Shown: in pieces, positions 1 through 64,000 of the stretch
Position numbering within the stretch: the stretch's first letter is position 1
Layout: every line of letters starts with the position of its first letter
Assembly: GCF_963576615.1 (NCBI RefSeq)
Contig: NC_088716.1
Span: forward strand, 63,662,728-63,726,727
DNA: 64,000 nt
Direction: 5' to 3'
From: Watersipora subatra
Taxonomy: Eukaryota > Bryozoa > Gymnolaemata > Cheilostomatida > Watersiporidae
Notes under the pieces: model-generated
What the model saw: the letters and a program-made list of their open reading frames with translations, nothing else
The model's database searches: none
What the model was told of the DNA's origin: nothing
Translations under genes and position numbers: made by a program

Positions 1-186
1 TTTCCTCTTCAAAAGTTATGGCCTCTCTTGTTGCTTCTGACGTGAACAACCTAGTGGCAACATTGTTAGTCCCATTATTCTTTGAAAGCAAAAGCCTTGT
101 TCATTTAATCTTAACACTAGTCTGTCATTTCCTTTAGTTAATACCTGTAACATTTGACAGTAGGAATGACATTCTGACCTCTGTAT

Positions 187-390
187 TTGTACATTGTGCA
201 TACACATTTATATGCATGTACCTACACATATACATTAATAAAATGTCTATACGCATATACATCCAAGTTTTTGTATAGTTACATACACACACAAACATAC
301 ACATGGGCATATATATACATATACGTATATATCTGTACATACATAAACACATATATACATGTACATATCTATACCTATTAATATTTCTCA
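187..390. repeat. ACATAT-rich microsatellite
   Basis: Imperfect alternating CA/TA tract of ACATATA and ACATACAC words. The short reading frames on either strand are low-complexity by-products. It directly abuts the 3' end of the SINE-like element at 376-795. Confidence 0.8.
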
Positions 391-795
391 AAGTTTGTTG
401 TGTGTGTGTTTGTCCAGCTATAGCTATTAAAATCTTGAATTAAATTTTGGATTATAATGGATTTGAACTCACAAAAGTTGCAACAGTAACTTTCAATCCT
501 CGCGCTCTACCACTGAGCTAGCGCAAGGCATATTGACTGTTTTTATATTTATTTGACCTGCACAAAACATTCTTCTCATGATATGGAGTTTGAAAGTTAC
601 AGTTGTTTGACAAAGTTTGAAAACCTTCACAGTTGATTTTATTTTCTCTCTTAATTTATTTTAACTACACAAAATTTTTTTCTCATGATATGTAGTTTAA
701 AAGTTAGAATGGCAAAACTTGTTATATGTTACACACAAATCAATTTTTTGTCAAAAGACATTTTTATTACCCGAGCAATACGGTAGCACAGCTAG
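376..795 (-). mobile_element. SINE-like element with internal tRNA-like segment
   Basis: Read on the minus strand, it begins at about 795 with ACTAGCTGTGCTACCG followed by a CTCGGGTAATAAAAA block. It continues through a body with TTGCCATTCTAACTTT and reaches a tRNA-like segment at about 530-440: A box in GCTAGCTCAGTGGTAGAGC, B box in GAGTTCAAATCC. It ends in CTTTGAGAAATATTAAT beside a microsatellite. Copies at 20577, 45718, 47575, 49058 and 54850 share this order. Part of the body is duplicated here. Confidence 0.7.
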
Positions 796-854
796 TCTAT
801 ATATATATATATATTTGAAAAAAATGTTAAGAAGAAAGTAAACTTTTAGTAATT

Positions 855-894
855 GCGCTACAAAATTGTTTCCTGCGATGCCCTCATCAGACAC
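855..894 (-). ncRNA. Hammerhead ribozyme motif, probably degraded
   Basis: On the minus strand: CTGATGA, a weak stem II (GGGC ATC GCAG, mismatched), GAAA, a stem III (ACAA/TTGT) and A at the cleavage position, closed by a short stem I with G-T pairs. Compared with its mirror copy at 924-963, stem II has lost pairing, so activity is doubtful. Confidence 0.5.
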
Positions 895-923
895 GGTGGT
901 ACTAAACATTTTTTAGTACAACC

Positions 924-963
924 GCGTCTGATGAGTGCATCGCACGAAACAATTTTGTAGCGC
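924..963 (+). ncRNA. Hammerhead ribozyme, type I-like minimal form
   Basis: The full conserved core is present: CTGATGA, stem II GTGC/GCAC with loop ATC, GAAA, stem III ACAA/TTGT with a two-base loop, A at position 17, and stem I GCGT/GCGC. The very short stem III is the form described for hammerheads in Penelope-like elements. Stem I has only four pairs, one of them G-T. Confidence 0.7.
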
Positions 964-1078
964 AATTACTAGAAGTTTACTTTTTTCTTAACATTTTTTT
1001 CAAATATTTCATACTCCACTTTTAGGTTTTTAGTGTAGATTTCTCTTTTTATATGCTTTTGCACCTTCTTTTAGTTAC

Positions 1079-1157
<79 letters not shown>

Positions 1158-1300
1158 TACATGTATATTATATATATTATATATATATTATATATATATT
1201 ATATATTTATATTATATATATACACGCTACACTATATATGCATATAATGCATATAGTGTAGCGTGTATATATATATACAGTGTAGTGTATATATATATAC
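1079..1300. repeat. (TA)n microsatellite and AT palindromes
   Basis: Long TA runs, then TATATTA words, then a palindromic stretch around TATGCATATAATGCATATA flanked on both sides by copies of a GTGTAGCGTGTATA word in opposite orientation. Nothing coding is seen. Confidence 0.85.
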
Positions 1301-1432
1301 ACTAGCTGTGCTACTCAGTGTTGCCCGGGTATTGAAAATCAGCTTATAAACAATGAGATGTAATGTGAGTTGTCTGCCACTTGCTATTAGCCTGGCACAT
1401 CGCCAATGGAAACTTTTAGTAAGCTTACTAAT
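1300..1432 (+). mobile_element. Truncated SINE-like element (head only)
   Basis: It starts with ACTAGCTGTGCTACTCAG followed by GTTGCCCGGGTATTGAAAA, the head shared by the copies at 20577 and 45718. It keeps a fragment of the body (AAACAATGAGATGTA, CTATTAGCC), then breaks off before the tRNA-like part and runs into a microsatellite. Confidence 0.6.
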
Positions 1433-1444
1433 GAGAGCTTAATA

Positions 1445-1690
1445 ATGTGTACATATGTACATATATGTACACATGTAAATATATGTACATATATACACAA
1501 ATATACATACACGTATCTACACATACACATATATACGCATACACATATATACATATATACTTACACATACTCCTGTATACACATATACGCATACACATAA
1601 ACACATACACATACACACATACACATATACACATACACATATAAACATACATATATATATATATACATACACATATACACATACATACAT
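1445..1690. repeat. ACATATAC-rich microsatellite
   Basis: Imperfect repeats of ACATATAC, ACATACAC and GTACATAT words. Reading frames over it consist only of Y, T, I, H, C and M residues and are not genes. Confidence 0.85.
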
Positions 1691-1874
1691 ATGTGTGTAA
1701 TAATATAGATATAAAATAAAACTAATTAGCTAGAAGTCACCACAACATTGATAGCGCTATTGCGTTCTATAAGTGACAATACGTGATTTACCGATTGTCA
1801 CCTAGAAAGCAAATACATGTGTGTATAAATTTATATATAAGATCTAACTCAGAAATCAGATATTAAAAACTAAC

Positions 1875-4800
1875 GTTCTTAAAACAGCCAGGTTTCCAAA
1901 CATGCAAGCAACATGTAGACATGTCCACCCTCGAATGTCTGTAGCATCCATATCTATCTCTTTTGCCATCAGGAAGCACATCAACTTCACTAAATCTACA
2001 AATCAGAGAATTCGTTTTTAAAAACAGGAAATATGAAAATTAGGAGACATAGTTGTCTCTGCTGACCAGGAAACATACGCCTGTTGAGTAGGAGACATAC
2101 CCTTTCTGAGTATGAGATGTACTGTATTCTCCTACGGTTTTATTTTAAAAACAGAGTTTAGACTATAGTAAAACATCTTGATGCACATTGGGTTGAGACT
2201 AGAAAAAACAAGTTACATACTTCGCCGAGCTGCAACATGTGTTAAGCTTTCTCCGGTTTTACTATCTCTGAGGTCATCAAAAGGTTTAGCAGAGAAAGCT
2301 GTAAGATGCGCTATGCATTCATTCTCATCCAAGGAGTTTAGACTAGAGAAGAGTAGATCGTCACCTTTCTCATCCTCTTCTGAGGTAAACAAAAAAATTA
2401 AATAAAAACCCTACAAAATTTTTCCATTAATACTGCTAAATAAGGACCTGTGAACAGACGGTGCCATGATGAGTTCAGATAGATTATACAAGCTAGCAAA
2501 ACTATCATACCGTCATGCGTCTTGTCATGTGACCTGTCATGTGACCTGTCATGTGACCACAGCTTCTACTAGGAATTCAAATCGGCCAACCATTGCAATC
2601 ATTTAAATGCTAATTCATCAATGAAGTTGAGTATTTTTTGCACACAATATATATACATCTATATAAATCTATATATAGAAATCTAAGCATTTGTATGTTT
2701 GTCTGTCATATGACCATTTTATGGAAGTTGATTAAAATATGCATGCTTTCAGCGCTGGAACCAGCAAAAGCAAACTACTCGAAGCACGCTTGAACTACTA
2801 AAAGAAAAATACATGCTCAGATTTCCCCAAAAACAATTTTTACGGTTTGCTACGCCGTGAAAGATTATGATATGTAACAATTATAGTTACAATTATTCCA
2901 AGCTATGGCAAGGTGGCTGCATGGTTTAATAGTAGTGCGTTTAGCTTAGCATGAGTGCATCCGAATGTATGGGTTCAATCCTCATGAGAAGAAATTTTTT
3001 TTTTCAACACTTAGATAGAAGTAAGGGCACAGCTATTCATCTTTGTTATAGTTAAGGTTTACACTAGCTTAAGTTACTAGCTTAAGTTACTAGCTTAAGT
3101 TACTAGCCTAAGTTACTAGCTTAAGTTGCTAGCTTAAGTTACTAGCTTAAGTTACTAGCTTAAGTTACCAGCTTAAGCTGCTAGCATAAGTTATTAGCTT
3201 AAGTTACAAGCTTAAGTTACTAGCTGAAGATACTAGCTGAAGATACTAGCTTAAGTTACTAACTTAAGTTACTAGCTTAAGATACTAGCTTAAGTTATTA
3301 GCTTAAGTTACTAGCTTAAGTTGCTAGCTCATGTTACTAGCTTAAGCTACTAGTTTAAGTTACTAGCTCATGTTACTAGCTTTAGTTACTAGCATAAGTT
3401 ACTAGCTTAAATTACTAGCTGAAGCTACTAGCTTAAGTTACTAGCTTAAGTTACTAGCTTAAGATACTAGCTTAAGTTACTAGCTTAAGTTACTAGCTTA
3501 AATTACTAAAATTTATTGGATAAGGAAACTTAGCCAATGGCAACTACATTACCTGCCACTGTCTATAAGATGTTTTAAATCTTGAGTGAATGTGTAGCAT
3601 AAGAAGTAAGAAATGTTTTTCAACTATCTGTTTTAGCTACGCCTCGAGCTTTCAAGTATTTGAATTATGCATTGGCAAAACACACACAGAAATAAACAAA
3701 TACCTTCATTTAGACGTTAGAATGGTAAATGTTGTATATGTTGATTAGATATAAATTTTCTGTAGAAAACTGTTTTTATTACCCGTGCAATGCCAGGCAT
3801 TCAGTAGTCTATGATACATAACTGAAAATATTATTAAATAGTTAAAGGAGTGCAAGTTAATTTGTCAAGTACTAAAACTGTTAACCTCAAATTCAGCTAG
3901 GTAATTGACTAATCTTTTACTGTCAGCTTTCAGGCAGCAGCCTTTGCAGATACCAACCTTCAGGCTCCGAGAGATATGAATTTACCTCTGTCAGGGTGTC
4001 ACGACGACTTAGCTCGACATTGCCTGAAAAGTACAAAAGTATTGAGTAGGCTTGCTGCGATCCACGTGTTGAAACTGTTACAACCTTTACTTTAACCATA
4101 TAGAGAACTGAAGCTAATAGGCAGATTCATATATAAAAATTATTACCCTCGGTATTAATGATTCACACTAAGAGGAAAACAGGCTAACTACTTTATCAAG
4201 TAAAACTTAAAACTGCAAAACCATTTTTACATTTGTACGAATGTTACTATTACACTTGTTTCAGCCTCTGCATAACGAGGTGAGTCAAACACAAATATGA
4301 GATACAAAAACCTTGAAATGGCAATTGTGGTAAGCAGCATATTCACATATTCTATATCTGAAACAAGGATAATCTAATAAATGCTGATTTGTTTCATAGC
4401 AATGGCCATGCGAAAAGCAAACGTAGAATGTGCATTGCATGTTTGTAGAATGTTTGAGCAACCATTTGATGGGTTCAGCAAAGCAAAACTTTATATTTAC
4501 TGGTGTAACAATTCCTTCTGCTCAGCAGCGATTGACTACAAAAATCTTGAAGCGATCTGTCTGTAGTCAATGTTGTCTTCTCAATGTCACAGAGACAATC
4601 AGTTATACACATTCTTGCCCAGAAGTCGGCGTTTATCAAACCATCTGAGGTTTACAAAAACTCAAAAACTTGTCTATTTTATGAAAACAGATGTGATTAA
4701 TTGCTTTGCATGACAAAGGAAAGTTAAAACATATGATAAGCTTCATTATATTATTTTTTTATACTGTTTTATCTGTAACAATGTCATTGTTTCAGAAAAG

Positions 4801-7800
4801 CAAACATAAATTTATTTTAATACACACCTAATAACTAAAAATATAATTCGTTCACTCTTTAGTTTATTTGTCTCAAGTATAATGAATACGTGCAATCGCT
4901 TATATCTCCGCAAACCTATTATATTTATTATTATTATTTATTATTATTATATATACATGTATATATATTTATCATAAATATTTATTCATATATCCCTGAT
5001 GTAAACAGCTCACTCAAAAAGACGCATTGTATAATTATGTAAGCATATATAGAAAGTGGTGCTCACCCATGATTGTTGCTGTGCTGGTTTTTTCAAAAGC
5101 TGACGCTGTGCATTCCTTTTCCGTGCCTGTTGCAAAGTTTTGGCGGATATTAGTTTTTTCCTGTACTGAATCTACTTTTTCCAAGCTGTTTTCATCTTGC
5201 GCCAATTCTTCGTCTCTAGTTGTTGAGGAAGCTTGAGACAAGGGTGTGTGTGTTCTCTTGTGGGAAACATCATCACCGATTAGGCTTTCTATAGATGAAC
5301 TGCACTCTTTGATACAAGATGCTTCTGGCAAGGCTGGGGAAAGTAGTAGCGAAGATGAGCACCGCTGCTGCACATCCTCTCCTTCTTGCTTAACAACTTT
5401 TTTGATAAAAATAAAACCATCTTTAGGATAGTTGTCAACTTTATCTGTATACGACTGGGATCTAAGTTTATGTGGTGTTTGGGTTTTCGTTTCTGACAAA
5501 TTTGGTAATGAGGAGCAGCTCTTCATTTTTGGAGCAGGATCGTTGTTATTCTGCTCGAAAACTTCTGATGTGTTCACTTCTTTGCATTGTTTACTGCGCG
5601 TAGTTGGAGGGTGGGTGCAAAGGAAGGAAGAAATGTTTTCCGTTGGAAAACCCTTTTCTTCATAAAAAGTTGCTTCATCACGTTGAACAGAGTTACTCCG
5701 GCTACCCGCACCATGAGAATGAAAGCTGACCGCATCATCATCATCGCTTGTCAGGTATTCATCTGCTTGCAACAGAATGCTAAATATGATCAGAAGTTCT
5801 TGTGAAGGTCAATAGAACATTTATGTGTTACATGTAGGCCTACATGTTACTTGACCAAACTAAACTTGTAGATACTGATATACTAGTAGACGCTGATATA
5901 CAAGTAGACGCTGATATACTAATAGACACTGATATACTAATAGACACTGATATACTAATAGACACTGATATACTAGTAGATACTGATATACTAGTAAACA
6001 CTTATAAACTAGTAGACACTGATATACTAGTAGATGCTGATATACAAGTAGACGCTGATATACTAATAGACACTGATATAATAATAGACACTGATATACT
6101 AATAGACACTGATATACTAGTAGATACTGATATACTAGTAAACACTTATAAACTAGTAGACACTGATATACTAGTAGATGCTGATATACAAGTAGACGCT
6201 GATACACTAGTAGACACTGATCTACTAGTAGACACTGATATACTAGTAGACACTGATATACTAGTAGATACTGATATACTAGTAGACGCTGATATACAAG
6301 TAGACGCTGATATACTAATAGACACTGATATACTAATAGACACTGATATACTAATAGACACTGATATACTAATAGACACTGATATACTAGTAGACACTGA
6401 TATACTAGTAGACACTGATATACTAGTAAACACTTATAAACTAGTAGGCACTGATACACCAGAAGACACTGATATACTAGTAGACACTGATATACTAGTA
6501 GACACTGATATACTAGTAGACACTGATATACTAGTAGACACTGATATACTAGTAAACACTTATAAACTAGTAGACACTGATACACCAGAAGACACTGATA
6601 TACTAGTAGACACTGATATACTAGTAGACACTGATATACTAGTAGACACTGATATGCTAGTAGACACTGATATACTAATAGACACTGATATACTAGTAGA
6701 CACTGATATACTAGTAGACACTGATATACTAGTAGACACTGATACACCAGAAGACACTGATATACTAGTAGACACTGATATACTAGTAGACACTGATATA
6801 CTAGTAGACACTGATATGCTAGTAGACACTGATATACTAGTAGATACTGATATATTAGTAGGCGCTGATATACAAGTAGACGCTGATATACTAGTAGACA
6901 CTGATATACTAATAGACACTGATATACTAATAGACACTGATATACTAATAGACACTGATATACTAGTAGATACTGATATACTAGTAAACACTTATAAACT
7001 AGTAGACACTGATACACCAGAAGACACTGATATACTAGTAGACACTGATATACTAGTAGACACTGATATACTAGTAGACACTGATATACTAGTAGACACT
7101 GATATACTAGTAAACACTTATAAACTAGTAGACACTGATATACTAGTAGATACTGATATACTAGTAGACACTGATATACTAGTAGACACTGATATACTAG
7201 ACAAATGTACATGGCCATGCTTGCTCACCTACCCTTGCTTAAGAGTTGATCTAAATTCAATTTCTTACTTTGTGTGATTCAGTTAAGATGCAGCAGGAAT
7301 TTTATTTATTGTCTTTCAGGCAGATAAAAAGAAGTCTTATATTATTGTTTTAGCTCTGAGCTCTATCAATTCTTGCTCTATTGTTTGTGAAAAAAACAAA
7401 AATATCTCATCAGGCATTGTTTAGTTTAGTATTTCTATGTTCTTGCAAACTTACTGTAGAAATGTGGACTGTTGCTGCATTCTGATGCGGAAATGTCGGA
7501 TCCCCAATCACTTATAGATTCATCTTCTTCCTTTACCTCCTCTTGCAAACTTTGAACAAAGGCTGCAACCATCCTTCTTCTGTCTGCTTCTTCACTTGGA
7601 AATTCGCAGTCTACAATCATTCTAAGGTTCATGTGCATCAGTAAACTCATGTCTATTGTTTTCCACAAGAGATCTTCCCTGTTCATTTGAGTTCTAAAGC
7701 AGGAAGCTTCCCTGTAAAAACAAACTTTCGGTACCACATTGGTTTCCTTGAGCTGACTTCTGCATAATTATATAGATACGTATAGTCTTTAAAAACATAT

Positions 7801-10800
7801 TAACTGTAAGATTTTTTACGCTATATTGGTTATCTTTTTTGTGTATTTTTTCAATAAGGAATGCATTGGTTTGGCTTGTCAACACACTATGTATCATCTT
7901 AAACTAGCAGACAAGTTAGTAAAACATTTAAATGAACATGGCAAAAGTCGCTGACAGTGACCTGTATATTTGATATGAAGCGTTGAGTAGGGCAAAGTGA
8001 GCCCAAGGCTTTTGACCCTTCAAATCTGCCCACTTGAAGAGCTAGATTTGATGGTTTAAGTAACAAACTAATGTTCAAGCTAGTAGAGGAAACACAAGTC
8101 TATAGAAGAACTAGTATATTCGGAGCCAACACCATAGAAAAAGAGGCAATGCGTTATAATATACTTGTTAATAATAAACAAAGGTCTATCAGTTTACATG
8201 TCTATTGGTTCATTTTAAACATTGTTTTAAGAAAATTGGAATAGTCTAAGTTAGCTGCCGAGTTTGGTGTCAATGTTGACCTATCCCTATGGGAAGAGTG
8301 CCTTAGCCTTGTAAGAAGGATGGGTGATTTAGCCTCAGATGAAGGTTAGCTTAGGTCAAGAGGAGAGCTGACCTAGATCTGTGAAAGAGGTGACCTATTT
8401 CTGCAAGAAATGTGCCCTCGACCTGTAGAAAAGGTGGCCTAGCTTTGTGTAAAAGGTGACCTACAGGTAGCAGCTCTCTGGTATCAATAAAGAACACACC
8501 TGGTATCAGAGCCCTGTGGCATCAGAGGGAACAATCTAGTTCTGTGTAAGCTGATCGAGGCCTATAGAATTGTCTAGCTAATCTAGTTGGAGGAACTAAC
8601 CTAGCTCTGTAGAACGGTTTGACCTAGCTTTGTTAGAAGAACTGACCTAGCTCTTTAGAGCGGCTTGACCTAGCTTTGTTAGAGGAGCTGACCTAGCTCT
8701 GTACTAGGGTCTAACCTAGTCATGTTAGAGGGACTGACCTAGCCTGGTAAAAACGTTCAAATTAGCTTTGTTAGAAAAACTGAGCTAGCCCTGTAGAAAG
8801 GTCCAACCTAGCTTTGTCAGAGAGACTGACCTAGCCGGGTAGAAACGTTCAAACTAGCTTTGTTAGAGGAACTGACCTAGTCCGGTAGAAACGTTCAAAC
8901 TAGCTTTGTTAGGAGAACTGAGCTAGCCCTGTAAAAAGGTCCAACCTAGCATTGTTAGAGTAACTGGTGTAACTTTTGGGAAGGCTGATGATACTCTACA
9001 GAAGTGCTAACCTAAATCCAAACAGGCTTCTTCAATTTTTTCTAGGCTTGAACGACTGCTGTTCGTGTGACCTTCATGGTTCATACTTAAACGTCTCATC
9101 ATACTTCTTCCCGCTTCTGAAACCTTCGAAAATGTTCCCTTTATAAAATCGTATGTGTTCCGACGTGAACCTTGTCCTAAAACAAATGGCAAACTGACAA
9201 GCATTTAGATGAGATGAAATGTTTGTAGATGTCATATGTACACCGTGTGTAGATGTCATATGTACATCGTGTGTAAGTGTCATATGTACACCATGTAGAG
9301 ATGTCATATGTACACCGTGTGTAGATGTTATATGTACACTGTGTGTAGATGTCATATGTACACATGGTGTACATATGAAATGTACACCGTGTGTAGATTT
9401 TATATGTATAATGAAACAGAAAATTGAATTTGATAAGATAATACACAACACGAATTGGCTTTGGAATTATTGCTTCAAACCTTTTTGCTTTTTCAAAAGA
9501 TTTACAAGCTGGATATCATATCCGATACTAACAGAAATAGAGAGTTCGCCATTTTGAGTCTCTGCAGAGACAGAGGGTATGAGCCATCCTGACTCTATGC
9601 AGAGACAGATGGTATGTGCCATTCTGACTCTACAAAGAAAGAAGGTATGTACCATCCTAATTCTCTACAGAGATGGAAGGTATGTGCCATCCTGACTCTC
9701 TGCAGAGATAAAGAGTATGTGCCATTCTGACTCTCTGCAGAGACAGAAGGTTTTTGCCATCCTGACTTTCTGCAGAGACAGAGGGTATGCACCATTCTTA
9801 CTCTCTGCAGAGACAGAGGGTATGTGCCATCCTGACTCTCTGCAGAGACAGAGGGTATGCACCATCCTGACTCTCTGCAGAGACAGAGGGGGTGTACCAT
9901 CCTGACTCTATGCAGAGACAGAAAGTATGTGCCATCCTGACTCTCTGTAGAGACATAGGGTATGTGCCATCCTGACTATCTGCAGAGACAGAGGTAATGT
10001 GCCATCCTGACTCTCTACAGAGACAGAGGGTATGTGCCATCCTGACGCTCTGCAGAGACAAAAGGTATGTACCATCCAAAATATTTGCAGAGACAGAGGG
10101 TATGTGATGCCATATATACATGTATGTAGAATGATTTGCTTATTCAAGTGATAGGAACTGCTTTGACCCTATCAATCTTTTAACAGCCAGGCTGCCAGAG
10201 GCTTGCCATATGATAACGTAATTGAACAAAGGTGAAAATTGTCTTTTTGATTCATTCATTGGTCATTAATTAATGTTCTAATTAATGTTCTAAATTAATG
10301 GTCTAATTGATAGGATAATTAATGGATTGCATGGCATTTAATGAGGCATATAGAGAATAACTCTGAGTTTATGATTCTGTCTAGGTGTCAATGATTGCCA
10401 GCATGTGTACCTCTATAGTGTACCTTTATAGTGCACCTCTTTGGCATGTATAAAAAGTCTATGAGCACCATAAGAAGAAACTATAGCTAGTTGTCCGCAA
10501 CTCACCCAATGATCGACGGCTGCTCACACTTAGAATGTCATCATCAGGAAGTACCTCTGTCACAAGTATCTGGGGGGCTGACAAAGCCCTTCCTGAATAT
10601 CGTGTCAACATGATTTTCACAGCTTCTATCTCCTCAGGATCATTGTCCGAGTGACCCAAATATAAGTCTAGGGCTGTAAGCATAGCTCAGTTATACAGTT
10701 TCATTGATTGGAGAGGTAAGCCATGAAAGTTAAAATTAATATGTTTATAATATATAATATAAATAATATTTGGCAGCAAAATTTGGCAAAGTCTGATATA

Positions 10801-13800
10801 AGAGGAAGGGGCTTAAACAGAACAAGGAGAACCTTTTTTGTGACAGAGGGTGAGCTAGACTGAGAGTGGTAGTACTTCAAGACTGGGAGTGGTAATACTC
10901 TAAGACTGAGAGTGGTGGTGCTTCAAGGCTAAGAGTAGTAGTCCTCCAAGACTTGGAATGGTAGTACTCTGAGACTGGAAGTAGTAATACTCAAAGACTG
11001 GAATTGATAGTACTCCAAGACTACATCAAGAGTACATCAAGACTAAGAGTAGTAGTACTCTAAGAATGAGAGTTGTAGCACTCCAAAACTAGGAGTGGTG
11101 GTACTCCAAGGCTGAGAGTCGTAGTACTCTATGATGGTGATTGCTCATTACAATCGTAACTAAAGGATGATATGTAGCAAGTCACAAGTAATTAGACTAA
11201 GAAGGAAAAACAAAACATCCTAGTATTAATTACCAGTTTCATTTTTGTTATTGAGTATGCCAGTTTCTGGTCTTTGTTTCATGATGATCGCCATCTTCGC
11301 TAAGAACTCCTCAGGCTTCCTTTTAGTTAGCAGATGCAAAACTGTGTTTCCTTCTTCATCTTGGGCATTTGGGCACGCTCCCTTCTTACAAAGGAGTTCT
11401 ATTTTTTCTTTCTGAAAGCAGAAGCTACACACCTTATAAACATATAGCTTATACAAAACCACTAAGAAGGCTTTCTGCTACCATGCTCATTTACAAAGAA
11501 ATATTAAAGAGCTGCTCACCGTGTAGCTTCCTACTGTATTCATAACTAATCAGGTTTCTCTCTGCTCACCGTGTAGCTTCCTACTACATTCATAACTAAT
11601 CAGGTTTCTCTCTGCTCACCGTGTAGCTTCCTACTACATTCATAGCTAATCAGGTTTCTCTCTGCTCACCGTGTAGCTTCCTACTGCATTCATAACTAAT
11701 CAGGTTTCTCTCTGCTCACTGTGTAGCTTCCTACTGCATTCATAGCTAATCAGGTTTCTCTCTGCTCACCGTGTAGCTTCCTACTACATTTATAGGTAAT
11801 CAGGTTTTCCTAAGCAGTACAAGCCATCCTTTACCACCTTCCTCCTTTCCTGCATCCTCCTCCTCTCCAGCCCTACTTTGATATTTTTCTCCACGCGTAG
11901 AATTATACTTACAGCATAAGTAGATACTTACAGCGCTATATATGAGAGGGCCAAAAGCGACATGCAAAGCTGTTTGTTTATGGTTGTCCTTCTTCTCTAT
12001 GCTGATTCTAGCGTTAAGTAGAATAGAGCAGATCTCAACAGACTTTGACCTGACAGCGCAGTGTAAGGCCGTTTGTCCCTGTATCACGCATGTGTTCATA
12101 TACAAGTGGTCAGCGGTGAAAAGAGAACATGAAAGTGGTTTATTGTCAGTTTAACTTATTGACCTTGATCTAAATATAGAGCAGAGAGATTTGTACTAGT
12201 CACCAACTGTGTCGTCAACACCAAGTGTAACTTATCTACTGTAAGTGTAACTCATCTACCGTAAGTGTAACTTATCTACCGTAAGTGTAGCTCATCTACC
12301 GTAAGTGTAACTCATCTACTTTAAGTATAACTCATCTACCGTAAGTGTAACTAATCTACCGTAAGTGTAACTCATCTACCGTAAGTGTAACTCATCTACT
12401 ATACGTGTAATTATCTACCATATGTGTAACTTACCTACTGTAAGTGTTACTCATCTACTGTAAGTTTTACTCATCTATTGTAAGTATTAGTCATCTAACC
12501 ATAAATGTTAGTCATCTATCATAGATGTTAGTTATCTATCACAGATGGTAGTCATCTACTATAGATGATAGTTATTGATTGAATATGATTCACAGTTTAC
12601 TGAGTAGATTATTTATAATCCACGTAAATAATTTAATAGTTTTCATATCCTGATGGCTAGCTAGCTGGCCAGTATAAAAGTTGATTAAACCACTAAATAA
12701 AATTAGAAGTTTGATTATATTATTAATAAAGAGAAAGCATTGAGAATGTTTTACAAAAGCTCACCTCATAATCTGTACCATTGAGTCGCACATTGGCGTG
12801 TTTGATGAGGTATTTGAGTACTGCCTTGTCTTGTACTCTGACTGCCAAATGAAGGGGAGTCATTTCCTCTGGTCTCAGCTTCACGTTAAAATCTACTTTT
12901 GATTTCAACTCTTTTAGCATACCTGGTATATATCAATATTTTCTTTCATATTTGTAGTCACAACTTTTTTAGAGGGTAAAATTCATTTTGACAAACAAAA
13001 TTGTAAAATAGAAAAGAGGAAGGAATAGGCCGGCTATTAGCCAGGTTGTTGATGAGTAGAATTGAGTAGAGTATAGTTGAGTAGAGTTGAGTAGAGTTGA
13101 GTAGAGTTGAGTAGATTTGAGTAGAGTTGAGTATAGTTGAGTATAGTTGAGTATAGTTGAGTATAGTTGAGTATAGTTGAGTAGAGTTGAGTAGAGTTGA
13201 GGAGAGTTAAGTAGAGTTGAGTAGAGTTTAGTAGAGTTTAGTAGAGTTTAGTAGAGTTTAGTAGAGTTGAGTATAGTTGAGTATAGTTGAGTTATGGCGC
13301 CTTACAGTGCCTCGCGTTGTGTGTTCGTAACTCGAGTTGTACAACCTGAGTTGCCGTGTTGTACAACTCGGCCTGGGTTTTTGATGAACTCGAGTTGTGT
13401 TACGCAAAACTAACACGGGTCTGTAAAAAAGCAAAGTGAGTAATTGGAGTGTCTCATTTACAGAGCATTTACAGAAATTTAATAACAAAAATTTAAATAT
13501 ATATACACATTTAAATTATATATATTGGCGATATTTACGCATATTTATTTCTATAAATATAACGAGACAAAAACAATTGTAGAATGTAAGAAGCAAACTA
13601 AAAAACAATCTATGTGGGAGCTGGGCATACCTGCCAACTCTCACGCATTGGGCGAGAGACTGACGAAATCACCCCAAAGAAAAAATGAAAATGCATGAGA
13701 AATGCGTGAGATTTTTGCCCCAATTTCCACAATGTTGTATATACTATCATTGATACATCAATTGCACCAAAACCAAATCTCACGCATTGCCCCACTCTTG

Positions 13801-15394
13801 GGTTGGCAGGCCTGGAGCTGGGTCACTCCTTTTTCAAATGAAAAAAGAGTTATCTCTCTAGAACCTGACAAAAACCTGAATGAACACCGAAAATGAACAA
13901 GAAATTATTTCAACGGCGTTTAATAATGCACCAAAATAACTTCCATTTATAGAAAATATAGCTAGAGAAAATGAAATGATGAGATGTTCTCAAGCCGAGT
14001 TGTTGAACTCGAGTTGCTGTTAAAAGAACTCGGCCTGGATTTTTGATGAACTCGAGTTGTGTAACTCCAGTTGTACAACTCGAGTTACAAAACTCAAGTT
14101 GAATTCAACTCGAGTTAAATATAACTCGAATTGTACAACTCGAGTTATATTTACAAACTCGAGTTGGTAAATATAACTCGAGTTGTACAACTCGAGTTGC
14201 AAACTCGGCACACTATAATTCGCCATTAGCTATAGTTTTACAGTACATACATACATAGTTTAATTTCTATTAGCTAACGGGTGCCTAGTGATGTACCATT
14301 GTTAATATAACCAGATCTACGGTTATGCTACCGTAATACCAATATATTGCACCTTACTTTTACAAAGTCGCGTTGCGTGTTCCCAACTCGAATTGCGCAA
14401 CTCGAGTTGTACAACTCGAGTTGTGAACACGCAACGCGAGGCACTGTAAGGCGCCATAGTTATGTAGAGTTGAGTAGAGTTGAGCATAGTTGAGTATAGT
14501 TGAGTATAGTTGAGTATAGTTGAGTATAGTTGAGTATAGTTGAGTATAGTTGAGTAGAGTTGAGTAGAGTTGAGTAGAGTTGAGTAGAGTTGAGTAGAGT
14601 TGAGTAGAGTTGAGTAGAGTTGAGCAGAGTTGAGCAGAGTTGAGTAGAGATGGGAAGAATTGGTAGAGTCGGTAAAGAAGAGTAGCGAATAGCCTTTGAG
14701 GATACTTACTGGTGTCTCCTCTCGCTTCAGTAATGGAATATCTAATCGGTGATTTTCCATCTCCGGTCTCCAGTGAACAAATTTCTTGTATGTCAAACCT
14801 TTTCTAGTAACATAATACATGTATAACCAAAACTGAAGTAAATCTATAAAAATTATCTCGGTGTGTAACAGTTCATTGTTTAAATAGAGGGTCAGCATGC
14901 TTTTATCTGTCAACTGTTCAGGACATTTCAACAGGTAACAAACCTCTGCTCCATATCTAGGTAGCTTTTCAATCACCTATATACAGTATATATTCAGTAA
15001 ATGCAATATATGTAAATGGATAGCTAATATATTCAAATCACATACTAGTTCTAGCTAATTTATTTAAAAAGCTATAAATTTAATGCTGATAAGGAGTGTT
15101 TATTTTCACACTCCACATAGCAGATATTTCGAGGTCTTTAGCCTCCGTGACAAAAATGAGATATGTAAATAAAAACGGTACCTACCCAGATTATTTTGTT
15201 TAGTTGGACACTTAGGCAATATCTGTCTTTGTTCATTAGAGCATCACAAATCGCTCGAGCAAATGTTTTCTTCTGTCTGTAGGTATCTCTCTCACGATCA
15301 ACTGCGACTAGAGTCATGCTTCTGTTTGTTTTAATAAATCCTCTTTCTTGGTGTCTAGCTTTATAGCTGCTATGCCATTTTAACAGCCAACATT
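1875..15394 (-). CDS. Ankyrin-repeat protein, multi-exon, partial at both ends
   Basis: Exons seen (minus strand): 15394-15186, 14976-14710, 12922-12765, 12078-11932, 11411-11234, 10673-10506, 9176-9012, 7711-7455, 5762-5067, 4023-3986, 2379-2221, 1989-1875. All have AG and GT borders. Phases match except at three joins (14710 to 12922, 9012 to 7711, 3986 to 2379), where a small exon is probably missing. Exons 3-5 encode ankyrin repeats (MTPLHLAVRVQDKAVLKYLI; GQTALHCAVRSKSVEICSIL; GNTVLHLLTKRK). The two most 3' exons encode two more (GESLTHVAARR; GWTCLHVACMFGNLAVLRTL). The 231-codon exon at 5762 is Ser/Thr/Glu-rich and looks disordered. The first two exons are non-ankyrin and unrecognised; the second may contain an extra 85-bp intron. 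Ankyrin repeats mediate protein binding; I assign no further function. Neither the start nor the stop lies in the part I could trace. Confidence 0.72.
2908..3005 (+). mobile_element. tRNA-derived SINE fragment
   Basis: A-box-like GTGGCTGCATGGTTTAATAG and B-box-like GGGTTCAATCCTC lie about 50 bp apart, followed by a T-run. The fold is not a clean tRNA cloverleaf, so this is a tRNA-derived repeat rather than a tRNA gene. It lies in an intron of the ankyrin gene. Confidence 0.5.
3062..3512. repeat. 13-bp minisatellite (AGCTTAAGTTACT)
   Basis: About 34 copies of a unit close to AGCTTAAGTTACT, with variants such as AGCTGAAGATACT and AGCTCATGTTACT. It lies in an intron of the ankyrin gene. Confidence 0.95.
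3690..3815 (-). mobile_element. SINE-like element, head fragment
   Basis: On the minus strand it starts near ACTACTGAATGCCTGGCATT and continues through a GGGTAATAAAAA block and TTACCATTCTAAC, matching the heads of the copies at 45718 and 49058. The tRNA-like part is absent. Confidence 0.55.
4030..5060. other. Intron sequence, no feature recognised
   Basis: AT-rich intron of the ankyrin gene between the 5762-5067 and 4023-3986 exons. It contains a short (ATT)n run near 4917-4955 and TA-rich sequence to 5000. The open frames at 4381-4648 have no exon borders or recognisable content. Confidence 0.5.
5868..7202. repeat. 18-bp minisatellite (GATATACTAGTAGACACT)
   Basis: About 74 copies of an 18-bp unit, in the intron between the ankyrin-gene exons at 7711-7455 and 5762-5067. 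Being a multiple of three without stops, it stays open on both strands and gives false ORFs of 477 and 452 codons (DILVDT repeated). Variant units (AAACACTTATAAACTAGT; ACACCAGAAGACACTGAT) recur in blocks, showing higher-order expansion. Confidence 0.97.
7720..8558. other. Intron sequence, no exon found
   Basis: Intron of the ankyrin gene. Phase arithmetic suggests that a short exon is missing between 9012 and 7711, so it may lie here, but I could not locate it. The second half contains words resembling the adjoining 23-bp array (GACCTAG, AAGGTGACCTA). Confidence 0.35.
8560..8975. repeat. 23-bp minisatellite (GACCTAGCTTTGTTAGAGG)
   Basis: About 18 imperfect units of 23 bp. Two alternating forms (one with TTTGTTAGA, one with CTGTAGAA) give a 46-bp higher-order repeat. 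Intronic in the ankyrin gene. Confidence 0.85.
9215..9405. repeat. 24-bp minisatellite (TGTAGATGTCATATGTACAC)
   Basis: Seven to eight units of about 24 bp. It begins within 40 bp of the acceptor of the ankyrin-gene exon at 9176. Confidence 0.9.
9553..10112. repeat. 35-bp minisatellite
   Basis: About 16 units of 35 bp containing TGCCATCCTGACTCTC and TGCAGAGACAGAGGGTATG. Intronic in the ankyrin gene. Several units are open in all frames on the minus strand, giving false ORFs of 62-107 codons. Confidence 0.95.
10858..11140. repeat. Degenerate ~24-bp minisatellite (GAGTGGTAGTACTCCAAGAC)
   Basis: About 12 diverged units in the intron between the ankyrin-gene exons at 11411-11234 and 10673-10506. 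Confidence 0.85.
11508..11805. repeat. 50-bp minisatellite
   Basis: About six near-identical 50-bp units containing GCTCACCGTGTAGCTTCCTA and CATAACTAATCAGGTTTCTC. It fills much of the intron between the exons at 12078-11932 and 11411-11234. On the minus strand each unit holds a GGTGAGC word that resembles a 5' splice site, but no coding part of a neighbouring exon is included. Confidence 0.95.
12228..12565. repeat. 20-bp minisatellite (GTAAGTGTAACTCATCTACC)
   Basis: About 17 units of 20 bp that become more diverged toward 12565. It lies in the intron between the exons at 12922-12765 and 12078-11932. Confidence 0.95.
13045..13293. repeat. 10-bp minisatellite (GAGTAGAGTT), left part
   Basis: About 25 units of TTGAGTAGAG or TTGAGTATAG. 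The same repeat resumes at 14458-14655, so a single array has been split by the element at 13292-14457. Confidence 0.95.
13292..14457. mobile_element. TIR DNA element inserted in a minisatellite
   Basis: Inverted termini: the left end reads ATGGCGCCTTACAGTGCCTC and continues GCGTTGTGTG; the right end at about 14400-14457 is its reverse complement, ending GGCGCCAT. AGTT is present on both sides and may be a 4-bp target duplication. The interior has many copies of AACTCGAGTTGTACAACTCG and related palindromes (13330-13400, 13990-14215) and no transposase, so it is non-autonomous. It sits in an intron of the ankyrin gene. The superfamily was not identified. Confidence 0.75.
13614..13832. mobile_element. 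Nested MITE-like hairpin element
   Basis: The left arm GAGCTGGGCATACCTGCCAA is mirrored at the right by TTGGCAGGCCTGGAGCTGG. Both sides also carry CTCACGCATTG words. It has the compact two-armed form of a MITE and is inserted inside the larger TIR element at 13292-14457. Confidence 0.6.
14458..14655. repeat. 10-bp minisatellite (GAGTAGAGTT), right part
   Basis: Continuation of the array at 13045-13293 beyond the inserted TIR element, with the same TTGAGTAGAG and TTGAGTATAG variants. Confidence 0.95.
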
Positions 15395-15714
15395 CTAGCA
15401 ACAGGACAGCGCTACAATCAGATAGTTAACACACTGTAACATTCTAGCAATAGGAAAGCGTTAAGATTCTAACAACAGGAGAGCGGTACAATCAGATAGT
15501 CAACACACTGTAACGTGGGTCTCTTAAAGAGAAGCACTATATATTTATATGTTAGCGTAAAACAGTAAATTGGTCAACAATCACAACATAGTCATACGAA
15601 TTTTTTCTATCAGACTTGCTAAAAAGCATTTAGTTTGTTAAAAATGTTCAAATGACTTGCTGATGGCTTTGGTTTCCTGAAAGTGTAAACTTTACGTAAT
15701 CGACCTCCTACATG
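15395..15714. other. Upstream of exon 15394, no feature recognised
   Basis: Contains a short imperfect duplication (ACATTCTAGCAA, CAATCAGATAGT, ACACACTGTAAC each twice) between 15390 and 15515. Upstream exons of the ankyrin gene were not found here. Confidence 0.4.
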
Positions 15715-16376
15715 TACTAGTACTAATAACATAACATCATGAGTCTACAGCTAGTACTAATAACATAACATCATGAGTCTACTGCTAGTGTTAATAACGT
15801 AACATCGTGAGTTTACTGCTAGTACTAATAACATAACATTACGAGTCTACTGCTAGTACTAATAACATAACATCACAAGTCTACTGCTAGTACTAATAAC
15901 ATAACATCATGAGTCTACTGCTAATACTAATAACATAACATCATGAGTCTACTGCTAATACTAATAACATAACATCACGAGTCTACTGCTAGTACTAATA
16001 ACATAACATCACGAGTCTACTGCTAGTACTAATAACATAACATCACTATTCTACTGCTAGTACTAATAATATAACATCACGAGTCTACTGCTAGTACTAA
16101 TAACATAACATCATGAGTCTACTGCTAGTACTAATAACATAACATCATGAGTCTACTGCTAGTGTTAATAACATAACATCGTGAGTCTACTGCTAGTACT
16201 AATAACATAACATTATGAGTCTACTGCTAGTACTAATAACATAACATCATGAGTCTACTGCTAATACTAATAACATAACATCACGAGTCTACTGCTAGTA
16301 CTAATAACATAACATCACGAGTCTACTGCTAGTACTAATAACATAACATCACAAGTCTACTGCTAGTACTAATAAT
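15715..16376. repeat. 34-bp minisatellite
   Basis: About 19 units of 34 bp containing TACTGCTAGTACTAATAACA and TAACATCATGAGTC. The block order of variants shows internal duplication of multi-unit segments. Confidence 0.95.
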
Positions 16377-17290
16377 TTGATGAAGCTGCCGGATGTAGTC
16401 ATAAAGCTCCTTTATACGCGAGCGTTGAAAGAAAAATGGTTATTTTTCTTCACACAAAAGGGCGCAACTGCCAAAATTGTAGCTTTTTTCTTAGGATTGT
16501 CAACTAAGGAGTGCAGCGACTCGAGTTTCGGTAGGAATGAGATGCGTGTGCATCCTATAACAGACATGCTGGTGAGGTGAAGTGTGAGTACAGAAAATGT
16601 GTCGGTGCAGTTGACATGAAGTATTTAAATTGATTAAATATTCGCTGAGAAATCGGAGAAGGTGAGAGTTAACAAAAGAAGAAAGGAAACGAACAATTGA
16701 ATAGATGGTGTTTTTGATGTGAATTGCGGTGCAATTAGTGGTGATGGTTGGTTGCTGATGGTGGTTATGAGCATGATGATGGTTGGTGGAGGAATGAGTA
16801 AGTGTATTGAGAGTGCAATTGAGAGTAAAGGATACGAAGGTGGAACTAAATTAGCGCCATTATTAAAAGCTATTGGACACAGCTGTAGAGAAATGTTAAG
16901 AGGTGCAGAGTTTGATCTAGATGGTGCAGATTCTACTCGTGAAGGTGCGATATAAATAGAAAGAATGAGAGCGGTAAGTTAGAGGAGCAAAAGGAGGAGG
17001 TAGACAAGAGAGTGTTTGTGAGGAAACATAAATTCCTTACAATAAGACAAGCGGTTAAGGAAAGGGGTAGAGAATTTGAGTTTGAGTTAATATGCTGAAG
17101 TGACTAGCGATGGTGATAGAGTAAGATTCGTCTAATTGTGGTAGTCGAAGGTTTGAGAGATAAAGAGCTGAGTTGGAGTTGATAAAAGAATGCTGATTTA
17201 ATATGGAATATGTTGAATGAGGTGTTGAGGGCTTGTAAGTAATCTTGATAGGTTTTTTGCGAACATAAAATAATGAAGATTGGCTAAAAA
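16377..17290 (+). other. G-rich coding-like relic of unknown origin
   Basis: The plus strand is unusually rich in G and purine compared with its surroundings. Reading frames at 16377-16580 and 16719-16955 are followed, after a stop, by an open stretch with content such as LEEQKEEVDKRVFVRKHKF up to about 17095. There are no repeats and no splice borders I trust. It may be a decayed mobile-element gene; I recognise no family. Confidence 0.3.
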
Positions 17291-18104
17291 GGGATGTAAC
17301 TATGATATCAAAGAAAAGTCACTTGAACAGCGCTATAACGCAATTTTTTAATTCCTTTCAACTCAATGCCATTTATACCTGCCTTTTCAGAGCAAGCCAG
17401 TAACTACCAAAGAATGCAAACTTTGATGTTCTTCTTGTTTTAGATGAAGTTAACACGACAGCTAGCGAATTACGTGTTAATTTCTCGTCGCCTCAAAAAT
17501 CAAAAACTTACCTTCTCTGTACGACAATAAAGCGTACATATTTGAGAGGTGAGCAAGTAATACCATAAATGTATGACGTGTAATGTTCAAACGTGTGACA
17601 ACAAGTAAGATGTGTCTAATACGAGTAGAGTTATTAATACACAGAGCAAGAGCTCATGCAATAGATAAAAGTTTGTCAAGTGGCCATAAAAATATTTATT
17701 TTGAACAGAAATAGTATCCTCTTGCACTTCTCTAAATCAAGTGCTCTTTTTTCTGTATGTTTATTGCTAGCATATCTTCATGCACCCTACATCTTTATTT
17801 GTTATCTGTAGTTTCATAACCGCCGCAAGCATTTTTATCACGTTAGAAGTATGGTTTTTATCAGATATAGACTAGAGCTACTCTCATATGACATCTATAC
17901 AGGGAAATGATGTGGTGCAACCACGACAGTCAAATCTGTAGTCCAAGAAGACATACATTATAAATAGGCAGTGGTTGCAACGGAAGCACAACAAACAAAA
18001 CTAGCTGATAGAACATTAGGAAACACGATTAATTCAACTATTTGATAGAATACCAGACATCACAGTGAACTCAACTATTTGATAAAATACCATTTGGACA
18101 ACAC
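17290..18104. other. No feature recognised
   Basis: AT-rich sequence without long frames, tandem repeats or splice-bounded coding sequence that I could recognise. Confidence 0.4.
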
Positions 18105-18400
18105 TGCGCACTAACTATCATCAACCCTCCAAACTTTTAGGTTGTATTTGAGGACATCTTTGAATATGAGATGAAAGTAGCCAGCTGGTCTGATACTGTG
18201 TTTTAAGGAAACTGTGAGTGCTGACATCCTGTTGTGAGTGCTGACATCTATTCGCAGGCGCTCCAAAGGTTAAAAAGGCATATATAACGCGAGCATTCAG
18301 GTTGGAGTCTAGTTCGACATTCGTATTGATTGTAACACCAAAGTATTTGAACTTTTTTACACTTCCTTAAAAAATTTCATTTACGTAGAAGTGGGTATTG
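18105..18400 (-). pseudogene. Non-LTR retrotransposon RT remnant
   Basis: The minus strand from about 18350 reads KFKYFGVTINTNVELDSN followed by LNARVIYAFLTFGA. This matches the segment after the catalytic core of many LINE reverse transcriptases (F-x-YLG-x-x-I, then a conserved LN-x-RI-x-x-A-x-x-AFG). Farther on, the frame is broken and an 18-bp direct duplication (GTGAGTGCTGACATC) interrupts it. It is a short, dead fragment. Confidence 0.55.
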
Positions 18401-18537
18401 ACTGTTGACTAAAAAGGTAGAATGGTTTTTTTTAAAAACAAATTGTTATACCATAATCTTAATAAACTCGTGAGAAACAGTGTAAAAGACATAAAAACAA
18501 CAAAGAATAAGGTTTCTCAACAAATACTCAACCTGAT

Positions 18538-18778
18538 TGACTGCTTCTTCTGCATGGTAAACCCTAAAGTAGGAAAGTCCTGCTTCTTCTGCAGGGTAAA
18601 CCCTAAAGTAGGAAAGTCCTGCTTCTTTTGCATGGTAAACCCTAAAGTAGGTAAGTCCTGCTTCTTCTGTATGGTAAACCCTAAAGTAGGAAAGTCCTGC
18701 TTATTTTGTATGGTACACCTTGAAGTAGGAAAGGCCTGCTACTTCTGTATGGTAAACCTTGAAGTAGGAGGTAGACCT
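18538..18778. repeat. 39-bp minisatellite
   Basis: Six units of 39 bp containing CTGCTTCTTCTGCATGGTAA and ACCCTAAAGTAGGAAAGTC. Because 39 is a multiple of three, it produces a 13-residue repeat (CFFCMVNPKVGKS) in a false 139-codon frame. Confidence 0.9.
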
Positions 18779-19189
18779 AGAGAAGCAAATACAAATCTAG
18801 AGAACAGAAAAAGGCCTGTAAGAAACTCAGCTTACCATTAAATTAAACAACAAAAAGTCCTTGCTCATGAATGAGGTTATGGAGGAAGTTTTTAATTAAT
18901 AATATTAGTAACAATTGACATAGTTTTAGCCCTGATTAATTGCGCACAGGTTAGCTGTACTTAGGTTTTTGCATTGTACACATTACCGCTATTATACTGA
19001 TATACTGAGTGCTCTACTACTACTACTACCACTAAAAAGCTCTTTTCACATTGTTAATGTGATTCTGCAACATTTTGAGAACTGTAACTAGGATAATTAC
19101 TAGCTTGAGAGCTGTTGCTGATGTGAGGTACCAAAAAGTATGAAATGTTTTAGAAATTATATTTTACTGCACGCATCTTGTTTTTGTTG

Positions 19190-19860
19190 TTAGGCTATGT
19201 ATATAGTTGAATAAGAAACACCAACTACAAATTACTGATAATAAATAAAGGTCGACCTGTACGGAACCTTTCATTAGAGATCCCTTTGCTTTAATATAAC
19301 AGTCAATAGACCAGCCAATCACTGGCTTATATTAGCCAATAGACAGCCAATCACTGGCTCATATCAGCCAATTGAACAGCCGACCACTAGCTAATATCAG
19401 CCAATAGAACAGCCAGTCACTAGCTGTTACCAAATTATTTCACAAATTTACACGCCACACTGACCGCCTGCTTAGAAGTAATATTCTTTCAATAGCTGGT
19501 CTAATGTATTACTCTAATCACAATGACAATAAAAGAAAACAACAAGTTTAAATCTGTCTGTGGTAAAATAGAATAATAGAAAATAGCCATAATTGTGACA
19601 ATTACAAACAATCTTTTTCTATCAGCTTGTTGAAAGAAACACGTCGTTTGCACCCGGAATAATTGCTCTCTCAATCGCTCACCACACTTGCTTCTCTTTC
19701 TTCTCTTCACACCAAACAGACAATAGTTGAGAAGTTTTACGCATTTAATGGGTAAAATAATTAAAATAATTACGATTTGATGGTAGAGTAAAACATTTTC
19801 AGGTGATAAAAGCGGTTGGTTGATGATTAGGTATTGAAACAAGAGCTAAACAGGAAACTC
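19190..19860 (-). repeat. Dispersed repeat, copy 1 (with shared 113-codon frame)
   Basis: About 93-95% identical by eye to 28220-28800. Both copies keep a 113-codon minus-strand frame (19501-19842 here) containing VKRRKRSKCGERLREQLF. Most of the roughly ten codon differences change the amino acid, so the frame looks unselected. The flanks also align. This copy has an extra small array of CAGCCAATCACTGGCT units at 19300-19430. Confidence 0.7.
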
Positions 19861-20418
19861 TGAGTTTGTCCAAGCAAACATACAGCAGCGTTGGTTTAGA
19901 CTTCTTTTCCTTAAGATGTTATGTTTATACACCAGTAGTTAGTGAATAGATGATCAAATTATAATAGGCAGATGGTGGAGTGAAGGTATCACGTCTCACT
20001 TTGAGAGCTTTAGCAGCCATAATAGTGGTTAGGTAGAAAAACGTTCGCATGGGCAAGATGAAATATTAGTCAATGTTGGTTAGACTCAGGATGATGCATA
20101 TACATGGAATTAGAGTACTAAGTGAATAACACCAATATATATGCCAACCTGTATGCGGTCTTCATATACTACTAGGTGAATGCTCTCTTTATATACTACT
20201 AGATGAATGCCCTGCATTGCATAAGTAATAAAAAACATTACTTTACATTACATTACTACATTACCGACTACCCTATCATTACACTACCTGTACCTGTAAC
20301 TGTTTATAAGCTGTCTTTATTACCCGGGAGCCCACCGTGTGACGCAATGACGCAATGCCATTATGCGTATTTTAAACTATGTATGTAATGAATATCTTCA
20401 CTATCATTGATCATTATG
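19861..20418. other. No gene; minor direct repeats
   Basis: Contains a pair of ATACTACTAGGTGAATGC / ATACTACTAGATGAATGC words (about 20165-20212) and a run of ACATTAC words near 20235-20270. Nothing coding is recognised. Confidence 0.4.
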
Positions 20419-20419
20419 G

Positions 20420-20575
20420 CCAGTTGCAGGTGTAGCCTAATGGATAAGCTTGATGCCTCCAGAACTGTTCCCAGAACCTCCAGTTCCAAGACCGAATCCT
20501 CTGCGAAGCAGATTTTCCGTTACTGAAACTCAACCACTTTAACTGGACAGACTAAGACTCACATTCATATATATA
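20420..20575 (+). mobile_element. tRNA-like 3' part of a SINE-like element
   Basis: A-box-like GGTGTAGCCTAATGGATAAG and B-box-like AGACCGAATCCTC are followed by AACTGGACAGACTAAGAC and a TA-rich end. It lacks the ACTAGCTGTG head. The next, full copy begins immediately after it. Confidence 0.55.
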
Positions 20576-20576
20576 G

Positions 20577-21062
20577 ACTAGCTGTGTTACCCGGCGTTGC
20601 CTGGATAATAGAAAAGTCTTTGGACAGAAAACTGATTTGTATTTAACATATAACAACATTAGACATTCTAACTATCAAACTTACATATCATGAAAAACCG
20701 TTTTGTCTTCTTAGAAGTAGTGAGAGTTGCTCGCTATTAGCCTGCGCTCTATTAGCCAGTATGTTTATTAATGTGAGCAAACAGCTTCTTGTTACATTAT
20801 GCTATGACCCCCCCCCAAACCCCTCCCCCCTGCTGTACGTTAGCAGTTAGGTATTTGCTCTCATATAATTACTTATATTGGCTAGCTGGCATTTCGATTT
20901 CTGTAGTCTAGTGGGTAAGGCGTCAGACTGGTGAACAGCAGGGTGCGAGATCAAATCTTCTTTAGTATGGAAACTTTATTCTAAAATTTTAAGATCTACC
21001 GTATAGCCGGACAATCAATCCTACAAATACACATACGATGACAAACTTTGAAAATATATATA
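20577..21062 (+). mobile_element. SINE-like element, near full length
   Basis: Head ACTAGCTGTGTTACCCGGCG with GTTGCCTGGATAATAG, then the shared body, a tRNA-like segment (GTAGTCTAGTGGGTAAGGCG, later GAGATCAAATCTTC) and the end GACAAACTTTGAAAATATAT. It aligns from end to end with 45718-46160. A C-rich interruption lies at about 20810-20830. Confidence 0.75.
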
Positions 21063-21084
21063 TATTTAGATATACGTGTGTTGC

Positions 21085-22620
21085 CTGTTTACTCTCTTTA
21101 TATACTACATGTATATACATGTATTATCTGTACGCTTTCTTTATATACTATATACATGTATTATCTGTATGTTGTATTTATATACTATATACATGTATTG
21201 TCTGTATGCTGTATTTATATACTATATACATGTATTATCTGTATGCTGTCTTTATATACTATATGCATGTACTGTCTGTATGCTGTCTTGTTATACTATA
21301 TACATATACTGCCTGTGTACTGTCTTTATATACTATATACATGTATTATCTGTACGCTTTCTTTATATACTATATACATGTATTATCTGTACGCTTTCTT
21401 TATATACTATATACATGTATTATCTGTATGCTGTATTTATATACTATATACATGTATCGTCTGTATGCTGTATTTATATACTATATACATGTATTATCTG
21501 TATGCTGTCTTTATATACTATATGCATGTACTGTCTGTATGCTGTCTTTATATACTATATACATATACTGCCTGTATGCTGTATTTATATACTATATACA
21601 TGTATTGTCTGTATGCTGTATTTATATACTATATACATGTATTATCTGTATGCTGTCTTTATATACTATATGCATGTACTGTCTGTATGCTGTCTTTATA
21701 TACTATATACATATACTGCCTGTATGCTGTCTTTATATACTATATACATGTATTATCTGTATGCTGTATTTATATACTATATACGTGTGTTGCCTGTTTA
21801 CTCTCTTTATATACTATATACATGTATTATCTGTACGCTTTCTTTATATACTATATACATGTATTATCTGTATGCTGTATTTATATACTATATACATGTA
21901 TTGTCTGTATGCTGTATTTATATACTATATATATGTATTATCTGTATGCTGTCTTTATATACTATATGCATGTACTGTCTGTATGCTGTCTTTATATACT
22001 ATATACATATACTGCCTGTATACTGTCTTTGTATACTATATACATGTATTATCTGTATGCTGTATTTATATACTATATACATGCATTGTCTGTATGTTGT
22101 ATTTATATACTATATACATGTATTATCTGTATGCTGTCTTTATATACTATATACATGTACTGTCTGTATGCTGTCTGTATATACTATATACATGTACTGC
22201 CTGTATGCTGTCTTTATATACTATATACATGTACTGCCTGTATGTTGTCTTTATATACTATATACATGTATTGTCTGTACGCTGTCTTTATATACTATAA
22301 ACATGTACTGTCTGTATGTTGTCTATATACTACATACATGTGTTGTCTGTATGCGTCTATTATACAATAAACATGTACTGTCTGTATGTTGTCTATATAC
22401 TATATACATGAATTGTCTGTATACTGTCTTTATATACTATGTACTATATACATGCATTATCTGTATGCTATCTTTATATACTATATACATGTACATGTGT
22501 TATCTGTATGCTGTATTTATACCCTGTATAGATGTGCTGTCTGTATGCTGTCTTTATATGCTATATAATTGTATTGTTTGTATGCTGCCTTTATGTTTAT
22601 ATACATGTATCTATATAATT
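21085..22620. repeat. 37-bp minisatellite
   Basis: About 41 units of 37 bp containing TGTATGCTGTCTTTATATAC and TATATACATGTATTATC. Open in all three plus frames, it creates false ORFs of 420, 440 and 534 codons rich in Y, C, I and L. Confidence 0.97.
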
Positions 22621-22679
22621 ATAGACATACTGCACTTGAACACTTTGTTGCCCCATTTAGGTGTCTATGTGAATAATTA

Positions 22680-23395
22680 GATTGTTGTAGTGGAGCTGAA
22701 ATACTCAGAACAACTGGTTGACCTACATTATCGCTTGTATATCTCCATCATGCTATTTTACATCTGAACAGAAAGTTAGCGAGTGGAATAACCCAAGTTA
22801 TAGGAAAACGGTTTTACTCTACTAGAAGCTATAAAGTGACAAGTCAGCTTCAAAACTTTGGCTTCTATAAACCACAGCGCATAAATATACCTCATCTAGA
22901 TATGGTAAATAGTGATATCCAGATATAAAACACTGCTGACAGGTATTTTCTGTTTAAACATTGCTGATTGGGCAGCGAAAATCATGTGATCAACAGTTTA
23001 CGAATATCATCTATAACAAGCTTGTCTGCTCCGTGAGGCAATTAAACGAATCTGACAGCGCAGCAAGTGAATCCATAGACGTACATTGTGTTTTGTTTGG
23101 ATGTCTGGCTGACAATATACAGTAGATGACTGGTCTATGCCGGTCGGAGTCACCCATAGGATATGCAATCTCTAGCTATTGTGATACGTAACAGTTGATA
23201 GAGTGGCCATAAAACTAGTTATCTCACTTTGTTCCAATTCTCAACTCGTAAATACATTTTTGGGACATGACCATCGGTGACATTGAGAACTGTGATTTAC
23301 TTGATTGGAAGAAGCAGTAATAACAGTGCAGATTTAATTTCAATTTTTGACAAAGATTTTAAAGGTCAAGGGTCAATTGACACTCGTAATTGTAC
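22680..23395. other. Non-repetitive, no gene recognised
   Basis: Single-copy-looking sequence between two arrays. No splice-bounded coding stretch could be established on either strand. Confidence 0.35.
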
Positions 23396-23397
23396 AT

Positions 23398-24590
23398 GGG
23401 ACACCAAACACTTTACACTAGTCACTGAACACTTAACACTAGTTGCTGAACACTTAACACTGGTTACTCAACACTTAACACTGGTTACTGAACACTTAAC
23501 ACTGGTTACTCAACACTTAACACTGGTTACTGAACACTTAACACTGGTTACTGAACACTTAACACTGGTTGCTCAACACTTAGCACTGGTTGCTGAACAC
23601 TTAACACTGGTTGCTGAACACTTAGCACTGGTTGCTGAACACTTAGCACTGGTTGCTGAACACTTAACACTGGTTACTGAACACTTAACACTGGTTACTG
23701 AACACTTTACACTAGTCACTGAACACTTAACACTGGTTACTGAACACTTAACACTGGTTACTGAACACTTAACACTGGTTACTGAACACTTAACACTGGT
23801 TACTGAACACTTAACACTGGTTGCTCAACACTTAGCACTGGTTGCTGAACACTTAACACTGGTTGCTGAACACTTAGCACTGGTTGCTGAACACTTAGCA
23901 CTGGTTGCTGAACACTTAACCCTGGTTACTGAACACTTAACACTGGTTACTGAACACTTTACACTAGTCACTGAACACTTAACACTGGTTACTGAACACT
24001 TAACACTGGTTACTGAACACTCAGCACTGGTTACTGAACACTTAACACTGGTTACTCAACACTTAACACTGGTTACTGAACACTTAACACTGGTTACTGA
24101 ACACTTAACACTGGTTACTCAACAATTAACACTGGTTACTGAACACTTAACACTGGTTACTCAACACTTAACACTGGTTACTCAACACTTAACACTGGTT
24201 ACTCAACACTTAACACTGGTTACTCAACACTTAACACTGGTTACTCAACACTTAACACTGGTTACTGAACACTTAACGATGGTCACTGAACACTTAACGC
24301 TGGTCACTGAACACTTAACGCTGGTCACTGAACACTTAACACTGGTTACTCAACACTTAACACTAGTTACTTAACACTGGTTACTGAACACTTAGCACTG
24401 GTTACTGAACACTTACCACTGGTTACTCAACACTTAACACTGGTTACTGAACACTTAACACTGGTTACTGAACACTTAACACTGGTCACTGAACACTTAA
24501 CACCGGTCACTGAACACTTAACGCTGGTTGCTGTACACTTAACACTGGTTACTGAACACTTAACACTGGTTGCTGTACACTAGTTACGAA
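23398..24590. repeat. 21-bp minisatellite (CACTTAACACTGGTTACTGAA)
   Basis: About 57 units of a 21-bp sequence. The frame EHLTLVT repeats seven residues at a time and makes a false 365-codon ORF starting at 23277. Variants (GTTGCT, CTCAA, TTTACACTAGTC) recur in blocks, so multi-unit segments were duplicated. Confidence 0.97.
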
Positions 24591-24774
24591 GTACTGGTCA
24601 ACGTTCACCAAACACTTGTCACTGTTAAATAGATACTGGCTCTAAGAATTAAATGTCAAAGACTAAAACGAAACGATTAGTTTCAACATGTTATTTTAGC
24701 TGACTAGGTGTGTCCTGATTTCAGTGCTAAAGAGCTACTTCAGGTCCTTGTGTTCTGGTAGTATGTCACTTGAA

Positions 24775-24965
24775 TTGCTTTTCTGTTCAAACATCAGGAA
24801 CAAAGCTATAGGTATATCTTTTGATTTGCATTTCTTTTGAGATATCAGTGACAAAGATATAAGTATATCACTTGACTTACATGTATGTATCTTTAGAAAT
24901 ATCAGTGACAAAGATATAAGTATATCACTTGACTTGTGTTTCAATTTCAATAATAAAGATCCTAT
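24775..24965. repeat. Short tandem repeat, ~60 bp, three copies
   Basis: Three imperfect copies containing AGTGACAAAGATATAAGTAT and ATCACTTGACTT. The false minus-strand frame at 24735-24983 comes from it. Confidence 0.8.
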
Positions 24966-25034
24966 TAAATTTACACATTGCAAGGAACAAAAAATGTAAA
25001 AATATTGAAAATGATATTTGCTTTTTGTTGGTTT

Positions 25035-25625
25035 TCACGTTTCACATGGAGGCAGAGGTGGAAGCGGAGGCAAAGGCGGAGGCGGCAGTGGCGAAATAGA
25101 AGTGGAGGTAGTAGAGTCAGAGGCAGGAAAAGTCAGAAGCGAAGGTAGAGGTTTGGGTAGGGTTGAAGGCAAAGGCAGCAGTAAAGGTATAGGTTTAGGT
25201 AAAGGTGAAGGCAAAGGAGCAGTAAAGGTAGAGGTTTAGGTAGGGGTGAAGGCAAAGGCAGCAGTAAAGGTAGAGGTTTAGGTAGGGGTGAAGGCAAAGG
25301 CAGCAGTAAAGGTTGATGTTTGGGTAGGGGTGAAGGCAAAGGCAGCAGTAAAGGTTGATGTTTGGGTAGGGGTGAAGGCAAAGGCAGCAGTAAAGGTAGA
25401 GGTTTGGGTAGGGGTGAAGGCAAAAGCAGCAGTAAAGGTATAGGTTTGGGTAGGGGTGAAGGTAAAGGCAGCAGTAAAGGCAGAGGTTTGGGTAGGGGTG
25501 AAGGTAAAGGTAGCAGTAAAGGTAGAGGTTTGGGTAGGGGTGAAGGCAAAGGCATCAGTAAAGGTAGAGGTTTGGGTAGGGGTGAAGGCAAAGGCATCAG
25601 TAAAGGTATAGCCAGAGGTATTCTG
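25035..25625. repeat. 42-bp G-rich minisatellite
   Basis: About 13 units of 42 bp containing GGCAAAGGCAGCAGTAAAGG and GGTTTGGGTAGGGGTGAA. The plus strand is almost free of C. Runs of G in each unit (GGTTTGGGTAGGGG) could form G-quadruplexes. False ORFs arise on both strands. Confidence 0.95.
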
Positions 25626-25659
25626 AAGGTAGTCAAGAGTCTTCATGCTATGCAGGCTT

Positions 25660-27040
25660 TACAGTGAAGATAGCAATCAGTGATGACCCGCTGTAGAATT
25701 TAGGTCAAAGTACTAGGCCTACTATTAGCCGGGTGGTCAAATTTGTGCTAAGTTTTATAGGAAGCTTGTACAAAAGATCAACTATTAGAAATGACCACTA
25801 ACCAAAGTAAGAGTTTTTACCGTCACTCGCTGTAAATAGGCTCTCATCACACCAGTTTCCTTGAATAATGCTGGCTTACCACAGTGAAAACTTGGAGTTG
25901 CCTGATCTCATTTTATGTGAGAGATGATAAGCCTTTCTAGTATATAGGTAGGATTCAGAGACTAGCTCTTTGTCATTAGTTGTAAGCTACTAACAGAAAA
26001 CAGTATCCACTAGTTTGGTCAATCAAGTAGAGCTCAGAAAGTGAATCTTCAACCTCTATTCCCCCCACCCTGCATCTTTCACCTCTCAACCAAGCCAACC
26101 AGAGATGTGAACACATACAAATACTGTTTTTTTTTAAATATTTCAAAAATAGTATAGATCTTACGCTGTGTTACTTTGGCACACACCAAGTTTATTATTT
26201 GATAATTATTGAACTTTTTGCTAGATGAATTTGGATCTTTGGCTGTTGAGAGCAATAAATGTGGAGGACACTTTGTCTAACCATTTTACTAGCCAATCGA
26301 ATAGAGCGAGGCAAGGTAATCACACCAATACAAGAATAATAAACCAAAATGCTTAGAAAGCTTTCGATAATAAAAGTACTCAATGGGGAATTACTGTCTA
26401 ACGATATGAAAGATGAAATCTTGTATGATATGGCAAATTCAGGTGGGTACTAGACAGATAGTCTTAACATTAGAAAAACAGGTGTAATAAAATGATTAAT
26501 TTCCAAGGGTAAAAATTACCAGTAAAAAACCTCTCATTTAATACTGGAGACGTTTGGTTTATAGCATGTTTAAGCGGCAGTTATCTGTTGCTCTTTTATT
26601 GGGTTGTTAGATAAGGTAGTATGGCGATCCCTCCTCTTCCTATGCAGTAATAACAGGAAAATGCTGTCTGTTTAAGCTGCACACTTCAATCTCTCTTACA
26701 CTCTGGAGCATTGATAAAGAATATAAATAATTGCTTTTTTGTTGAGGAAAATTTTTGGTGGCAGCCTTTTCTGTTGCAGTTAAATGTTTGAGGTAATTCA
26801 GTTGGCATCTAGGCTAGAACTAATCATGGTTACTGCTGCTACTTGGAAGCTGCCTTAGAATTACATCTATGTAAACACAGCTCATAGAGTTAGGCCAGTT
26901 TAGGTTGGTTTGGTGATGGGGTATAGAAGTACCACATATAGTATTGCTATCTCGTCTCATGATACTGTCTCATGTTGTTGTGTCATGATGCTGTCTCATG
27001 ATGCTGCATTTGTTTGTGCAAAGTAAATGACGCTATTTTC
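25660..27040. other. No gene recognised
   Basis: AT-rich sequence with some short C-rich words (26058-26070). The 62-codon minus frame at 26195-26383 has no supporting context. A few CATGATGCTGTCT words near 26960-27005 precede the next array. Confidence 0.35.
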
Positions 27041-27592
27041 TTGTACATTGTTGTAATGCAGTACTACCCCTAGTGTCCTGCAGTATTTTTGTGATGCAGT
27101 ACTACCTCTAGTGTCCCACAGTATTGTTGTGATGCAGTACTACCCCTAGTGTCCCGCAGTATTGTAGTGATGCAGTACTACCCCTAGTGTCCGGCAGTAT
27201 TGTTGTGATGCAGTACTACCCCTAGTGTCCTGCAGTATTGTTGTGATGCAGTACTACCCCTAGTGTCCTTTAGTATTGTTGTAATGCAGTACTACCTCTA
27301 GTGTCTCACAGTATTGTTGTAATGCAGTACTACCCTTAGTGTCCCGCAGTATTGTTGTAATGCAGTACTACCCCTAGTGTCCTGCAGTATTGTTGTAATG
27401 CAGTACTACCCCTAGTGTTCTTTAGTATTGTTGTGATGTAGTATTGTTGTGATGACCTCTAGTGTCCTGCAGTATTGTTGTAATGCTGTACTACCCCAGG
27501 TGTCTCACAGTATTGTTGTAATGCAGTACTACCCTTAGTGTCCCTCAGTAGTGTTGTGGTGCAGTACTACCCCTAGTGTTTTGCAGTATTTT
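27040..27592. repeat. 38-bp minisatellite
   Basis: About 14 units of 38 bp containing GTAATGCAGTACTACCCCTA and GTGTCCTGCAGTATTGTT. One truncated unit lies at about 27440-27465. Confidence 0.95.
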
Positions 27593-28219
27593 ACATTTAA
27601 CTGGGACTATTTGATCTTTGAAACTATTTTTGTTTTCTGCAAGTAGTTTTAAACTTATACTATCCGCAGATGTTAGTATTGCTGGGGTGTTGGCCTTCCT
27701 ATCGCAATTCCGCTTTACTGTATTGATTAATATTGAAACCTTCCCAATTTATTAGCCAGTAATGAGACACCCCAAGTTTTTGTGAGTCTTGATTATTTTT
27801 TATTGATGGTTCCTTGTTCCTTTTTACAAAACACAGAATCATCATTAAAATTGCTGATTTTGTGTTCGCTCCTGTGTTCGCTCCTTCGTTCGCTCCTGTG
27901 TTCACTCACACAAGAGCTGATACGATATGTTTATACCAGTGAATAGATTTTAGTAAATAAGTGTAGTATATTACTAAACACTAGTAAAAACTCAACTTCT
28001 GGTATAAATCCTTAAGTCTGTAAATTTATAAAAGCCTAAACCCCTATATGAAAGCAATATTAAAATGATCCAGAAACTAATGCAGATATTTATAAAAGAG
28101 TTAAATTAAGGTCTGAACTCAATTCCAGTAACAATTCCTTTTATAATCAATATGGAAGGAGCAGGGAAGCATGTTTTATCATTTGCATATGATTATAATT
28201 TCGAGTGTGTTTATTTACA

Positions 28220-28805
28220 TGAATAAGAAACTACTTTGACAGACTAAAGCCTACCAATTACTGACAATAAATAGAGGTTGTGTATGGAACTTTTTGTCTG
28301 ACTGTTTTGCCTTAGTGATCTCTTTACTTTAATATATCAGTCAATAGACGAGTCAATCACTAGCTGTTACCAAATGATTTCACAAATTTACACGCCACAC
28401 TGACCGCCTGCCTGGAGGTAATATTCTTTCAACTGCTGGTTTAATGTATTGCTCTAATCACAATGACAATAGAAGAAAACAACAAGTTTAAATCTGTCTG
28501 TGGTAAAATAGAATGGTAGCAAATAGCCATAATTGTGACAATTACAAACAATCTTTCTCTATCAGCTTGTTGAAAGAAACACGTCGTTTGCACCCGGAAT
28601 AATTGCTCTCTCAATCGCTCACCACACTTGCTTCTCTTTCTTCTCTTCACACCAAACAGACAATAGTTGAGAAGTTTTAAGCATTTAATCTGTAAAATAA
28701 TTGAAATAATTACGATTTGATGGGAGAGTAAAACATTTTCGGGTGATAAAAGCGGTTGGTTGATGATTAGGTGTTGAAACAAGAACTAAACAGGAAACTC
28801 CTAGC
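28220..28805 (-). repeat. Dispersed repeat, copy 2
   Basis: Second copy of the repeat at 19190-19860, same orientation, with the matching 113-codon frame at 28441-28782. It lacks most of the CAGCCAATCACTGGCT subarray. Confidence 0.7.
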
Positions 28806-29640
28806 CTGACCAGGCAAAGAAATGTATTGTACAAAGAGATTTCCTTGAGATGTCAGTTGTAGGCAGCAGTAGAAATGACATGTACTTTACCTGATAAAGT
28901 AGGAATCATTTGGCAACCGTTTAAACCTCCTAGATGAATGCTTTCAGCCAACATGCTATCAAATTTAACAGATGCTAACATTTATTAACACGTTAACACA
29001 TTTTGCATGTGCTAACATGCTGCCTATGAAACACATTTTTAGTTCTTTGCTACTCAGCACCTGTTTATTTTTACTTTTAGTGTTTTCAAGTAAAAACTTT
29101 TTAAGTTTTCGAGTTGATGAAAGTTGAGAGTTAAGCTGTTACCTTGTTCAAGTATTTATTAATAGAAACTTATAATAATTTATAGGAAACATGTATTTAC
29201 AGAATTTTTTCTACTTACAATGACATTATTGTGCATGCAAATCTATTGAACCAGTATTAGCCAAGAAAAGGTAATAATCTTGGAGCATTGTTCTACCTTA
29301 TACATGCTTTACATTCAATACTGGATCAAGCACTAGAAATAAAAATATTATATTGAAAATACACTCGATAAAGTCGCTATATTATATTTAAAACAAACTC
29401 ATTCGTAGAATCACTGTAAGCAGCTCATTTAAAAATCATTTCTTGTTTATTTTATCCAGTTACGGTAGCTGTAAGAACTTTGCACATTATGATTTTAAGA
29501 GTTTTAAAACTTATTGAAATTTTTAGTATTGTTGAGCAAATGCAAGCTGGATGTTGCATAGTAAGGAGCAGCACTAAATCATAGAAGTAGATTTAATTTT
29601 TAATAATATTCGTAAAAAGTGAAATACTTTATGAAGAACT
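28806..29640. other. No feature recognised
   Basis: Very AT-rich sequence with no long frames, arrays or splice-bounded coding stretch. Confidence 0.4.
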
Positions 29641-30054
29641 GAATCCATAGCAACTGAGCAGTGTTTATATAAAAGGATATATAAAGTGTTTATATACATC
29701 GGCCTGAATAGATTGAGCAGATGGTATGAATCTAAGGCTATGCTCTAAGGCTGAATCAGTTGAAAAGGTTGGAATTGCCATGTTGACAACAAGCTTAGTT
29801 CCATAAGAATACCAATAGAATTTTAAGTACGAGTAATTAATTCTAGCAATTACCGCTCTTCTCATTCAGCTTTGATTTTCTAGGCATAATTGTTGTCAGA
29901 GAAGGCAATAGGATGAGTGTAATTGCTACAATCAACACGAAGATGTGTGGATAATGAGACATGAAAAACACATGCTTGAGAGGCTGGAGAGGCCTTGTAC
30001 TAAATGTAGCCCCTTCGAAACAATGACTCTCCAACAACCTGCTTACTCGTGTCG

Positions 30055-30162
30055 CGATGAGCAGTGATGTGAGCAGGCTAAATGACATCCTCAAAATATA
30101 TCTTGTAGCCAGGAGTGACAGCCATGCACCTAAGCGTTCAACAAATAGCTCGGCAGCCGTAC
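30055..30162 (-). CDS. Possible coding exon of a membrane protein
   Basis: The minus strand reads GTAAELFVERLGAWLSLLA, then RYILRMSFSLLTSLLIATR, then a good donor (CGA, then GTAAGC at 30055). A CATCAG acceptor candidate lies at the other end. The hydrophobic pattern suits a membrane or amphipathic segment. A phase-0 continuation after an acceptor near 29993 would end in about 40 codons at a TAG near 29870. A 95-codon ATG frame at 30480-30767 on the same strand may belong to the same gene. I cannot name the family with confidence. Confidence 0.3.
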
Positions 30163-31036
30163 CGATGCTGATGCTTTACTCTCAGTCAGTTTCAGCTTCC
30201 TTTATGTCACTCTTAATCTTATTCTGTGAAAAGCTATGTAAACCTTTTACCACAATCTCATAGTTAACTATTCAGAAAACCTTGTTTTGTGAATCTTTCA
30301 GGTCATCCAGGCTGCCAATATAAATTCCAACACAAACATCCTGTACTGGCTACAATAACTCATCTCTGATCTAAAAGTCAGACAAGTTAATTTTAGTAAA
30401 AGGATCAAGTCGCTGCCTTACCCCATCAATCTATTCCTTTTATAAGCAGCATGGCTCTTTTTAGGCGTACAGCTGCCAGCTAGTTAAAAACAACATATGA
30501 CAGCGCTGACAAGCTTGTTGGTCGAATATAAATATACATGCTGACATTAAAGAGTCTTCCTTCAATTGGCCGATTTGAACCCAGAAAGATAAGCCTGAGA
30601 GGCTGGCTAACTTTTGCTAGAATGTGAGTACTTCCTGAGAATTGCCATGGAGCGTCTAACAAGAGGGGAAATAAATACACCACTGCATGCTGACTAGATA
30701 GTTTAGTGACCGTGAAAGATGCTTTATTCATAAACCTCCACTGATTGGCTGTGACAGCTTCAAACATGGATTGCTATTTACAAATCTCATCTATATTAGA
30801 GTTTTTCCATTTGTTTGTACCAGAATAATATCTGAAAATTCACAAGTCATCAGAACTGTGTATCAACGTATTATATCATTATACTTTTATTGGCATTTTC
30901 TGTATGGATGAAAATTTAGGTTTAAAGAAAAAAATGTAAAATGGAGGCAATAAATTAAAAGTGAAAAAGGTATAATAATCTTCAAATTAAAATAAAACCT
31001 TGAAGATCAATAAAGAAAAGCATAGAGAAGCGATGA

Positions 31037-32513
31037 TCATCTTTTGAGGTTATAAAATGGTGCAGTTGAGAGAGGTATCTGCACAGTGAGACTAGACGTC
31101 GGACTAACAGGTTGTGCAGGTGAAGAAGGCGGTGGCAAGTGTCCTGTTTCCTTCATCTGTCGCAGAGTATCAGCTTTCAGAGCTTGCAACGAAAACTCAT
31201 GGGAGGCTGTGAGTGGAAGCCTTGGCAAGAATGGAGCTTTTAGAAGTAGACATCGAGCGCACATGCAAAATAGTTCACCAGTGCAAATGGCTCCAAACAC
31301 GGAAGAGACAGGGGTGGTCAAACCAGTAGATTGGAATGAAGCTGGTGCTGTTGGCATTGTGGAGTTGGCTGCTCTTACAGCTTTTATCTGTTGGTTCGCC
31401 TTTATGTCTGCTACCTGCAAAGGCAAGGGGAAGTGCTAGAGAGCATGGTAACTAAGTGAAAATAATTAATGCTTCTTCGGTAGTGAGACATAGCACGCTC
31501 ACGCGGCATATCTGAGTTCGTTAAAATTTTAGTAGCCACTACCTGGCATATCCAAGCAACCAATGAAACTATCTTTTGGAAACAGTTTGTACAGTTACCA
31601 CTACAGATGCCACAAATAGCTAACCTAGAGTAATCCTTCAATTTGAGCAACAAAAAGTGACCTATAGTATTGACCCCTAAAAGTAACGCAATGACACGCC
31701 TACGAAAATAGTGCACAAGTATGCTTACCATCTTCTGCATGTCATCTAAGTTCTTCTGCAAAGAGACTATATAGTTGCGAGCGAGAACCATAGTAGATAT
31801 TTTAGATAGCTTTCTAACTGAAGGGTTTTTGCTATAGGGCATCACTTCTCTTAGGCTGTCAAGAGCGTGGTTTAGATCATGCATTCGTTGTCTTTCTCTC
31901 GCATTCACCTAAAACCCATCATAAAATCTAGTAACAATCATTTCACTAAAATTTCTTGAGCCTTCGCTGTCTCCTTGATGTCCTATTGTAGAATTAACTC
32001 ATAGAGCAGGTAACTCTACCTTTAGCCTTGGTTTCTGAACTTTATACAATACATTTGATAATACAAGTGACTCTACCTTTAGTCTTAGTTCCTGAACTTC
32101 TTCGTTACTCATATCTGCGCTCTCTATAGACTTGGGTACTTGGTCAAGTCTCTTCCGCACATTTCGAACGTATGGTACCCCATACGTATCCAGCCTCTGG
32201 AAGAGTGGAATTAATTATGAACGTAATCTTGTACAAACTCAAGGTTACTGTACAATTCTAGTAATATTCTCTCTGGCGGTACTAACAGCAACCTGTGTGA
32301 GTAGTTAAATCAAACTAGCTACTCAAGGATCAAGTAAATGCTATGGACTTGATGCTTGTCAAAAATTTTAACTTCATCTACTTCCTAATAGCAATAGTAT
32401 TTGATGCAGCCTTCTATATTTTTCGCGAGACTGTTATGAAAGTGTTGCAAAAAGCTGGAAAAAGTGCATACCTCCTTGCGTTGCGCCTGGCCGTATGTCA
32501 TTGGGGTGTCCAT
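31037..32513 (-). CDS. Olig-family bHLH transcription factor, complete
   Basis: Four exons: 32513-32472, 32196-32077, 31908-31729 and 31414-31037, all introns phase 0, total 720 nt (239 residues plus stop). Exon 2 ends in EVQELRLK and exon 3 opens [13 protein letters not shown], giving the basic region. The rest of the bHLH follows ([36 protein letters not shown]). Basic-region ERxR and the PSVRKLSKI helix-2 start are typical of the Olig/bHLHe22 group, nuclear E-box-binding regulators of neural fate (family knowledge). The last exon is Pro/Ser/Thr-rich and has no recognised domain. The ATG chosen gives [14 protein letters not shown]. An acceptor-like TTATCTTGTAG just upstream implies a separate 5' non-coding exon. 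The precise paralogue cannot be decided here. Confidence 0.86.
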
Positions 32514-34200
32514 CTTCTGCAGGTTGGTTGTCCGCTACAAGATAACAAATTTGAGCGTTGTGAGAGTAAGTGATCAAGCTCTGAGAGTAGGGGACATTTA
32601 TACCCTAAACAAACAATAGAACAACTAAATCATTAGACAGCCTGAGGCAACTTTGAGACCAATAGTTGGTCTTCGCGAAAATCACGCTGATTGGACCTCC
32701 TCTAGATACTCAGCCCTCTCTTGTCTTTTGTTGGACACTAGAAATCTTACTTGATGAGGACAGGCTATACAATTACAATTCATTTTGCTTATAAAATATT
32801 TTTAGAAATTTCAAAAAGAGAAGCAGCATGGCTCAAAATAATCTTATTTTATCTGGTTAAAGAGACATGAGTAAAGGCCCGTTAGACAGAAATTGCTATT
32901 ATATTATATTGCTCTATTGGCAATTCTTTCATTTCAAACATAAATTTTTTTCAAATTTTGCCATGAAACAATCATGAAGCAACAAAATAAAAAAGGGTAA
33001 TAATTAGCCAATCAAATTAAATAAAGTGATTTATTTACTCACTAAGGCTGCAGCAATCATCTTATGATGCAAGTAATCTATACAAACTGTTTGTAATAAA
33101 CTGAACGAGTGCATCATGAATTGCTATAAACACTAAGAATTATTCAATGATTTTAAAGTTTAGAGAGAAACACTGTCATCCATTTAAAAAAGCCTTGCAG
33201 CAGAGTTAACAAACTGTCATCTTATGGGTAAGGTAGCTATTTATGTACGATCTGTGTATTGCTTTGACTCCATCCTTGGGCACCACTTTGGTAAACTCAT
33301 GACAGACGCCACTGCTGACCTTGTAGTTCCAACATTAACTAGCACCCCTGTCAGTAGGACACTATTATGGTCAGCAAATCAACTGCTATCTGCCACCACT
33401 GTTGGCACCTATGAGAATAGATCCTGTGCATCCCTAAATAAGAGATATTTGACAACTGCCGTAGCCTTATGAATAGAATTGAGTGTTTCTAATGGATTGT
33501 GCATAAGGAGTAGCGTAGCCTGACAGAAAGGATAACTCTATTCCGTTCTTCTCTCAGCTTATAAGCCGTCTGCTGCATTCAGAAACACTGCCATTTTTTA
33601 TCCAAGCAAAGTCAAGATGTCCTACAATGCTTGCATTCACGCTTCGCTGACAGAGCAGCAGATGGGACATGATGTTCAATAGCTCTAAGATAGCTTCTAG
33701 TTGCCACTGTGACAAGATTGAATGAAGTCAAGGGACATCTGCCAGTGACTTGTGTGACTGGTACAAACAGGTGACAAGTGGAGACAGGAGCGTGCGGGCT
33801 CGCGCTGCTGCTGCCTTGAGCTATTCTCAGTACGTTAGACTTGACACATCAAAGTAAGCACAATTTCCTTCATCTAGAGACATTGAGTAGATAATAGCTG
33901 TCTCATAAATCACTTAACCATCTGACTAAAGTTGAAATCACTTACCGAGTTTCACCTCCAGATATGAAAGTTCAGTGCATTCACCAGGCACGCAGAATTA
34001 TCATAAATGGAGAATCTTATGAGGAAAGTTTGTGCTACAAAGATCGTGTGTTTACGATCATGTATTCTTACGATCGATCGGTTTTGTGCCCGAAAATAAT
34101 TGGAACAAAGTCATCAAACAGTTTGAGTTGATTTGTTAGTTTTAGTCTGTTGGCCAGTGAGAACAATTTAAATTTTAAAATCCAGACAATGACTATATTG
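32514..34200. other. Upstream region of the bHLH gene
   Basis: Non-repetitive sequence 5' of the bHLH start on the minus strand. It should hold the non-coding first exon and promoter. A locally GC-richer patch with CpGs lies at about 33770-33830. I could not identify a transcription start or a coding exon. The 82-codon plus frame at 33224 has no domain. Confidence 0.35.
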
Positions 34201-34202
34201 AA

Positions 34203-34625
34203 ATATATTCATAAAGTAGTCTGATGATGTCATGATACTCTCTTGTAGTGTATATATTTTATAGTAGCGTGATGATGTCATGATACTCTATTGTAATGCA
34301 TATATTCTACAGTAGCCTTATGATGTCATGATATTCTATTGTAATGTATATATTCTAAAGTAGTCTGATGATATCATGGTACTCTATTGTAATGTATATA
34401 TTCCAAAGTAGTCTGATGATGTCATGATACTCTATTGTAATGTATATATTCCAAAGTAGTCTGATGATGTCATGGTACTCTATTGTAATGTATATATTCC
34501 AAAGTAGTCTGATGATGTCATGGTACTCTATTGTAATGTATATATTCTATAGTAGTCTGATGATGTCATGGTACTCTATTGTAATGTATATATTCTATAG
34601 TAGTCTGATGATGTTAGGATACTCT
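34203..34625. repeat. 48-bp minisatellite
   Basis: About nine units of 48 bp containing GTCTGATGATGTCATGGTAC and CTATTGTAATGTATATATTC. It lies between the bHLH gene and the 3' end of NUDT8. Confidence 0.93.
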
Positions 34626-35027
34626 ATCACAATATGTATAATCTAAAATTGGCTCATTTATCTTTAGAATAATTTAACTTTTGTGGCAATATTTTGGATG
34701 AACGTGCATATTAAAGGAATGTAGCAGTGTTTGGTGTCTGATATTTGATTGGGCATGTAAAATGTAAAAAGACATGTACACTTTTGTATTGCTTTCTTTA
34801 ATTTTCAAATATTCGCTAATAAGTTTAAAAATGGATGCTAAACAAAAACTTAAACAACATTAACATCAGTAATGTTCGTCTAAAAATATATTCTGATAAA
34901 ACTTATCATTACTTCGAGAGACCTTTCTTAATGTGTGTAGAAGCATGGCAATAAATAAACAAATAACCAGCAATAAAACTACAATATCTTTTTCAAGAGA
35001 GTCATAATTAGTCAAAACAATAAATTC

Positions 35028-38000
35028 TTATTCACTGTCTGGTTTGTCATTATCCATCCAGCTAGAAGACGACTCCGAAAATTTTGTGAGGCTTGAATTA
35101 CATATAGGAGGCTCTGAAACGAAAAATATATGTAAAGATGTGCTTTATATATTAGTTAGTTTATTAACTAAATGTAAAAATTACAAAAAAAAGAAATCAT
35201 CTGATTTCCTCATCGTGATGATCATCTGATCAAATCTATGATTTGATCAGATCTATGATATGATCACCCAAGTATGTGGAAAACATAAAACTATTACTGC
35301 AGTTTGTCAAAAGCAGAAACTACAAGAAGCTTTATATAAATAGAAACGGTGATGCGTGTTAAAGTGTATGTATACATGGAACGGTAGAATGCATCAATGA
35401 CATGAAGGAAACTGTAAAACCAAATAAAAATAAAGACATTCACTATAAACTATCAAATTAGAAAAATATACAAAAAATGTAATGTTATAAAATTTACTAG
35501 TTATGGAGTTGTGTTGCCTTGCCGATAGTTCTCGGGTGTACAAGTCTGTTGGTATACAAACCTGGAGCTATAAGATTGAGTGTCTGATGCAGTATGATGG
35601 CTGTTAGCCCCCATATTTTGTAATTACCGCCCAAAAATATGGGGGTTGTATAGCCCCCTGCTGGTGGAGGTGAATATGTTGTCTGAGCAAAGTTCTTTGC
35701 TGAACAAAGAGAGAGAATGTCTCGTGTAAAGACGCAATCAACCTGAAAATAAAAGATTTGTAATTACATATGAAAGATGCGATCAAACTAAAATAACAGC
35801 AGGGCACTGAAAACAGGTTGGATGACAAGCGCAGGCTATAACCTCTAGAGGTAGGGGCAGGGGTAACCTATGGCTCTTAAGCCATATGTGGCTCTTTTGA
35901 TGATTGCATCTGGCCCTTTGATAAATCAGTGGAGAAATAATCCATAAATTGGCTGTTAATTTAATCAACATAATAATGCAAATAATGCTGAAATTACAGT
36001 AATAAAAATCGAAATGAAAAATAACGTCAGTTTAATAAAGTTATATTTTCATTTGCAACTTTTTGATGTGGCGCTCGCAGCAGTTTCTAGTTATGAGAGT
36101 TTCTAGTGCTTTCTGTACTACTCTCTGCGCTGGCTGAACAGAGACCGCACTAGTCAGTTTTAGACCAAAAGGTAAACCCTTCAAACCAAAAAACGGCAAA
36201 AAGAAAAAATTGTAATTTGAACTCTAAAATTGTTTAAACATACTAAATTTGCTGGTCTTGCTTTTCAATTTTGTTTTCGAAATTTGAAATATACATACGG
36301 GTATCTAAGAATTAAATTTTGAAACATGTGGGTGTTTTTGGCTCTCTCAGTCAAAAACGTTCCTGACCCCTGCTCTAGATGACTGATACAGTATTTCAGC
36401 ATGTCATTACTGATACAGTATGTCAGCATGTCAATACTGATACAGTATGTCAGCATGTCATTACTGATACAGTATGTCAGCATGTCATTTCTGATACAGT
36501 ATGTTAACATGTCCCTACTGGTACAGTATGTCAGCATATCATTACTGATACAGTATGTCAGCATGTCATAACTGATACAGTATGTCACCATGTCATAACT
36601 GATACAGTATGTCAACATGTCATTACTGATACAGTATGTCAGCATGTCATAACTGATACAGTATGTCACCATGTCATTACTGATACAGTATGTTAGCATG
36701 TCATAACTGATACAGTATGTCAGCATGTAATAACTGATACAGTATGTCAGCATGCCATAACTGATACAGTATGTCAGCATGTCATTACTGATACAGTATG
36801 TTTGCATGTCCTTACTGATATAGTATGTAAGTATGTCGCTATGCCTACAGCATGTCAGTATGTCACAACAGCTACAGTATGTCACTATGGCTACAGCATG
36901 TCAGTATGTCACTACGGCTACAGCTTGTCAGTATGTCACTATGGCTACAGCATGTCAGTATGTCACTACGGCTACAGCTTTTCAGTATGCCACTATGGCT
37001 ACAGCATGTCAGTATGTCACTACGGCTACAGCTTGTCAGTGTGTCATATCTCTGCACCTTTGACATTACTATAGCGTTAATTCTGTAATTACTAGACGTA
37101 CTTTAGAAAACAAAATTAGATAAATTCACTGATGGTTCTCAGACATACCTCATCGTAGTTGAGCTCAAAATTTTCCACATCAATTTTTCCTAAATTAGCT
37201 AGAATTGGAGTTATCTGCACATCGCCAGTCTAAAATATGAGTGAAAATGTCATGAAACCAAAGCAAAAAATTGTACAATTGTACAAGTCTACCGGCAAAT
37301 AATTTATAGACCTGGATTATTGAATAGTTACTGCTTTCAGCAGTCAGCAAGAGATTGTCACTTGTAAACCATGTGGCATCTCTGCTATGACCTATGACCT
37401 ATGCTCTGCCACTGATACCTCTTTTTAATTTAACTATGCACTGCTCACTACTCAACAACTGTATGATATATTATATGATATGATCGTATGCTATTATTAC
37501 ATCAATTGTCAAAAACTTCTGCCTCATCTTGCATTTGCATAGACACTCCAAGAACAAGAAAGAGCTACTTGTAAAGCACTTGCAAACGAGACATAGAACT
37601 CGAACTTTGTAAATGTAAGGTTCATGAGGAAAAATAATCAGGTAATAGTAAGGTAAGGGTAGTATAAGAACATAGCCTGTAAGGTAATGGTAGTATAAGA
37701 ACATACCCTGTAAGGTAATGGTAGTATAAGAACATACCCTGTAAGGTAATAGTAGTATAAGAACATACCCTGTAAGGTAATGGTAGTGTAAGAACATACC
37801 CTGTAAGGTAATAGTAGTATAAGAACATACCCTGTAAGGTAATGGTAGTATAAGAACATACCCTGTAAGGTAATAGTAGTATAAGAACATACCCTGTAAA
37901 GTAATGGTAGTATAGGAACATACCCTGTAAGGTAATAGTAGTATAAGAACATAGCCTGTAAGGTAATGGTAGTATAAGAACATACCCTGTAAGGTAATGG

Positions 38001-41000
38001 TAGTATAAGAACATACCCTGTAAGGTAATAGTAGTATAAGAACATACCCTGTAAAGTAATGGTAGTATAGGAACATACCCTGTAAGGTAATGGTAGTATA
38101 AGAACATACCCTGTAAGGTAATGGTAGTAAAAACACATACCCTGTAAGGTAATGGTAGTATAAGAACATACCCTGTAAGGTAAAGGCAGTATAAGAACAT
38201 ACCCTGTAAGGTAATGGTAGTATAAGAACATACCCTGTAAAGTAATAGTAGTATAAGAACATACCCTGTAAGGCAATGGTAGTATAAGAACATACCCTGT
38301 AAGGTAATGGTAGTATAAGAACATACCCTGTAAGGTAATGGTAGTATAAGAACATACCCTGCAAGGTAATGGTAGTATAAGAACATATCCTGTAAGGTAA
38401 TAGTAGTATAAGAACATACCCTGTAAGGTAATAGTAGTATAAGAACATACCCTGTAAGGTAATGGTAGTGTAAGAACATACCCTGTAAGGTAATGGTAGT
38501 GTAAGAACATACCCTGTAAGGTAATGGTAGTATAAGAACATACCCTGTAAGGTAATGGTAGTATAAGAACATACCCTGTAAGGTAATAGTAGTATAAGAA
38601 CATACCCTGTAAGGTAATGGTAGTATAAGAACATACCCTGTAAGGCAATGGTAGTATAAGAACATACCCTGTAAGGTAATGGTAGTATAAGAACATACCC
38701 TGTAAGGTAATGGTAGTATAAGAACATACCCTGCAAGGTAATGGTAGTATAAGAACATATCCTGTAAGGTAATAGTAGTATAAGAACATACCCTGTAAGG
38801 TAATAGTAGTATAAGAACATACCCTGTAAGGTAATGGTAGTGTAAGAACATACCCTGTAAGGTATTGGTAGTATAAGAACATATCCTGTAAGGTAATAGT
38901 AGTATTAGAACATACCCTGTAAGGTAATGGTAGTATAAGAACATACCCAGTAAGGTGATGGTAGTATAAGAACATACCTTGTAAGGTAATGGTCATATAA
39001 GACCATACCCTGTAAGGTAATAGTAGTATAAGAACATACCCTGTAAGGTAATGGTAGTATAAGAACATACCCTGTAAGGTAATGGTAGTATAAGAACATA
39101 TCCTGTAAGGTAATGGTAGTATAAGAACATACCCTGTAAGGTTATGGTAGTATAAGAACATACTCTGTAAGGTAATAGTAGTATAAGAACATACCCAGTA
39201 AGGTAATGGTAGTATAAGAACATACCCTGTAAGGCAATAGTAGTATAAGAACATACTCTGTAAGGTAATCGTAGTATAAGAACATACCCTGTAAGGCAAT
39301 AGTAGTATAAGAACATACCCTGTAAGGTTATGGTAGTATAAGAACATACCCTGTAAGGTAATAGTAGTATAAGAACATACTCTGTAAGGTAATGTTAGTA
39401 TAAGAACATACTCTGTAAGGTAATAGTAGTATAAGAACATACTCTGTAAGGTAATCGTAGCATAAGAACATACCCTGTAAGGTAATGGTAGCATAAGAAC
39501 ATACCCTGTAAGGCAATGGTAGCATAGGACCCCAGACATCAACATTTCCTAAATCTAGTCCTAATTCTTCCTCGCTTTCCCGCAGTGCTGTAGCCACAGA
39601 ATCAGTGTCACCTTCGCTCACCATACCTCCAGGAAAGCTAATAGGCATGGGAAATTATCGTCAATGAATATCAGATGAAGGAAAATCTATGGCTGTGAAT
39701 GTCCCTATGTACAATAATTATGATTAAAAGATAAGATGGTGTGCTGGATGCAACGATACTAAAAAAGAAAGTATATAAGAAATAATTTTGATGATTACCT
39801 GCGCCCATTTGAATAAATCAAGAAAAGACAACTAGAGCTGTCTATGACAACTTTTTTCGCACATACTTGCACAATATATTCACACAATAGCAGTCACTTC
39901 CTTTGTCTAAATTGTAGTAACTAGTATTACAAGAAAATCATACAGGTGATACTATAGTACTACAAGTATATTATACAGGTGATACTATAGTACTAGTATT
40001 ACATCATTTATCATATTATCATTTATACCTGATTTGGCCAGCGTGGTTTCGTAGATTATTTGATCTGAGAGTAAACACAATGGAGGGCTGACAATCTACG
40101 AAACACATTGGTATGAGCACAGCGGCTTGCTTGCTGACTCCACTATCCTCAGATTTTTTTGTCTTTAATGAGCTCTTCAAGGCTTGTAACTACATTGCGA
40201 AGGCAAGAATTAATAGGTATCAAAGCTGCATACTGTGCCATAAGCCACAAACATAACAAAAATGAATGGTTCAGCTTATAAGGTAATATATACATACCGG
40301 TAATCATAGGTAGAGTATCATGTAATAGTTTATATGATATACATACTAGTAATCATAGGTAGATTATCTTGTTATAGTTTATATGATATACATACTAGTA
40401 ATCATAGGGAGAGTATCATGTTATAGTTTATATGATGTACATGCTAGTAATCATAGGTAGAGTATCATGTTATAGTTTATATGATATACATACTGATAAT
40501 CATAGGTAGAGTATCATGTTATAGTTTATATGATGTACATACCAGTAATCATAGGTAGATTATCTTGTTATAGTTTATATGATATACATACTGATAATCA
40601 TAGGTAGAGTATCATGTTATAGTTTATATGATGTACATACCAGTAATCATAGGTAAAGTATCATGTTATAGTTTATATGATATACATACTAATAATCATA
40701 GGTAGAGTATCACGTTATAGTTTATATGATGTACATACCAGTAATCATAGGTAAAGTATCATGTTATAGTTTATATGATATACATGCTAGTAATCATAGG
40801 TAGAGTATCATGTTATAGTTTATATGATATCGATACCAGTAATCATAGGTAGAGTATCACATTATAGTTTATATGATGTACATACCAGTAATCATAGGTA
40901 AAGTATCATGTCATAGTTTATATGATGTACATACCAGTAATCATAGGTAAAGTATCATGTTATAGTTTATATGATATACATACTAGTAATCATAGATAGA

Positions 41001-41408
41001 GTATCATGTTATAGTTTATATGATATACATACCAGTAATCATAAGTAGAGTATCATGTTATAGTTTATATGATATACATACTAGTAATCATAGATAGAGT
41101 ATCATGTTATAGTTTATATGATATACATACCAGTAATCATAAGTAGAGTATCATGTTATAGTTTATATGATATACATACCAGTAATCATAGGTAGCTTAT
41201 TATATTATAATGATAAAGGCATCCAAATAAAATGTCTACTATCAGAGTTTCAATACCAGTATTTAACAAAGAGACTCACTTGAGCTTTGCATCTCTTTTT
41301 ATTACTTTCAGAGAGAAGGTCAACACGATCTAGACTGCTGCCTGTCCTTCTTATACAGCCCACTACCTGCAGTAGGATACACAAAATGAAACTCATCTCA
41401 CTGGCCAT
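35028..41408 (-). CDS. NUDT8: NUDT8-type Nudix coenzyme A diphosphatase, complete
   Basis: Six exons: 41408-41280, 40189-40029, 39637-39505, 37229-37149, 35742-35562, 35113-35028. Phases 0, 2, 0, 0, 1 all join; total 771 nt, 256 residues. The start is the first ATG after an in-frame stop (MASEMSF), followed by a hydrophobic stretch and GCIRR, a plausible mitochondrial presequence. Exon 2 carries VFTLRSNNLRNHAGQI, joined to SFPGGMV in exon 3: the CoA-Nudix signature (LRxHxGxxSFPGG). The Nudix helix follows with ALRESEEELGLD, supplying the metal-binding REXXEE glutamates. Exon 4 has ITPILANLGKIDV; exon 5 has VFTRDILSLC and IWGLTAIILHQTLNLIAPG, as in NUDT7/NUDT8 homologues. The family splits CoA and acyl-CoA to phosphopantetheine plus 3',5'-ADP. 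Introns 1, 3 and 4 are filled with minisatellites; the one in intron 3 starts at the donor itself. Confidence 0.9.
36388..36835. repeat. 27-bp minisatellite (TGATACAGTATGTCAGCATG)
   Basis: About 16 units of 27 bp in intron 4 of NUDT8. It passes directly into a second, related 27-bp array. Confidence 0.95.
36836..37050. repeat. Second 27-bp minisatellite (GGCTACAGCATGTCAGTATG)
   Basis: About eight units of 27 bp, alternating between a CTATGGCTACAGCATGTC form and a CTACGGCTACAGCTTGTC form, giving a 54-bp higher-order repeat. It shares AGTATGTC and CATGTCA words with the preceding array. Confidence 0.93.
37640..39531. repeat. 31-bp minisatellite made of an exon end plus its 5' splice site
   Basis: About 61 units of 31 bp. 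On the minus strand each unit is CTACCATTACCTTACAGG followed by GTATGTTCTTATA. The first unit is the actual 3' end of NUDT8 exon 3 (codons for LPLPYR) and its donor. All later units repeat both the coding end and the donor. The array is open in every frame on the minus strand (false ORFs of 449, 440 and 635 codons), so splicing at a later unit would not meet a stop. Confidence 0.97.
40285..41205. repeat. 49-bp minisatellite in NUDT8 intron 1
   Basis: About 19 units of 49 bp containing TAATCATAGGTAGAGTATCA and TGTTATAGTTTATATGATAT. Minus-strand units include GGTATGTATAT, a donor-like word, but no exon-derived part. Confidence 0.96.
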
Positions 41409-41409
41409 C

Positions 41410-41962
41410 TCACAACTCTATTTCCTAATATCTTTCCATCATATTTCTATGCTTTTAAATCGACTCCGTCATCCTTAAACTCGTTTACCTTGACCTCTGG
41501 TTCTTCCTGCTTTATCTAGCCCTACTCTGTCTGTAGAAAGAGCTCTACTATAAAATAGGAAGGTATGTAATCGCCAGAGTTAGGTTGACTCATTGTGAGT
41601 TTTGCCCAAACTTGGCCTGAAAGTTTCATGCAAAGTTTTACTGGTAAGTGAAAAGAATTTCATTTTTATTCATTAGAAAATTAAAAAAAATAATCGTTGG
41701 CTGAAGTGACTGAACTTTAGAGACAACCTAGCATCTGTTTCGGTGCAACAGGCATAATAAGCTCTATTAGAAAGAAAGTTGGCTAGAAAACACTTACAGT
41801 TAATTCCTGCAACTTCATGGGTAGTCTGAAAGTTAGAGAGCTCATCTTCCTGAAATTATACAGAATAATCATTGCATCACATCAATAAACATAAATCTAT
41901 AACAGTAGCATATATGTTATATACATATATATATAACATATATACGTGTAGCTATATATATA
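41410..41962. other. 5' flank of NUDT8
   Basis: Single-copy-looking AT-rich sequence upstream of the NUDT8 start on the minus strand. It should contain the promoter. No TATA or initiator element could be assigned. TA-rich near 41920-41968. Confidence 0.4.
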
Positions 41963-42004
41963 TATATAAGCAAATTTGAGTCAAAGTTCCCAAAATGGTT
42001 AAAG

Positions 42005-42058
42005 CATTTTACCACTAGATAGTTTCGTGCATAGTAGGTGCACTCTTCAGGTAAAATG
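42005..42058 (-). ncRNA. Hammerhead ribozyme motif, cleavage site altered
   Basis: Stem I CATTTTAC/GTAAAATG (8 perfect pairs), CTGAAGA, stem II GTGCA/TGCAC, GAAA and stem III ACTA/TAGT are all present. The nucleotide at the cleavage position is G, where an active hammerhead needs A, C or U, so this copy is probably inactive. Confidence 0.65.
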
Positions 42059-42215
42059 ACCAAAGGTTGGTAAAATGTATAAACGAAAGCACAGACTGGA
42101 TCACATTACATGAATTCTGTTACCATACAACATTCGTTTATAGTGTCTTTTAATCCTATTTATTTTAAACCTATAATTGCTTAGCTTGCGTTTATACATT
42201 TTACCAACCTTAGGT

Positions 42216-42269
42216 CATTTTACCTGAAGAGTGCACATACTATGCATGAAACTATTTAGTAGTAAAATG
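42216..42269 (+). ncRNA. Hammerhead ribozyme, type I-like minimal form
   Basis: Same structure as its mirror copy: stem I CATTTTAC/GTAAAATG, CTGAAGA, stem II GTGCA/TGCAT with one G-T pair, GAAA, stem III ACTA/TAGT with loop TT. Here the cleavage-site base is A, which is permitted. Confidence 0.75.
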
Positions 42270-42388
42270 CTTTAACCATGTTGGTAACTTTTACTCAAAT
42301 TTGATTTTAGTCAGCTCTAGTTTTACTATTGAGCAATTTTTCAAATGATGCGATAATCCTTCATATATATATATATATATATATATAT

Positions 42389-43556
42389 AACTAACTAGAG
42401 TGTGGAATAGGTTAATGTTACTTATCTTTGTTCCAGATTGATGTTTTATTCTGGGGTCACGACAGGTCTGTTTCGTGCTGGTGCACTCTTCAGGTGACTT
42501 GTGTTGAATGGCGGGTGGAGTTGCCTCTCCTGATGTTGTTGGTGGTGTCTGTAGCTCCGCCTCTGCCTGGATCGTATTGGCTGAGTAGGTATTTCTTGGA
42601 GTGTCTGCATGTATTGTTTATTTCATTTCTTTTGTTTAAGGTGGCTGTTTCTGGCCTGCAAATGATGTAATATTTTTCACTAAGGCACAGATGACATTTC
42701 TTTGTTTGGTTTGAATAAGGTCTAGCTTTCTGCATAATTTTCCATTTAATCCTGTAGCTTGCATTGTCATTCTTAAGTTTCCAGATGTGTTTACTAAGTT
42801 CTGTGCTGTTTTGCTTGTCACTGTGTGTGAAAGAGGCTGTGTGGTTTCTAAATCTGGATTTGAAGTCGGTTGTGCATAGTCCTATGTAGGTGCTCTCGGT
42901 GCCCGTATCTTCTCTAGTCACTATGGCCTGGTATATTATGTTTGTGGTTAAGCAGTTTCCATCTAGTGGGCAGTTGTTCCTTACTCTACAATTGCAGGCC
43001 CTGTTTGTAGTTGTGCTCTGCTGGCTGCTCAGCAGGCGTCTGTTGTGTGAATCTATGTGCTGTTTCATGTTCGGCATGCAAGAGTAGCTGAGTTTTAGTG
43101 TGTGTCTGTTAAATACTTTGTGCAGTGAATGGGTAGGCGGGAAACATGTATCTATAATGTTTATAAATTTTCTGCCTATATTTGTCTGTACGTCGGCGTT
43201 AAAAGGGGGGTTGTACCATGTTACGGGTCGCTTACGCTGTCTCTTGTTAGTCGCTGGCTGGGTCGGGATGTGTTTATATTTAAGTGTATGGTTATAACCA
43301 CTGTCATTGAGTGCTTTTTGGTAAGGGGGTGCTGCTTTGCTAAATTCATGCTCATTACTGGACAGTGTAGTTAGTCGCAAATTAATGTTGTGTGGTAGAT
43401 TTTTTATTACAGTAGGTGGGTGGTTACTGTTTTTGTGGACATAGAGTGTTGTATTGCTAGGTTTGGCATAGGGTGAGTAAGTGTTTGCATTAAGGTTAAA
43501 GGTTACGTCAAGGAAATTTACAGACTTTTTATTAGCTTCGATGGTTAATTTCAGAG
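42389..43556 (-). mobile_element. Penelope-like element, 5'-truncated, RT end plus GIY-YIG
   Basis: The minus-strand frame is open from 43556 to the stop at 42490. It begins inside the RT C-terminal part (SVNFLDVTFNLNANTY, then NSNHPPTVIKNLPHNINLRL and NEHEFSKAAPPYQKALNDSG). It continues through a linker (CNCRVRNNCPLDGNCL) to a GIY-YIG endonuclease (TYIGLCTTDFKSRFRNH, with ELSKHIWKLK). The order RT then GIY-YIG defines Penelope-like elements. There are no frameshifts in 355 codons. The catalytic RT core is missing through truncation. An inverted partial copy adjoins at 43553. A hammerhead lies 3' of the stop. Confidence 0.9.
42456..42498 (-). ncRNA. Hammerhead ribozyme of the Penelope-like element (left copy)
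   Basis: Stem I GTCAC/GTGAC, CTGAAGA, stem II GTGC/GCAC with loop ACCA, GAAA, stem III ACAG/CTGT with loop AC, and C at the cleavage site. All invariant positions are intact. It overlaps the last codons of the GIY-YIG frame, so the ribozyme and the coding end share sequence. Confidence 0.85.
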
Positions 43557-44188
43557 CACAACTACAAACAGGGCCTGCAATTGTAGAGTAAGGAACAACT
43601 GCCCACTAGATGGAAACTGCTTAACCACAAACATAATATACCAGGCCATAGTGACTAGAGAAGATACGGGCACCGAGAGCACCTACATAGGACTATGCAC
43701 AACCGACTTCAAATCCAGATTTAGAAACCACACAGCCTCTTTCACACACAGTGACAAGCAAAACAGCACAGAACTTAGTAAACACATCTGGAAACTTAAG
43801 AATGACAATGCAAGCTACAGGATTAAATGGAAAATTATGCAGAAAGCTAGACCTTATTCAAACCAAACAAAGAAATGTCATCTGTGCCTTAGTGAAAAAT
43901 ATTACATCATTTGCAGGCCAGAAACAGCCACCTTAAACAAAAGAAATGAAATAAACAATACATGCAGACACTCCAAGAAATACCTACTCAGCCAATACGA
44001 TCCAGGCAGAGGCGGAGCTACAGACACCACCAACAACATCAGGAGAGGCAACTCCACCCGCCATTCAACACAAGTCACCTGAAGAGTGCACCAGCACGAA
44101 ACAGACCTGTCGTGACCCCAGAATAAAACATCAATCTGGAACAAAGATAAGTAACATTAACCTATTCCACACTCTAGTTAGTTATAAC
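43553..44188 (+). mobile_element. Penelope-like element, inverted 3' copy
   Basis: Reverse complement of about 43022-42389 with no difference noticed by eye. The plus-strand frame 43561-44082 encodes the same GIY-YIG end. With the left copy it forms a palindrome of about 1.8 kb with a 530-bp unpaired centre. Both outer ends stop at the same sequence (CACACTCTAGTTAGTTAT). Inverted partial copies at one end are a known trait of Penelope-like insertions. Confidence 0.9.
44074..44116 (+). ncRNA. Hammerhead ribozyme of the Penelope-like element (right copy)
   Basis: Exact reverse-strand twin of the motif at 42456-42498: all conserved core bases, three stems and C at the cleavage site are present. 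Confidence 0.85.
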
Positions 44189-44239
44189 ACTCCGCACTTT
44201 TTAGAGCGTAGAGTGCTGTTAGCAGTAGGCCTGACAACT

Positions 44240-44243
44240 TATC

Positions 44244-44317
<74 letters not shown>
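44240..44317. repeat. (TA)n microsatellite
   Basis: About 35 TA units at the 5' truncation point of the following LINE. Confidence 0.95.
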
Positions 44318-44324
<7 letters not shown>

Positions 44325-45717
44325 GCTAATTCTTAAAAAAGGCCATTCTATGTTCACAGATGGCCTAAGAATGCCAAATGGTACCATTAAAGATATAGAA
44401 GAAGGGTACAAGTACTTGGGGATTATGCAAAGCAACATCAACCACAAAGCCGAGGTATGTCACAAAGCCATTACAGAATACAAGAAACGCCTTCGGCAGG
44501 TCTTACGGAGCCAGCTCAATGCCAAGAACCAAGTCATGGCAATAAATACCTACGCACTGCCAGTAATAAGATATCCAGCAGGCATAATAAAGTGGACTGA
44601 GGAAGCCATCAAAGAAACAGATATAGCAACTCGTAAACTGCTGACCATGCATGGAGCACTCCACCCAAAATCTGACACTACTAGATTGTATCTTGATAGG
44701 AAAAATGGCGGTAGGGGACTCAAAAGTGTACAGCAGACAGTGAAAGAAGAGGAGCAAAGCATCAAAGCATATGCAGCCTCCATGGCCATTTCAGATAAGT
44801 TGCTAGCTGAATTTCAATCGGCTGCTCTTACAACGGACCTACGCCCTGATGATGAGAAAATTGACTGGCACACAAAACCTCTTCATGGTGCTTACCACCA
44901 ACAAATATCTAAGGTTGGCGATCTTCACCAGACATATATGTGGCTGAACAAAGGAAACCTAACGGCCAATACAGAGTCGCTAATCATGGCAGCCCAGGAG
45001 CAAGTGCTCCCAACAAGGCAACTCCAAACAAAAATCTATCACACTAGAGACGATCCTAGATGCAGACTGTGCAAAGATGCGCCTGAGACCATCCAACACA
45101 TCATCAGTGGATGCAAGCAGCTAGCAGAAAACGCATACACTGAGCGGCATAATCATGTTGCAGGTGTTGTGTATAGAAGTCTATGTGATGAGTATGGCCT
45201 TAATAAACCACAACACTGGTGGGAAGCTCCTGGTAAGGTCAATGAAAATGACCGCGCTAAGATCCTCTGGGACTTCTACATCCGAACTGACAAGCATGTC
45301 CTAGCAAACCAACCAGATATAGTGGTGGTAGGCAGGGAAAACAAGAGGGCTACTATAATAGATATAGCAGTACCCAATGACTACAATATAGCCGGCAAAG
45401 AAAAAGAAAAGGTAGAGAAATATCTCCCTCTTGGAGAAGAGATTGAAAAATGCCGGAATGTAAGAACAACTGTAATACCAGTAGTCATTGGGGCACTGGG
45501 CGCAATAACACCGGCGCATAAAATGTGGCTTGCCCAAATACCAACAACAATCAACTCAGGTGAGTTGCAGAAAAGTGCGCTATTGGGAACAGCTAAGATC
45601 TTGAGGCGAGTGCTCAAACTCCCAGGTCTCTGGTAGGAGGCCCGAGTTAGAGCAGAATTTACCACCCATACTGGGTATCCGGGGTGAGGAAACAATTTTA
45701 TATATATATACATGTAT
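44318..45717 (+). mobile_element. LINE with restriction-like endonuclease, 5'-truncated
   Basis: The frame 44323-45636 (437 codons, intact) covers the part after the RT catalytic core: YKYLGIMQSNI, then INTYALPVIRYPAGIIKWT. It continues to a zinc knuckle, C-x2-C-x8-H-x4-C (CRLC...HIISGC), and then a PD-(D/E)XK nuclease (PDIVVVG, TIIDIAVPND). Zinc knuckle plus C-terminal restriction-like nuclease marks the R2/R4/NeSL group of LINEs. The 3' UTR is about 80 bp, ending GGGGTGAGGAAACAATTT and a TA run. There is no catalytic RT motif because of 5' truncation, so it cannot move by itself. Confidence 0.88.
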
Positions 45718-46160
45718 ATACTAGCTGTGCCACCCAGCGTAGCCCGTGTAATAGAAGAGTATTTAGACAGAAAATTGATTTGTATTTAACAAATAACAAC
45801 ATTTGCCATTTTAACTTTCTAACTACATATCATGAGAAATTTTTTGTCTTATAAACAATGAGAAGTAGTGAGAGTTTTGCTATTAGCCAGTTTAATAATG
45901 TGAGCGAACAGCTTCTCGTGACATTATGCTATGACCCGCGTCATACGCAAAGCAGTTAGGTATTGCTCTGATATAATGACTTATATTGGCAGGCTAGCAA
46001 TTTGACTTCCGTAGTCTAGTGGTCAAGGCGTGAGACTGGTGAATGGCTTGGTCTGAGATCGAATCCTCTTCGGTACGGAATATTTATTCCAAGATTTTAA
46101 GATCTATAGCCGGATTTCCGACGAACACACTGACAGACTTTGAGAAATATATATATAGGT
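45718..46160 (+). mobile_element. SINE-like element, full length (reference copy)
   Basis: Head ACTAGCTGTGCCACCCAGCG, then AGCCCGTGTAATAGAAG. Body with ATTTGCCATTTTAACTTT and ACTACATATCATGAGAAA. tRNA-like segment at about 46010-46075 (GTAGTCTAGTGGTCAAGGCG; GAGATCGAATCCTC). End GACAGACTTTGAGAAATATA. The tRNA-like boxes lie about 300 bp downstream of the head, not at the 5' end as in ordinary tRNA SINEs. It is inserted at the TA tail of the preceding LINE. Confidence 0.78.
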
Positions 46161-46199
46161 ATATATGTATATTGGTATGCTGGTATATTTGTAAATTGG

Positions 46200-47562
46200 T
46201 GGCATTCAATTAGAGGTTTTACAGTTTAGACATATGTGTATATATATTTATACTGTAAAACCTCTAATTGAAAGCCACCTTTATTTAAACACCACCTTTA
46301 TTTGACTGCCACCATGAGACAAGGGTTGAAAAATAGAGCACCACCCTCTATTTGAACGCCGCCTCCATTTGATGGCTATTTTGACAATCTTTGATCTTTA
46401 TGAACCCATAATGTCACGTGATCAGTAAAAAAGTGTCCACAGAATCCTATTAATAATGAATTGTTAACATCAATAACAATCAATTATCTTGTTGTCTAAT
46501 TCCAAAGCGTTGCACTTTTTTTCGTTAAAAACTTTGAAAGCAACACCCTAGAAATAATCAATAACTGTATCTGGCTAATAGTAGTTCTTTGGTTAACACG
46601 ATCTTGATACTTCAAAATACATGTATATAAAAACGGTTTACATTTACAATGGTAGATGAGCGATTAGTTTTAGGCCAAAGGCTACGTTAAGTGAGCAAAA
46701 CTTTTACGCATTGCATTTGTGCTAAATGCAACGCGTAAAAGTTTTGCTCTGCTAAAAAATTCTTTGGGTGCCATATCGACTAGTTCAGCAGTGCCGGAAA
46801 AGAGTTGAGATCTGAAAAGATTGTGGAAGGTATTGGACAACCACAAGATGTTCGTTCCATCAAAAGCAACAATAAGAACGCAGCTATCCGAGTGAACGAT
46901 GCAAATATTTTTGTTTTAAAAACTTCACTTTTTGTTTCTGCTTGTAATAAAAATATGGTTTGTTTATGTCACTCGTTCATGAATATATATTTGCAGCATT
47001 TGAGAGATTATCATTATATAACTTACAAATTTTCAGATTTATAGCATATTATTTGATAGTATCATTGTGGTAATCTGATCTTACAATGGATCGACGCTCG
47101 TGACTCCTCTTCTATTACACATAACAAGCTATTTTTGGCTGCAAACTAGCAATCAGATATCAATGAATGCAATGAGCTTTTATGCAAAATTAGTAAATAT
47201 AGATATAAAATAAAAATAAATCTTCAAATTTAACATAAAATAAAAATTGAAAGCTCTAAAAAATTGCAAAGCTAGACACAAGCTATAATATCATCGCAGA
47301 TTTATTGCAAGCAATAGATATCAACTGGTAGAGGTATTTCTCCGTTCCTCAATGCATATTTATCAAGAGATCTTTGGCAAGTTAGCAGGTAAGTTAGCAG
47401 ATTTATTGCATCCAAAAGGTTTGATATTGCTCCGCCGGAAAGAGAGGGCAAAATATAGGCAAAATTCGCATCACCCACCTCCAATTGACCGCCATTATAG
47501 AGAAAGGGTTGAAAAATAGAGCGCAATGGCGTTCAATTAGAGGTTTTACTGTATATATATTT
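46200..47562. mobile_element. TIR DNA transposon, non-autonomous
   Basis: Left end about 46252: ACTGTAAAACCTCTAATTG followed by AAAGCCACC. Right end about 47525-47555: GGCGTTCAATTAGAGGTTTT then ACTGT. TA flanks both ends. Secondary inner repeats (GGGTTGAAAAATAGAGC near both ends) match. An extra inverted end (GGCATTCAATTAGAGGTTTT) lies at 46210-46235, as if a second copy's end abuts. The interior has no transposase; it contains a strong hairpin at 46690-46745. Confidence 0.7.
46690..46745. other. Long hairpin within the TIR element
   Basis: GAGCAAAACTTTTACGC and GCGTAAAAGTTTTGCTC are mirrored with AAATGCAA/TTGCATTT inside them, giving a stem of about 25 bp and a tiny loop. Confidence 0.8.
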
Positions 47563-47574
47563 GTATATATAAAT

Positions 47575-48940
47575 CTCAGTGATTGTGTGTCTGTTATTCT
47601 GTGATTCTGTAAATCGGTGTGTCCAGCTATATCTATTGGAATGAAAAGCTAGCATCACGCTGGATTTGAACTCATCAAGATTAAAACCACATATTTGCAA
47701 ACCAATCATCTAACCACAAGTCTACAAAGGTCCTTACGATTCCATAGCCCTTACTATATACTATATACTGTATACCCTTTACCCGATTTCACATGCTAAA
47801 TGACGTATTGATTGATACATTGCGCCTATGGGTTACGATGCCCCTGTTATAAATTATTTTTTGCTTAACTTTATAAAACAAGACACTTTTTCATCCTCAC
47901 CATACTAGGGCGACTTTGTTTCCCACCGTACTATATCAACAAAAATTTCTCTCGAAATAAAAATCTAGTGATTGTTGTACTGATTACGACGAAATAACGA
48001 TTTTTATTTGATTTTCTCACTTTGTATTAATTGTATTATTAATGGTATTATTAATTGTATTATTACCAAATTATCTGTTTTGTAGTTTACATAATTGCTA
48101 TTTAGTTCACATCTACATATATTTTCTCTCCTAATTTATTTCATCTGCTCAGAAGACTTGTTTTTAGCTACACTATGATTTCCTTGATTTTAATTATAGC
48201 ACATAAATTTATAGGGATTTCTTGGTGCTTAGCTTGTGTTCCACAATCATTAAATACAAACTAAATCTGCTTTTCTTTAAATAGATTACCTTTTGTATTT
48301 GATTTCTTTGATTTTTAAAAAAAATTATAATTATTACCTTTTTTAATTTGTAATTATCAAATGTGCCAATTCAATTTTAAGTGTGACTACAACGGCACAA
48401 TTTCAAACTTCAAATGGTATTCACTAGAAATTGCAAAACTAGAAACTGTTCACATAGAAACTCTCGAGTAGGATTTAACTCTGCATTCTCTCTCCATTCA
48501 GTCAAACAAAGTACCTTCGTGCGCTTCGCTGATGTGTTTAATTTTGATATATCTTATTTTCACGCTTATACCTGTATCGAGAAGAACCAGTATCATCGTA
48601 TTAAAAGTTTTGATGGATAAATTTTGCTGCAACACTAACCTTTTTATACACACACTTCTATGCATTCATCATTATTATTAATTCAACATATTCGTGATTT
48701 TTATTTTGTTTTATCAGTTTGTATTAATTGTAGCCATTACTTGCTTAATTATTTCACATTTAAACACTTTTACAGTTGTTTTAGTTTTTCTCTTAATTTA
48801 TTTGAATTGCACAAAACACTTTTCTCGTAATATGAAGTTTAAAAGTTAGAATGGTAAATGTTGTATATGTTCAATAAAAATAAACGTTTTGTGCAAAGAA
48901 GTTTTTTTTACCAGAGCAACGCCGGGCATTCACCTAATAT
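47575..48940 (-). mobile_element. Long SINE-like element, left of an inverted pair
   Basis: Read on the minus strand from 48940: head AATGCCCGGCGTTGCTCTGG, TTACCATTCTAACTTTTAAA, a longer internal segment including GAATGCAGAGTTAAATCC, then a tRNA-like part at about 47710-47640 (TTGTGGTTAGATGATTGG; GAGTTCAAATCCAGC) and the TGGACACACCGAT end. It is about 1.3 kb, longer than the 440-bp form, and much of the internal segment is mirrored at 49058-50095. Confidence 0.65.
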
Positions 48941-49057
48941 GCATATAAACAGATATATTTAAATATATATATACACACATATACATACATATATACAGTA
49001 TGCCTATATTGCATATATAATATAGCATGCACAATATATATGTTGTACACTATATGC

Positions 49058-50095
49058 CCGACATTGCCTGGGCAATGGGCATTGGGCAATGGTCCTGGGT
49101 AATAAAAAATATTTGCACAGAAAATTTATTTTTACTCAACATATACAACATTTACCATTCTAACTTTTAAACTTCATATCATGAGAAGAGTGTTTTGTGC
49201 AGTTCAAATAAACTAAAAGAAAAAGTAAAACAACTTTAAAGGTGTTTAAATGTAAAATAATTAGCCAGTAATGGCTATATAAAATGTGATTTGTTACGAT
49301 TAAAATGACAAGTGAATTGATACTAATACAATTAAAATGAACTGATAAAACAAAATAAAAATCACGAATATGTTGAATTAATAATATTAAGAAATACATA
49401 GAAGTGTGTGTATAAAAAAGGTTACTGTTGCGGCAGAAGCTATCAATCAAAATTTTGAATACGACGATACTGGTACCTCTCGATAGTCGATACTGGCACA
49501 AATGTCAAAATGAGATATGAAAATTAAATACATCAGTGAAACGTACAAGGATACTTTGTCTGACTGAACCGAGAGAGAATGTAGAGGCAAATCCTACTCG
49601 AGAATGTCCATGTGAACATTTTTTAGTTTTACAATTTTTAGCGATTACTCTTTGCGATAAGCAGAAATTAAAGACTGAAATTGTGGTGTTACAGCTCCAC
49701 TGCAATGGAACATTTAAAATTAAAAAGGCACGATTGAAAATTACAAACAAAAAATGAATAATGGATTTTTAAATGGCTTCTAAAAAAGTTCAAAAAAAAA
49801 ACAAACGCAAAAGGTAATATTAATTCATAATAAACCGTACATATTTAGCTTTAATCGCGACAAGGATACCACAGATGCTGTAGATAAGGATACCGTAGGT
49901 GAGCTAAACAAGATAAGAAAGACTTGGCCTTGTGGTTAGGTGTGGGTGTTTGCATACTTACAGTTGCAATCATCGCGAGTTCAATTACAGTAATGTGGAG
50001 ATTGTTTATTGCCAGTTTTAATCGCTACAGCTGGACAGTGACAACAGAAAAAGACAAACATTGAGATTTATATATTGTATATCTTATATATATCC
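49058..50095 (+). mobile_element. Long SINE-like element, right of an inverted pair
   Basis: Starts GCCCGACATTGCCTGGGCAA, continues with TTTACCATTCTAACTTTTAA, then the same long internal segment as the left partner (GAGAGAATGTAGAGGCAAATC; CGATACTGG words), then a tRNA-like part at about 49930-49990 (TTGTGGTTAGGTGTGGG; GAGTTCAATTAC). The two partners face away from a 110-bp TA-rich centre. Short frames inside (49536-49757) are not convincing genes. Confidence 0.65.
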
Positions 50096-51560
50096 ATAAT
50101 CTCCTAATAACATGTCAAAGGAAAGTAGATGAAGAACATGTTTGCAAGTTACAATAGCCATCAACATGCCAGTATTATTGTATTACATTGCTTTCAACAA
50201 TTGAGTAAGTTGTGTGTTAACTGTAACAAAAGGTAAACATTTTCATATATACAAATTCATTGTTGTTGAACTTACTCGATTACCTTCAGGGTACAAACTA
50301 AATCTTTTGCTAGTCAAACATGGAAATCACTTGGACTATAAAATTTATCATTTGCCGTTTCTGAAGTGTAAACCTTGAGGGCTGCTGCAATGCCATGTGA
50401 GGATACAACTGCATAGAATAGTTGGCATAAATTTTTGCAAAAAGCCTCATGAGGTATAGAAAAACCTTGAAATTGACTGCATTTATATCTTAGCCAATGC
50501 TAGTTTTTCTGTCAAAAAATTCATGACAGACTATTTAACCAGCTTTGAATTACCTCAAAAAGGAACAAATCCTTGCAACAGTAAGTAATTAAGATGTCAT
50601 GTAAGCTAGTTCACACTACTGTATTAACAAGGACACATTTAGGCACTGATTGGCTAGCAATAAGTCAGGCTCTTTGGTACTAAAAACAACCCAATGAAGA
50701 CACAAAAACCATGTGATAGCGACAGATTTAATTGTATGCATTCATTTTCGAGGAAAGCATTGAATAATGCAGCAATAACACTATAGGCTCTGCCTATAGT
50801 GTTATTGAACTTCAATCCTAAAGAAAAAAATCATTACACCTTTTTATTATTTTGTTGATTTCAGTTCCTATGTCCATTAAAAGCATGGTACACTCGTATG
50901 ATACAGAAATCACGACAAACAATACATAATAATGAGATGTTTGTTCATCGGTGGCTAGTATTCTAAACTCTTCCAGGTTTGTTATTGGGTATTTGTGCAA
51001 TTAACATTAAAAATCAAAATTATTTTATCTAATCTACGAAAAATGCGACCTCGATATTTCTTATTTAGTATCTTCTAGATAAAGGGCGAATAACCGCGGT
51101 AGCTTACCAATTTTTCCAGGAGCTGCTCTTTTCGAGATCAACGGATGTTGCCGTGTTTACATATGAAAACGAGACTATTTTTTAATTGGCGCAATGGCAA
51201 CAGTTTCACTTTCACTCAGCATTGCTCAGAGAAAGTTACGTTACCGGAAGTCTAAATATTTTCAAACGTTCCAAGCAAACTCATGTGATCATACAAAGTT
51301 CTGTTACAAATTGTGGTATTGAATCAGAAATACGACTTACACACATGAAATCACTATTTTTCTAAACTTTTAATATACCACAAAAATCTTTTTATGTGTA
51401 GCACTAACATCTTATTTGTGGTTAATAAATTTTACACCAGGCTAAAACCAAACTTCTGTCTATCTGACAGCTTGACATTAAAGGAATTATTTTAATCTTT
51501 GCGTTAACACTTTTTTTATTTATTTTTATAATTATTAAATTTAATAGTAATTTAAACAGC
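50096..51560. other. No gene; one perfect hairpin
   Basis: AT-rich intergenic sequence. A perfect 16-bp inverted repeat with a 3-base loop lies at 50773-50807. The region from about 51100 leads into the THAP relic and may include that element's left non-coding end, but terminal repeats were not found. Confidence 0.45.
50773..50807. other. Perfect 16-bp hairpin
   Basis: CAATAACACTATAGGC, loop TCT, GCCTATAGTGTTATTG. No T-run or coding context; it may be the end of a small inverted-repeat element. Confidence 0.8.
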
Positions 51561-52662
51561 ATGTTCATCATAATATTTAATTATTGTTGGGCTGTGGGAT
51601 GCTCAGGTAGATCAGAGTTAGGCCTACAGGTGTTTCAATTTCCAAAAGATCCTGGAAGAAGGAATGCCTGTATTGTTAAAGTGGGCAGGTAAGATTTACG
51701 TTGTTTTTACTGTTTGCAGTTGATCATTGGTTTGATGTCCCTCGACATTTGGTAATGGCTTTATCTAAACACAAACTTGATGCTTATGTTGATGCTCGTT
51801 CATTTCTTGATGATTTTATACAAATAGTTCAGTCAATGCGGATAGGATTCAAGTTTGCATGGAAGCCAGTCTAAGCTGGTATTCACCTATCCACATGATC
51901 TGTACTCTACACTTGTGATGACATGCTTGACAAGATGGAGTTCTTACTCACCTCTAGGTTGACACAAGACTGTGTCGAGAGCCTTTTCAGCTTGGTAAGA
52001 TATAGAATTCCTGTACCAACAGCTAGATAATTTAAATATGCTTTAAAACTGATCACTGTGGCAGAGTATCTCAAACCGACCAAAACTTCCAACTACGTAG
52101 AAAATGAACGAGAGTACTTCGGAGATTTATTGCCATCTACCATAGAAGTACCAACTGCAGAGCCTCAGCTCATAAATATACTGCTGGTTACATGTGAGGA
52201 AATCAGATCAGCGGAAGAGTCACTAGATTACCTAGCTGACTATTGTCTACAGAGTTTGCTAAAGTTGAAGCAAGTATGTGAAAGTTGTTGCACTGGCCCA
52301 TCTAACACATCCAGTATTCCACACTGCAGGTCAGGTTAAAAAACTTTAAAGAAGGTGCTTTGTGTGAAGTTTCTGGTGACACATTTGCTCTATTAAAAAA
52401 GGGAGAGTCAGTCGTGAGAAACTTTGAACCTCATCTTAAAAATAAACACGTTGTTAGACACGTTGTTGGTTCTAAATGCATGGAGAATATTGATATGCCA
52501 TGTGAACTGCCAACTTGTCATCCTATATTACAGAAACTAGTGAAAAAGTTTGTGAATGTTAGAATTCATATTTTATGTAAAAAACACCCCTCCATCTCAC
52601 AGTCAGTACAGCTAGGTACCAAACGAATGGCCTTGCGAACACTAGCTCAGAATATTCATTAA
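51561..52662 (+). pseudogene. Internally deleted THAP/P-element-type transposase relic
   Basis: The ATG at 51561 opens NYCWAVGCSGRSE and FQFPKDPGRRNA, the start of a THAP zinc finger (C-x-C pair and the FPxDP motif), ended by a donor-like AG/GTAAGA at 51688. After a gap too short to hold the RNase-H-like catalytic region, 51740-52339 encodes the P-transposase C-terminal part (FIQIVQSMRIGFKFAW; FLLTSRLTQDCVESLFS; FKYALKLI), with in-frame stops after WKPV and TAR. The frame 52360-52662 continues it (KFVNVRIHILCKK). Catalytic core missing and several stops: dead as a transposase. Confidence 0.78.
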
Positions 52663-54848
52663 GCGTTGCTGAAATTTGATGCTTTCTGTATTTTTACTGA
52701 ACTAAGGCTTGGTGGCTAGTATATTATGTATATATGTTATAAACATGTATAGGTCAGCCATAGCACACAAAATACTACTCTGGCATAGCTTGCAATAGTA
52801 CTAGTACAGCTTAGCTCCTTTGACTGTTTATTCAAAATTAATAATTTTTATTTTAACATTACTATGAAGGGTTTTCTATGTGGTATAATATGCTCTTTGT
52901 GTATTCAGTTTTTATAATGTAAAGTACTTCAATTTTTATGTTGTACTACATACTTCTTGCACTTTTAGTTACAATCATTGTAACATCATTGTCCATTGAT
53001 TGTTCATTAATTTGAATAAAACAAGCCTGTTTATAATTTTTATAACTACTAAGAACAAAAAATTGGCAATTGATGGTATTATAAATATAATTATCATTAT
53101 GAATACAATAAATTGTTTGTTTGGTAAGTAAACACAATTTAGCTAAGACGCTCTAGCACATATAATAGGAGTTATTTACTATGAAGAAGTAAATAACTTT
53201 TAAATATGGAGTTGCCACTTCTATCACTGCAGTGTGAGTTAGAGCAAAACCTGAACTTTTTGTGGTATACTTGTCAGTGCTCTAAGGCTACACAAAGTTC
53301 ACTAAACGGGTGGGATCTTCATTTTCCAAACATTGTCAAAACATAGATCGACAAAATTAAACTACAAAGTTTTACATGTCCAGGTAATGTTTTACAACTC
53401 CCATGTAATGCAGGAGTAACTTTCTTCAACTGCCCGTGTAATAGAGAGTTGCTTTGGCAATGAAATGTGCACGGAACTTGCTAGTCTCCAAACCAACAGT
53501 CTGCTCCCACTATTTTTAGGTCTAATTGGTTACCGTATTAGACAGTATTTGAAAGAGAACAGGATTCCCTACAAGATGACGCGTATAATTTTATAATTTA
53601 AGAGAAGATAACCTTGTTAAAGCTTAAGTCAAAGCGCAAGTTTTACCCAAGTTGGCATATAGCTCAAATTATGACAGGTTTTGCATCTGAAACCAAGTTC
53701 TAGTTTGGTGTATGTTTTGATATCTGTGTAACAATTTTAGGTGCTGCTGAACTGCATGAATCTGGACCTCTCTATCCTTCATCTGGTGATAGTTGTAACA
53801 CTAATTCACTTGAGAAATGTATCCTAGCTCCTTTGTTTTAATCATTTTATTATACAGGTATATGATTAATTTGAAAACAATTCGCACATGTGATGATTAG
53901 ATAATTATTGACATTAATATAAACATTTTGTTTTTATGTTCCTTCAGCGATTTAATATATCAGCCTTTTTATTGTCAGGTTTACATATGACACCTGTCAC
54001 AACAAAACCAGCAATGTCAGGTTTACATATGACACCTGTCACAACAAAACCAGCAATGTCAGGCAAATTTCACTTTTGCATTGTCTGTAATTTTACAAAT
54101 CATGTCTACTGGTTATTTTTGGTTTCATTCGGTCTTGATAGCTGAGCTGCAGTAAACAATATATTAAAAAGGGAAAACTGCAGTTAAAGTGGCAAATTAA
54201 AAATATTGACAGAAATTATTGTTAAAATTTACGTTTTCCATAGCAACGTCTATCCTATTTCATACTACATATGAAAACTTTATATCCACTTGCTCAGCAG
54301 AAGTTAGGCTTTTAGAGAGTGGACTACACCTTTTTCATCTCACATCATAGCTATCATAAATATAGCCGATGCAAGAATAGTTCAAAATATTTAAATTTTT
54401 GCGCACAGCTTTTTTGTGTGAAAAAGTCAAGTTATGGAGGGAGTTTCTAGAACGATGTAAAATTTGGTAGTAAAGGTTAGCTAATTTATAACTGACAATG
54501 AAGATCAATGTCATTGTGTATTGTTAGCCATTTTATGCTGACAATACACAACGACCTTGACCTTCATAAAAACTTTCAGTAAACAAATCATAATGCAGAA
54601 CATAACAAAATGAAGATAAATAGTTCAGGAAATAACATAAAAAAATATATGTTAAACAGAAATACTAATAAAGCCGACATAGTGAGCTAGATATGAAGAA
54701 TAATAAGGATATTGTCATTTATTTCCCTATTTCTTACATGAACTAGCACCCAGAGGACCAGTGACCACATGTGATTGCTATTCATAAAATACATTGTAAA
54801 AAATTCTTAAATAAAGCAATAAATGCATCTGAAGATTAAAACATGTGG
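52663..54848. other. No gene recognised; one short direct repeat
   Basis: AT-rich sequence. At 53979-54062 a 42-bp segment (GTTTACATATGACACCTGTC, then ACAACAAAACCAGCAATGTC) occurs twice in tandem, giving the small frame there. No splice-bounded coding sequence is seen. Confidence 0.45.
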
Positions 54849-54849
54849 T

Positions 54850-55388
54850 TAAATACCCGGCATTGCGCAGGCAATAAAAAAGTTTTTGCACAGCAAATTT
54901 ACTTTTACTCAACATATCTACCATTTTAACTTTTAAACGAAGGTGTTTGTTATTTCAGTCTACTCTATTTTTTCTGTGCACTGTGTCTATTTATGTGCAA
55001 TTCATACCGTACCTGCTTCAGTGCCTACTACAGCTCTGTACCGATAGAAATAGTCTTGCTACCCATATATGTACATGTAGTGAGTACTGCCCATGTATGT
55101 GAGTTGAGCATTTTTCTTCTGGCAAATAATTCTAGCATAATGCTAGATGAAGCGTTAAGCGTGAAGCCATGAATGATTGGCATGTGGGTTGAGTATGTGC
55201 ACAAATTATTTCATAGTATAGACAGTTGGACAATGTAGTGGATAAATGCCTGTCTGCGAAACTGGAGGTTCAAAGTTCAAATCCGGTGACATGTGGGATT
55301 TTCATTCCTACAACGTTGTCACTAAACTGGACACACGGACTGACCAACAAATGACAAACAATGAAATTTATATATAGATTTAATTATT
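54850..55388 (+). mobile_element. SINE-like element
   Basis: Head ATACCCGGCATTGCGCAGGC and AATAAAAAAGTTTTTGCACA, then CTACCATTTTAACTTTTAAA. tRNA-like part at about 55230-55300 (GACAATGTAGTGGATAAATG; AAGTTCAAATCCGGTG). End ACAAACAATGAAATTTATAT. Same order of parts as 45718-46160, with a diverged middle. Confidence 0.7.
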
Positions 55389-55858
55389 GGAACATTGGAA
55401 ATCTATAAAAATATATACATATATTACAGACTGTACAATTATATACATAAATCATACACGCTTGTACACATAGATAAATTACTAAATGAAATAAATAGTG
55501 TAAAGAGTAAAAAAGTTAAATATTGCATACAAATGATTGACTGAGTAGTCACAATAAAATGTCAATTACAGGTAAGAGATAAGAATGTTTATAAAAAGGA
55601 GAATGAAAAGGAGAATGAAAGACAAGAACGACCACCTGCATATACTGAGAGAAGGAGACTTGAGGATCAAGGAAACATGCCTGTATTCATATTAAGCATG
55701 ATTGGTTGATGGCAAATGCTACATATTTGATAAAGACAGAATATGAGAGAAATTCAGCTTTTTTTTATAAAAACACATTGATGCGTTTGCTTGTCAAAAC
55801 CAGGTTTCAGCTGAAGATAGAAGACGATTAAGTTAAGGAAGACTTTTGCTGGCATCTC
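55389..55858. other. 3' flank of REV3L
   Basis: TA-rich sequence and the region just downstream of the REV3L stop on the minus strand. It should contain its 3' UTR; no polyadenylation signal was assigned. Confidence 0.4.
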
Positions 55859-55859
55859 C

Positions 55860-58800
55860 CTAAAAGTTATTGATCTTCCCAAGATATTGGTCAGAAAGAG
55901 AGGCAGCGAGAATACGATCATTGTGAAGCTGAGTCTTCTTGTAGAGCACAGGACAATCGAATGAGATACACGGAACCCTCTGATCGGGAACTTTAGCACA
56001 GCAGCGACACATCTATAATACACACTAGATCATGTGGTACACTTCAACTAGACTACCTGAAAAGATATGTAGTACACTTTAGGTGTAGTTCCCATATTGA
56101 ATGCGAGACCCTGGCGGTAATCTTGTGCAGCAAAACACTTGCGACGCTAGGCTCGGTGGCTTCTGGTCACATAAAACTGTGTCGCAGTTTATCACATAAA
56201 TTGACTTTTCGCCATGCCGTTTCGAAAGTGCTGACCTTCACTTGTACAATGCACTTCGAGAATGTTTTGTCTGTGGCCCCTCGCGAATGTTGAACCGCGC
56301 TGAACTCTTGTGTTGACCTCCGGTGACTACTGGCAGTACTCGGCACGTATGATCCCATTTCACCGCCGATAGCCCTGCGATACTGCCACCGATGCTTACA
56401 GCGTATATGGAAACTAGGCTTAAACTAACCTATCTAAATGGATATGTAGTACACTTGAACCAACTTTTCCAAAACTGTATGCAATAAACCCCGTTGTGCG
56501 ATACTGAACTGCTAAACAAACGGAGGGACTATACAAGGAATACCTACTGAACTGGTATATATAGAACAATACCAGAAAAGCTGCTACACACACAAACCTG
56601 GAGGATAGCAAGTTCCAAGCTATGCTGCCTGCTGACAATGCTGTTCAAAGCTATAACTGTATTACAAGCATCTTTTGTTAGACAGTCGTAACAGACTTTA
56701 GCTTGCTGGCCACCTTGACATAAGTGACAACTAGTTGACTGGAAATACTGAGTCAGCGTGCTCTAAAAAAGTGGTAATGCAATGATATGGTGACAACACT
56801 ACTGGAGCACAATTGAACAGGATTACAATGTGATATTGATGACACTACCGGAGCACAGTTGAACATGATTACAATGTGATATTGATGACACTACCAGAGC
56901 ACAGTTGAACAGGATTACAATGTGATATTGATGACACTACCAGAGCACAGTTGAACAGGATTACAATGTGATATTGATGACACTACCGGAGCACAGTTGA
57001 ACAGGATTACAATGTGATATTGATGACACTACCAGAGCACAGTTGAACAGGATTACAATGTGATATTGATGACACTACCAGAGCACAGTTGAACAGGATT
57101 ACAATGTGATATTGATGACACTATCAGAGCACAGTTGAACAGGATTACAATGTGATATTGATGACACTACCAGAGCACAGTTGAACAGGAATACAATGTG
57201 ATATTGATGACACGACCAGAGCACAGTTGAACAGGATTACAATGTGATATTGATGACACTACCAGAGCACAGTTGAACAGGATTACAATGTGATATTGAT
57301 GACACTATCAGAGCACAGTTGAACAGGAATACAATGTGATATTGATGACACTACCAGAGCACAGTTGAACAGGACTACAATGTGATATTGATGACACGAC
57401 CAGAGCACAGTTGAACAGGATTACAATGTGATATTGATGACACTACCAGAGCACAGTTGAACAGGATTACAATGTGATATTGATGACACTACCAGAGCAC
57501 AGTTGAACAGGATTACAATGTGATATTGATAACACCATCAGAGCACAGTTGAACAGGATTACAATGTGATATTGATGACACTACCAGAGCACAGTTGAAC
57601 AGGATTACAATGTGATATTGATGACACTACCAGAGCACAGTTGAACAGGATTACAATGTGATATTGATGACACGACCAGAGCACAGTTGAACAGGATTAC
57701 AATGTGATATTGATGACACTACCGGAGCACAGTTGAACAGGATTACAATGTGATATTGATGACACTACCAGAGCACAGTTGAACAGGATTACAATGTGAT
57801 ATTGATGACACTACCAGAGCACAGTTGAACAGGATTACAATGTGATATTGATGACACTATCAGAGCACAGTTGAACAGGATTACAATGTGATATTGATGA
57901 CACTACCGGAGCACAGTTGAACAGAATTACAATGTGATATTGATGACACTACCAGAGCACAGTTGAACAGGAATACAAGGTGATATTGATGACACTACCA
58001 GGACACAGCTACAGCTGTATGCAGTGATCCTATGAAATGGTGATAATATTACCTGAGTACAGCTATAAACATGCTGTACATGCAAATGAAAATATGTTGA
58101 AGGAAGAAAAGAAGCGTAAGCGTGGCCAACCTTAACGCTGCTTGAAGTGCTCACAGTTCCTATCTTGTGTGATTTAGGTAGTTCCTCAAACCAACTTTGC
58201 ACATTGACTCCAAGCAAGGAAAACGCTCTGTAAACCAAGTATGTATATAATATGTTTCAGACATGTTCACTGCCTTAGACAATATTGTCATCAGTGTGAT
58301 CATCTGACTAAAATCATGTGTTTTAAATGACAGCAGTGTGATAGCGGTGAATTTGAGTTTATGTTATGATTGATTATAGTGTGTTTGGATAGTAATTGCT
58401 TGATTGCAGATTGATTGTATGGTTTTCGCCACTGTTATCAGCGAGACTGGCTAAGTGTTATGACTAACATCTATTTACAACATCTGATCCAGAAGTTGCC
58501 AAAGTGGAGTTGTATTACACCTGTATAGTTGCACGAAAGAAAAACCAATCGCAGCGTTCGCTAGCAATCATTTCATGAGTGTTGTCAGAAAATTTCAGAT
58601 TATTATGACAAAGCTTTGTCACATGAGCCCACGTTATGTCAAGGTCTGTCAGTTGCTTTTAGAGAGTTTTTAACAAACTTATCGAAATGTCTAATCTATT
58701 GAAACAGCATATTTGCATTAAATTTTATGTGAAATCAGGGAAAACTAGTACTCAGACAATTGAAATGTTACACATTGCTGTTGGAGATGCTGCTCTAAAG

Positions 58801-61800
58801 AGTACACAAGTCATCATGGCAGAAGAGGTGGGACAAATGCATCGGTAGCCAAGGGAAGAACTTTGAAGGAAATTATCTAGATAGGCAAATTGAAGCAACA
58901 CATTTTGAGTTGTAGCTTCATTCTTGAAACTTGTATATCTGACCTCGAACTTGACTGATGCTGTGGTTGATAGCAGAACGATTGGCTAATGCTCCAACTG
59001 ATAATGTGGTGATTGGTTATGCTCTTATTGATAGTGGTGATTGACATGCGTTTTGAGTGACAATGGGGTAATTGATAGGTGTTACGACTGACAGCGATGT
59101 GATTGACAGGTGTTCCAACTGACAGCAATGTGATTGACAGGTGTTCCAACTGACAGCAGTAAGATTATTTAATGTTCTGACTGACAGCAATGTGATTGAC
59201 AGGTGTTCCAACTGACAGCAATGTGATTGACAGGTGTTCCAACTGACAGCAATGTGATTGAAAAAGGTGTTCCAACTGACAGCAATGTGATTGACAGGTG
59301 TTCCAACTGACAGCAATGTGATTGAAAAAGGTGTTCCAACCGACAGCAATGTGATTGACAGGTGTTCCAACTGACAGCAATGTGATTGACAGGTGTTCCA
59401 ACTGACAGCAATGTGATTGGCAAGTGTTCTGACTGACATCAATGTGATTGACAGGTGTTCCAACTGACAGCAATGTGATTGAAAAAGGTGTTCCAACTGA
59501 CAGCAATGTGATTGACAGGTGTTCCAACTGACAGCAATGTGATTGAAAAAGGTGTTCCAACTGACAGCAATGTGATTGACAGGTGTTCCAACTGACAGCA
59601 ATGTGATTGACAGGTGTTCCAACTGACAGCAATGTGATTGGCAGGTGTTCTGACTGACAGCAATGTGATTGGCAGGTGTTCTGACTGACATCAATGTGAT
59701 TGGCAGGTGTTCTGACTGACAACAGTGTGATTGGCAGGTGCTCTTACTAATAGCCATGTGGCAAACGAATGTTGACTGGGTAAGTAGTGATTTTCCAGTA
59801 TTATGAAAAATAACAGCGGGCTTGTCTAGAATAGTGTCTGTAAATATTAAAAATGGTCAGCAATGATTTTGAATACAAAAGCCTTAGATTTCACCAAAGA
59901 AATGGGAGCACCAAACGTAATTTGATGTTATTCAAAAGGGCGATGCAAGATTATTTTCCTCAAACAAAATAAAATGGCCAACAAGATGCTAGTGCTATCA
60001 CGAGTCCAGTGCTTGTACAAATACCTGAACATCTGCCCGCTTTTTGGCACTAATACACTATTAGTGTGGAAGTACACTTCAAACTTGAGAATTTAGTGTA
60101 AAAATTGATTTTTTATATCTTGCAGGGTTGGTAACAAAGTTCAGATACTTTCTCTGCGGCTTCAGGACAGAGATGCAACCTCGATCTCTGATTTGAAAAA
60201 TAGTTATATATTATGCTGACTCTCCTACACGTAACTTAAAAGAGATATATACGCCAAATGATACAGATTACGGTTATAGACATAACACTCCTATGCTTTA
60301 ACAGGTTTACCAGCTTGCCTGGCAGACCAAATAGAAACAGTGATTGCTAGAATCATAATATTTTTGTAAGATTACATATTTTGTTGTCCCAAAATTATTT
60401 GTTACTGCAAAAATGTTGCGATAGCAAAACACATCCCATCACTTACAACTTTGGCAACAAGGCATGTCCCATGACTTGTAACTATGGCAACAAAGCATGT
60501 TCCATGACTTGTAACTATGGCAACAAAGAACTAGAACCAATTTTCTCAAAAAGCAACCACAGTAAACAGGTTAACTGTGGTTTCTTTACCAGAGTAGAGA
60601 AATCTGCATTATGTAACTAATATTCGCAGTTCATGAACAGTGAAAAAACAACTATCTGTCTGCATGAACTACCACGAAGGTGTTTGCTGTACTTGCAATT
60701 GTTTTCACTTCCATCAATTGCTAAGGACGAAGGTGTTTGCTGTACTTGCAATTGTTTTCACTTCCATCAATTGCTAAGGTTACCAGCGATATAAAGATAA
60801 AACTAGTCAAAGAGAAATTATGCCTCATGTACTCACCGGTGAAGAGGGGGTAAGATAACTCTCGTCACATAATACAGAGTATTTAGTTTCAGTTGCGCAT
60901 TAGCTAAAACCTCGTGAGGCTCTCGAACGAGATTATAGAGAGGGGTACCAGGGGCGCCACAAACTATGACATAAGGAACCCGATCGCCTGTCAATGGCTC
61001 ACTCCATCTATCTAGAGCGAGTCGCTTCCTATCAATATACGTACGATATATTCATGACAAGTTTAACGCTTTCAATGCTTATGATGTTATTAAAGAGCTC
61101 ATATTTTGCCACCAAACTACTAGCCAATGAATGTCCCTACTAGATTCAGACATGAAAGGATAAAAAGGCAAAACGTGAGAAAATGGTAAAACTAGAAGGG
61201 TTACAACGATGTGCTAAAATCGAAGCGCTAATATCGTTGCTAAGAATTGCTGCTAAGCAAATGAGCTTTTCAACACAGCTCAACGGTTCATAAATATTCC
61301 AATTCAACTGTTCCTAATGATTGACAATCAGCGAGTCTTTGGGTATTGTAAACTAGAGAGGCTTTGGACACTGTAAACTACAGAGACTTTGGGCACTGTA
61401 AACTAGAGAAACTTTGGACACTGTAAACTAGAGAGACTTTGGGCACTGTAAACTAGAGAGACTTTGGGCACTATAAACTAGAGAGACTTTGGGCACTGTA
61501 AACTAGAGAAGCTTTGGGCACTGTAAACTAGACAAGCTTTGAACACTGTAAACTAGAGAGACTTTGGGCGCTGTAAACAAGAGAGGCTTTGGACACTGTA
61601 AACTAGAGAGACTTTGGGCACTGTAAACTAGAGAGACTTTGGGCACTATAAACTAGAGAGACTTTGGGCACTGCAAACTAGAGAAGCTTTGGGCACTGTA
61701 AACTAGACAAGCTTTGAACACTGTAAACTAGAAAGACTTTGGGCGCTGTAAACAAGAGAGGCTTTGGGCACTGTAAACTAGAGAGACTTTGGGCACTGTA

Positions 61801-63323
61801 AACTAGAGAGACTTTGGGCACTGTAAACTAGAGAGACTTTGGACACTGTAAACAAGAGAGGTTTAGGACACTGTAAACTAGAGAGACTTTGGGCACTGTA
61901 AACTAGAAAGACTTTGGGCACTGTAAACTAGAGAGACTTTGGACACTGTAAACTAGAGAGACTTTGGGCACTGTAAACAAGAGACTTTGGGCACTGTAAA
62001 CTAGAGAGACTTTGGACACTGTAAACAAGAGAGTTTTAGGACACTGTAAACTAGAGAAGCTTTGGACACTGTAAACTAGAGAGACTTTGGACACTGTAAA
62101 CTAGAGAGACTTTGGGCACTATAAACAAGAGAGACTTTGGGCACTGTAAACAAGAGAGTTTTAGGACACTGTAAATTAGAGAGACTTTAAATCATACATC
62201 TAATGAGCAGTAATGAAAGACCCGTTGCTGTTTACTTATGTAATCGATCACTGCAAATTATATTTATCAAAATGCGGGACTGAATCTTTGGCATCTTACC
62301 TGCAAGGAAAAATACATTTCATTTTCATGTGTGCAAGGAGTAAGCATAGCGGAGCTAAAACCTTGGACAAATCGAACAGGGATATTCAGTCTGCCAGTTT
62401 TCAATACCGATGTCAAATCGCAAGTAAGCTTCTCTAAGTTAAGTACCAAATATACTGAAAAGATTGAATGAATATCTTTGGTCAGCTTTTTGGGCGATTT
62501 TACCCAAAAGGGCCATAATTGGGACATTTCTAAGTGTTTTTAGCCGACAGTAATGCATGCTAATGAAGTTATAGATTTACCTACATGTGTATGGTAGAAC
62601 TGATCAGAGAAACATGTTTCACAACATTATTATGGTAAGTATGGTGGGAGAGTCGGCCTAGTTATCCGGTCACCTGAAAAATTCTGACACTGCCTTTTTC
62701 ATTTTGCTAACTTTCATCACGGTTATGTTTGATCTCTAATGGATTCACAAACACAGGTTTGCAAATCCAGTGTTTGTTAGGTTAAACTTTTTTCAATTTT
62801 CCTGCTACTCTACCGCAAAACATGCTGGTGGTACTGCTGCACGAGTAGAGACCTGACATCTACCAACTAGGTGGCTAAACCTCTGTGGAACCATGTCTTC
62901 TACTCAATTGCTGGGATATTATATATTTTATGTTCGAATCGAACAATGTAAGCTGATTTCAAAATTAGACGCAATGGCACAACCAACTGCTTATTACACA
63001 CAGTGAAATTGACAGGCAAGAATGAGAAAACAAGAAACTTGAAGAATGTTGAGCAATGAACTAGCGACGAACACTGACCTACCGATGAGCCCTGACCTAG
63101 TGATGAGCACTGACCTAGCGATTAACACTGACCTAGCGATAAGCAGAGATGGAACCTTGGCTGTAGCCTTATAGCCTCTCTCACCCCGATACTCCCTCGC
63201 AAATATGAAGTCCTGCAATTTGGCAGTGCCCTCAAGTACTTTTGCCAGCTGCTTTTGAACGTAGAGCTTTACCTGGCTGAGGTCCCTTGATGCAAAAAGA
63301 GTTATGAGGGACTTCTCTAAAAT
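55860..63323 (-). CDS. REV3L: DNA polymerase zeta catalytic subunit, C-terminal five exons
   Basis: Exons: 63323-63133, 61028-60837, 58227-58131, 56762-56598 and 56012-55860 (stop TAG). Phases 2, 2, 0, 0 join exactly. The product is the extreme C-terminus of a B-family polymerase: LQDFIFAREYRG; DRWSEPLTGDRVPYVIVCG; LYYVTRVILPPL; AFSLLGVNVQSWFEELPK. The zinc-type CysA follows (QYFQSTSCHLC, CYDC), then CysB (CRCC, then PCISFDCPVLYKK: C-x2-C and C-x4-C). In Pol zeta, CysB holds a 4Fe-4S cluster and binds the accessory subunits; the enzyme performs translesion synthesis (family knowledge). This is REV3L rather than POLD1 because of the FAREYRG and SWFEELPK segments. All four introns contain minisatellites or other repeats. 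The polymerase core and N-terminus lie beyond the right edge. Confidence 0.94.
56086..56424. mobile_element. MITE-like TIR element in REV3L intron
   Basis: A GC-richer island in AT-rich intron. The left end TAGTTCCCATATTGAATGCG (continuing through CCTGGCGGTAAT) and the right end, read in reverse, TAGTTTCCATATACGCTGTA (continuing through CATCGGTGGCAGTAT) are imperfect inverted repeats. TTA is found at both borders and may be the target duplication. Termini of this kind occur in ISL2EU/Harbinger-like elements; that assignment is tentative. Confidence 0.6.
56785..58005. repeat. 46-bp minisatellite in REV3L intron
   Basis: About 26 highly uniform units of 46 bp containing ACAATGTGATATTGATGACA and CTACCAGAGCACAGTTGAAC. 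It fills the intron between the SWFEELPK exon and the CysA exon. Confidence 0.97.
58240..59080. other. REV3L intron, no feature recognised
   Basis: Non-repetitive intron sequence between exons at 60837 and 58227, up to the start of the next array. No coding sequence is seen. Confidence 0.4.
59082..59745. repeat. 31-bp minisatellite in REV3L intron
   Basis: About 21 units containing GACAGCAATGTGATTGACAG and GTGTTCCAACT, some with a GAAAAAG insertion (33 bp). Being open on the minus strand, it gives a false 246-codon frame. Confidence 0.95.
59750..60660. other. REV3L intron, minor repeats only
   Basis: Same intron as the 31-bp array. Three copies of a 32-bp unit (ACTTGTAACTATGGCAACAA) occur at 60430-60530. 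No exon is detected. Confidence 0.45.
60672..60779. repeat. 53-bp tandem duplication
   Basis: Two identical 53-bp copies (ACGAAGGTGTTTGCTGTACT ... ATCAATTGCTAAGG) lie about 60 bp from the donor of the REV3L exon ending at 60837. Confidence 0.9.
61333..62195. repeat. 23-bp minisatellite in REV3L intron
   Basis: About 37 units of 23 bp (GAGACTTTGGGCACTGTAAA plus CTA), with blocks of variants (AAGCTTTGAACACTG; AGGCTTTGGACACTG) repeated in the same order, showing multi-unit duplication. Confidence 0.96.
62196..63055. other. REV3L intron, no feature recognised
   Basis: Non-repetitive sequence in the intron between exons 63323-63133 and 61028-60837. Short opposing frames at 62213-62527 lack domains and splice support. 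Confidence 0.4.
63058..63143. repeat. 18-bp tandem repeat of a REV3L 5' splice site
   Basis: On the minus strand the exon ends CTTATCGCTAG with donor GTCAGTG. Four further 18-bp units follow, each a variant of GTCAGTGTTAATCGCTAG, so the exon tail and donor are repeated. Every unit keeps phase 2 and is open, adding six residues (SVLIAR-like) per unit if a later donor is used. Confidence 0.92.
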
Positions 63324-63486
63324 CTGTCAAAAATATAACATGGAATACACAAGGCATACCTAATACTATATAACATGGAATACACAAGGCATACCTAACA
63401 CTAATACTTATATATTGTATATATTACTAATGCTATTACTTGTATATTGTATATATAGCAATTTTTTCTACTTCTTTACTTCGACT

Positions 63487-64000
63487 ATTGCAGCCTCGCT
63501 GTATCATGGGTTTGTCAGCCTCGCTGTATCATGGGTTTGTCAACCTCGCTCTATCATGGGTTTGTCAGCCTCGCTGTATCACGGGCTTGTCAGCCTCGCT
63601 GTATCACGGGTTTGTCGACCTCCCTTTATCACGGGTTTGTCAACCTCGCTGTATCACGGGTTTGCCAGTCTCGCTGTATCACGAGTTTGTGAGCCTCGCT
63701 TTATCACGGGTTTGTCAGCCTCGCCGTATCACGGGTTTGTCAGCCTCGATGTATCACGGGTTTGTCAACCTCGCTGTATCATGGGTTTGTCAGCCTCGCT
63801 GTATCATGGGTTTGTCAGCCTCGCTGTATCATGGGTTTGCCAGCCTCGCTGTATCACGGGTTTGTCAGCCTCGCTGCATCACGGGTTTGTCAGCCTCGCT
63901 GCATCATGGGTTTGTCAGCCTAGCTCTATCGTGGGTTTGTAAGCCTCGCTCTATCCTGGGTTTGTAAGCCTAGCTCTATCCGGGGTTTGTCAGCCTCGCT
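63487..64000. repeat. 25-bp minisatellite, runs off the right edge
   Basis: At least 20 units of 25 bp (CAGCCTCGCTGTATCATGGG plus TTTGT) in the REV3L intron upstream of the exon at 63323. The plus-strand frames of 175 codons across it are false. Confidence 0.96.

Follow-up and report, generated by a model that had tools for sequence, protein, structure and literature searches.

Introduction

Tandem repeats that extend over intron-exon boundaries, known as mirages, have been described in several genes of amphioxus, including Adh3 and the globin genes BflGb6 and BflGb9 (PMC3087553), as well as the genes of troponin C and PGBD5 (PMC3902484). Their repeat units measure 10-72 bp in Adh3 and 150-160 bp in the globins, and the two haplotypes of BflGb6 carry 6 and 3 units (PMC3087553). 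According to these two reports, the extra boundaries seemingly have no effect on splicing (PMC3087553, PMC3902484). An AG/GT proto-splice site that is duplicated in tandem is also the starting point of a model of intron gain, which one of these reports cites (PMC3087553) and for which a case has been described in potato (PMC4974935). Mirages outside amphioxus were not found in the literature searched, a search outside which most subscription journals lie.

How a 5' splice site is chosen among equal neighbours has usually been examined in constructs that carry a few sites. The DNA analysed here, a stretch of 64,000 nucleotides hereafter called the window, contains a natural gene in which one exon is followed every 31 bases by a potential donor; 54 of these donors bear a GT, and 45 of the 54 are alike in all nine bases. 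Such a gene is a natural test case for the way in which cells select one splice site from dozens that are nearly identical. In the following, we describe this array and the gene that carries it, compare it with donors, acceptors and exon midpoints sampled from the same genome, and weigh the explanations that have been offered for it.

The NUDT8-like gene and its protein

The gene occupies positions 35028-41845 of the window on the minus strand. A splice-consistent model gives it seven coding exons (41798-41845, 41280-41366, 40029-40189, 39505-39637, 37149-37229, 35562-35742 and 35028-35113, all on the minus strand) and a protein of 258 aa, with all introns of the model beginning with GT, ending with AG and matching in phase; the first coding exon may be preceded by a 5' untranslated exon. 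The protein matches the Pfam NUDIX family (8.1e-09), the NCBIfam CoA pyrophosphatase model PRK10707.1 (7.4e-27; 94.2 bits, which is under the model's own cut-off of 134), and, among PDB chains, the CoA pyrophosphatase 1nqy (residues 54-225; 1.9e-14), with NUDT7 chains next. Its Nudix domain, together with a CoA-pyrophosphatase-like alignment that continues beyond the domain, places it among the CoA pyrophosphatases of the Nudix group. We take the name NUDT8 from the preliminary description of this DNA and from sequence likeness, the nearest animal entries among the PDB chains being NUDT7. When the genome was searched with the protein and the best candidates were scored, 6 of 6 exon matches fell at the gene's own locus.

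A minisatellite across the end of coding exon 4

A 31-bp tandem array was reported by TRF at 37648-39526 on the minus strand (60.6 copies, 93% matches, no indels). Cut unit by unit in register, it resolves into 60 full units between 39522 and 37663, followed by a stub of 15 bases that continues down to 37648. The array is placed in intron 4, and its first unit overlaps the end of coding exon 4 (39505-39637, minus strand; FPGGMVSEGD...VWGPMLPLPYR), an exon given by the gene model and by the PDB alignment across its junction. Unit 0 is made up of the closing 18 coding bases of this exon, CTACCATTGCCTTACAGG, and the opening 13 bases of intron 4, GTATGTTCTTATG. An exon edge and an intron edge are held together in unit 0 and in 59 further full copies, which is the build of a mirage, and the NUDT8-like array is a real and large one. 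The preliminary description had already reported an exon end and its donor repeated about 61 times; the repeat itself stands, and the exon called exon 3 there is coding exon 4 in the model.

The array is seen in one haplotype. When the DNA of the genome was searched with it, with the best candidates scored and very common words skipped, 29 of 29 matches lay at its own locus only, and an array of 1.9 kb is no chance match. It also contains an exact internal duplication of 245 bp on the minus strand (38248-38864; 38620-38864 and 38248-38492), the second copy lying 372 bases, or 12 units, further on, which suggests that a block of the array was copied recently. Two other arrays are found in the same gene, one of 49 bp in intron 2 (40288-41209, minus strand) and one of 27 bp in intron 5 (36382-37047, minus strand); the latter begins about 100 bases past the donor, which lies outside it. 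By eye, no copying of an exon edge was seen in either of the two.

The first donor and its copies

The 5' splice site in use is very probably the GT at 39503-39504 on the minus strand (AGG/GTATGT, the slash marking the exon end), as indicated by the gene model, the PDB alignment and donor scoring. Joined from this donor to coding exon 5 (37149-37229, minus strand; TGDVQITPILANLGKIDVENFELNYDE), the gene yields a seamless 258-aa CoA pyrophosphatase homologue. The resulting LPYR/TGDV junction lies inside the part aligned with 1nqy and shows a one-residue gap there, so that residues encoded by the array are not expected.

Donor 0 is on par with the gene's other donors. Its score is 7.7 on the donor matrix used for all donor scores, the six donors of the gene range from 5.2 to 9.2, and its value is reached by 3.8% of 235 other intronic GTs. 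Pairing with the 5' end of U1 gives -6.2 kcal/mol, compared with -5.7 to -9.4 for the donors of the gene; among 276 other GTs of the gene region, 7.6% match or beat it. Throughout the array, the GT is intact in 54 of 60 units and the +1 G is changed in the other six, and the full AGG/GTATGT is present in 45, unit 0 among them. One base before each donor stands an acceptor-like CAG with a median score of 8.7 (2.9-13.4 for the gene's six acceptors); among 212 other AGs in the introns of the gene, 1.4% reach this median. That the units carry a strong donor and a CAG resembling an acceptor had been noted in the preliminary description, and both observations are confirmed by these counts. Recursive splicing exactly at the CAG-G-GT junction is not favoured, since it would retain one additional G and thereby change the frame.

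Because the array donors look alike, the donor sequence alone gives no reason to pick the first copy, and we infer that position must decide. In experiments with duplicated donors, the site nearest the downstream acceptor has often been favoured. Taken together with the 45 units that share an identical nine-base donor, these experiments make some leaky use of later donors plausible.

Proposed origin and tolerance of the array

As far as can be judged from the sequence, the array is likely to be a mirage in origin as well as in form, namely a minisatellite that arose by tandem duplication over the 5' splice site, was later expanded, and is tolerated through use of the nearest donor. The four bases TATG end units 0 and 1 and also the exon just before unit 0 (CCTATG), and the units after these two end otherwise, mostly in TATA. 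This pattern fits a first slippage between the exonic CCTATG and the CTTATG at intron bases 8-13, followed by expansion of the array. The 53 further GT-bearing donors would then be mostly ignored in favour of the donor nearest the upstream acceptor, either through exon definition or because the site transcribed first is used first. Transcripts from later donors would meet early stops and be mostly degraded, and the array would be near neutral for the protein. The preliminary description had allowed for a tolerated donor cluster, and this option fits; the first-donor join produces an ordinary enzyme that aligns through the junction.

Arrays at donors elsewhere in the genome

The build of the array recurs elsewhere in the genome, as seen in a sample of kinase and myosin exons. 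The genome comprises 783.7 Mb in 239 contigs, with C1-C11 measuring 46-79 Mb, and the window sits on contig C9 (64.0 Mb), some 0.3 Mb short of its end. Exons were sampled by Pfam search; of the matches listed, 90 out of 142 for kinases and 40 out of 75 for myosin heads were used (275 kb in all). Kinesin exons, with 131 matches listed, enter no count. Flanks were at least 1.5 kb for the first 50 loci and about 0.3 kb for the other 80. A donor was callable in 105 of the 130 exons and an acceptor in 110, the remainder being dropped, and arrays were counted when TRF gave a period of 15 or more. Arrays are unusually abundant in the window, of which they cover 28%, compared with 8% for the first 50 gene loci sampled.

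Donors were found inside arrays in 5 of 105 cases, acceptors in 1 of 110 (L080, 3.2 x 58 bp) and exon midpoints in 0 of 130. The five donor loci are L078 (2 x 43 bp, copies identical), L084 (2.7 x 111 bp), L092 (about 33 bp), L093 (10.7 x 32 bp, reaching the end of the stretch) and L121 (2.3 x 31 bp), and an exon end and an intron start are present in the units of each. At L092 this unit was read by eye and requires indels; its donor was placed at 640, within the array, for the count, while the exon end read by eye is 537. A sixth case, beside the 5 of 105, is L018, in which an array of seven 45-bp units begins at the donor according to TRF. Joined to the first donor, the next exon of L018 reads HTFVGTPCWMAPE, with a split glycine codon; we take the gene to encode an OXSR1/STK39-like kinase and its first-donor reading to be conserved. 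In the neighbouring ankyrin gene, none of six donors read by eye lies inside an array.

L093, also a kinase locus, keeps the donor G in its first copy and has lost it in 9 of 9 visible later copies. Maintenance of the donors by selection, as a landing array for U1, is not supported by this locus or by the NUDT8-like array itself, in which the loss of the +1 G in 6 of 60 units indicates that the donors are not strictly kept.

The excess of donors over acceptors is not significant (Fisher p = 0.11; 0.06 with L018 added), and that over exon midpoints is (p = 0.017). Arrays cover 55 of 462 intron positions taken 100-300 bases after donors and 26 of 437 taken 100-250 bases before acceptors, counts in which positions from one locus are non-independent and some of the kinase genes sampled are, to judge from their positions, close paralogues. 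Set against the first of these figures, 5 of 105 donors are no richer in arrays than the adjacent intron. What can safely be said is that donors tolerate arrays across them and that none was seen at the sampled exon midpoints; the birth of arrays may be biased towards donors.

Chance of position is the alternative that survives best, and we rate it slightly above an even chance. It holds that the edge of an array happened to fall in an exon amid many minisatellites, with no relation between array birth and splice site. Given the array cover of the window and of the first 50 sampled loci, one array crossing an exon edge is unsurprising in itself, and array-bearing donors do not exceed the level of nearby introns. 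Against chance of position stands the excess of donors over exon midpoints, although selection against exonic arrays would also explain it, and nothing strong speaks against it. It is compatible with an origin by duplication over the 5' splice site and tolerance through the nearest donor, and denies only that arrays are preferentially born at donors. A wider claim, which we advance tentatively and consider rather doubtful, is that minisatellites regularly arise at 5' splice sites in this animal lineage. About one donor in twenty would then bear an array copied from the exon end and the donor, repeats born at donors would lengthen introns from the 5' end, and dozens of competent decoys would be hidden by the preference of the spliceosome for the first donor.

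Reading frames and products of later donors

All 60 donor choices were joined and translated. The normal C-terminus is obtained from donors 0 and 3 only, and the other 58 of 60 end early, six of these having no GT. In the 11 such cases listed, the early stop lies at least 227 nt upstream of the last junction. Donor 3, whose GT is at 39410-39411 on the minus strand (AGA/GTATGT), is the sole later donor that keeps both the frame and the normal C-terminus; its use would add three units (93 nt) in frame and give 289 aa, and it is weaker than donor 0 (4.6 vs 7.7 on the donor matrix).

The frame of the exon meets a TAA in unit 6 (39328-39330, minus strand), which shuts in-frame extension past that unit, and further TAA codons at 39144 (unit 12) and 38907 (near the end of unit 19). 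The second minus frame contains a TAA at 39397 (unit 4) and a TGA at 38995 (unit 17), and the third is the sole frame that stays open through the whole array. These stops contradict the earlier statement that the array has none in any minus frame. The in-frame lengthening by 93 nt proposed with it is real for donor 3, but shrinks to one extra isoform made through a weak donor. An open frame kept by selection is not supported: the exon frame is closed, about 10% of shuffled units are stop-free in all frames anyway, and 3 of the 26 distinct substitution types seen in the array make stops, against 20 of 93 possible ones.

Two functional readings depend on the use of later donors. The first, which we consider improbable, is that the array serves as a damper of expression, with a fraction of transcripts from later donors being degraded because of premature stops and the length of the array tuning NUDT8 output. 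It would be favoured by the likeness of most later donors to the first and by the 58 donor choices that end early, in the cases listed at least 227 nt ahead of the last junction; on the other hand, the loss of the donor G from every visible later copy at L093 means that intact later donors are no general feature of such arrays. The second, a splice ladder in which several array donors are used to make length-variable protein isoforms, as first proposed, is scarcely credible and mostly fails despite the abundance of GTs and full nine-base donors and the in-frame product of donor 3, because only 2 of 60 donors give a full-length protein, one of them weakened, the frame of the exon is closed in unit 6, and the 31-aa insert would land inside the aligned part of the enzyme. 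A protein-length ladder is thus unlikely for the array as sequenced; an allele of another length, or one without the stop in unit 6, could have more in-frame options.

Comparison with known systems

The interest of the NUDT8-like array lies more in the genome-wide pattern and in the test of splice choice than in the array's own product. Further arrays in the genome range from 2 to more than 10 copies, and they include L093 with its donor lost in every visible later copy. Models of how introns grow or are gained can also draw on the array as raw material.

In altering gene structure through tandem repeats, the locus resembles human cases described earlier (PMC2812944); it differs from them in that the protein model is unchanged here if the first donor is used. 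With regard to intron gain from duplicated proto-splice sites, each unit holds an acceptor-like CAG beside a donor, which is the raw material of that model. Unlike the outcome that the model describes, however, no new intron is present: the units lie within an existing intron, and the CAG stands one base before the donor.

The closest likeness is to the mirages of amphioxus, which are also minisatellite-like copies over an intron-exon boundary with AG/GT signals in many copies (PMC3087553, PMC3902484). In amphioxus, mirages are reported to change in copy number between alleles or somatic cells, and splicing is seemingly undisturbed (PMC3087553, PMC3902484). The dimensions differ, with units of 10-72 bp in Adh3 and 150-160 bp in the globins, present 6 or 3 times in BflGb6, against 60 units of 31 bp here (PMC3087553). 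If the genome is not that of a lancelet, as its size and the sizes of its chromosomes suggest, the array carries the mirage structure, known from amphioxus, into another lineage.

Arrays at exon ends elsewhere in the genome

Among the loci sampled elsewhere in the same genome, a kinase locus (L093, minus strand of C3:66857950-66858790) carries an array of 32-bp copies of the kinase exon end, in which at least nine later copies follow the exon end itself. The first copy keeps its GT, and the first G of the donor is replaced by A in every later copy that is visible. This loss of the donor may be explained in either of two ways: a single early mutation was amplified afterwards, or the decoys, that is, the later donor copies, were eliminated prior to the expansion. 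At a second kinase locus (L048, C8:65207800-65212800), the exon donor (CC/GTAAGTATTTAGTTCAT...) is followed within 20 bases by the start of an array with 37.9 copies of a 21-bp unit; this donor is not part of the unit.

Other tandem arrays of the window

According to TRF, tandem arrays cover 28% of the window versus 8% of the first 50 gene loci in the sample. About 0.3 Mb separates the window from the end of its 64-Mb contig. A 35-bp array at 9548-10106, judged by eye to be intronic in the neighbouring ankyrin gene, has a minus-strand unit (CCCTCTGTCTCTGCAG/AG) that resembles an acceptor with a pyrimidine tract. An 18-bp array (5838-7277) lies within long open frames on both strands, of 479 aa on the plus strand and 454 aa on the minus strand, which would encode LVDTDI-type repeats and may be coding.

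Repeated open frames and domain matches

The minus strand has two open frames of 114 aa each, at 19504-19845 and 28444-28785, which are nearly identical by eye and are a dispersed repeat. By eye, open frames at 42490-45636 resemble those of retroelements, and the one at 44212-45633 has a sub-threshold match to zf-RVT (8.1e-05; 23.6 bits against a curated cut-off of 27.5). A joint scan of 113 open frames of 33188-63423 gave a DNA_pol_B match (4.9e-06) in one of them; the open frame at 52306-52659, tried as its source, gave no match. The minus strand also encodes a bHLH domain at 31414-31908 (Pfam HLH, 7.5e-15), which we take to be an Olig/Beta3-like sequence.
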